A stretch of DNA of 32,889 nucleotides from Alphaproteobacteria bacterium (GTDB taxonomy: Bacteria; Pseudomonadota; Alphaproteobacteria; MPNO01; VGEU01). The position numbers and the translations under genes are program-made. Positions 1 through 32,889 of this stretch are shown here, piece after piece (the first letter of the stretch is position 1; each line of letters starts with the position of its first letter). The notes below the pieces were generated by a model. The model was given only the letters and a program-made list of their open reading frames with translations, ran no database searches and was not told where the DNA came from. Where the stretch lies: assembly GCA_016869145.1 (NCBI GenBank), contig VGEU01000027.1, forward strand, positions 1 through 32,889. Reading direction: 5' to 3'.

Positions 1-273
1 GTGACGCCGGTGCCGTCATCGGTTTTGGTCTCCCTCTGCGGGGCGTTCACCGCCCCGCGGCGCGGCGCCGCAGCAGACGCGAACGCCGCTCACCATTTTT
101 CTTGCCGGAGCGAGTGTAGTGGCTTTCCGGCCGCGCCGCCATGCGCACGGGAGGTGTCGATGACAGGCTTCACACCGGAACCGGCGGGCGCGCGCGGCGT
201 CATGAGCGGGCGCGCGGCGATGTCGGCCGGCATGGCCGTGCATCATCGCGCGACGCTGGGCCGCCGCGGCGGT
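1..273. other. Left-edge stretch with no supported gene
   Basis: No reading frame here has recognisable protein content. A perfect hairpin (8-bp arms 38-45 and 51-58, 5-base loop) and a 12-bp GC palindrome (261-272), just past the amidase stop, are visible. A run of five T at 96-100 follows a loose inverted repeat (62-67/84-89), which could be the terminator of a plus-strand gene lying left of the window. None of these is strong enough to call. Confidence 0.4.
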
Positions 274-1701
274 TCAGAGCATCGGCCGGCGTTCGGCCCA
301 CGGGCGCGCGGCCTCGAATTCCGCCGCGATGCGGAGCAGCCGGTCCTCGCCGTGCCAGGCGCCCGCGATCTGAAGGCCGATCGGCACGTTGTCACGCGAC
401 ATCCCGCACGGCAGCGAGATCGCCGGATGGCCAGTGTGGTTGAACGGGTGCGTGTAGGGGAACCAGCTCCGCCGCGGCACGTCGGTGGCATGGCCGTTGA
501 TCGTGATCGGCTCCCATGCCCTGAGCCGCGACGGTATCGACGGCACCGCGAGCGTCGGCGTCACGATCGCGTCGAACCGAGCCAGCACGCCTTCGATCTG
601 GCGGAACAGTACGGTCTTGCCGAGCATCGCGTTCTGGAGATCGCGCGCGGTGTAGTGCGCGCCGCGTTCGATCCCCTGAAGGAGCGAGCGGTCGATCTTG
701 TCGGCGAAGCGATCGATCCGGCCGCCATAGGCGGCGAAGGCATGCGCGGAGACGAGAACGAACAGGATGTCGACCGCGGCCGAGAGGTCGATCGCGATCT
801 CCTCGACGGCCGCGCCGAGACGCTCGAGCGCCTTCACCGCGCCCTCGCAGGCCGCGCGCACCTCGGAATCGAGCGCGGCGTTCCCCACCATCGGCGCCCA
901 GGCGAGGCGCATTCCCGCGAGCGAACCTTGCGGCCGGGCGAACGAACGGTAATCGCGGATCGGGGCGCCCCGGGACCACGGATCGGTGCGGTCCGGGCCG
1001 GCGCAGACGGTCATCATCAGCGCCGCGTCGGTGACGGTCCGGGTCATCGGGCCGACGATCGTCGTCGTGTCGAGAAGATCGGGAAGCTCCGGATAGGGAA
1101 ACGCGCCGGTCGTCGTCTTGAGCCCGACCACGCCGCAGGCGCTCGCCGGGATGCGCACCGAGCCGGCGCGGTCGGTGCCAAGCGCGAGCGCGCCGCAGCC
1201 GCTCGCGAGAGCGGCGCCCGCGCCCCCCGACGAGCCACCGGTCGAGAAGGCATGGTTCCACGGGTTGAGCGTCAGACCCCACAGCGGATTGTCGTTGGTG
1301 CCCTTGTGTCCGACCTCGGCCATGTTGGTGATGCCGATCGGGATCGCACCCGCCGCGCGGAGCCGTGCCACGACGACACTGTCGCGCGCCGGCACGTTGT
1401 CGGCGAACATGTTGGAGCCGAAGGTGATCCGCTCGCCGGCGACATTGACCATGTCCTTGACGCTGAACGGCACGCCATGGAGGGGCCCGAGCACGGCGCC
1501 GGGCTTCATCGCGTCCGTCGCGGCGCGGGCCTCGGCGCGGGCCTTCTCGGCGCGCACCACGGTGAACGCGTTGAGGACGGGTTGCACGCGGTCGATCTGC
1601 GCCAGGACCGCATCGACCAGCTCGGCGGGCGACAGCGCCTTCCGCGCGATCAGCCGCGCGGTCTCGTGGGCTGGCATGAAACAGAGATCGGTCGTCGTCA
1701 C
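274..1701 (-). CDS. Amidase-signature family amidase
   Basis: This 475-residue protein belongs to the amidase signature family, which hydrolyses carboxylic amides to acid and ammonia in the cytoplasm. The Ser-cisSer-Lys triad is visible: Lys82 in the HGVPFSVKD motif, Ser157 in GGSSGG and the nucleophile Ser181 in TDRAGSVRIP. The 24-residue spacing between the two serines matches fatty acid amide hydrolase. One oddity is Ala179 where the family usually has Gly just before GS (TDxGGS), near the oxyanion hole. The start is GTG at 1701, chosen because GGGAGGA lies 5 bases upstream. It is divergent from the acyl-CoA dehydrogenase pair across a 185-bp gap that could hold shared control elements. 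The substrate is unknown; catabolic context suggests it frees an acid for CoA activation, but that is inference. Confidence 0.93.
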   Translation of the reverse strand: MTTTDLCFMPAHETARLIARKALSPAELVDAVLAQIDRVQPVLNAFTVVRAEKARAEARAATDAMKPGAVLGPLHGVPFSVKDMVNVAGERITFGSNMFADNVPARDSVVVARLRAAGAIPIGITNMAEVGHKGTNDNPLWGLTLNPWNHAFSTGGSSGGAGAALASGCGALALGTDRAGSVRIPASACGVVGLKTTTGAFPYPELPDLLDTTTIVGPMTRTVTDAALMMTVCAGPDRTDPWSRGAPIRDYRSFARPQGSLAGMRLAWAPMVGNAALDSEVRAACEGAVKALERLGAAVEEIAIDLSAAVDILFVLVSAHAFAAYGGRIDRFADKIDRSLLQGIERGAHYTARDLQNAMLGKTVLFRQIEGVLARFDAIVTPTLAVPSIPSRLRAWEPITINGHATDVPRRSWFPYTHPFNHTGHPAISLPCGMSRDNVPIGLQIAGAWHGEDRLLRIAAEFEAARPWAERRPML

Positions 1702-1720
1702 GGCAGTCCTCCCGGCACGA

Positions 1721-1736
1721 TCGTTCGGTCGCGAAC
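1721..1736. promoter_or_regulatory. Inverted repeat CGTTCG-N4-CGAACG, candidate operator
   Basis: A perfect 6-bp inverted repeat with a 4-base centre lies 20 bases upstream of the amidase start, in the divergent region shared with the acyl-CoA dehydrogenases. Position and symmetry suit a dimeric regulator such as an IclR- or TetR-family protein, but no such regulator gene is adjacent, so this is only a candidate. Confidence 0.3.
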
Positions 1737-1886
1737 GGTCATGCTAGACGGGCCGCGTCGCCCTGTCCCTCGGCCCGTTCGCCGGACGATCCGGTCAGAA
1801 TCGGATCGAAGCCGGACCGGTTTCGTGGCAAGCTCGCGCCATCGAAGCGCCGCGCCACGGCGCCCGCCGGCCATGGGGAGAGAGCC

Positions 1887-3038
1887 ATGTTCCGCCAAGA
1901 CAGCGACCAAGAGAAGGCATTCCGCGCCGAGGTCCGCACCTGGTTCGCGGCCAACCTGCCGGACGAGATCCGCGACCGCACCCACCGGTTGCCGCCGGAC
2001 AAGATGAAGCCGTGGTGGAAGAAGGTCTATGAGCGCGGCTGGGCCGGCCCGCACTGGCCCAAGGAACATGGCGGCATGGGTGCGACGCTCAACGAGCAGA
2101 TCATCCTCCTCGAGGAGACCGCGCGCGCCGGCGCGCCGACCCTGCACGGTCCGGGTCTCACCTTTCTCGCCCCGACGATCATGGAGTTCGGAACGCCGGC
2201 GCATAAGGCGCGTCATCTTCCCAAGATCCTGTCGGGCGAGTGCTACTGGGCGCAGGGCTATTCCGAGCCGGGGTCGGGCTCCGACCTCGCCAGCCTGTCG
2301 TGCCGCGCCGAGCTCCGCGGCGACCACTTCGTCGTCAACGGTCAGAAGATCTGGAACACCCACGCGCACTACGCCGACTGGATGTTCACCCTCGTCCGCA
2401 CCGACCCCGAGGCCAAGCCCAAGCACGCCGGCATCAGCATGCTGCTGATCGACCTCCGGACGCCGGGCGTGACGCCGCGCGGGATCAACACAATCTCGGG
2501 CGACGACGAGCTCTGCACCGTCTTTCTCGACGACGTTAAGGTGCCGAAGGAGCATCTGCTCGGCCCGCTCAACGGCGGCTGGAAGGTCGCGAACTTCGTG
2601 CTCAACTTCGAGCGCTTCAACCAGTCGAGCCCCGTCGCGGTCAATATCGCGATGGAACGGGTCAAGCGCACCGCGCGCGCCACCGGCGCGATGAACGACC
2701 CGTCGTTCCGCGATCGGCTCGCCAAGGTCGAGATCGACCTCCTGACCCAGGCCGCGCTCTACACCCATGCCGTCGATCTCACCAATGCCGGGCGGATCCT
2801 CGGGCCGGAGGCCTCGATCATGAAGATCACCGGCACCGAGAACCTGCAACGCGTCGTCGACCTCCTGATCGAGGCAGCCGGCGGCAACGGCGCCGACCTC
2901 GAGCGCTTCGACACGCCCGAAGGCTCGGTCGACGTCACCGGCCTCTTCCTTCTCCACCGCCGGGCGACGATCTACGGCGGCTCCAACGAGATCCAGCGCA
3001 ACGTCATCGCGCGGCGCGTGCTCGCGCTTCCCGGTTGA
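1887..3038 (+). CDS. Acyl-CoA dehydrogenase (first of a tandem pair)
   Basis: This 383-residue, full-length acyl-CoA dehydrogenase would oxidise an acyl-CoA to a 2-enoyl-CoA using FAD and passing electrons to ETF. The middle-domain flavin motif is at 124-136 (GYSEPGSGSDLAS). The C-terminal IYGGSNEIQRN motif is at 362-372. The position of the MCAD catalytic Glu (IYEG in MCAD) is Gly364 here. Glu242, in the NFERF helix, sits where isovaleryl- and long-chain-type enzymes carry their base, so it is the likely catalytic residue. The start at 1887 has GGGGAGAGAG just upstream. The next gene, 70 bp downstream, is a close paralogue, so the two may form a heteromer or act on related substrates. The substrate cannot be assigned. 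Confidence 0.95.
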   Translation: MFRQDSDQEKAFRAEVRTWFAANLPDEIRDRTHRLPPDKMKPWWKKVYERGWAGPHWPKEHGGMGATLNEQIILLEETARAGAPTLHGPGLTFLAPTIMEFGTPAHKARHLPKILSGECYWAQGYSEPGSGSDLASLSCRAELRGDHFVVNGQKIWNTHAHYADWMFTLVRTDPEAKPKHAGISMLLIDLRTPGVTPRGINTISGDDELCTVFLDDVKVPKEHLLGPLNGGWKVANFVLNFERFNQSSPVAVNIAMERVKRTARATGAMNDPSFRDRLAKVEIDLLTQAALYTHAVDLTNAGRILGPEASIMKITGTENLQRVVDLLIEAAGGNGADLERFDTPEGSVDVTGLFLLHRRATIYGGSNEIQRNVIARRVLALPG

Positions 3039-3108
3039 GAGCGGCGACAGCCGGACGACGATCGATTAGAGTGCTATCGAGTTCGATGACAGGACCGGGA
3101 ACATCGTC

Positions 3109-4266
3109 ATGGACATCAGCTTCCGAGAAGATTCGGCCGACGAGAAGGCCTTCCGCATGGAGGTGCGCGCGTGGCTGGCGAAGACGCTGCCCGATGACCT
3201 GCGCGGGCTCTCGACCCGCTCGACCTATGAGCGGACGCAGTGGTGGCACAAGCAGATCTTCGCGCGCGGCTGGATCGCGCCCCATTGGCCGCGGGAATAT
3301 GGCGGCATGGAGGCGACGCTCAACCAGCAGATCATCCTGAAGGAGGAGTTCGCCCGCGCCGGCGCGCCCGAGCTCTCCGGTCAGGGCCTCAACCACATCG
3401 GGCCGATCCTGATGCAGTTCGGCACGCCCGAGCAGAAGGCGAAGCACCTGCCGCCGATCCTCGCGGGCGATGTCGTGTGGTGCCAGGGCTATTCCGAGCC
3501 CAATGCCGGCTCGGACCTCGCGAGCCTCACCACACGCGGCGACGTCCAGGGCGACCACATCATCGTGAACGGACAGAAGATCTGGACCACGTGGGCGCAC
3601 CATGCGCACTGGATCTTCGCGCTCATCCGCACCGATCCGGGCGCCGCGCGCAAGCAGGCCGGTATCAGCTTCATCCTGATCGACATGAAGACACCCGGCA
3701 TCAAGCCGAGTGGCATCAAGACGATCGCCGGCGACGACGAGTTCGCCCAGGTGTTCTTCGACAATGTCCGCGTGCCGATCACCAATCTTGTCGGCAAGCT
3801 CAACGACGGCTGGAAGATCGCGAACTCGCTCCTCGTCCACGAGCGGCTCGGCAATGCGAACCCGCAGGTCGCGATCGATGTCGTCGACCGTGTCCGTAAG
3901 ATCGGCGCGGCGACCGGCATGATGGAGCTCGCCGCGTTCCGCGACCGCCTCGCGCGGTTGGAGCTCGACCTCCTGTCGCTGTCGGCCGCCTACAGCCACG
4001 CGATCGGGATCATCAACGCGGGTCGCGAGCTCGGCCCCGATTCCTCCTTCATGAAGATCGTCGGCACCGAGCTCCTGCAGCGCGCCACCGATCTCCTGAT
4101 CGAGGCGGCCGGCGCCGAGGGCGCCTCGCTCGAGCGGATCGATACGCCGGAAGGACGGGTCGATGCGGCGACCGCGTTCCTGCAGTCGCGGCGGGCGACG
4201 ATCTATGGCGGATCGGGCGAGATCCAGCGCAACATCCTGTCGAAGCGCGTCCTGACCCTGCCCTGA
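3109..4266 (+). CDS. Acyl-CoA dehydrogenase (second of a tandem pair)
   Basis: This 385-residue paralogue of the preceding gene has the same domain order: N-terminal helical domain, beta domain with GYSEPNAGSDLAS (127-139), and C-terminal helical domain with IYGGSGEIQRN (365-375). As in its neighbour, the MCAD Glu376 position is glycine (Gly367) and Glu245 in HERLGN is the likely base. The ATG at 3109 is the first start giving a normal N-terminus; only a weak GGGAA-type ribosome site precedes it, so translation may depend on the upstream gene. It ends 39 bp before a convergent acyl-CoA ligase, with inverted repeats between. It is probably co-transcribed with the first dehydrogenase. Specificity is unknown. 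Confidence 0.95.
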   Translation: MDISFREDSADEKAFRMEVRAWLAKTLPDDLRGLSTRSTYERTQWWHKQIFARGWIAPHWPREYGGMEATLNQQIILKEEFARAGAPELSGQGLNHIGPILMQFGTPEQKAKHLPPILAGDVVWCQGYSEPNAGSDLASLTTRGDVQGDHIIVNGQKIWTTWAHHAHWIFALIRTDPGAARKQAGISFILIDMKTPGIKPSGIKTIAGDDEFAQVFFDNVRVPITNLVGKLNDGWKIANSLLVHERLGNANPQVAIDVVDRVRKIGAATGMMELAAFRDRLARLELDLLSLSAAYSHAIGIINAGRELGPDSSFMKIVGTELLQRATDLLIEAAGAEGASLERIDTPEGRVDAATAFLQSRRATIYGGSGEIQRNILSKRVLTLP

Positions 4267-4307
4267 CGGCGGCCGTCACCGACCGCTGACGACCGGCCGC
4301 GCCGGTC
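4264..4307. terminator. Two inverted repeats between convergent genes
   Basis: Two perfect inverted repeats sit between the convergent acyl-CoA dehydrogenase and acyl-CoA ligase genes: TGACGGC/GCCGTCA (4264-4278, 1-base centre) and GACCGGC/GCCGGTC (4291-4307, 3-base loop). There is no T-tract on either strand, so they resemble a GC-rich bidirectional stop or transcript-end stabiliser rather than a textbook intrinsic terminator. Confidence 0.35.
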
Positions 4308-6270
4308 ACGCCGACGGCGCAAGGCGGCTCTTGATCACCTTGCGGGTCGCGGTGAGCGGAAGCTCGGCGCGGATCTTGAGCTGCTCGGGCAGCTTGTACT
4401 TGGCGACGCCCTGCGTGGTGAGGAAGGCGCACAAGCCCTCGAGGTCGAGCGCGGCGCCCGGCTTCAGCACCGCGAAGCAGCACGCCCGCTCACCCATCCG
4501 CGCGTCGGCCACCGGAACGATCGCGCATTGCACGACCGCGGGATGGCGCTCGATCAGGAGCTCGACCTCCTGCGGGTTGTACTTGACGCCGCCGCGATTG
4601 ATGACGTCCTTGATGCGACCCGACAGCGTCACATTGCCGGACGAATCCATCGAACCGATGTCGCCCGATCGGAACCAGCCGTCGGCGGCGAAGGCCGCCG
4701 CCGTCGCCGCCGGGTTGTCGTAGTAGCCCGCGAACACCGACGGCCCGCGAACCTGGAGCTCGCCGTCCCCGCCGGTCGGCACGGCGCGGCCGTTCTCGTC
4801 GGCGATCCGGACCTCGGTTCCCGGCGAGGCGCGTCCGGCGCTGGTCGCCGCGCGCTCGAGCGGATCGCCGGGCCGGGTGTAGAGGCCGGCCTGCAACTCC
4901 GTCATGCCCCAGAGCTGGGAGATCGTGCCGTTGCGCAGATGGGGGCCGACCGCGCGCACGAGATCGGGCGGCACGACCGAGCCCGACAGCACGATCAGCC
5001 GGAGCGAGGCGAGATCGGCGCCGGCGAAGCTGTTCGCCGCCTGGCAGGCCGCGAGATGGGCGGGCCCGGCGAACACGTGGCTCGCCCGGCCGGCCGCGAT
5101 GGTCTTGACCAGATCGGGCGGCGTGAAGCGCGGCAGGAGGAGAACGGCGGCGCCGGCGCAGAGCGCCATCTGGACCGAATAGAGCGCATAGAGATGGCCG
5201 AACGGCGCCGCGGAGAGAACGACGTCGCCGGCGCGGATGTCGTGCTCGACGATCCCGAGCCGCGCATTGGTCAGCATCTGGTGCGAATTGAGCGGCACGC
5301 CCTTCGGCGCCGAGGTCGTGCCCGAGGTGTAGAGGAGAAGGAAGGGATCGGCCGCGCTCGGAACCGGAAGGTCATCGGGGAGCGGCCTGGCCTCGGCCGC
5401 AAGCGCGTCATGGGCGATCGCGCCGGCGGGCGGCGCGCCGACGACGATCACGGTGCGGAGATGCGGCAGCTCGCCCCGGTGCGCCAGCGCCCATTCGGCC
5501 GGCCGGAACTCGCCTATCGCCTCGGGCACGATCAGCGCGCACGCTCTCGAATGCGTGAGCTGCGCGGCGAGGTCGGCTTCGCGGAACGTCATGTAGAGGG
5601 TCGACATGACGGCGCCGAGCCAGCTCAGGGCGAGGAAGCCTTCGAGATGCTCGACCGTGTTGAGGAGCTGCACCGCCACCACCTCGCCCGGGCGCACGCC
5701 GGCGTGGTAGAGACCGGCGGCAAGCGTCGCCACGCGGCGCCCGAGCGCGGCATAGGTGATGACGCGGCCGCCATCGATGATCGCCGGCGCGTCCGGACGC
5801 TCGCGCGCGTGGCGTTCGATCCAGCCGCGCAGGGTATCGCTTCGCCACAGACCGCGCTCGACATAGCACCGCACGCGCTCGGGGTCGAAGGCGAGCGCGG
5901 CACGCAGGCCGAGCGCGGCCTCGCTGTAGCGGAAATGGTCCTGGAACGGCGTCATGCGGTCGGCCCTGAACCGCCGGCCGCCGCCGAGCCGGTTCAGCAT
6001 GTGATAATGGCCGGTGCGGAAGCGCCGCCGCTCCTCGAGATTGCGGATGAACGTGACCTGGGCGGACAGGAGCCCGATGCGGGCGGCGATCTCGGCATCG
6101 GACATGCCGAGCTCGTGGCGGTGCGCGTCGATGGCGGCGAAGTCCTTGTCACGGACCGGGTCGCCGCGGCGGATCTGGTGATTGTTGCTGAGGCGGAAGA
6201 TCGTCTCGCCGTAGGCGTCGATCATCGCATCGGTGATGCCGAGCTGCCGGCGGGAAAGCCCCTGGGTCAC
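4306..6270 (-). CDS. Acyl-CoA ligase (AMP-forming) with helix-turn-helix-like N-terminal extension
   Basis: The 654-residue product is an ANL-superfamily enzyme that adenylates an acid and joins it to CoA. The ATP-binding P-loop motif YTSGTTSAPKG, the WGMTE motif, the SGDIG motif and a C-terminal catalytic-lysine region (TATRKVIKSRL, with Arg in place of the usual Gly before Lys) are all visible. About 140 residues precede the ligase domain, which begins near residue 148. Within them, residues 54-82 (LGMSDAEIAARIGLL and following) look like a helix-turn-helix, which is unusual for this family. The start is GTG at 6270, sharing GTGA with the stop of the upstream 4Fe-4S gene, so the two are translationally coupled. 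An in-frame start at 6351 exists but lies inside the neighbour. The substrate is unknown; cyclohexanecarboxylate- or aryl-CoA ligases are plausible relatives. Confidence 0.9.
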   Translation of the reverse strand: MTQGLSRRQLGITDAMIDAYGETIFRLSNNHQIRRGDPVRDKDFAAIDAHRHELGMSDAEIAARIGLLSAQVTFIRNLEERRRFRTGHYHMLNRLGGGRRFRADRMTPFQDHFRYSEAALGLRAALAFDPERVRCYVERGLWRSDTLRGWIERHARERPDAPAIIDGGRVITYAALGRRVATLAAGLYHAGVRPGEVVAVQLLNTVEHLEGFLALSWLGAVMSTLYMTFREADLAAQLTHSRACALIVPEAIGEFRPAEWALAHRGELPHLRTVIVVGAPPAGAIAHDALAAEARPLPDDLPVPSAADPFLLLYTSGTTSAPKGVPLNSHQMLTNARLGIVEHDIRAGDVVLSAAPFGHLYALYSVQMALCAGAAVLLLPRFTPPDLVKTIAAGRASHVFAGPAHLAACQAANSFAGADLASLRLIVLSGSVVPPDLVRAVGPHLRNGTISQLWGMTELQAGLYTRPGDPLERAATSAGRASPGTEVRIADENGRAVPTGGDGELQVRGPSVFAGYYDNPAATAAAFAADGWFRSGDIGSMDSSGNVTLSGRIKDVINRGGVKYNPQEVELLIERHPAVVQCAIVPVADARMGERACCFAVLKPGAALDLEGLCAFLTTQGVAKYKLPEQLKIRAELPLTATRKVIKSRLAPSA

Positions 6271-7166
6271 GAGCCGAGCTTGCTCCGGCGGATGGGGTCG
6301 GCCTGCGGCGCGCGTGTCGCGATCGGGCAGACGCGCATGCACTCGAAGCATTGCGCGAGCAACCCGCCCGAGCCGACCGACATCTTGTACCAGAGCATCT
6401 TGTTGTCGGGATCGAACAACGCGTCGGTGCGCGCCGCCGCGTCCTCGGCCGCGAGAGCGGCGGCGATAACCGCGGGCACCGCCTCATATTGCTGGGTCAT
6501 CTCGGCACAGGCCGCCATGTCGTAGTGCATCTCGGCCTGGCGTCCGGCGTCGTCGATCCGGCCCGACAGGCACTGCACCGGGCAGAACTTCATGCACGGC
6601 GTCTGCCCGACCTTGCGATACATGTCGACGCAGGACGGCGCCGGGCACGGGTTCTCGGCGAGCGGTGCATCGGCCGGCAGCTCGAGCTCGGTGAAGACCG
6701 AGGCGAAATACATGTAGCCGAACTCGGGATGGAGCAGGATGTCGCCGGCGAGCGAGCGGGCGCCGATGCCGGCGAGCTCGGCGTGGAGCTTGAGGCTCTG
6801 CATCGGTACGCGCGGCCCGGCCTCGTTGTCCATGTCGGGCGGGCAGTAGATCGACGGCGTCTGGAACCGGTTCTCGATGAAGAACGAGAGCCCGTAGGCG
6901 CAGGAATAGGCGCGCGTCTCGGTCGAGCCGAAATAGGCCATCGCCTTGGCGGGCACGCTCCACGCACCTTGCGTCTGTCCGCCGACGCCGAGCGCGATGA
7001 CCGATTTGACGCGTGGCATGATGTCGGACGGCCGGTGGCCGGGCGGCGCGATACGCTCGATCGCGGCGAGATCGGCGACGCCGACCACAAGCGCGCCGCG
7101 CTTCTTGGCATAGGCGATGATCTCAGCCTTGGCGGCGGCGGGATCGATCTCGGTGGTTCCGCTCAT
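6267..7166 (-). CDS. QueG/reductive-dehalogenase-like 4Fe-4S protein
   Basis: This 299-residue cytoplasmic protein has two cysteine clusters typical of 8Fe-8S proteins. One group is Cys174, Cys179, Cys191, Cys195, Cys199 and Cys220. The second is Cys273, Cys276 and Cys280 in CFECMRVCP. The N-terminal part (AKKRGALVVGVADL at 20-33, then VKSVIALGVGG at 53-63) resembles epoxyqueuosine reductase and reductive-dehalogenase-like proteins. The size is shorter than most QueG proteins and the context is not tRNA modification, so queuosine synthesis is unlikely. It overlaps the acyl-CoA ligase by 4 bp, suggesting a redox step linked to that acid. The ATG at 7166 has GAGGGA upstream. The exact reaction is unknown. 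Confidence 0.8.
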   Translation of the reverse strand: MSGTTEIDPAAAKAEIIAYAKKRGALVVGVADLAAIERIAPPGHRPSDIMPRVKSVIALGVGGQTQGAWSVPAKAMAYFGSTETRAYSCAYGLSFFIENRFQTPSIYCPPDMDNEAGPRVPMQSLKLHAELAGIGARSLAGDILLHPEFGYMYFASVFTELELPADAPLAENPCPAPSCVDMYRKVGQTPCMKFCPVQCLSGRIDDAGRQAEMHYDMAACAEMTQQYEAVPAVIAAALAAEDAAARTDALFDPDNKMLWYKMSVGSGGLLAQCFECMRVCPIATRAPQADPIRRSKLGS

Positions 7167-7202
7167 CGTCGCGTCCCTCGCCTGACAGCTCGCCGACCCG
7201 CG

Positions 7203-7232
7203 AGCTTAGCCACATCCGAACCGATCCGCCAA
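7203..7232 (-). promoter_or_regulatory. Possible promoter for the 4Fe-4S/ligase pair
   Basis: On the minus strand, TTGGCG (7232-7227) and TAAGCT (7208-7203) are separated by 18 bases, about 36 bases upstream of the ATG of the 4Fe-4S gene, in the 131-bp gap after livF. The match to a sigma-70 pattern is only fair. Confidence 0.3.
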
Positions 7233-7297
7233 GACGGTTCGCCGGAGGCCACCTCGCCGTGGCAGGCGCGGATCCCGCGCGCGATCGAGAAACGCGA

Positions 7298-7999
7298 TCA
7301 AACGCCGAGATAGGTGCGCTTGACGTCGGAGTTCGCCTCGAGCGTGGCGGGCGTGCCGGTGAACTGGATGCGGCCCTGGTTGAGGACGTAGACCGCGTCG
7401 GCGAGACTGGTCGCGACCTCGTAATTCTGCTCGACCAGCAGCATCGTCGTACCCGACTGCTTGATCCGCCGCATGTCCGCCTCGAGCGCCTCGATGATCA
7501 CGGGCGCGAGCCCCTCGGTCGGCTCGTCGAGGATCAGGAGCTCGGGCGCGCCGACCAAGGCGCGGCCGATCGCGAGCATCTGCTGCTCGCCGCCGGAAAG
7601 CTGGTTGCCGTAATTGCCACGCCGTTCGGCGAGGCGTGGGAACATCGCGTAGATCTCGTCCGGCGGACGCCGGCCGGAGCGGCCACGGTTGACGGCATAG
7701 GCGACGTCGAGATGCTCCTGCACCGTGAGCGATGGAAAGATGCCGCGGTCCTCGGGCACGAAGCCGACGCCCTTGGCCATGATGCGATAGGTCGGAAGCC
7801 GCGTGATGTCCTCGCCACGGAGCGTGATCCGGCCGCGCCGCGCCGGTGTGAGCCCGATGATCGAGCGCAATGTCGTCGACTTGCCGACGCCGTTCCGGCC
7901 GAGGAGCGCGACGCAGGTCCTTGCCTCGACGGTGAGCGAAATGCCCTGGAGGACGTGGCTGTCGCCGTAATAGGTATGGACGTCGTCAAGCTCGAGCAT
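7298..7999 (-). CDS. livF: Branched-chain/hydrophobic-acid ABC transporter ATPase LivF
   Basis: This 233-residue ATPase is one of the two nucleotide-binding subunits of the HAAT transporter encoded here. The Walker A motif GRNGVGKST, the ABC signature LSGGEQQ and Walker B LLILDEPTEGLAP are intact, and the LivF-type C-terminus is present. The ATG at 7999 was chosen because AAGG lies 4 bases upstream and MLELDDVHTYYG is the normal LivF beginning; it overlaps the end of livG by 14 bp. It is the last gene of the livJHMGF set. The nearby acyl-CoA ligase and dehydrogenases suggest that the transporter takes up an organic acid for catabolism rather than leucine, but this is inference. Confidence 0.95.
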   Translation of the reverse strand: MLELDDVHTYYGDSHVLQGISLTVEARTCVALLGRNGVGKSTTLRSIIGLTPARRGRITLRGEDITRLPTYRIMAKGVGFVPEDRGIFPSLTVQEHLDVAYAVNRGRSGRRPPDEIYAMFPRLAERRGNYGNQLSGGEQQMLAIGRALVGAPELLILDEPTEGLAPVIIEALEADMRRIKQSGTTMLLVEQNYEVATSLADAVYVLNQGRIQFTGTPATLEANSDVKRTYLGV

Positions 8000-8738
8000 G
8001 CGCCTTGCCCAGATAGGCGTCGCGGACGTCCAGGTTGTTGCGCACCTCATCCGGCGTGCCGCTGGCGAGGAGCTTGCCGTAGCTCAAGACGGTGATCCGC
8101 TCGCACACCTCGAACACGACGTCCATGTCGTGCTCGACGAGAAGGAGCGTCACGCTGCGCGGCAGATCGGCGATCAGATCGATGAGGCGCATGCGCTCGG
8201 CCGGCGAGGTGCCGGCAGCGGGCTCATCGAGAAGGAGGAGCTTGGGCTTCGAGCACAACGCGAGCCCGACCTCGAGCTGGCGTTTCTGGCCGTAGGAGAG
8301 CGCCGAGACCGAACGGTCGAGCACGTCGACGAGGCCCATCTGGCCGGCGACTGCGCGCGCCTCGTCGGCGACCTCGCCGAAGGCGCTCCGGTCGCGGAAC
8401 AAGCTGAACCGCGCGCGGTGCTGCGCCTGAACCGAAAGTCGCAGGTTCTCGAGCACGCTGAGCCCGTCGAACAGCGTATTGCGCTGGAACGAGCGGGCGA
8501 GACCGCGGAAGGTGATCGCCTGCGGCGCGAGGCGCGTGAGATCGGTCCCCTCGACCGCGATGCGGCCCGACGATGGCCGGTGCCAGCCCGTGATCAGGTT
8601 GAAGAGCGTCGTCTTGCCGGCACCATTGGGCCCGATGACGGCGTGCCGCTCGCCGGCCTCGACCGCGAGATAGAGATTGTTGATCACGGCGAGCGCGCCA
8701 AACGACTTGTTGAGATCGACGATCTCGAGGAGCGCCAT
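7986..8738 (-). CDS. livG: Branched-chain/hydrophobic-acid ABC transporter ATPase LivG
   Basis: This 250-residue ATP-binding subunit pairs with LivF to energise the LivHM permease. It shows Walker A GPNGAGKTT, the signature LSYGQKRQLEVG, Walker B LLLLDEPAAGTSP and the LivG-type C-terminal extension that recognises the partner subunit. The start is ATG at 8738 (MALLEIVDLNKSFG), 17 bp after the livM stop. A longer open frame continues upstream to about 9680 but runs out of phase inside livM and has no homology-like content. Only a weak ribosome site is visible, consistent with coupling to livM. Confidence 0.95.
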   Translation of the reverse strand: MALLEIVDLNKSFGALAVINNLYLAVEAGERHAVIGPNGAGKTTLFNLITGWHRPSSGRIAVEGTDLTRLAPQAITFRGLARSFQRNTLFDGLSVLENLRLSVQAQHRARFSLFRDRSAFGEVADEARAVAGQMGLVDVLDRSVSALSYGQKRQLEVGLALCSKPKLLLLDEPAAGTSPAERMRLIDLIADLPRSVTLLLVEHDMDVVFEVCERITVLSYGKLLASGTPDEVRNNLDVRDAYLGKAHARA

Positions 8739-8755
8739 CGCCGCCGGTCCGCGCC

Positions 8756-9718
8756 CTACTCGGCCGCCTGGGCGGTCGGCTTCCGCGCCGTCCAGCGCCG
8801 CCACAGGTCGATCCCGAATCCGGCAAGACCACGTGAGAACAGCGCGACGACGAGCATGAAGAAGAGGCCGAAGAAGATGATGTATTCTTCGGTGATGTCG
8901 GCGAGCTTCGCTTTGAGGATGACGAAGAAGGCCGCGCCCAGCACCGGCCCGATGAAATACTGCCGGCCGCCGATGATCACCATCAGGAGACCCTCGCCCG
9001 AGAGCTCCCAGGTCATGTTGGCGGGGCTGACGAACTGCTGGTACTGCGCCATCAGGATGCCGCCGAATCCCGCGACCAGGCCCGAGGCGACGAAGGCGGC
9101 ATTCTTGTAGAAGGCGATCGGGTAGCCGAGCGCGACCATGCGCCGCTCGTTCTCGCGGATCCCGACCAGGATCGAGCCGAACGGTGAGCGCACCAGACGC
9201 CAACAGACATAGACCGCGATCAGGAACATGGCCGCGACATAGATGTAGAAGTCGGTCGTGTCGCGGGTGTTGAGCCCGATCCAGCCGAGGTCCGGCCGCT
9301 TGATGCCCGGCAGGCCGTCGTCGCCGCCGGTCGCGCGCATCTTGACCGCAATACCCCAGTAGAGCTGCGACAAGGCGAGCGTGATCACCAGGAACTGGAT
9401 GCGGCTGACCCGCATGCAGATGAGGCCGGTGATCAACCCAATCACGGCGGTGATCGCCATCGTCGCGGCGATGGCGAGCCAGGTCGGCCAGCCGGCCAAG
9501 ACCGTGAGCACGCCAATACCGTAGCCGCCGATCCCGAGGAACATCGAGTGCCCGACCGACACATAGCCCGTGTAGCCGAGCAGGATGTTGATTCCGAGCG
9601 CGTAGATCGAGAACGCCATCACCTCGATCGCGAGCGCGAGCGGGTATTCGCCGACGACGACCGGCAGGAAGGCGAGGCACGCCGTCGCGACGAGAAACCA
9701 GAGATGGCCGCGCGTCAT
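8756..9718 (-). CDS. livM: ABC transporter permease LivM
   Basis: The 320-residue inner-membrane permease has about eight to ten hydrophobic segments and the LivM-type block GYTGYVSVGHSMFLG (around 54-68), followed by the conserved SPFGSILVGIREN loop that contacts the ATPase. It partners with LivH to form the translocation path. The start is ATG at 9718, overlapping the livH stop as ATGA, with AAGGG about 10 bases upstream in the livH coding region. The open frame extends further upstream but only as an out-of-phase shadow of livH. Confidence 0.95.
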   Translation of the reverse strand: MTRGHLWFLVATACLAFLPVVVGEYPLALAIEVMAFSIYALGINILLGYTGYVSVGHSMFLGIGGYGIGVLTVLAGWPTWLAIAATMAITAVIGLITGLICMRVSRIQFLVITLALSQLYWGIAVKMRATGGDDGLPGIKRPDLGWIGLNTRDTTDFYIYVAAMFLIAVYVCWRLVRSPFGSILVGIRENERRMVALGYPIAFYKNAAFVASGLVAGFGGILMAQYQQFVSPANMTWELSGEGLLMVIIGGRQYFIGPVLGAAFFVILKAKLADITEEYIIFFGLFFMLVVALFSRGLAGFGIDLWRRWTARKPTAQAAE

Positions 9719-10593
9719 GCCGACTGGCCCTTGACGCCGAAAATGCCCTGCGGACGGACCATCATGAACACCGCGAGCACGACATAGATGGCAAACAGGC
9801 CCGCCTCGGGCAGGTAGGCGAGGGCGAAGGTGTCGATCATGCCGACCAGGATCGAACCGTAGAACGATCCCTTGAAATTGCCGAGGCCGCCGACCACCAC
9901 GACGATGAAGGTGACAACGAGGATCGTCGCCCCCATGCGCGAGAAGATGCTGAGGATCGGCGCCGCGATCACGCCCGCGAGCGCGGCGAGCGCGCAGCCG
10001 AGGCCAAACACGATCGCGAAGACGAGCGTGATGTTGATGCCCATGCCGAGCACCATCTCGCGATTGTCGACGCCCGCGCGCACGATCGCGCCGAACACGG
10101 TCTTGTCGAGGAGGAGCCACAGAAGGAGCGCGATCACCAGCCCAAGGCCGATGATGAACAGCCGGTACACCGGATAGGTCCGCTCGAAGATCTCGACCCG
10201 GTCGCTGAGGAGCGGCGGGACCTTGATCGAAAGATAGGCCGCACCGAACACAACCTCCATCAGCCCCATGATGACGAACAGGAGGCCGAAGGTGAGGAGC
10301 GCCACGTCGAGATGAGAGGACCGCCCGCGATTGATGAGCGGGCGCTGTACCAGGACCTCGAGCAGCACGCCGAGCGCCGCGGCGAACAGGGGAGCGATCA
10401 CGAGCGCGAGCCAGAACGAGCCGGTCTGGCTGGCGACGATCCAGCCGCCATAGGCGCCGATCGTATAGAAGCCGCCATGGGCGAGGTTGAGGCTATCCAT
10501 CAGCCCGAAGATCAGCGTGAGCCCGACCGCCAGCAGGAAGATCAGCATGCTGAGCTGGAGGCCGTTCAGGAAATGAAAGAGAAACGTGCTCAT
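9715..10593 (-). CDS. livH: ABC transporter permease LivH
   Basis: The 292-residue membrane permease has the LivH hallmark LTLIFGLMDSLNLAHGGFY near the N-terminus and multiple transmembrane segments. It forms the heterodimeric channel with LivM, whose start it overlaps by 4 bp. No good Shine-Dalgarno sequence precedes the ATG at 10593, and the 139-bp gap back to the binding-protein gene is filled with strong hairpins. Its expression is therefore probably set well below that of the binding protein, as is common for ABC importers. Confidence 0.95.
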   Translation of the reverse strand: MSTFLFHFLNGLQLSMLIFLLAVGLTLIFGLMDSLNLAHGGFYTIGAYGGWIVASQTGSFWLALVIAPLFAAALGVLLEVLVQRPLINRGRSSHLDVALLTFGLLFVIMGLMEVVFGAAYLSIKVPPLLSDRVEIFERTYPVYRLFIIGLGLVIALLLWLLLDKTVFGAIVRAGVDNREMVLGMGINITLVFAIVFGLGCALAALAGVIAAPILSIFSRMGATILVVTFIVVVVGGLGNFKGSFYGSILVGMIDTFALAYLPEAGLFAIYVVLAVFMMVRPQGIFGVKGQSA

Positions 10594-10620
10594 CGGCGTG
10601 GCTGTGGATCGGCAATCAAC

Positions 10621-10716
10621 GGCGGAACCGCCGGACCTCTGGCGCCCTCAAACGAAGCCCCGATGGCTCATCAGGGCTTCATGCGGTCCGCTGCCGGCCC
10701 GCGCGGCGGGCCGGCA
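10621..10716 (-). promoter_or_regulatory. Cluster of strong hairpins between the binding-protein gene and livH
   Basis: Three inverted repeats fill the gap. The first is TGCCGGCCCGC/GCGGGCCGGCA, 11 perfect bp with a 3-base loop (10692-10716). The second is GAAGCCC/GGGCTTC (10654-10680), with an inner GATG/CATC. The third is GGCGG/CCGCC (10621-10632). No T-tract follows. Lying between a binding-protein gene and its permease genes, such structures typically give partial termination or protect the upstream mRNA from 3' decay, raising the binding-protein to permease ratio. That role is inferred. Confidence 0.6.
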
Positions 10717-10732
10717 TGTCGGTGAGGTCTGG

Positions 10733-11926
10733 TCAGCTGCCCATCTTGCAGCCGGGCAGGTCCTTGCCGCCCGGAACGGTCTCGACGAGCTTGCGGGTCA
10801 GCTTGCCGTCGGGCTGCTTGACGACCTCGACCAGGAACAGCTGGTCGAGCTGCGCGTTGTTGTCCTTGTTGAAGTAGAACTTGCCGCGCGGCCCTTCGAA
10901 GGTCACGCTTTGCAAGGTCTTGATGAACGCGGCGCCGTCCGACACCTGGCCCTTCGACTTGTCGATGCCGTGCAGGATCGCCACGATGTTCTCGTAGCCG
11001 GCAGAGGCGTTCACGTCCGGCTCCTCGTTGTATTTCTTCTTGTAGGCGGCGACGAACTTCTTGCTCCCCTCGTGCGGCGCATCCGGCGTCGCGACCGAGA
11101 AGTAGCGGGCACCGAGCGCGGCCTCGCCCATCGCATCGAACAGGGTCTCGTCATAGAGCCACTGGTCGCCGTGCAGCGGCAGCGAGCGCTTGAGACCGAA
11201 TTCGCTGTGCTGCTTGACGACCTGGATCGATTCCGAGCCGCCGTAGAATGAATAAATCATCTGCGCGCCCGAATCCTTCGCGCGGGTGAGGAGCGGACCC
11301 CAGTCCTTCGTCTTCTGGAAATCGCTCCACAGCATCTCCATGACCTTGCCGCCGCCGGCCTCGAAGCCGCGCTTGAATCCGTCGAGCATGGCGCGGCCGG
11401 CCGCGTAGTCGGGGCCGAGCGTGACCGCGGTCTTCATGCCCTGCTTCGCCCAGTACATGCCGGCGCCCGATTGATAGGCGTTGGCGCTGAACAGCGTACG
11501 CGCGGTGTAGGCGTTGCAGAGCTCGCCCGTGATCTGGTCCGCCACCGCGAAGGTCAGAACCAGAGGCTTCTGCTCGGTCAGCGCGAACTTGCTCATCGCG
11601 ATGCCGACGCCCGAGCTCACGACGCCGGCGAGGATGTCGACCCTGTCCGACTTGACGAGCTTGTTCGCCTTCTGGATCGCGCCGGTCGGATTGTTCTCGT
11701 CGTCGACGCGGATGACCTCGAGCATCCGCCCGCCGGCCTTGTTGCCCCACTCCTCGAGCGCGAGCTTCCAGCCTTTGTCGATGCCTTCGGCGAGCTGCGC
11801 GTAAATCCCCTTGTAGGGAAGCATCAGGCCGATGCGGAGCGGCTCCTGCTGCGCCTCGGCCGCGCCGGAGAAGCCGATCGCGGTCAGGAGCGCCGCCACG
11901 GCGGCGAATGTCGGTCGACGGTTCAT
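10733..11926 (-). CDS. Branched-chain-type ABC transporter substrate-binding protein (LivJ-like)
   Basis: This 397-residue periplasmic binding protein (Peripla_BP_6 type) begins with a Sec signal peptide, probably cleaved after AEA near residue 25. The mature part starts with EPLRIGLMLPYKGIYAQLAEGID, the usual first strand of the fold. It captures the ligand and delivers it to LivHM. It is the first gene of the transporter operon, with a promoter candidate about 70-100 bases upstream. GAGGGAG lies about 11 bases before the ATG at 11926. LivJ-family proteins bind amino acids, aromatic acids, amides or urea; the ligand here cannot be read from the sequence, though neighbouring acyl-CoA genes favour an organic acid. 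Confidence 0.92.
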   Translation of the reverse strand: MNRRPTFAAVAALLTAIGFSGAAEAQQEPLRIGLMLPYKGIYAQLAEGIDKGWKLALEEWGNKAGGRMLEVIRVDDENNPTGAIQKANKLVKSDRVDILAGVVSSGVGIAMSKFALTEQKPLVLTFAVADQITGELCNAYTARTLFSANAYQSGAGMYWAKQGMKTAVTLGPDYAAGRAMLDGFKRGFEAGGGKVMEMLWSDFQKTKDWGPLLTRAKDSGAQMIYSFYGGSESIQVVKQHSEFGLKRSLPLHGDQWLYDETLFDAMGEAALGARYFSVATPDAPHEGSKKFVAAYKKKYNEEPDVNASAGYENIVAILHGIDKSKGQVSDGAAFIKTLQSVTFEGPRGKFYFNKDNNAQLDQLFLVEVVKQPDGKLTRKLVETVPGGKDLPGCKMGS

Positions 11927-11998
11927 CGGATGCAGACTCCCTCTGTGGCCGGGGCCTGCCCTTCGCGGCCGGCCACCGTTTTACTGTTGGACGCGCGC

Positions 11999-12027
11999 AC
12001 TATACAAACGCCGCCGTCGCGGCGCAA
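11999..12027 (-). promoter_or_regulatory. Sigma-70-like promoter for the liv operon
   Basis: On the minus strand TTGCGC (12027-12022) and TATAGT (12004-11999) are 17 bases apart, giving an expected start near 11992 and a leader of about 65 nt before the binding-protein ATG. The spacer contains a CGCCGC/GCGGCG hairpin (12009-12024) that could also mark the end of the upstream hydroxylase transcript. Confidence 0.5.
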
Positions 12028-12041
12028 TTTGGGTCCGCTAC

Positions 12042-12071
12042 ACCGCTTGGTACCTCTTGGTACCGCTTGGT
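12042..12071. repeat. Three tandem 10-bp repeats upstream of the liv promoter
   Basis: ACCGCTTGGT, ACCTCTTGGT and ACCGCTTGGT lie head to tail, one helical turn apart, immediately upstream of the candidate -35 box. Helically phased repeats at this position could be activator sites; they may also be a simple slippage product. Confidence 0.6.
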
Positions 12072-12100
12072 CTCGACGGCCGATGCTTGGCGGTTGGGGG

Positions 12101-12907
12101 TCAGGTGGACTTGGTCGCCTCCGCCGCCTCGCCGACGTCGCCCGGCGGCTGGTCCGGGGCGAGCGAGCGCATCCGGTCGGTCCGGTGGCCGAACAGGAGG
12201 GTCCCGATCACCCCGCGATTGACGTCGCTGGTCCCGAACAGGGCATCGCAGATCGGGAAGGTCAGGTTGAAGTTCCGCGTCTGCATGAAGCCGAGATCGT
12301 GATGGACCCGGTGCATCCGCCGGATCGTGTTGATGAACGGCACGTGCTTCAGATAAGGGTGGCGGACATCGTCGAGGTGCGACAGCGTGTGCATCGCCTC
12401 GTACATCAGATAGTAGCCGGCCATGGTCATCATCATGATGTAGCCGGCGTTCGCCGACCACAGCGCGCCGACGATCAACGCCGCGGGCAGCGCCGCGAGC
12501 AGGAACATGATCGGCGCGAAGGGCGGGAACAGGAGCGCCCGCCACTCCTTGTGCCCCTGGTAGGTGAGGTCGTGGTTGGTGAAGAACTGGTGGTGCACGC
12601 CGGCGTGGCGGAGATAGATCGCCTTCAAGGGCTTCACCGGGCGGTGCAGGAGATAGCGGTGACCGGCCCACTCGCACCAGTTCCCGAACAGGAAGATCGG
12701 CACGATCATCAGCCATTCCCAGGTGGTCGCGCCCTGGATCTTCGTCCAGCAGAAGACGAACGTGCCGAGCGACACCAGGATCGTGAAGGCGAGATGATAC
12801 TCGCCGCGGTACCACGACGGGGTATTGGCGACGAAGCGCGACCGGAACCGCTTTTGATAGGCGATCTCGCGTTCGGTCCGCGCGGCCAGGTTGGATCCAT
12901 CCGGCAT
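12101..12907 (-). CDS. Fatty acid hydroxylase / sterol desaturase family membrane protein
   Basis: This 268-residue integral membrane protein has the histidine boxes of the diiron fatty acid hydroxylase superfamily: HRYLLH (83-88), HAGVHH (101-106), HTLSH (173-177) and HRVHH (199-203). These bind two irons for O2-dependent hydroxylation or desaturation of a lipid chain. Hydrophobic segments lie at about 38-53, 65-80, 130-150 and 152-170. AGGAGG sits 6 bases before the ATG at 12907, a near-ideal ribosome site. It is monocistronic or reads towards the liv operon, and is divergent from the hydrolase operon. The C-terminal tail after 250 is low in conservation-like content. The substrate is unknown. 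Confidence 0.9.
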   Translation of the reverse strand: MPDGSNLAARTEREIAYQKRFRSRFVANTPSWYRGEYHLAFTILVSLGTFVFCWTKIQGATTWEWLMIVPIFLFGNWCEWAGHRYLLHRPVKPLKAIYLRHAGVHHQFFTNHDLTYQGHKEWRALLFPPFAPIMFLLAALPAALIVGALWSANAGYIMMMTMAGYYLMYEAMHTLSHLDDVRHPYLKHVPFINTIRRMHRVHHDLGFMQTRNFNLTFPICDALFGTSDVNRGVIGTLLFGHRTDRMRSLAPDQPPGDVGEAAEATKST

Positions 12908-13258
12908 GGGAGCCTCCTATCAGGTGCGGGCGGTCACTTCCGGTTGCAGGCTAGGGCCGTGACCCCGGCCGGTCAATCCGAACTCCCTGCGCCCGGCTGT
13001 CGCAATTCCGGGGTGCGTCGGCTTGAGAGGCGCGCGGCCAGGCGGAGCGCTGGCGGCGCCACCCATGCCGGCGACCGGCGTAAACCAAGATCACCGTCGG
13101 CACGAGAACCCGTGGTCGAGATTGCCCCGTGCCGTCCTAATGCGCCCGATGCTTAAGGCCGCGCGGCCCGGGCGATCCACACGCGGGCGAGCCGGGTTGA
13201 GACAAAACGCGCCTCGGGCGGACGTGACTTGGACCGGCTACCCGCGATAAGGTCGGCC
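12908..13258. other. Divergent intergenic region without a gene
   Basis: This 351-base stretch separates the divergent fatty acid hydroxylase and alpha/beta hydrolase genes. I see no protein-like frame and no convincing -35/-10 pair. A 12-bp palindrome GGCCGCGCGGCC lies at 13157-13168. AAGG ahead of the ATG at 13259 serves as the hydrolase ribosome site. Confidence 0.5.
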
Positions 13259-14104
13259 ATGCCCGCCGACAAGCTCGCCCCGGCGTCCCGATCGGACGCG
13301 CCTCCATCCGCGTCCTCCGCCGTCGCGCTCGTCGTCGACGGCATCCGTTATCACGCGGAGTGGCGGCGCCCGCGCGTGCCGGGACTGCCGACGCTGGTCT
13401 TCCTCCACGACGGGCTCGGCAGTGTCGAGACCCTGCGCCGGTTCCCCGAGGCGGTCGCCGACCGGCTCGGCCTCGGGGCCTTCGCCTATGACCGCTGGGG
13501 CTATGGCCGCTCCGACGCCTGCGCCGCCTTCCCGCCCTTGTTCATGGAGGACTCGGCCGATCGGCTCGAGCCGATCCTCGCCGCTGCTGCGATCGACGCC
13601 TGCGTGCTTGTCGGCCACAGCGACGGCGGCACGGTCGCGCTTCTCCACGCCGCGCGCTACCCGGCCCGCGTCCGCGCCGTGGTGACCATCGCCGCGCATG
13701 TCCGGCGCGATTCACTCACCTACGGCCAGGTGCTCCGCCACCAGAAGATGGTGGACGAACGCGACATCCCGGCCTGGATGAGCCGGTTCCACGGCGACCG
13801 CGCGGCGCACCTCCTCGGCGAATGGGCGCGCATCTGGCAGCTCCCGCTCTACGATCATTGGGACATCACGCCCGAGATCGCCGCGATCCGGGCACCGCTC
13901 CTCGCCCTCCAGGGCGAGACCGACGCCTACGGCCGCGCGGACCAGATCGAGCGGATCGGGCGGGCCGTGGCCCACGCCGAGACCGGCCTCATTCCGGGCA
14001 TCGGCCATTTCCCCCATGTCGAGGACCCCGATGGGACCGCCGACCGGGTCGCCGGGTTCATCGCCCGCCACATCCCGCGCGGACCGACCGCCGCGAGAAC
14101 GTAG
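13259..14104 (+). CDS. Alpha/beta hydrolase
   Basis: This 281-residue cytoplasmic alpha/beta-fold hydrolase has its nucleophile Ser121 in GHSDGG. Asp222 (GETDAYG) and His250 (GIGHFPH) complete a plausible catalytic triad. The HDGLGS motif at 50-55 supplies the oxyanion region. The ATG at 13259 was preferred over a TTG 30 bases upstream because AAGG lies at a suitable distance. It starts a three-gene plus-strand unit with a metallo-hydrolase 41 bp downstream and a thioesterase after that, so all three enzymes probably cleave esters or thioesters of one pathway. It could be an esterase, a C-C hydrolase of meta-cleavage type or a lactonase; the sequence does not decide. Confidence 0.9.
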   Translation: MPADKLAPASRSDAPPSASSAVALVVDGIRYHAEWRRPRVPGLPTLVFLHDGLGSVETLRRFPEAVADRLGLGAFAYDRWGYGRSDACAAFPPLFMEDSADRLEPILAAAAIDACVLVGHSDGGTVALLHAARYPARVRAVVTIAAHVRRDSLTYGQVLRHQKMVDERDIPAWMSRFHGDRAAHLLGEWARIWQLPLYDHWDITPEIAAIRAPLLALQGETDAYGRADQIERIGRAVAHAETGLIPGIGHFPHVEDPDGTADRVAGFIARHIPRGPTAART

Positions 14105-14145
14105 GTTTTCAACCATCTCCGCCCTATCCTGCCCGCCCCGATTTG

Positions 14146-15192
14146 ATGGGTTCCGATGTCGTCATGACCGTAATGCAGCCCGACTACCCGTTCGAGACGC
14201 TCGCCATCGGCGATACCCGCGAGGTCGCTCCGGGGATCCATTGGATCCGGATGGCGCTGCCGTTCCAGCTCAACCACGTCAATCTGTGGCTCCTCGAGGA
14301 CGACGGCGGCTGGACCGTGGTCGATACCGGCTACAACACCGAGGATACGCGCGCGCACTGGAAGCGCGCGATCGAGCGCATCGTCGGCCGGCAGTCGATC
14401 CGGCGGACCATCGTCACCCATTTCCATCCCGACCATCTCGGCCTCGCCGGCTGGTTCGCCGAGGAATACGGCACGCAGCTCTGGATCACCTATGCCGAGT
14501 ACCTCCAGGCCCATCTCGGCACCGTCGATTCGGTGACGCATGACTTCAACCGGTGGGCGGCATTCTTCGTCGAGAACGGTCTCTCCGAGGATCGCGCCGC
14601 CGCCTACCGCGCGAACAAGAGCCATCTCGGCGACATCATGACACCGGTGCCGGCGCGGCTCCGGCGCCTGCACGACCGCGAGACATTCACCATCAACGGT
14701 CGCGAATGGCAGGTCATCACGGGCGGCGGACACTCGCCGGAGCATGCCGCGCTCTATTGCCCGGCGCTCCGCGTCGTCATCTCGGGCGACCAGGTGCTGC
14801 CGCGGATCACGACCAATGTCAGTCTCTGGTATATCGAGCCGGAGGGCGATCCGTTGCGGGCCTATCTCCGGAGCTTCGACAAGTTCTATCCCCTGCCCGA
14901 CGACGTGCTCGTGCTGCCGTCGCACGACAAGCCGTTCTATGGCCTCCGCAACCGCCTGGACGCGTTGATCGCGCACCACGACCAGCGCTGCGAGGCGGCC
15001 GAGAAGGCCTGCGCCGATGCGAAGACCGCGGTCGACATCATCCCGGTCCTGTTCAACCGCATGCTCGACGACCACCAGCTCGGCTTCGCCATGGGCGAAT
15101 CGCTCGCCCATCTCAACTATCTCGTCGGCGACGGCCGGCTCGAGCGGGTCCGCGACCGATCCAACATCATCCGCTATCAGCGGATCGCCTGA
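14146..15192 (+). CDS. Metallo-beta-lactamase-fold hydrolase
   Basis: The 348-residue product carries the dinuclear zinc motif HFHPDH (His92, His94, Asp96, His97). Later candidate metal ligands are the GGGHSPEH histidine, the SGDQVLP aspartate and the LPSHDKPF histidine. This is the glyoxalase-II-like arrangement, with an added C-terminal helical region as in many thioester and lactone hydrolases. Three in-frame ATGs (14146, 14164, 14173) are possible and none has a clear ribosome site; I give the longest. Its place between an alpha/beta hydrolase and a thioesterase suggests a hydrolytic step on a CoA or lactone intermediate, which is inference. Confidence 0.88.
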   Translation: MGSDVVMTVMQPDYPFETLAIGDTREVAPGIHWIRMALPFQLNHVNLWLLEDDGGWTVVDTGYNTEDTRAHWKRAIERIVGRQSIRRTIVTHFHPDHLGLAGWFAEEYGTQLWITYAEYLQAHLGTVDSVTHDFNRWAAFFVENGLSEDRAAAYRANKSHLGDIMTPVPARLRRLHDRETFTINGREWQVITGGGHSPEHAALYCPALRVVISGDQVLPRITTNVSLWYIEPEGDPLRAYLRSFDKFYPLPDDVLVLPSHDKPFYGLRNRLDALIAHHDQRCEAAEKACADAKTAVDIIPVLFNRMLDDHQLGFAMGESLAHLNYLVGDGRLERVRDRSNIIRYQRIA

Positions 15193-15223
15193 TCCACCGG
15201 CATCGAGGGACGCGCGTCGACCG

Positions 15224-15613
15224 ATGACGTACACGCTTGGCATGAAGGGGGTCTTCGAGATCACGGTCGCGACCGAGCACACCGCGCACGCGCAGGGCAA
15301 TCCGGGCGTCCACGTCCTGTCGACGCCGTCACTCACCCTGTTCTGCGAGATGGCGGCCCATGACGCGATCTACCGCCAGTATCCCGACGCTGTCTCGACG
15401 GTCGGCATCCACAACGACTTCTGGCACATGGCGGCGACCGCGGTCGGCGAGCGGGTGCGGGTCCACGCCGAGCTCGTCGAGATCGACCGCAAGCGCCTCG
15501 TCTTCCGCATCGAGGGTTTCGACGAGCGCGCGCAGATCGTGCGCGGCACGCACGAGCGCTTCGTGGTCGACCTGCCGAGCTTCCTCGCGAGGCTCCCGAA
15601 GCCGAAGCTCTAG
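15224..15613 (+). CDS. FlK-type hotdog acyl-CoA thioesterase
   Basis: This 129-residue single-hotdog-domain protein would hydrolyse a short acyl-CoA. It matches the fluoroacetyl-CoA thioesterase (FlK) pattern: Thr34 in VLSTP, Glu42 in CEMAA and His68 in NDFWHMAAT. Their spacing (8 and 26 residues) is the same as that of FlK Thr42, Glu50 and His76. The start is ATG at 15224, 31 bp after the metallo-hydrolase. Its stop shares the tetranucleotide CTAG with the stop of the convergent ligase. Most family members are uncharacterised and need not act on fluoroacetyl-CoA; clearing a dead-end or toxic acyl-CoA from the adjacent pathways is a reasonable guess. Confidence 0.88.
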   Translation: MTYTLGMKGVFEITVATEHTAHAQGNPGVHVLSTPSLTLFCEMAAHDAIYRQYPDAVSTVGIHNDFWHMAATAVGERVRVHAELVEIDRKRLVFRIEGFDERAQIVRGTHERFVVDLPSFLARLPKPKL

Positions 15614-17265
15614 CCGGTACCCGCCTGCCGCCGCGCGCGTTCCTCCTCGCGGAGCGTCCGCCGGTCGATCTTCATCAGCGTCGTGCGCGGCAGCGTCGCG
15701 ACGAACGCGATCTCGTCCGGAACCTTGTAGCCGCCGATCGCCCGCACCTTCGCCTTGAGCGCATCGGCGAGCGCGGCCGAGGCGGCCTGACCCGGCCGCA
15801 GGACGACGAAGGCCTTGGGCCGGGTGAGCCCGTCTTGGTCCTCGTACGAGACCACGGCCGCCTCGAGCACCGCCGCGTGCTCGGTGATCGCCGCTTCGAC
15901 CTCGATCGGCGAGACCCAGAGGCCCTTCACCTTGAAGACGTCGTCCGAGCGGCCGGCGAACCAGAAGAAGCCGTCCGCGTCGAAGGAAAGCGTATCGCCG
16001 GTCCGGGTCCACGCGCCGACGAAGGTCGCCTTGGTGCGGTCGTACTTGCGCCAGTAGAAGAAGCAGGACGTGACGCTCTTGATCCACGCCTCGCCCTCGC
16101 GGCCGGGCTCGGCGATGTCGTTGCCGTCCGGATCGACGAGGCGCACCTCGCAGCCGAAGACGGGCTTGCCGAGGCTGCCGCGCCTGAACTCGCGCGGACG
16201 GTTGGCGATCCACTCGTATGTGATCTCGGACGAGCCGATCGAATCGAGCAGCTCGACGCCGAAGATGGCGTGGAACTTCTCGAAGATCTCGGGCGGCATC
16301 TTCTCGGACGCGGTGATGACGAGCCCGCACGCGGAGAAATCGGGCTTCCGGCCCGTCTCCTCGACATGCAGCATCATGGTCTTGACGATCGTCGGCACGG
16401 TGACGAGCTTGGTCGCGCGATGCCGCTCGACGAGGCCGATCACGTTCTCGGGCGTCGGCGGCAGACGGCTGATCAATCCGGTCGCGCCCCAGAACAAGGG
16501 GATCAGCACGCCCGGCCACAGCCCGTGCGTGAAATACTTCTTGGAGGTCGCGTGCACGATATCGCTCGCGACATATTCCCAGAACGCGCCGTGGCGCGCC
16601 GGTACGATATAGAAGTCGTGCGCGAGATGGGTGATGCCCTTCGCGGTGCCGGTCGTGCCGCCGGAATAGAACATGTAGGCGACGTCGTTGCGATGGCGCT
16701 GAAGCGGCGTGAAGTGCGCGGGCTTTCCGGCGACGAGTGCCTCGGCCGTGACCACGCGGACGCGGGCCGGCAGCGCCGGCGCGCCGGCGCCGCGGACGAC
16801 GACGCGCTCGAGCGTCGCCGGCAGGTCGTCGGCGATCTCGGCGAGCTTCGCGACCTGCTCGGCATCGATGTAGAGCCCGCGCGCGGCGGTATCCTCGAGG
16901 AAGTAGCGCAGCATCGGCGCCTTGTACTGGTCGGAGATCACGACCGGGACGATCCCGGTCCGGATCGCGCCGAGCCAGACGGCGGCGAACTCGATGCAGT
17001 CGGTGCCGAACAGGAGGAGCCGGTTCTCCGGCGCGAGGCCGAGGTCGACGAGCCCCCGCGCCGCGCGGCAGACCGCCTCGTGGAGCGCGCGATAGGAATG
17101 GCGCGCGTCATCGACGATCAGCGCGGTCTTGTCGGCCACGGGCGTCCCGAGATGCTTGTCGAGAAGGACGCTGGTGGGGCTGAACGTCTCCGGCACCTCC
17201 GGGTCGCGCCAGGCGCGCCAGTCGGGGCCGTAGATCCGCTCGCCGATCGGGGCCGCTCCGCTCAC
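15610..17265 (-). CDS. Benzoate-CoA-ligase-like acyl-CoA ligase
   Basis: This 551-residue ANL enzyme activates a carboxylic acid as its CoA thioester. The P-loop is FYSGGTTGTAKG (199-210). A THGLWPG segment, SIGSSEITYEW, TGDTLSFDADGFFWFAGRSDD and FKVKGLWVSPIEVE follow, resembling benzoate-CoA ligases (BadA/BclA type). The catalytic lysine lies in LPRTTLMKIDRR, with Met replacing the usual Gly. The start is GTG at 17265, preceded by AAGGAG 6 bases away. It is the last gene of the oxygenase operon, 58 bp after the crotonase. A second, different ligase lies upstream in the same operon, so two acids, or an acid and a later intermediate, may be activated. Confidence 0.92.
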   Translation of the reverse strand: MSGAAPIGERIYGPDWRAWRDPEVPETFSPTSVLLDKHLGTPVADKTALIVDDARHSYRALHEAVCRAARGLVDLGLAPENRLLLFGTDCIEFAAVWLGAIRTGIVPVVISDQYKAPMLRYFLEDTAARGLYIDAEQVAKLAEIADDLPATLERVVVRGAGAPALPARVRVVTAEALVAGKPAHFTPLQRHRNDVAYMFYSGGTTGTAKGITHLAHDFYIVPARHGAFWEYVASDIVHATSKKYFTHGLWPGVLIPLFWGATGLISRLPPTPENVIGLVERHRATKLVTVPTIVKTMMLHVEETGRKPDFSACGLVITASEKMPPEIFEKFHAIFGVELLDSIGSSEITYEWIANRPREFRRGSLGKPVFGCEVRLVDPDGNDIAEPGREGEAWIKSVTSCFFYWRKYDRTKATFVGAWTRTGDTLSFDADGFFWFAGRSDDVFKVKGLWVSPIEVEAAITEHAAVLEAAVVSYEDQDGLTRPKAFVVLRPGQAASAALADALKAKVRAIGGYKVPDEIAFVATLPRTTLMKIDRRTLREEERARRQAGTG

Positions 17266-17323
17266 CTTCGTCTCCTTCGTTGCCGGCGCGCGTTTTTATC
17301 GGCAGAAGCGCCGGTGGACAAGG

Positions 17324-18118
17324 CTAGCGGCCGTTGAAGCGCGGGCTCCGCTTCTCGCGGAGCGCGTTCACGCCTTCCTGGTGGTCGGCGGTGAGGTTCG
17401 ACTTGAACTCGAGGGCGAGCGAGAGATCGAGGTTCTCGGTGACGATCCGCCGGAGCGGCGCATTGATCGCGCGCTTGGTCCACTGGATGGCACGGATCGC
17501 GCCCGCCGCGAGCTGATCGGCGAAGGCATCGACCCGCGCATCGAGCTCGGCCGCCGGGACGCAGTGGTTGATGAGCCCGATCGCCGCCGCCTTCTCCGCC
17601 GTGAGGAGCTCGCCCGTATAGAGGAACTCGCGGGCGCGAGCATAGCCGACGAGAAACGGCCACAGCGCCGAGCCGCCGTCGCCCGCGGTGAAGCCGACCT
17701 TGACGTGCGGATCGCCGATCACGGCGCGGTCGGCCGCGAACACGACGTCGCAGGCGAGCGCGATCGTCGCGCCGAGCCCGGCGGCGGCGCCGTTGAGCTT
17801 GGCGATCACCGGCTGGCGGCAATCGAGGATGGAAAGGACGATGTTCTTTGCCTCGTCGGCGGTCTTCTCCCAGGACCACGGGTCGTCGATCATGCCCTGG
17901 AGCCAGTCGACATCGCCGCCGGCCGAGAAGGCGCGCCCGGCGCCGGTGAGGATCACGACCTCCGCCTCGCCGTCGCGGCTCACCTCGCCGAAGAGCCGCG
18001 ACAGCTCCTCGTGCATCGCGCCGTCGATCGCGTTGAAACGGTCGGGGCGGTTCAACGTGAGCGTCAGGACGCGCCCGCGGCGCGCGGCGAGGATGGTGCG
18101 GTAGAGGCCGTAATCCAT
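17324..18118 (-). CDS. Atypical enoyl-CoA hydratase/isomerase (crotonase) family protein
   Basis: The 264-residue protein has the crotonase fold signature, with the oxyanion-hole segments AFSAGGD (64-70) and NGAAAGLGATIALACD (109-124). Aligned by eye with rat mitochondrial hydratase, the catalytic Glu144 position is Thr118 and the Glu164 position (QPE) is His138 (DPH). Both hydratase acids are therefore missing, and simple water addition is unlikely. A different crotonase reaction such as isomerisation, ring hydrolysis or dehalogenation is more plausible. The ATG at 18118 begins 4 bp after the nitroreductase stop, so it is in the same operon as the Paa-like oxygenase. This subfamily, with a GDPHVKVG...GDGG segment, is common in catabolic clusters but poorly characterised. 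Confidence 0.9.
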   Translation of the reverse strand: MDYGLYRTILAARRGRVLTLTLNRPDRFNAIDGAMHEELSRLFGEVSRDGEAEVVILTGAGRAFSAGGDVDWLQGMIDDPWSWEKTADEAKNIVLSILDCRQPVIAKLNGAAAGLGATIALACDVVFAADRAVIGDPHVKVGFTAGDGGSALWPFLVGYARAREFLYTGELLTAEKAAAIGLINHCVPAAELDARVDAFADQLAAGAIRAIQWTKRAINAPLRRIVTENLDLSLALEFKSNLTADHQEGVNALREKRSPRFNGR

Positions 18119-18122
18119 CGGA

Positions 18123-18899
18123 TCAATCGAGCCAGGTGGTGAAGTCGTCGACCGCGAGACGGTCGGGCTGGAAGGCGTTGACCGGCGCGTCGGGATCGGC
18201 CCAGCCGAGCGACATGCCGCCGATCAGCTTGAAATCGGGGCCGACCCCGAACAGCCGATGCGCGACATGCGGATAGGCGCCGAGCGCGCCCTGCGCGATC
18301 GTGGCGAGCCCGAAGCCGCGCGCGGCGAGCGCGAGCGAATGAATGAACATGCCGTAGTCCATCCACGAGCCGTGCTCGAGGTCAGAGGCGATCCAGAACA
18401 GCATCGCGGCGGGTGCGTCGAAGAAGGCATAGTTGCGCGCGAACGCCGCCGATCGCGCGGCCGTGTCCTCGCACGCGATCCCCATCGCGCCGTAGAGGCC
18501 GAACCCGCAGGCGCGCCGACGCGCGAGGAAGGGCTCGCGCCAGACCGGCGCATAATAGTGGTACTCCATCTCGCGCGGCTCCTTGTTGCGCATCGCCGCG
18601 AACAGCGCCTCGCTGAGCCGCGCCTGGCTCGCGCCGGTCAGCACGTGGATCTTCCACGGCTGGATGTTGGAGCCCGACGGTGCCCAGCGCGCGACCTCGA
18701 GGAGCCGGCGAAGGAGCGGCGCCGGCACCGGATCGGGCAGGAACGCGCGCACCGAGCGCCGCGACAGGATCGCCTCCTCGACATGACAGTCGCGGCGTTC
18801 GACGCCGGGATCGGTCAGGTCCCCGAGCCGTTTCTTGGCCGCTATGTCGGCGGGCAACGGCCCGCGCCTTGTTCCGGTCCTGTCCACCCGCGCCCTCAC
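18123..18899 (-). CDS. Nitroreductase-family FMN flavoprotein
   Basis: This 258-residue protein has the nitroreductase fold: RRSVRAF (47-53), the FMN-phosphate-binding motif, then ARWAPSGSNIQPW and the C-terminal segment LIGGMSLGWADPDAPVN. It is expected to bind FMN and use NAD(P)H to reduce a nitro, quinone, enone or iodinated substrate. The start is GTG at 18899, sharing GTGA with the stop of the upstream ligase. No better in-frame start precedes the RRSVR motif, which leaves an N-terminal extension of about 45 residues. Within this operon it may reduce a pathway intermediate. Feeding electrons to the oxygenase is conceivable because no PaaE reductase is nearby, but it lacks a 2Fe-2S domain. 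Confidence 0.9.
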   Translation of the reverse strand: MRARVDRTGTRRGPLPADIAAKKRLGDLTDPGVERRDCHVEEAILSRRSVRAFLPDPVPAPLLRRLLEVARWAPSGSNIQPWKIHVLTGASQARLSEALFAAMRNKEPREMEYHYYAPVWREPFLARRRACGFGLYGAMGIACEDTAARSAAFARNYAFFDAPAAMLFWIASDLEHGSWMDYGMFIHSLALAARGFGLATIAQGALGAYPHVAHRLFGVGPDFKLIGGMSLGWADPDAPVNAFQPDRLAVDDFTTWLD

Positions 18900-20503
18900 G
18901 ATCCCCGCAATGCCGCGCCGTCGACGCGACGCGGCAGCTCCATTCGCACGATCTCGCGCTTCAGCACCTTGCCGAACGGGCTCCGCGGCAGGACGTCGAG
19001 GAAGGCGATTTCCTTCGGCACCTTGTAGCCCGCGAGCCGGCCGCGGCAGAGGGCGAGAACCTCGCGCGCGAGCGCGAGATCGTCGGCCGCATTGGGCTGC
19101 TTGACCAGGACCGCGACCACGCGCTCACCCCAGCGGTCGTCATGCCGGCCGACGACGGCGCATTCCTTGACGCCGGGATGATCGAGGAGGACGGTCTCGA
19201 CCTCGACCGAGGCGACGTTTTCGCCGCCCGTGATGATGATGTCCTTGGCGCGGTCGACGATCGTGACGCGCCCGTCGTCGTCCATGAAGCCGACATCGCC
19301 CGTCCACATCCACGCGAGCCCTTCCGGATCGGCCGGATCGACGCGGAAGGTGTGCGCGGTGTTGGCGGCATCGTTGTTGTAATAGAGGCTCATCGCCATC
19401 GTGCGCCCGAGGATGTGGCCGACCGTGTTGCGCGGCACCGGGCGGCCCGCCTCGTCGACGATCCGGATGCGCGAGACGAGTGCCGGCTCGCCGACCGAGG
19501 CCGGCATGGACAGGAACTCGCCCGTCCCTTGCATCGACATCGAGAAGGTCTCGGTCATGCCGTAGCCGGCGATGATGCGGGCCGCGGGGAAGATCGACTG
19601 GATGATGCGGCGCTGCGGCTCGGGCGTCGGTGCCGAGGCGATGCACATCGCGCGGAGCTCGGGGATCGGTCGGCCGTCCCAGGCGGCACGCAGCGGTTCG
19701 ATCATCGCCGGCACGATCAAGAGATAGCCGACGCGCTCGGTGCGGACCGCCTCGAGCACGAAGCGCGGGTTGAAGGTGGCGGTCGGCGGCATGACCACGC
19801 GCCCGCCCTGCCACAAGACCGGGAGCACGCCCCAACCGAGGCCCGCCGCGTGATAGGTCGGCGCGAGGCAGAGCGTCGTGTCGCCGCGCGCGACCTCCAT
19901 GTTGACGATGACGCCGAGCGTGTCGAGGAGGCAGCCGCCATGGCTCCACACCGCGGCCTTCGGGCCGCCCGTCGTTCCGCCCGTCATCGCCATCATATAG
20001 GCGTCCTCCCACGCCGCGCGCGGCGGCAGCGGATCGGGGCGCTCGGCGTCGAGGAGCGTCTCATAGTCGAGATCGCCCGGCGCCGCCTTGCCGCCGCGGA
20101 TGATGCGGGTGCGCAGCGCGGCGCCGTCGGCGAGGCCGGCGAGCGCCTCGTTCGCGATGAAGACCGCGACCTCCTGGCGGTTCAGATAGTCGCGCGCCTC
20201 GGCGGGGGCGAGCCGGTTGTTGAGCGGCACGGCGACGGCACCGGCCATGCAGCAGGCGAACAACGCCTCGAGCGAGGCGTGCTCGTTGAGGAAGGCGTAG
20301 GCGACGGGCTCGCCCTTGGCGACGCCGCGGGCGATCAGCGCGCGCGCGAGCCGGCTCGCGCGTGCCTCGAGCCCGCGATAGGTGAGCGTGGTGCCCGACA
20401 GCCGGTCGTCGATCGCGATGCGGTTGGGGTGGAGCTCCGCCGAGCGGCGGAGGATGAAGTCGATGCCGGCCTGCCGCCGTTCGGGATTGGGCACGAGCAC
20501 CAT
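18896..20503 (-). CDS. Acyl-CoA ligase (AMP-forming), fatty-acid-ligase type
   Basis: The 535-residue ANL enzyme forms an acyl-CoA from acid, ATP and CoA. The P-loop is MTGGTTGGPKAAVWSH (173-188), with Gly in place of the usual first Ser and Ala after Lys. GYGMTETF, WTGDVGFMDDDGR, RAKDIIITGGENVASVEVE and the C-terminal LPRSPFGKVLKR with its catalytic lysine are intact. The ATG at 20503 has GAGAGG about 8 bases upstream and lies 45 bp after the zinc-ribbon gene. It is not of the PaaK phenylacetate-ligase type, so the oxygenase substrate is probably not simple phenylacetate. Its partner ligase at 15610-17265 is only distantly similar. Confidence 0.93.
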   Translation of the reverse strand: MVLVPNPERRQAGIDFILRRSAELHPNRIAIDDRLSGTTLTYRGLEARASRLARALIARGVAKGEPVAYAFLNEHASLEALFACCMAGAVAVPLNNRLAPAEARDYLNRQEVAVFIANEALAGLADGAALRTRIIRGGKAAPGDLDYETLLDAERPDPLPPRAAWEDAYMMAMTGGTTGGPKAAVWSHGGCLLDTLGVIVNMEVARGDTTLCLAPTYHAAGLGWGVLPVLWQGGRVVMPPTATFNPRFVLEAVRTERVGYLLIVPAMIEPLRAAWDGRPIPELRAMCIASAPTPEPQRRIIQSIFPAARIIAGYGMTETFSMSMQGTGEFLSMPASVGEPALVSRIRIVDEAGRPVPRNTVGHILGRTMAMSLYYNNDAANTAHTFRVDPADPEGLAWMWTGDVGFMDDDGRVTIVDRAKDIIITGGENVASVEVETVLLDHPGVKECAVVGRHDDRWGERVVAVLVKQPNAADDLALAREVLALCRGRLAGYKVPKEIAFLDVLPRSPFGKVLKREIVRMELPRRVDGAALRGS

Positions 20504-20548
20504 GGACGTCGCCTCTCGCTCAAGGACGCACGATGCGCCCCACCGCGA

Positions 20549-20770
20549 TCAGTCGCCGCTATCGTGCGCGGTCGGCGGCAGGGCGCCCCGCCATTTAACC
20601 CAATTGAAGCAGGTCTTGCACCCGTTGCAGCGGAACATGACCTCGGACACCGAGCCGCCGAACAGCGACTGCACGGTGAGGTCCTCCGACCCGCAATACG
20701 GGCAGGCGACGCCGGCGAAGTCCTTGTCGCCGGCGAAGATGCGTGAATGCGGGGCGGCGCGTGTCCTCAA
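20549..20770 (-). CDS. Stand-alone PaaD-type zinc-ribbon protein (C-terminal half of a split PaaD)
   Basis: This 73-residue protein has a four-cysteine zinc ribbon, Cys23-x2-Cys26 and Cys48-x2-Cys51, plus Cys54. Its framing, CPYCGSEDLTVQSLFGGS then RCNGCKTCFNWVKW, matches the C-terminal domain of PaaD, the factor needed to make active phenylacetyl-CoA epoxidase. In ordinary PaaD this ribbon is fused behind a DUF59 domain; here the DUF59 part is a separate gene at 21829-22149. The start is TTG at 20770, sharing TTGA with the stop of the paaC-like gene, with AGGA 9 bases upstream. An earlier in-frame start (20854) would lie deep in the neighbour. The two halves sum to 179 residues, close to a normal PaaD. 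Confidence 0.82.
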   Translation of the reverse strand: MRTRAAPHSRIFAGDKDFAGVACPYCGSEDLTVQSLFGGSVSEVMFRCNGCKTCFNWVKWRGALPPTAHDSGD

Positions 20771-21549
20771 AAGGCGAGTTCCTGATCCTTGAAGCGCACG
20801 ACCTCCCACAGCCCGGCCGGGATCGGCCCGTGGCGGCGCGCATCGGGCCGCCATGACGTCTCGAAGCTCGCCGGCCTTGCGGTCGGCAGCGGCGCGCCGA
20901 CCAGCGACGCGGCCTTGCCGATCTCCCTCAGGAAGGCCTCGCGGATCTTGCCGATCGGCATGTCGCGTTGGCCGGCCGTGTGCAGCGGATCGGCCGCCTC
21001 CGCCGGGCCGAACCAGCGGAGCGCGAACGGCAGCCGCTTCTCGACCATGCGGAGGAACGTCGCGCGCTCGGCCGCGCCTTCGCCGATGATGCGCATCCAG
21101 CCGTCGGTGTACTTGAGATGAAAATAGCTCTCCTGCCCGACCTTCTTGGCGAGGCCGGCGAGCTGGCGGTCGGGATTGTGCAGAAAGCCCGACAAGAGCA
21201 TCCAGCTCGCGAGCTCGCCGAGCCAGACGGCGGCGAGGAAGTCCTCCCAGCCCACCGGCGCCTCGTCTAGAAGCTCCATCGAGCGGATCGCGCCGGCGTC
21301 GCGGCCGCGCTCGAGCGCGCCGAAGTCATGGCCGAAATTGGTGAGGTACCGGTAGATGGCGCGCGTCTGGCCGAAGGAGGCCGTGCACATCCCAAGGAGC
21401 GTCGCGAAATCGGGCAGCGAGCGCCCGTTCATGACGCACTCGGTGTACCAGTTGCCGAGCACCAGCTTGGTGTCGGCGACGGCGAGGAGGTCGTCCTGCA
21501 GCAGGGAGGCGACGGCCGGGGCGAGATCGGATGTCGTTGCGGTGGTCAT
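20767..21549 (-). CDS. paaC: PaaC-like structural subunit of a phenylacetyl-CoA-epoxidase-type oxygenase
   Basis: The 260-residue protein is a ferritin-like all-helical subunit. LGNWYTECVMNGRSLPDF, FGQTRAIYRYL and GQESYFHLKYTDGWM correspond to the PaaC family. It lacks the paired ExxH ligands seen in the PaaA-like protein, as does known PaaC, so it is probably the non-catalytic scaffold partner. Family PaaC is about 250 residues. The ATG at 21549 starts 1 bp after the paaB-like stop and its own stop overlaps the zinc-ribbon start, so it is tightly coupled. The symbol is given at family level; the substrate may not be phenylacetyl-CoA. Confidence 0.88.
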   Translation of the reverse strand: MTTATTSDLAPAVASLLQDDLLAVADTKLVLGNWYTECVMNGRSLPDFATLLGMCTASFGQTRAIYRYLTNFGHDFGALERGRDAGAIRSMELLDEAPVGWEDFLAAVWLGELASWMLLSGFLHNPDRQLAGLAKKVGQESYFHLKYTDGWMRIIGEGAAERATFLRMVEKRLPFALRWFGPAEAADPLHTAGQRDMPIGKIREAFLREIGKAASLVGAPLPTARPASFETSWRPDARRHGPIPAGLWEVVRFKDQELAF

Positions 21550-21550
21550 G

Positions 21551-21814
21551 TCAGTTCATCTTGATCTTGGCGGACTTGCCGTGCTCGGTCACGGTGACGA
21601 TGGCGTCGGTCGGCACCACGCACATCTCCTTCCAGGCGTGCTGGTCGTAGACGAACCAGGCGCGCACCTGGGCGAGATCGTCGTTGGGCGCCTCGACGCT
21701 CCCGACATGGGTGAGGGGATCGGCGGAGCTCTTGCGCGCGAACACCTCGTAGTAGCGGGGCGTCGTGCCGCCGCGCTCGCGCTTGCGGTCGAATCTCTTC
21801 TCGTTCTCGGTCAT
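21551..21814 (-). CDS. paaB: PaaB-like subunit
   Basis: This 87-residue protein matches PaaB: YYEVFARK at 21-28, THVGSVEAPND (35-45) and the C-terminal MCVVPTDAIV (64-73). In the known enzyme PaaB bridges two PaaAC units and is required for activity. The first 20 residues are charged and probably flexible. The ATG at 21814 lies 14 bp after the DUF59 stop with AAAGG about 11 bases upstream. Gene order here is A-D(N)-B-C-D(C) rather than the usual A-B-C-D-E. Symbol at family level. Confidence 0.88.
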   Translation of the reverse strand: MTENEKRFDRKRERGGTTPRYYEVFARKSSADPLTHVGSVEAPNDDLAQVRAWFVYDQHAWKEMCVVPTDAIVTVTEHGKSAKIKMN

Positions 21815-21828
21815 CGATGGTGGACCTT

Positions 21829-22149
21829 TCAGACCTGGATTCCGTTCGCGCGCATGAGGTCGCGCACGTCGGGATCGATCATGTCGCGCGACCAAGTGAG
21901 GTGCCAGCCCTCGCGCACCACCACGTCGGCGACGCCGGGCAGCGCCATGACCGCATCGCGCACCTTCGCGTGCAGCATGGCGACGCCCGGGCAGCCGAGA
22001 CAGGGGATGCAGAGCTGCACCTCGACCACACCGTCGTCCGCGATCTCGATCTCGCGCAGCATGCCCATGCGCCGGAGGCTCACGGGCACATGCGGATCGT
22101 TGACCGCCTCGAGGGCGGTCATGATCGCGTCCCTGGTGGGCGGCGCCAT
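21829..22149 (-). CDS. paaD: DUF59 (MIP18-type) protein, N-terminal half of a split PaaD
   Basis: The 106-residue protein is a stand-alone DUF59 domain. It has NDPHVPVSLRRMGML (17-31), the counterpart of the DPEIPVxS motif, and a PaaD-like tail, WSRDMIDPDVRDLMRANGI, corresponding to the region that precedes the zinc ribbon in fused PaaD. It ends there; the ribbon is encoded separately at 20549-20770. The usual single cysteine before CP is replaced by a triplet, Cys47, Cys50 and Cys53 (CIPCLGCPG), which could bind metal or an Fe-S cluster. PaaD-type proteins help mature the diiron oxygenase. The ATG at 22149 begins 2 bp after the paaA-like stop. Confidence 0.85.
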   Translation of the reverse strand: MAPPTRDAIMTALEAVNDPHVPVSLRRMGMLREIEIADDGVVEVQLCIPCLGCPGVAMLHAKVRDAVMALPGVADVVVREGWHLTWSRDMIDPDVRDLMRANGIQV

Positions 22150-22151
22150 GG

Positions 22152-23099
22152 CTACCAGAGTTCCTTGCCCCACACCTCGAGCTGGAGGCGCCGGATCGCC
22201 GGCACCTTGAAGACGCTGCCGCGCTTCCAGATCGCGAACTGCTCCTCCCAGGTGATGCGGCGGTCGAAGTGCCAAACCCGCTTCTCCTCGTCGAGATAGA
22301 CGGGCGGCTCGTAGTCGAGGCGGAACTTGCCGGTCTCCTCGTCGAAGCGCGCCGGGATGCGGATGCCGAGCTCCTCGCAGAACGGAACGACCTGCGTCAG
22401 CCACTTCTGGCGCATCTCATCGTTGGAGGCGCCGCGAATCTTGTAGGCGAGCTGGTCGGTGCGCTTCTTCATGCTGTCGGGCACGCCGAACCACGCCGCG
22501 GCGAGCGGGAAGTAGAAGTCGAACGCCTCCTGCACGCGCTGGCGGCTCGCCGGCGACTGGTTCCAGAAGAACCGCGTCCAGCGCTCGCCGTGGCCGACGT
22601 GGAACGTCTCCTCGAAGTTCACCTTGCGCAGCGAGCGCGCATAGGGCCCGAACGAGCAATTGTCCTCGAGATCGGTCGTGGTGATGTAGCCGGCGCGGTC
22701 GCCGATGCACATCGACACCACGGTCTCGATGTAGTCGCGGTGCGGGAACTCGAGGAGCTGGAAGGTGCGGAACTCCGCCGCCTCGCGCTCGAACAGGAAC
22801 TGGTGGGTGTCGTAGCCGAAATCCTCGAGCAGCCGGTACATCACCTGGGCGTGGCCGAGCTCGTCCTGGCACGCCGAGGCGACCGCGATCTTCGCCTCGA
22901 GATTGGGCGAGTTCTTGATCGCCGGCGAATAGTCGGGGAGCGTCATCACCTCAAGGTCGGCGGCGATGTGCATGGTGTTGACGAGCACGTCGCGATAGCG
23001 CGGCGTCATCTCGGTCTCGTCCTCGAGCTTGAAGCCCGCCTTGATCCGCTCCTGCAGCGCGAGCTCGCGCGGGTCATCCTGCTTCAGCCTGGTCGCCAT
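22152..23099 (-). CDS. paaA: PaaA-like catalytic diiron subunit of a CoA-thioester oxygenase
   Basis: The 315-residue ferritin-like protein has the diiron ligands expected of PaaA. Glu50 is a candidate first ligand, with Glu80-x2-His83 in QDELGHAQ and Glu164-x2-His167 in EETFHVGHG. FGPYARSL (150-157) is a PaaA hallmark. PaaA inserts an oxygen atom from O2 into the ring of phenylacetyl-CoA to form an epoxide; this divergent relative probably acts on another CoA thioester. GAGGAA lies 6 bases before the ATG at 23099, the best ribosome site in the operon. It is the first oxygenase gene, 52 bp after the TetR gene. No PaaE-type reductase is in the window, so the electron donor must be encoded elsewhere or be unusual. 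Confidence 0.9.
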   Translation of the reverse strand: MATRLKQDDPRELALQERIKAGFKLEDETEMTPRYRDVLVNTMHIAADLEVMTLPDYSPAIKNSPNLEAKIAVASACQDELGHAQVMYRLLEDFGYDTHQFLFEREAAEFRTFQLLEFPHRDYIETVVSMCIGDRAGYITTTDLEDNCSFGPYARSLRKVNFEETFHVGHGERWTRFFWNQSPASRQRVQEAFDFYFPLAAAWFGVPDSMKKRTDQLAYKIRGASNDEMRQKWLTQVVPFCEELGIRIPARFDEETGKFRLDYEPPVYLDEEKRVWHFDRRITWEEQFAIWKRGSVFKVPAIRRLQLEVWGKELW

Positions 23100-23151
23100 G
23101 GTTCTTCCTCGCTCTCCTGAACGCGCCCCTGTCGGGTAATGTGGAATGGTC

Positions 23152-23949
23152 TCAACGCGCGGCAACGCCGTCGAGCACGATGAGCCGCATCGCGCGCACG
23201 AGGTCGGGACCGTCGAGCTCGCGCCGGCGGCGATACCACTCGACGAAGCAGCCCTGGTTCACCGCCATGACGAGCGCCACCATCTCGCGCGTACCGAGGT
23301 CGCGGCGGAAGCTGCCCTGGCGCTTGCCCTTGTCGATGATCTCGCCGAGCATCGCGTACATGCGGCCCATCAGTCCGGCGAGCCGTGTCTCGACCTTGTC
23401 GCCGGAGCCCTGAAACTCGGTCGACATCAGGATCGCGAGCAGCATCAGTTCGGCCCGGTCGGCGCCGGTCATCGACTGCGCATGCATGAAGGCGACGAGC
23501 TGGTCGCGGCCACGCCCGCCGGCGGCCGCGACGGCCTGCGCGGTCGGCTCGACCGAGAGCGTCTCGACCCGGTCGAGGAGGTCCATCAGGACCTTGGCCT
23601 TGCTCTTGAAATAGAAGTAGACGGCGCCCTTGGTGAGGCCCGCCTTGGCGGCGATCTCGTCGATCGTTGTCGCGTGGTAGCCGCGCGTGACGAAAAGGGC
23701 GAGTGCCGCGGCGAGGAGCGCCTCGATCGACTGGGCGCGCTGCTCTGGCTTGGTCTGAGCTGGCTTGGTGTGTGCCGCCTTGGTCTGAGCTGGTTTGGTC
23801 AGAGCTGCATGGACTTGAGCCGCCTGGGCCTGAGCCGCCTGGGCCTGAGCCCCGTTGCCGCGGCCGGCGCGCATCGCGGTCGCGCGCGCACCGGACCGGG
23901 CGCGCCGCCGTCCGCTGGTGCCGCTCTCGTGCAGGCCGGCTGTCGCCAC
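23152..23949 (-). CDS. TetR-family regulator with a repetitive N-terminal arm
   Basis: The 265-residue product has a TetR DNA-binding domain at about 86-121 (FVTRGYHATTIDEIAAKAGLTKGAVYFYF, quoted in part: TTIDEIAAKAGLTKG) and a C-terminal ligand domain. It is about 65 residues longer than most TetR proteins because the N-terminus carries seven 5-residue repeats (AQTKP/AQAQA type, residues 34-68). I chose GTG at 23949 because AGGGGAG lies 5 bases upstream and the promoter candidate would place the RNA start near 23975. An earlier GTG at 23970 would leave almost no leader. Lying just upstream of the oxygenase genes and in the same direction, it probably represses this operon and itself, released by an acyl-CoA. 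Confidence 0.85.
   Translation of the reverse strand: MATAGLHESGTSGRRRARSGARATAMRAGRGNGAQAQAAQAQAAQVHAALTKPAQTKAAHTKPAQTKPEQRAQSIEALLAAALALFVTRGYHATTIDEIAAKAGLTKGAVYFYFKSKAKVLMDLLDRVETLSVEPTAQAVAAAGGRGRDQLVAFMHAQSMTGADRAELMLLAILMSTEFQGSGDKVETRLAGLMGRMYAMLGEIIDKGKRQGSFRRDLGTREMVALVMAVNQGCFVEWYRRRRELDGPDLVRAMRLIVLDGVAAR
23746..23850. repeat. Seven tandem 15-bp repeats inside the TetR gene
   Basis: Seven head-to-tail 15-bp units, consensus near yGCCTTGGTCTGAGC on the plus strand, fill 105 bp without interruption. The two rightmost units (23821-23835 and 23836-23850) are identical; the others differ at a few positions. Because the unit is a multiple of three, each encodes five residues (AQAQA, AQVHA, ALTKP, AQTKA, AHTKP or AQTKP) and the frame is kept whatever the copy number. 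Confidence 0.9.
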
Positions 23950-23968
23950 CCGGGCTCCCCTCGCATTC

Positions 23969-23990
23969 ACATACCGGGTGGATAGTATGT
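23969..23990. promoter_or_regulatory. Candidate TetR operator ACATAC-N10-GTATGT
   Basis: A perfect 6-bp inverted repeat with a 10-base centre spans 22 bp and overlaps the candidate -10 box and start region of the TetR gene. The size and position suit autorepression by the adjacent TetR protein. Binding is not shown. Confidence 0.45.
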
Positions 23991-24010
23991 TGCCGCGCTG
24001 GATAAATCAA
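23982..24010 (-). promoter_or_regulatory. Sigma-70-like promoter for the TetR gene and probably the oxygenase operon
   Basis: On the minus strand TTGATT (24010-24005) and TACTAT (23987-23982) are separated by 17 bases, in an AT-rich island of this GC-rich window. The predicted start near 23975 lies about 26 nt before the preferred GTG of the TetR gene. Confidence 0.5.
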
Positions 24011-24015
24011 GACCA

Positions 24016-24040
24016 GCGGGCCGGCGCTGGGCCGGCCCGC
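24016..24040 (-). terminator. Terminator hairpin after the first TRAP binding-protein gene
   Basis: A perfect 10-bp stem GCGGGCCGGC/GCCGGCCCGC with a 5-base loop lies 28 bases past the stop of the TRAP gene. The minus-strand RNA after it reads UGGUCUUGAUUU, only modestly U-rich. It separates that gene from the TetR promoter, which starts immediately downstream. Confidence 0.55.
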
Positions 24041-24045
24041 CCTGC

Positions 24046-24076
24046 CCCGTCCTACCGACGTCCCGTCCTACCGACG
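24046..24076. repeat. 15-bp direct repeat spanning the TRAP gene stop codon
   Basis: CCCGTCCTACCGACG occurs at 24046-24060 and 24062-24076. The second copy contains the last codons and the TAG stop (24068-24070) of the TRAP binding-protein gene, so the first copy is a duplicate of the gene end lying beyond the stop. Confidence 0.8.
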
Positions 24077-25093
24077 CGCTTTCGCCGCGGTCGCGATCAT
24101 GAGGTCATAGAACTGCTTGACCGCCGGCGTCTCGGCCGCCACCTCGGCGCCGATATTGGCCATGCGGCGCTCGAACTCCTTCTGCTCGTTCGGCGACAGC
24201 CTGTAGATCTCGCCGCCGCCCTGCACCCAGGTGTCGTACATCCCGGCCTTGAGCTTCTTGCCGAACTCCTGGACCCCAGGCTCGATCTCCTTGCCGATGT
24301 CGAGCATCATCTTCTGGAGGTCGGCCGGGACCCTGTCGAACCACGCCTTGCTCGCCATCACGAGCGTCGGGATGAAGCCCTCATGCGTGACGATGAGATG
24401 CTTCGCGGCGGCCTGGTACTTGAACGGCACCCAGACCGAGATCGCCGAGCGCGCGCCGTCGACGGTGCCCTGCGACAGGGCAGTCATCACCTCGCTGAGG
24501 TCCATGGCGGCCGGGCTGGCGCCGAGCTCCTCCATGATCCGCCGCTCGATCTTGGACGCGAGCACGCGGATCTTCTTGCCCTTGAAATCGGCGAGCGTCT
24601 TGATCGGCGTCCGCGACACGTACGAGATCTGCGACGTCATGATGATGCCGATGCCCTTGACGCCCTTGGCCTCGCCGAGCAACAGCAGCCGATCGCGCAT
24701 ATCGGGGTGCGTGACGGTCCGGAACGCGTGGTCGATATCGTCGAACCAGCCGGGCGAATCGAACACCTGGAAGCGCTGGTCGAGGCCGATCATGAAGCCC
24801 GGCGGTCCGGCCCAGACCTCCTGCGTGCCGAGCTGGATGCCCTCGATCTGGCGCGGGATCGAGCCGAGCTGGTTGGCCGGGAAGATCTCGGCCTTGAAGC
24901 GGCCGGCGCTCCGGGTCTCCATGAGATCCTTGAAGCGCTTCAACCACTCGTGCTGGTCCTCGTTGATCGTCGCGGTGCCCAACTTGGCCGTGATCGTCTG
25001 CGCCACGGCCGGCGACAGGCCGGCTCCCAACGCGACCATGAGCGCGCCGGCGACAAGTCGCGCGGGCGCGAATGCGCGGAACATCGATCCCAT
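24068..25093 (-). CDS. TRAP transporter substrate-binding protein (DctP family), copy 1
   Basis: The 341-residue periplasmic protein has a signal peptide ending near AVAQ (residue 32). The DctP-family body includes FPANQLGSIPRQIEG and, in the hinge and ligand region, KIRVLASKIERR...SEVMTALSQGTVDGA. TRAP binding proteins capture carboxylates through a conserved arginine and hand them to a DctQM membrane permease. No dctQ or dctM gene is in the window. The start is ATG at 25093, with GGGAGGGAG upstream; a longer open frame to 25297 would bury the signal peptide. It is clearly paralogous to the next gene upstream over the whole length. It may serve the adjacent acid-degradation operon. Confidence 0.92.
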   Translation of the reverse strand: MGSMFRAFAPARLVAGALMVALGAGLSPAVAQTITAKLGTATINEDQHEWLKRFKDLMETRSAGRFKAEIFPANQLGSIPRQIEGIQLGTQEVWAGPPGFMIGLDQRFQVFDSPGWFDDIDHAFRTVTHPDMRDRLLLLGEAKGVKGIGIIMTSQISYVSRTPIKTLADFKGKKIRVLASKIERRIMEELGASPAAMDLSEVMTALSQGTVDGARSAISVWVPFKYQAAAKHLIVTHEGFIPTLVMASKAWFDRVPADLQKMMLDIGKEIEPGVQEFGKKLKAGMYDTWVQGGGEIYRLSPNEQKEFERRMANIGAEVAAETPAVKQFYDLMIATAAKARR

Positions 25094-25222
25094 TCGCAGC
25101 TCCCTCCCTTGATGCGCGCCGGACGGTCTCCCTAGGACGGCGGCCCGTTGTGACCGGCCATCATCGCGCATCGTGGCACAGCGCGACAAGACACAATCGA
25201 TCGCGACCGCCGCAACGCGAAA

Positions 25223-25245
25223 GGGCGCCGGATGTCCCGGCGCCC
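25223..25245 (-). terminator. Rho-independent terminator after the second TRAP gene
   Basis: A perfect 9-bp stem GGGCGCCGG/CCGGCGCCC with a 5-base loop (25232-25236) lies 24 bases past the stop of the upstream TRAP gene. On the minus-strand RNA it is followed by UUU. The stem is strong and the U-run short, as is usual in GC-rich genomes. Confidence 0.65.
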
Positions 25246-25268
25246 CCTCGAGAACCCCGCCGACACGC

Positions 25269-26297
25269 CTAGTTGCGGACGCGCCCGGCGATCGCAACCA
25301 TCTGGTCGTAGATCTCCTTCACCTGCGGATTCTCCGCCGCGACCTCGGCGCCGATCCGGTTGACGCGGCGGATGTACTCGGCCTGGTCGGCCGCCGAGAG
25401 CTTGATCAGCTCGCCGCCGTTCTCGACCCAGGTCTTGTACATGTCCTCCTTGATCTTCTTGCCGAAGTCGTGGATTTCGGGCTCGAGCCCCTTGCCTTCG
25501 GCGAGCACGAGGCTCTGGAGGTCGGCCGGCAGCTTGTCGAACCACGCCTTGTTCATCATCAGGACCGCGGGCAGCATCGCCTCGTGGGTCTGGACGAGAT
25601 GTTTCGCGACCGACCAGTACTTGAACGGCACGAAGACGCTGACGACCGTGCGCGTGCCGTCGATGGCGCCCTGGCTCAGCGACGGCAGCACCTCGCTGAG
25701 ATCCATCGACACTGGGCTCATCTGGAACTCCTCGGTGATGCGCCGCTCGATGCGTGCCGCGAGGACGCGCACCTTCATGCCGCGGAAATCGGCGAGCGTA
25801 CGGACCGGGCGACGAAACAGATAGGCCTGCTGCGAGGTGATGAAGAGCGCGACGCCCTTGAGACCCTTGGCCTCCCCGAGGCCGAGGAACCGCTCGCGGA
25901 TCTCGGGGTGGGTCATCGTGCGGTAGGCATGGTCCTGGCTATCGAACACGCCGGGGAAGTCGAACACCTGGAAACGCTGGTCGAGGCCCACCAGGAAGCC
26001 GGGCGGCCCGATCCAGGCCTCCTGCGTCCCGAGTTGCGTGCCTTCGACCTGGCGCGGGATGGACCCGAGCTGGTTGGCGGGAAAGAGGTCGATCTTGAAG
26101 CGGCCATTGGACTTCGCTTCGAGCCGGTCCTTGAGGCGCTTCAGGAGCTCGTGCTGATCCTCGTTGACGGTCGCCGTGCCGAACTTGGCCGCGACCGTCT
26201 GCCCGGACGCAACACCCGCGGTGCCCATCGACAGGGCCGCCGCCAACGGCACCCACGCGAAGCGCGCGAGCCCAGTCCACCCTGATCCCAGCATCAT
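25269..26297 (-). CDS. TRAP transporter substrate-binding protein (DctP family), copy 2
   Basis: The 342-residue protein is a full-length paralogue of the neighbouring TRAP binding protein. Both share the EDQHE and FPANQLGSIPRQ segments and a matching C-terminal third. The signal peptide probably ends near ASGQ (residue 33). The sequences diverge in the ligand-facing region (for example ITEEFQMSPVSMD against IMEELGASPAAMD), so the ligands may differ. Two ATGs in tandem (26297 and 26294) follow GGGGA; I give the first. A strong terminator follows it, so the two paralogues are probably separate transcripts. As with copy 1, no membrane permease genes are nearby. Confidence 0.92.
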   Translation of the reverse strand: MMLGSGWTGLARFAWVPLAAALSMGTAGVASGQTVAAKFGTATVNEDQHELLKRLKDRLEAKSNGRFKIDLFPANQLGSIPRQVEGTQLGTQEAWIGPPGFLVGLDQRFQVFDFPGVFDSQDHAYRTMTHPEIRERFLGLGEAKGLKGVALFITSQQAYLFRRPVRTLADFRGMKVRVLAARIERRITEEFQMSPVSMDLSEVLPSLSQGAIDGTRTVVSVFVPFKYWSVAKHLVQTHEAMLPAVLMMNKAWFDKLPADLQSLVLAEGKGLEPEIHDFGKKIKEDMYKTWVENGGELIKLSAADQAEYIRRVNRIGAEVAAENPQVKEIYDQMVAIAGRVRN

Positions 26298-26426
26298 CGC
26301 TATTCCCCATCGATTGTACTTGTTCGATCGCCTCGTTCCGAAGCGATCGCTCTTGATTATTAGCCCGCGACGGTGCCGCGGTATAGCCGGACGGCGAGAG
26401 GCCATCGGCCAATCCGTCGCATTTGG

Positions 26427-26453
26427 CGCGCCCGTCGCGCCGGTCGCGCCCGT
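26427..26453. repeat. Three tandem 9-bp repeats after the MetE-like gene
   Basis: CGCGCCCGT, CGCGCCGGT and CGCGCCCGT lie head to tail directly past the stop codon of the MetE-like gene. They look like a slippage product; no function is evident. Confidence 0.6.
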
Positions 26454-26455
26454 CG

Positions 26456-27574
26456 CTAGGTCGTGCCCCAGACCTCACGCGCGATGTCGACGACGAGGCG
26501 GAGCTTCGCGATCTCGTCCGCCTCGGTGAGCTCGTTGCCCTCGACCGTCGAGGCGAAGCCGCATTGCGGGCTGATCGCGAGCTGGTCGAGGGGGACGAAC
26601 CTGGCCGCCTCCTCGATGCGGCGGAGGAGATAGTCGCGCGTCTCGAGCACCGGGGTCTTGGTGGTGACAAGCCCGAGCACGACACGCTTGCCCTTGGGCA
26701 CGAGGCGGAGCGGCGCGAAGTCGCCGGCGCGCGCGGAATCGAACTCGAGAAAATAGCCGTCGACCGCGAGCGTGCCGAACAGGGCCTCGGCGACCGGCTC
26801 GTAGCCGCCCTCGGCCGCCCAGGTCGATCGGTAGTTACCGCGACAGATATGGGTGCAGACGGTCATGCCGGCGGGCCGGGCGCGGATCGCTTCGTTCAGG
26901 ATCCGGGCGTAGAGAAACGGCAGCTGATCGACGTCCTCGCCGCGCTCGCGCGCGGCCGCGCGCATCCGGGTGTCGCACAGAAAGGCGAGATTGGTTTCGT
27001 CTATCTGGAGATAGGTGCAGCCGAGACGGCCGAGCGCGGCGATCTCGTCTGCGTAGAGGCGCGCGAGATCGGCATAGAAATCGTCGAGGTCGGGATAGGC
27101 GGCGGCATCGATCCCTTTCCGGCCGCCGCGGAAATGCAGCATCGTCGGCGACGGAATGCACTGCTTCGCGGTGCGCCCGGTGACCGATTTGAGGAATCGG
27201 AACCGCTCGGTCTCGATCCCCGCCTTGCGGCCGAGCTTGCCGACCACCTTGAAGACCGGCGGGCTGAAGTCGATGTCGCCGCTCTCGCGGTGGAACTTGA
27301 TCGAGAGCCCGCCAGTCACCGCGACGCCCTCGATTTTCTCGAGGAAGTCGGTGTGCCACTGGGTGCGGCGATATTCGCCGTCGGTGATGCTCCGGAGCCC
27401 GAGATCCTCCTGGCGCTTCACCGCCGCGCGAATGCAGCGATCCTCGACCGCGCTGAGCGCGGCGCGGTCGATCCGCCCCGCCGCGAAGTCGGCCCGCGCG
27501 GTGAGGAGCTCCTTGGGACGAAGGAGGCTGCCGACGTGGTCGGCGCGGAACGGCGGACGGTCTCCTCCGGACAT
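26456..27574 (-). CDS. MetE-like (cobalamin-independent methionine synthase family) methyltransferase, YxjG type
   Basis: The 372-residue protein is a single catalytic TIM-barrel of the MetE family, half the length of MetE. Zinc ligands are visible: His242 and Cys244 in THICRGN, Glu277 in LEFD and Cys338 in SPQCGFAS. The N-terminus RADHVGSLLRP and the segment SITDGEYRR resemble the YxjG/YxjH group, thought to move methyl groups to thiols. Without the MetE N-terminal domain it probably does not use the polyglutamyl folate in the usual way. Epoxyalkane:coenzyme M transferase is a distant relative, but the motifs fit YxjG better. The ATG at 27574 follows AAGGA and lies 15 bp after the LLM gene, so the two are co-transcribed. 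Confidence 0.88.
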   Translation of the reverse strand: MSGGDRPPFRADHVGSLLRPKELLTARADFAAGRIDRAALSAVEDRCIRAAVKRQEDLGLRSITDGEYRRTQWHTDFLEKIEGVAVTGGLSIKFHRESGDIDFSPPVFKVVGKLGRKAGIETERFRFLKSVTGRTAKQCIPSPTMLHFRGGRKGIDAAAYPDLDDFYADLARLYADEIAALGRLGCTYLQIDETNLAFLCDTRMRAAARERGEDVDQLPFLYARILNEAIRARPAGMTVCTHICRGNYRSTWAAEGGYEPVAEALFGTLAVDGYFLEFDSARAGDFAPLRLVPKGKRVVLGLVTTKTPVLETRDYLLRRIEEAARFVPLDQLAISPQCGFASTVEGNELTEADEIAKLRLVVDIAREVWGTT

Positions 27575-27589
27575 CGGCGCATCCTTCTC

Positions 27590-28774
27590 CTATTGCGCGG
27601 CGACCGCCTCTTCCGGCGGCTCGTACTCGCGATCGGAGAGCGGACGCAGCGCCGGGATGACCTCGCGCGCGAAGAGCTCCGTGCTGCGCCGCGTGAGGTC
27701 CGCCGGCAGCGTGCCGATCTGGAGCATCGCGAGGAGATGGCCGAGCCCGGTCTGGCGATGATAGCCGGTGAGCTTCTTGATCACCGTCGCCGGGCTGCCG
27801 ACGACGATGACCTCGTCGTCCATCAGCGAATCGATCGTCTGCGTCTTGCCGAGGCCGGATTTATGCTGGCGCACCGCCTTGAGCGAGCGCATCGACAGAT
27901 AGCCGGGCGGCATAAGCCGTTCGAGCGGGTTGCGGATCAGCTTGTTGAAGAAGGTCTCGACATGGGGCGCGATCTCGCGCTTGGCTTGCTCGTCGGTCGC
28001 CGCGACATAGATCGGCGCCGCCCAGCCGACCTGCCCGCCGGTCGGGCTGTAGCCATAGGATTCGCACTGGCGGCGATAGGCATTGAGATAGCGCGACACC
28101 GCCTTGAACGGGCTGTAGGTCTGCAGATAGGTGTATTTGCGGCTCGGGTGCGCCGCCCACTCGATCGTCTCCATCGAGCCGAGGGACGGGCACCAGATCG
28201 GCGGATGCGGCTTCTGATAGGGCCGCGGCCACACGTTCACGTATTCGAAGTGGTAGTGCTTGCCCTCGAAGGCGAACGGGCCGGGCTCGGTCCATGACCG
28301 GACGACGAGATCGTGCGCCTCGTGGAAGCGCTCGAGCGATGTGGTCGGGTTCACGCCCATGGTGAAGAACTCGCAGCCGATGCCGCGCACCATGCCCGAG
28401 ACGAGACGCCCGCCGGTGATGCAGTCGAGCATCGCGTGCTCCTCGGCGAGCGTCAGCGGATGCTCACGCAGGTTGAACGCGCTGCCGAGGATCGCGATCC
28501 GGACCCACTTGGTGCGCCGCGCGAGCGCCGCCGCGGGCACGATCGGCGACGGCATCAGGCCGTAGGCGTTCTGGTGATGCTCGTTGACGCACACGCCGTC
28601 GAAGCCGAGCTCCTCGGCATACTCGAGCTCGTCGAGGAAGCGGTTATAGACCTCGAAGCCCTTCACGGGGTCGAAGTTGGAATTGGGGAAGTCGACCCAG
28701 ACCGATTTGTATTTCGCTGCCTCGGCGAGATCGAGATGGGTATAGGGCATCAGATGGAAGAAATGGAACTGCAT
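27590..28774 (-). CDS. LLM-class flavin-dependent monooxygenase
   Basis: The 394-residue protein is of the bacterial luciferase-like monooxygenase family, with a TIM-barrel opening LDELEYAEELGFDGVCVNEHHQN and TGGRLVSGMVRG in the FMN-binding region. Such enzymes use reduced flavin and O2 to hydroxylate or cleave small organic substrates, usually with a separate flavin reductase. The ATG at 28774 was chosen because GAGGGAG lies 7 bases upstream; the 16-codon longer frame has no such site. Two TATAGT boxes lie 30-50 bases upstream. It is paired with the MetE-like gene. The substrate is unknown. Confidence 0.92.
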   Translation of the reverse strand: MQFHFFHLMPYTHLDLAEAAKYKSVWVDFPNSNFDPVKGFEVYNRFLDELEYAEELGFDGVCVNEHHQNAYGLMPSPIVPAAALARRTKWVRIAILGSAFNLREHPLTLAEEHAMLDCITGGRLVSGMVRGIGCEFFTMGVNPTTSLERFHEAHDLVVRSWTEPGPFAFEGKHYHFEYVNVWPRPYQKPHPPIWCPSLGSMETIEWAAHPSRKYTYLQTYSPFKAVSRYLNAYRRQCESYGYSPTGGQVGWAAPIYVAATDEQAKREIAPHVETFFNKLIRNPLERLMPPGYLSMRSLKAVRQHKSGLGKTQTIDSLMDDEVIVVGSPATVIKKLTGYHRQTGLGHLLAMLQIGTLPADLTRRSTELFAREVIPALRPLSDREYEPPEEAVAAQ

Positions 28775-28802
28775 GGCGCGCTCCCTCTCGGCTCGATCCC
28801 CA

Positions 28803-28827
28803 CCCACTATAGCGCCCCCCACTATAG
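28803..28827 (-). promoter_or_regulatory. Duplicated CCCACTATAG element, paired -10 boxes for the LLM gene
   Basis: The 10-bp sequence CCCACTATAG occurs twice, 15 bp apart (28803-28812 and 28818-28827). On the minus strand each gives TATAGT, the same -10 hexamer proposed for the liv operon. TTGGTC (28850-28845) lies 18 bases upstream of the distal box. Two overlapping promoters, or one duplicated operator, are possible. Confidence 0.45.
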
Positions 28828-28858
28828 TTCCACGCGCGAAAGGCGACCAAGGAAAGGC

Positions 28859-29482
28859 CTAGGGTCTGCGCGGCCGGAGCGCGCGACGGATCACATAGAC
28901 GAGAAAAAGCGGCGCGCCGATCCCGGCCGCCAGGATGAACGGCTCGAGCAGCCCCGCCCAGGCGACCGGCCCGAGGATGTACATCGTGTCCTCGGTCTCG
29001 AACCCGGCCCGGATCGGCTGCTTGACCGCGGCGCGCCCCTGGGTCAGCTCGACCAAGAGGCGAACACCGAAGATGGTCGCCACCGCGACGCCGGCGAGGA
29101 TGCCGAGCGGGATCGCCCAGCCGCCGAGCGCGGCCGCGCCTAGCCCGATCCCGATGCCGACGAAGTTCGAGACATAGTTCGCGAGCGAGACGGCGTGATC
29201 GAAATAATGGCCGAAGCGGCTCGTGCGTCCGGTGAGCCGCGCGAGCTCGCCGTCCCAGTGGTCGATCCAGATCGCGAGCATGAACAGCGCGCCCGCCCAG
29301 TGCGTCAGATGCGGCACGCCCTGGGCGAACAGCCACGCCGCGGTCAGCCCGACCGCGAGCCCGACGCAGGTCAGCATGTTGGGCGTAACCGGGGTATGCC
29401 GGAGCGGGCGGACGACACGGCGTGCAATGCGCTGGTCGATCGGGATCGGCGGCGGGTTGAGGGGGGCGGCGGGCTCGGCCAT
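28859..29482 (-). CDS. CDP-alcohol phosphotransferase-fold membrane protein with altered active site
   Basis: The 207-residue integral membrane protein belongs to the CDP-alcohol phosphatidyltransferase family, which joins a CDP-activated lipid or alcohol to an acceptor. The family motif D-x2-DG-x2-AR-x8-G-x3-D-x3-D is present at 74-99 with Asp74, Asp77, Gly78, Ala81, Arg82, Gly91 and Asp95. The last aspartate, the proposed catalytic base, is Ser99. This is clear in the DNA (GAT CAC GCC GTC TCG). Metal and CDP binding could survive while normal transfer would be impaired. It is divergent from the ligase/ACP/acyltransferase fusion, suggesting a lipid-related role. The start at 29482 has only a weak ribosome site. 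Confidence 0.85.
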   Translation of the reverse strand: MAEPAAPLNPPPIPIDQRIARRVVRPLRHTPVTPNMLTCVGLAVGLTAAWLFAQGVPHLTHWAGALFMLAIWIDHWDGELARLTGRTSRFGHYFDHAVSLANYVSNFVGIGIGLGAAALGGWAIPLGILAGVAVATIFGVRLLVELTQGRAAVKQPIRAGFETEDTMYILGPVAWAGLLEPFILAAGIGAPLFLVYVIRRALRPRRP

Positions 29483-29494
29483 GACGGCGCGGAT

Positions 29495-29522
29495 TTGACC
29501 ACTCCGTCGCGCCGACTACAAG
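29495..29522 (+). promoter_or_regulatory. Sigma-70-like promoter for the fused ligase/acyltransferase gene
   Basis: TTGACC (29495-29500) and TACAAG (29517-29522) are 16 bases apart on the plus strand, in the 100-bp divergent gap, giving a leader of about 54 nt before the ATG at 29583. Confidence 0.4.
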
Positions 29523-29582
29523 CGAGGGTGCCGCGCCTCCTGCCTTGAGAGCGCGATCGGTGCGCCCTAGGTTGTGGATCGG

Positions 29583-32180
29583 ATGGACACGCTCCAGACG
29601 CTCCTGGCCGGGCTCCGCGCCCATGGCGACCGCATCGCGCTCCACGCCTTCACGGCGGCGGGCGAGGAGCGGCTGAGCTATGCGGTGCTCTGCGACCAGG
29701 CCGAGCGCGTGGCGGCGGGCCTCGCCGGCGGGCTCGGGCTCAAGGCGGGCGACCGCGCCGCGATCGCCGCCGCCAACCGGCCGTCCTGGGTGGTGGTGCG
29801 GTTCGCGATGATCGCGGCCGGGGTGACCGCGGTGCCGCTCGACGACATGAGCGGGCCCGAGGACATCGCGCGCGCGCTCGACAACAGCGGCGCGACGGTC
29901 CTGTTCACGACGCGCGAGATGCTCTCGCGCCTCGCTCCGTTGCGGGCGCGTGCCGGGCTCCGGCTCATCGTCCTCGACGACGAGGATGCGGACGCGGTGC
30001 CGTCGTGGCGGAGCCTCGTCGCGGAGACGACGCGGCCGCAGCCGGTCTCGCGGCCCGAGGATATCGCGGCGCTCATCTACACCTCGGGCACCACCGGGGT
30101 CGCCAAGGGCGTGCCGCTCACCCACGCCAACATCCTCGCCAATGTGCGCTCGATGGCATCGGGCGGTTTCGCCGGAACGGGCGACCGTGTGCTCCTGCCG
30201 CTGCCGCTTCATCACGCCTTTCCGTTCATCGTCGGCCTCGTGCTGCCGTTCGTCCTCGGCGCGACGGTGTTGATGCCGGCGAGCGTCGCCGGCCCCGACA
30301 TCGCGCGCGCGCTCAAGGACGGGCGTGCGACCGTGATGGTCGGCGTGCCGCGGCTCTACGAGGCTTTCGCCGCCGCGATCCGCGCGCGCCTCGCCACGAG
30401 CGGCGGGGGCGGCCGTCTGTTCGCGCGGCTCCTCGCGCTCTCGATCGCGCTCCGTCGTCGGTTCGGCTGGCGCGTCGGGCACGCCCTCCTCGCGCCGGTA
30501 CGCAACCGCGTCGCGCCCGATCTTCGCCTGATGGGATGCGGCGGCGCGAAGCTCGACGAGGCGGTCGCCTGGACGCTCGAAGGCCTCGGCTTCGAGGTGC
30601 TGACCGGCTACGGCCTGGTCGAGACCGCCTCGGTGAGCACCTACAACCGCCGCGGCCACGGGCGCATCGGTACCGAGGGCCTGCCGGGCGACGGCGTGGA
30701 GCTCCGCATCGCCGAGCCCGACGAGACCGGCGTCGGCGAGATCCAGATCCGCGGCCCGCATGTCTTCGCGGGCTATCACGACGATGCGCGCACCACGGCC
30801 GAGGTGTTCACTGCCGACGGTTGGTTCCGTTCCGGCGATCTCGGCCGGCTCGATGCCGGCTCCGTCGTCGTCGTCGGGCGCCGCAAGGAGGTGATCGTGC
30901 TTCCCGGCGGCAAGAACATCGGTCCCGAGGAAGTCGAGACCGCGCTGACCGCAAGCCCCTATGTCCAGGAGGCGGGCGTCCTCGAGAAGGATGGCGCGCT
31001 CGTCGCGCTGATCGTGCCCAACATGGCAGCGCTCCAGGCCTCCGAGACCGCGCGAATTGACCAGCTCCTTCGCGTCGCGGTGACCGAGAGCGTCGCCGGG
31101 CTCGCGCCCTATAAGCGCGTCTCGGGCTTCCGCATCCTGCGCGATCCGCTGCCCAAGACGCGGCTCGGCAAGATCCGGCGCTTCGCGCTCCCCGCGCTCT
31201 ACGCGGCGGCGGAAACGGCCGGGCGCACCGACCGCGCGCCGACCGAGGACGAGGCCCGACGGCTCGCGAGCGCGGAGGGCCGGCGCGTGATGGCGATCCT
31301 CGCGCGCCGTCATCCGGCCGAACCCATCACGCTCGACACCAGCCCGCAGCTCGACCTCGGCATCGACTCGCTCGCCTGGATCGAGCTCGCCGCCGAGATC
31401 GAGTCCGAGACCACGGTGGCGCTCGACGAGACGGTGCTGTCGCGCATCGTGACGGTGGGCGATCTCCTCCGCGAGGTGAGCGAGCGCGCGGCGACGACGG
31501 CGCCGGCGCCCGAGGCCCTGCCGCCATTCGCTCCGCTTCCGGCGACCGGGGCCGCGCGCGCGGCGGGGTTTCTGCTCCACGCCGGCGTGCGCCTGGCGAT
31601 GCGGCTCCTGTTCCGGCTCCGCGCCGAGGGCGCGCCACCGGTCCACAGCGGCCCCCTCCTCCTCGTCGCCAATCACGCGAGCGATCTCGATCCGTTCGCG
31701 ATCAGCGCGGCCATGCCGTGGCATTCGGCGCGGCGCTGCTGGTGGGGTGCGGAGGTGACGCGGATGTTCACGACCCGGCCACGCCGCTTCCTCGCCCGCG
31801 CGGCCCAGGTGTTCCCGGTCGACGACCGGCGGCCGACGGCGAGCCTCGCCCACGCCGAGGCGGTCCTGAAGAGCGGCCAGACGCTGGTCTGGTTCCCCGA
31901 ATCGTGGCGTTCGCCCGACGGCAGCCTGCAGGAATTCCTGCGCGGCGTCGGCGTGCTCGCGATTGCGTGCCGGCCGACCGTCGTCCCGGTCTGGATCGAG
32001 GGTGCGTTCGAGGCGATGCCGCGTCAGCGGCACTGGCCGCGTCTCATGCCGATCCGGGTGCGGTTCGGCGCGCCGGTGTCGGCGGATGCCTATGTCGCGT
32101 CGACGACGGAAGGCGATGCGGCGCGGGCGACCGCGGACGCGCTCCGAAGTCGGCTCGACGCCTTCTCGCACGCCGCCTGA
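29583..32180 (+). CDS. Fused acyl-AMP ligase, acyl carrier protein and PlsC-type acyltransferase
   Basis: This 865-residue protein has three parts. Residues 1-540 form an ANL acyl-AMP ligase (P-loop YTSGTTGVAKG 166-176, GYGLVET 342-348, SGDLG 417-421, catalytic Lys530). Residues about 560-635 form an acyl carrier protein with phosphopantetheine site Ser596 in DLGIDSL. Residues about 660-865 form a lysophospholipid-acyltransferase domain with NHASDLD (His698, Asp703), FPESWRS (771-777) and Pro802. The likely reaction is fatty acid plus ATP to acyl-AMP, loading of the built-in ACP, then transfer to a lysolipid. E. coli Aas joins the same activities in the opposite order and uses free ACP. GTG at 29574 is an alternative start. 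The neighbours suggest membrane lipid repair or synthesis of a special lipid. Confidence 0.92.
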   Translation: MDTLQTLLAGLRAHGDRIALHAFTAAGEERLSYAVLCDQAERVAAGLAGGLGLKAGDRAAIAAANRPSWVVVRFAMIAAGVTAVPLDDMSGPEDIARALDNSGATVLFTTREMLSRLAPLRARAGLRLIVLDDEDADAVPSWRSLVAETTRPQPVSRPEDIAALIYTSGTTGVAKGVPLTHANILANVRSMASGGFAGTGDRVLLPLPLHHAFPFIVGLVLPFVLGATVLMPASVAGPDIARALKDGRATVMVGVPRLYEAFAAAIRARLATSGGGGRLFARLLALSIALRRRFGWRVGHALLAPVRNRVAPDLRLMGCGGAKLDEAVAWTLEGLGFEVLTGYGLVETASVSTYNRRGHGRIGTEGLPGDGVELRIAEPDETGVGEIQIRGPHVFAGYHDDARTTAEVFTADGWFRSGDLGRLDAGSVVVVGRRKEVIVLPGGKNIGPEEVETALTASPYVQEAGVLEKDGALVALIVPNMAALQASETARIDQLLRVAVTESVAGLAPYKRVSGFRILRDPLPKTRLGKIRRFALPALYAAAETAGRTDRAPTEDEARRLASAEGRRVMAILARRHPAEPITLDTSPQLDLGIDSLAWIELAAEIESETTVALDETVLSRIVTVGDLLREVSERAATTAPAPEALPPFAPLPATGAARAAGFLLHAGVRLAMRLLFRLRAEGAPPVHSGPLLLVANHASDLDPFAISAAMPWHSARRCWWGAEVTRMFTTRPRRFLARAAQVFPVDDRRPTASLAHAEAVLKSGQTLVWFPESWRSPDGSLQEFLRGVGVLAIACRPTVVPVWIEGAFEAMPRQRHWPRLMPIRVRFGAPVSADAYVASTTEGDAARATADALRSRLDAFSHAA

Positions 32181-32190
32181 CCGCCCGGCA

Positions 32191-32685
32191 GTGGCCGTGC
32201 CCGAGCACATCTCCCGCTATCGCCGCGAAGGCGATGCCGTCCTGATCGAGATCATCGTCGACACGGTCCGTCAGCTCTATGCGACGCTCGATCCGGCACC
32301 GTTCCGGGACAAGGACCTCGACTCCGACGCCGAGACCTACATCGTCGCCTCGGCGCGCGAGTTCCCGCTGTCGACGCCGCTCCGGCTCGTCATTCATCTG
32401 CCGCCCGACCAGATCGCGGCGGCCGATGCGGCCAATATCGCGCGCTCGGTGCACGGCTATTTCGACTACCGGCTGTGGGCGACCCGCGCCGAACTCGCGA
32501 CGCTGATCCGCAATGGCTGGATCTCGCTCGCGATCGGTCTCAGCTTTCTGTTCGTCTGCATCACGATCCGCGAGGTGTTCTTCGCCGACCGGTCGGAAAC
32601 GCTGATGCGGATCGTCGCCGAATCGCTTCTGATCTTCGGCTGGGTCGCGATGTGGCACCCGCTCCAGATCTTTCTCTACGGCTGA
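32191..32685 (+). CDS. Two-helix membrane protein of unknown function, probably truncated by an in-frame stop
   Basis: The frame encodes 164 residues: a soluble N-terminal part (PLRLVIHLPPDQ at about 71-82) and two hydrophobic helices near 112-133 and 142-164, ending HPLQIFLYG. I believe this is a known uncharacterised family whose members continue with a short basic tail after a Trp-Trp-Pro motif. Here the codon after FLYG is TGA, and the same frame then reads WPVRRTARLFDK onwards to a TAG at 32764-32766. GTG at 32191 or 32197 begins it, 10 bp after the fusion gene, with no clear ribosome site. Function is unknown; co-transcription with the lipid fusion gene is likely. Confidence 0.75.
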   Translation: MAVPEHISRYRREGDAVLIEIIVDTVRQLYATLDPAPFRDKDLDSDAETYIVASAREFPLSTPLRLVIHLPPDQIAAADAANIARSVHGYFDYRLWATRAELATLIRNGWISLAIGLSFLFVCITIREVFFADRSETLMRIVAESLLIFGWVAMWHPLQIFLYG

Positions 32686-32766
32686 TGGCCGGTGCGCCGC
32701 ACGGCGCGGCTCTTCGACAAGCTCCGCGCGATCCCGGTCGAGATCCGCCCGGCGCGCAAACCCTAG
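32686..32766 (+). pseudogene. In-frame tail of the preceding membrane protein beyond a TGA stop
   Basis: Immediately after the TGA at 32683-32685 the same frame stays open for 26 codons (WPVRRTARLFDKL then AIPVEIRPARKP) and ends at TAG 32764-32766. The basic, helix-like content looks like the natural cytoplasmic end of the protein. A single TGG-to-TGA change would explain the split; sequencing error is the other explanation. Confidence 0.6.
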
Positions 32767-32889
32767 GGTCTGTACTCAATTTGGCTTACTGATTTGGGTT
32801 GGTGGTGATTCAAGGCTCTGATTTTGGGGAGCCTCGGATGAGAACGATTTATTGGCTGAATGATGCTGAATGGGCTCGGATTGAGCCGC
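32767..32889 (+). mobile_element. Left end of an IS5-family insertion sequence (runs off the window)
   Basis: From about 32767 the base composition drops sharply. GGGTCTGTACTC at the boundary is a plausible terminal inverted repeat start, followed by a transposase reading frame at 32838. The element abuts CTAG (32763-32766), which resembles the short target sites of IS5-group elements. The right end and second target copy lie outside the window. Confidence 0.6.
32838..32889 (+). CDS. IS5-family transposase, N-terminal fragment cut by the window edge
   Basis: Seventeen residues are visible, MRTIYWLNDAEWARIEP, matching the start of IS5-type DDE transposases (a WLxDAEWxRIEP pattern). GGGGAG lies about 7 bases upstream of the ATG. 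Codon use is less GC-rich than in neighbouring genes, as expected for a mobile element. Confidence 0.65.
   Translation, partial: MRTIYWLNDAEWARIEP

Follow-up and report, generated by a model that had tools for sequence, protein, structure and literature searches.

A predicted PaaABC-type diiron oxygenase subfamily with the gene order A-DUF59-B-C-zinc ribbon

In a 32,889-nucleotide stretch of an alphaproteobacterial genome (hereafter the window), we identified five genes whose products probably form a PaaABC-type diiron monooxygenase of several components. The enzyme falls in a separate subfamily, and its most likely substrate is a CoA thioester different from phenylacetyl-CoA. Judged from its sequences, this subfamily is separate, old and horizontally spread, and has its own gene order, A-DUF59-B-C-ribbon. 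It is defined by this order, by the clade formed by the A proteins, by one inserted residue in A and by a PCxxCP motif in the DUF59 protein, all of which are present in the window. Searches of the open-licence literature for PaaABC-like or DUF59 oxygenases returned no description of this branch. As far as we searched, the paralogous subfamily, its gene order and its residue signature are undescribed.

Results

Five genes of a Paa-like operon

The initial annotation had listed five genes in this order, with 106 and 73 residues for the DUF59 and ribbon proteins, and all five are present as described on the minus strand (20549-23099): A, DUF59 (D), B, C and zinc ribbon (Z), from 5' to 3'. All pass Pfam cut-offs (Table 1). 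The closest solved relative of A is PaaA (PDB 4iit, E=1.7e-22). Z begins with a TTG codon that overlaps the TGA of C, and its start is uncertain, with 20809 and 20854 as in-frame alternatives. For B, TIGR04031 (Htur_1727 "rSAM-partnered candidate RiPP"; 47.5 bits, cut-off 57.2) gives a higher score than every PaaB model, and this RiPP candidate family may be PaaB-like. In the marine relatives and the rhizobial genus described below, A is likewise preceded by the TetR gene. Elsewhere in the window, a tandem pair of TRAP-type solute receptors is encoded just upstream of the TetR gene (24068-26405), and a single 868 aa fusion protein combines an AMP ligase, an acyl carrier and an acyltransferase domain (29574-32180).

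Table 1 Features of the module in the window
Feature	Coordinates	Strand	Evidence
TetR-family regulator at the start of the module	23152..23970	-	TetR_N 63 bits
A: PaaA-like catalytic diiron subunit, 315 aa	22152..23099	-	PF05138 (PaaA_PaaC) 179.4 bits, cut-off 28.5; tree; residue table
D: DUF59 protein, 106 aa, PCLGCP motif; predicted N-terminal half of a split PaaD	21829..22149	-	PF01883 (FeS_assembly_P) 60.6 bits; paad_haloarch 59.5 bits; alignment
B: PaaB-like bridging subunit, 87 aa	21551..21814	-	PF06243 32 bits, cut-off 27
C: PaaC-like structural subunit, 260 aa	20767..21549	-	PF05138 68.6 bits, cut-off 28.5; PDB PaaC 4iit_C E=3.1e-5; clusters in the tree with the clade's other C subunits
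Z: zinc ribbon, 73 aa, CPYC...CNGC; predicted C-terminal part of a split PaaD	20549..20770	-	Zn_ribbon_PaaD (PF23451) 49.1 bits, cut-off 27
ACS1: AMP-forming acyl-CoA ligase	18896..20503	-	AMP-binding 221 bits
Nitroreductase-family flavoprotein	18123..18899	-	PF00881 102 bits; PDB 3gr3 E=4e-54
Enoyl-CoA hydratase/isomerase family protein	17324..18118	-	PF00378 166 bits; alignment with PaaF and PaaG
ACS2: benzoate-CoA-ligase-family protein	15610..17265	-	TIGR02262 389.6 bits, cut-off 375.25

A gene order conserved in distant hosts

A co-occurrence check across genomes returned the same order in distant hosts, at 23/23 sampled loci (the window and 22 others; one contig ends before the ribbon gene). 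Since 22 other loci carry the same genes in the same order, a chance arrangement or an annotation artefact is ruled out, and its recurrence in distant hosts likewise rules out a local fission in one lineage. Within the taxonomic order of the window, four marine-type alphaproteobacterial genomes have this arrangement (73-75% identity in A). It is also found in one further alphaproteobacterium (L033), in 6 of the 147 genomes of a large-genome alphaproteobacterial rhizobial genus, probably Bradyrhizobium, and on plasmids of Agrobacterium, Thermus thermophilus and haloarchaea. It is rare in wide samples, with one other genome among 398 in a sample of the phylum and one among 385 in a sample of the class, and this rarity makes the operon look horizontally spread. 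At several loci (Agrobacterium, two Haloterrigena records, Haladaptatus and Thermus; L045, L058, L046, L059, L047, L048, L055), the Z gene is intact yet missing from the public annotation. The Thermus loci also carry two small PaaB-like genes in tandem between the DUF59 gene and C (L046 10238-10620; L059 8187-8623).

Phylogeny and residues of the catalytic subunit

All 23 A proteins fall into a single clade (support 100/98) when PaaA- and PaaC-type proteins are placed in one tree. This clade lies outside canonical PaaA, whose own clade (99/92) takes in the canonical proteins of haloarchaea. The C subunits group in much the same way, with a support of 99/94 without Thermus and 87/50 with it. 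The same gap appears among plasmid matches to the window A, where clade members share 37-54% identity and canonical PaaA proteins at most 33%. Among the close relatives of A, neither an ordinary paa order nor a fused PaaD was found. One plasmid of Halostella pelagica carries both types, separated by about 18 kb, which makes them paralogues; this coexistence with canonical paa on a single replicon also suggests that the divergent type probably uses a different CoA thioester.

The six diiron ligands of Escherichia coli PaaA (E42, E72, H75, D126, E155, H158) are kept in the 23 A proteins, with glutamine at one E155 site. In the window, they correspond to E50, E80, H83, D134, E164 and H167; Glu80/His83 and Glu164/His167 had been correctly named from the sequence, and Glu50 and Asp134 complete the set. 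The lysine bridge of PaaA, formed by Lys68 and Glu49, has a proposed role in electron transfer (PMC4498308). Lys68 is absent from the clade (0/23, against 13/13 canonical proteins), with A, V, I or T in its place, and Glu49 is replaced in all 23 members; the window A has A76 and Y57 at these two positions. With both residues missing, electron delivery or chemistry may differ from that of PaaA. Between D126 and E155, 23/23 clade members have one inserted residue, against 0/13 canonical proteins. Phe108, the pocket residue that orients the phenylacetyl group, is conserved in all canonical proteins; the position is mixed in the clade, where the window A and 13 of the 23 members have Leu. The AlphaFold model of A, built from six sequences, has a pLDDT of 52, too low for structural conclusions.

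These data bear on whether the operon encodes a true phenylacetyl-CoA epoxidase, that is, a PaaABCD orthologue with rearranged genes. Every subunit is Paa-like and the nearest solved relative is PaaA, as such a reading would predict. However, the equivalog scores are far below their cut-offs (A, TIGR02156, 123.8 vs 280 bits; C, TIGR02158, 32.8 vs 133.35 bits), the clade lies outside canonical PaaA with both types in one replicon, the lysine bridge is gone and most members have lost Phe108, so we regard this reading as decidedly unlikely. The candidate of A as an orthologue of canonical PaaA was rejected on tree, scores and residues. The tree, the kept ligands and the order conserved in distant hosts instead support the initial view of a working but divergent branch, whose activity we infer from sequence.

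Two genes for the parts of PaaD

The DUF59 domain and the ribbon, known from PaaD as one protein, are not fused here but are encoded by two genes with B and C between them. In an alignment, D ends in GIQV exactly at the point where fused PaaD continues into GIxPP-linker-CPxC. The four cysteines of Z are invariant, and the extra cysteine of fused bacterial PaaD is absent from it. Z groups with PaaD ribbons, exceeds the Zn_ribbon_PaaD cut-off and is a genuine PaaD ribbon. The PCxxCP motif is found in 13 of the 14 clade DUF59 proteins sampled and in 0/8 canonical ones. The proposed split PaaD stands in that its two parts are separate genes flanking B and C, but it is not unique to this branch, as haloarchaeal canonical paa has it too. 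Neither Z nor D reaches the equivalogs for the haloarchaeal split halves (NF041868, NF041869; D 59.5 vs 180 bits, Z 29.1 vs 100). Fused and split PaaD alternate along the tree, and either ancestral state needs two events.

Searches against the Paa families matched A, B, C and Z to their family profiles but gave D almost equal scores with PaaD and SufT-type models (paad_haloarch 59.5 bits, SUF_assoc 58.1), which do not tell the two apart. D could then be a general SufT-type protein of iron-sulfur assembly and Z an unrelated ribbon, with no split PaaD at all. The backbone of the DUF59 tree, whose only outgroups are long branches, is unresolved, which leaves room for this reading. However, Z passes the PaaD ribbon cut-off, D keeps the C-terminal tail of PaaD up to the split point, both genes are always in the operon, and the host genome has a separate SufT-like gene on contig C39, together with an ApbC-like protein. 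We therefore consider a SufT-type D very improbable. As the score alone is not decisive, the predicted assignment of D as a PaaD half draws on the operon, the C-terminal tail and the motif.

Gene neighborhood and host genome

CoA ligases and enoyl-CoA hydratase-family genes lie near the loci, joined outside the window's own group by aldehyde dehydrogenases and thiolases, and these four families fit a CoA-dependent degradation route. A homologue of ACS1 comes after Z in the rhizobial genus, and L033 has one near Z. The ligase type varies by locus. For ACS2 and for the ligases at the Thermus and haloarchaeal loci, the benzoate-CoA ligase family gives the best score, a hint of an aroyl-CoA substrate, and those of the rhizobial, L033 and Agrobacterium loci fall outside that family. 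One could read the former as the mark of an alternative benzoyl-CoA epoxidase that does the job of BoxB. However, this is unlikely given the ligases outside the family, and the host genome encodes a true BoxB (L073, C3:83710-85113; 827.7 bits, cut-off 499), which would make plain benzoyl-CoA redundant as a substrate.

Neither of the catalytic hydratase glutamates is present in the operon's hydratase-family protein. In an alignment with PaaF and PaaG, it has an aspartate that is shifted by one residue from the catalytic aspartate of PaaG. An isomerase or hydrolase role is thus possible.

The window's module contains no oxygenase reductase, and no PaaE-type reductase is encoded nearby. The nitroreductase-family gene, common to the marine relatives only and not found at other loci, is by inference a candidate electron donor or product-modifying reductase. 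A 2Fe-2S ferredoxin gene and a GNAT-family gene lie as a pair beside the operon at six of the seven haloarchaeal loci sampled (L047, L048, L054-L057). With no reductase in the module and donor candidates that differ by group, electron supply may vary between hosts. The host genome lacks a PaaE equivalog (best TIGR02160 match 83.9 vs 420.8 bits, on another contig) and encodes three distant class IA-type reductases elsewhere.

Canonical PaaA is likewise absent from the host genome. Its other PF05138 matches are weak and not canonical; they are two further, very divergent proteins (L021, C33:18609-19283; L022, C29:6945-7622). The one on C33 has a class IA-type reductase about 1 kb away, and its closest relative in the sampled set is a Variovorax plasmid protein. 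Burkholderia stagnalis has a lone PF05138 protein with a radical SAM gene directly after it (L064 6019-7868).

Discussion

PaaA acts by epoxidising a CoA thioester; PaaD, although required in vivo, is dispensable in vitro (PMC4498308). By analogy, the complex described here should oxygenate a CoA thioester. In the pathway we propose, a CoA ligase of the same operon would activate an acid to its CoA thioester, and the oxygenase would then put one oxygen atom into the acyl group, most likely as an epoxide on a ring. A would hold the diiron site, with C as its structural partner and B bridging the heterodimers. Jointly, D and Z would do the work of PaaD, which is most likely to assist in the assembly or repair of the iron site in vivo. 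The hydratase/isomerase-family protein would rearrange the product of the oxygenase. The substrate is perhaps a substituted aroyl-CoA, other than phenylacetyl-CoA. More tentatively, the operon could represent an ancient and so far unrecognised subfamily of diiron oxygenases that act on CoA thioesters, with a substrate of its own. Such enzymes would receive electrons by a route of their own that needs neither the lysine bridge nor PaaE, and their PaaD would consist of two proteins, with PCxxCP as the metal-binding motif of the DUF59 part.

The clade suggests that rhizobia, thermophiles and haloarchaea have in common an undescribed CoA-dependent degradation route, and shows that a paaA annotation in such genomes need not imply the use of phenylacetate. 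As PaaA-type enzymes without the lysine bridge, the clade members offer a test of the idea that this bridge carries electrons. The split PaaD allows each of its two domains to be deleted, swapped and assayed separately.

Among known systems, BoxB, the benzoyl-CoA epoxidase, is also a diiron enzyme that acts on an aroyl-CoA, but it is a single larger protein (471 positions in TIGR03225) and is present as a separate copy on contig C3 of the same genome. The canonical PaaABC(D)E systems of E. coli, Paracoccus and Pseudomonas share the PaaA, PaaB, PaaC, DUF59 and ribbon parts, the six diiron ligands and the CoA-ligase context. They differ in the order A-B-C-D-E, in a fused PaaD, in the presence of Lys68 and Glu49, in having PaaE in the operon and in forming a separate clade. 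The canonical paa operons of haloarchaea (Haloferax, Haloarcula; NF041867-NF041869) also encode PaaD as two genes, DUF59 and ribbon, so that a split PaaD as such is already known; NCBI names these halves PaaD and PaaE, with the ribbon as PaaE (models NF041868 and NF041869). However, their order is A-B-C-DUF59-ribbon, their A proteins belong to canonical PaaA and keep Lys68, and in Haloarcula paaK lies nearby.
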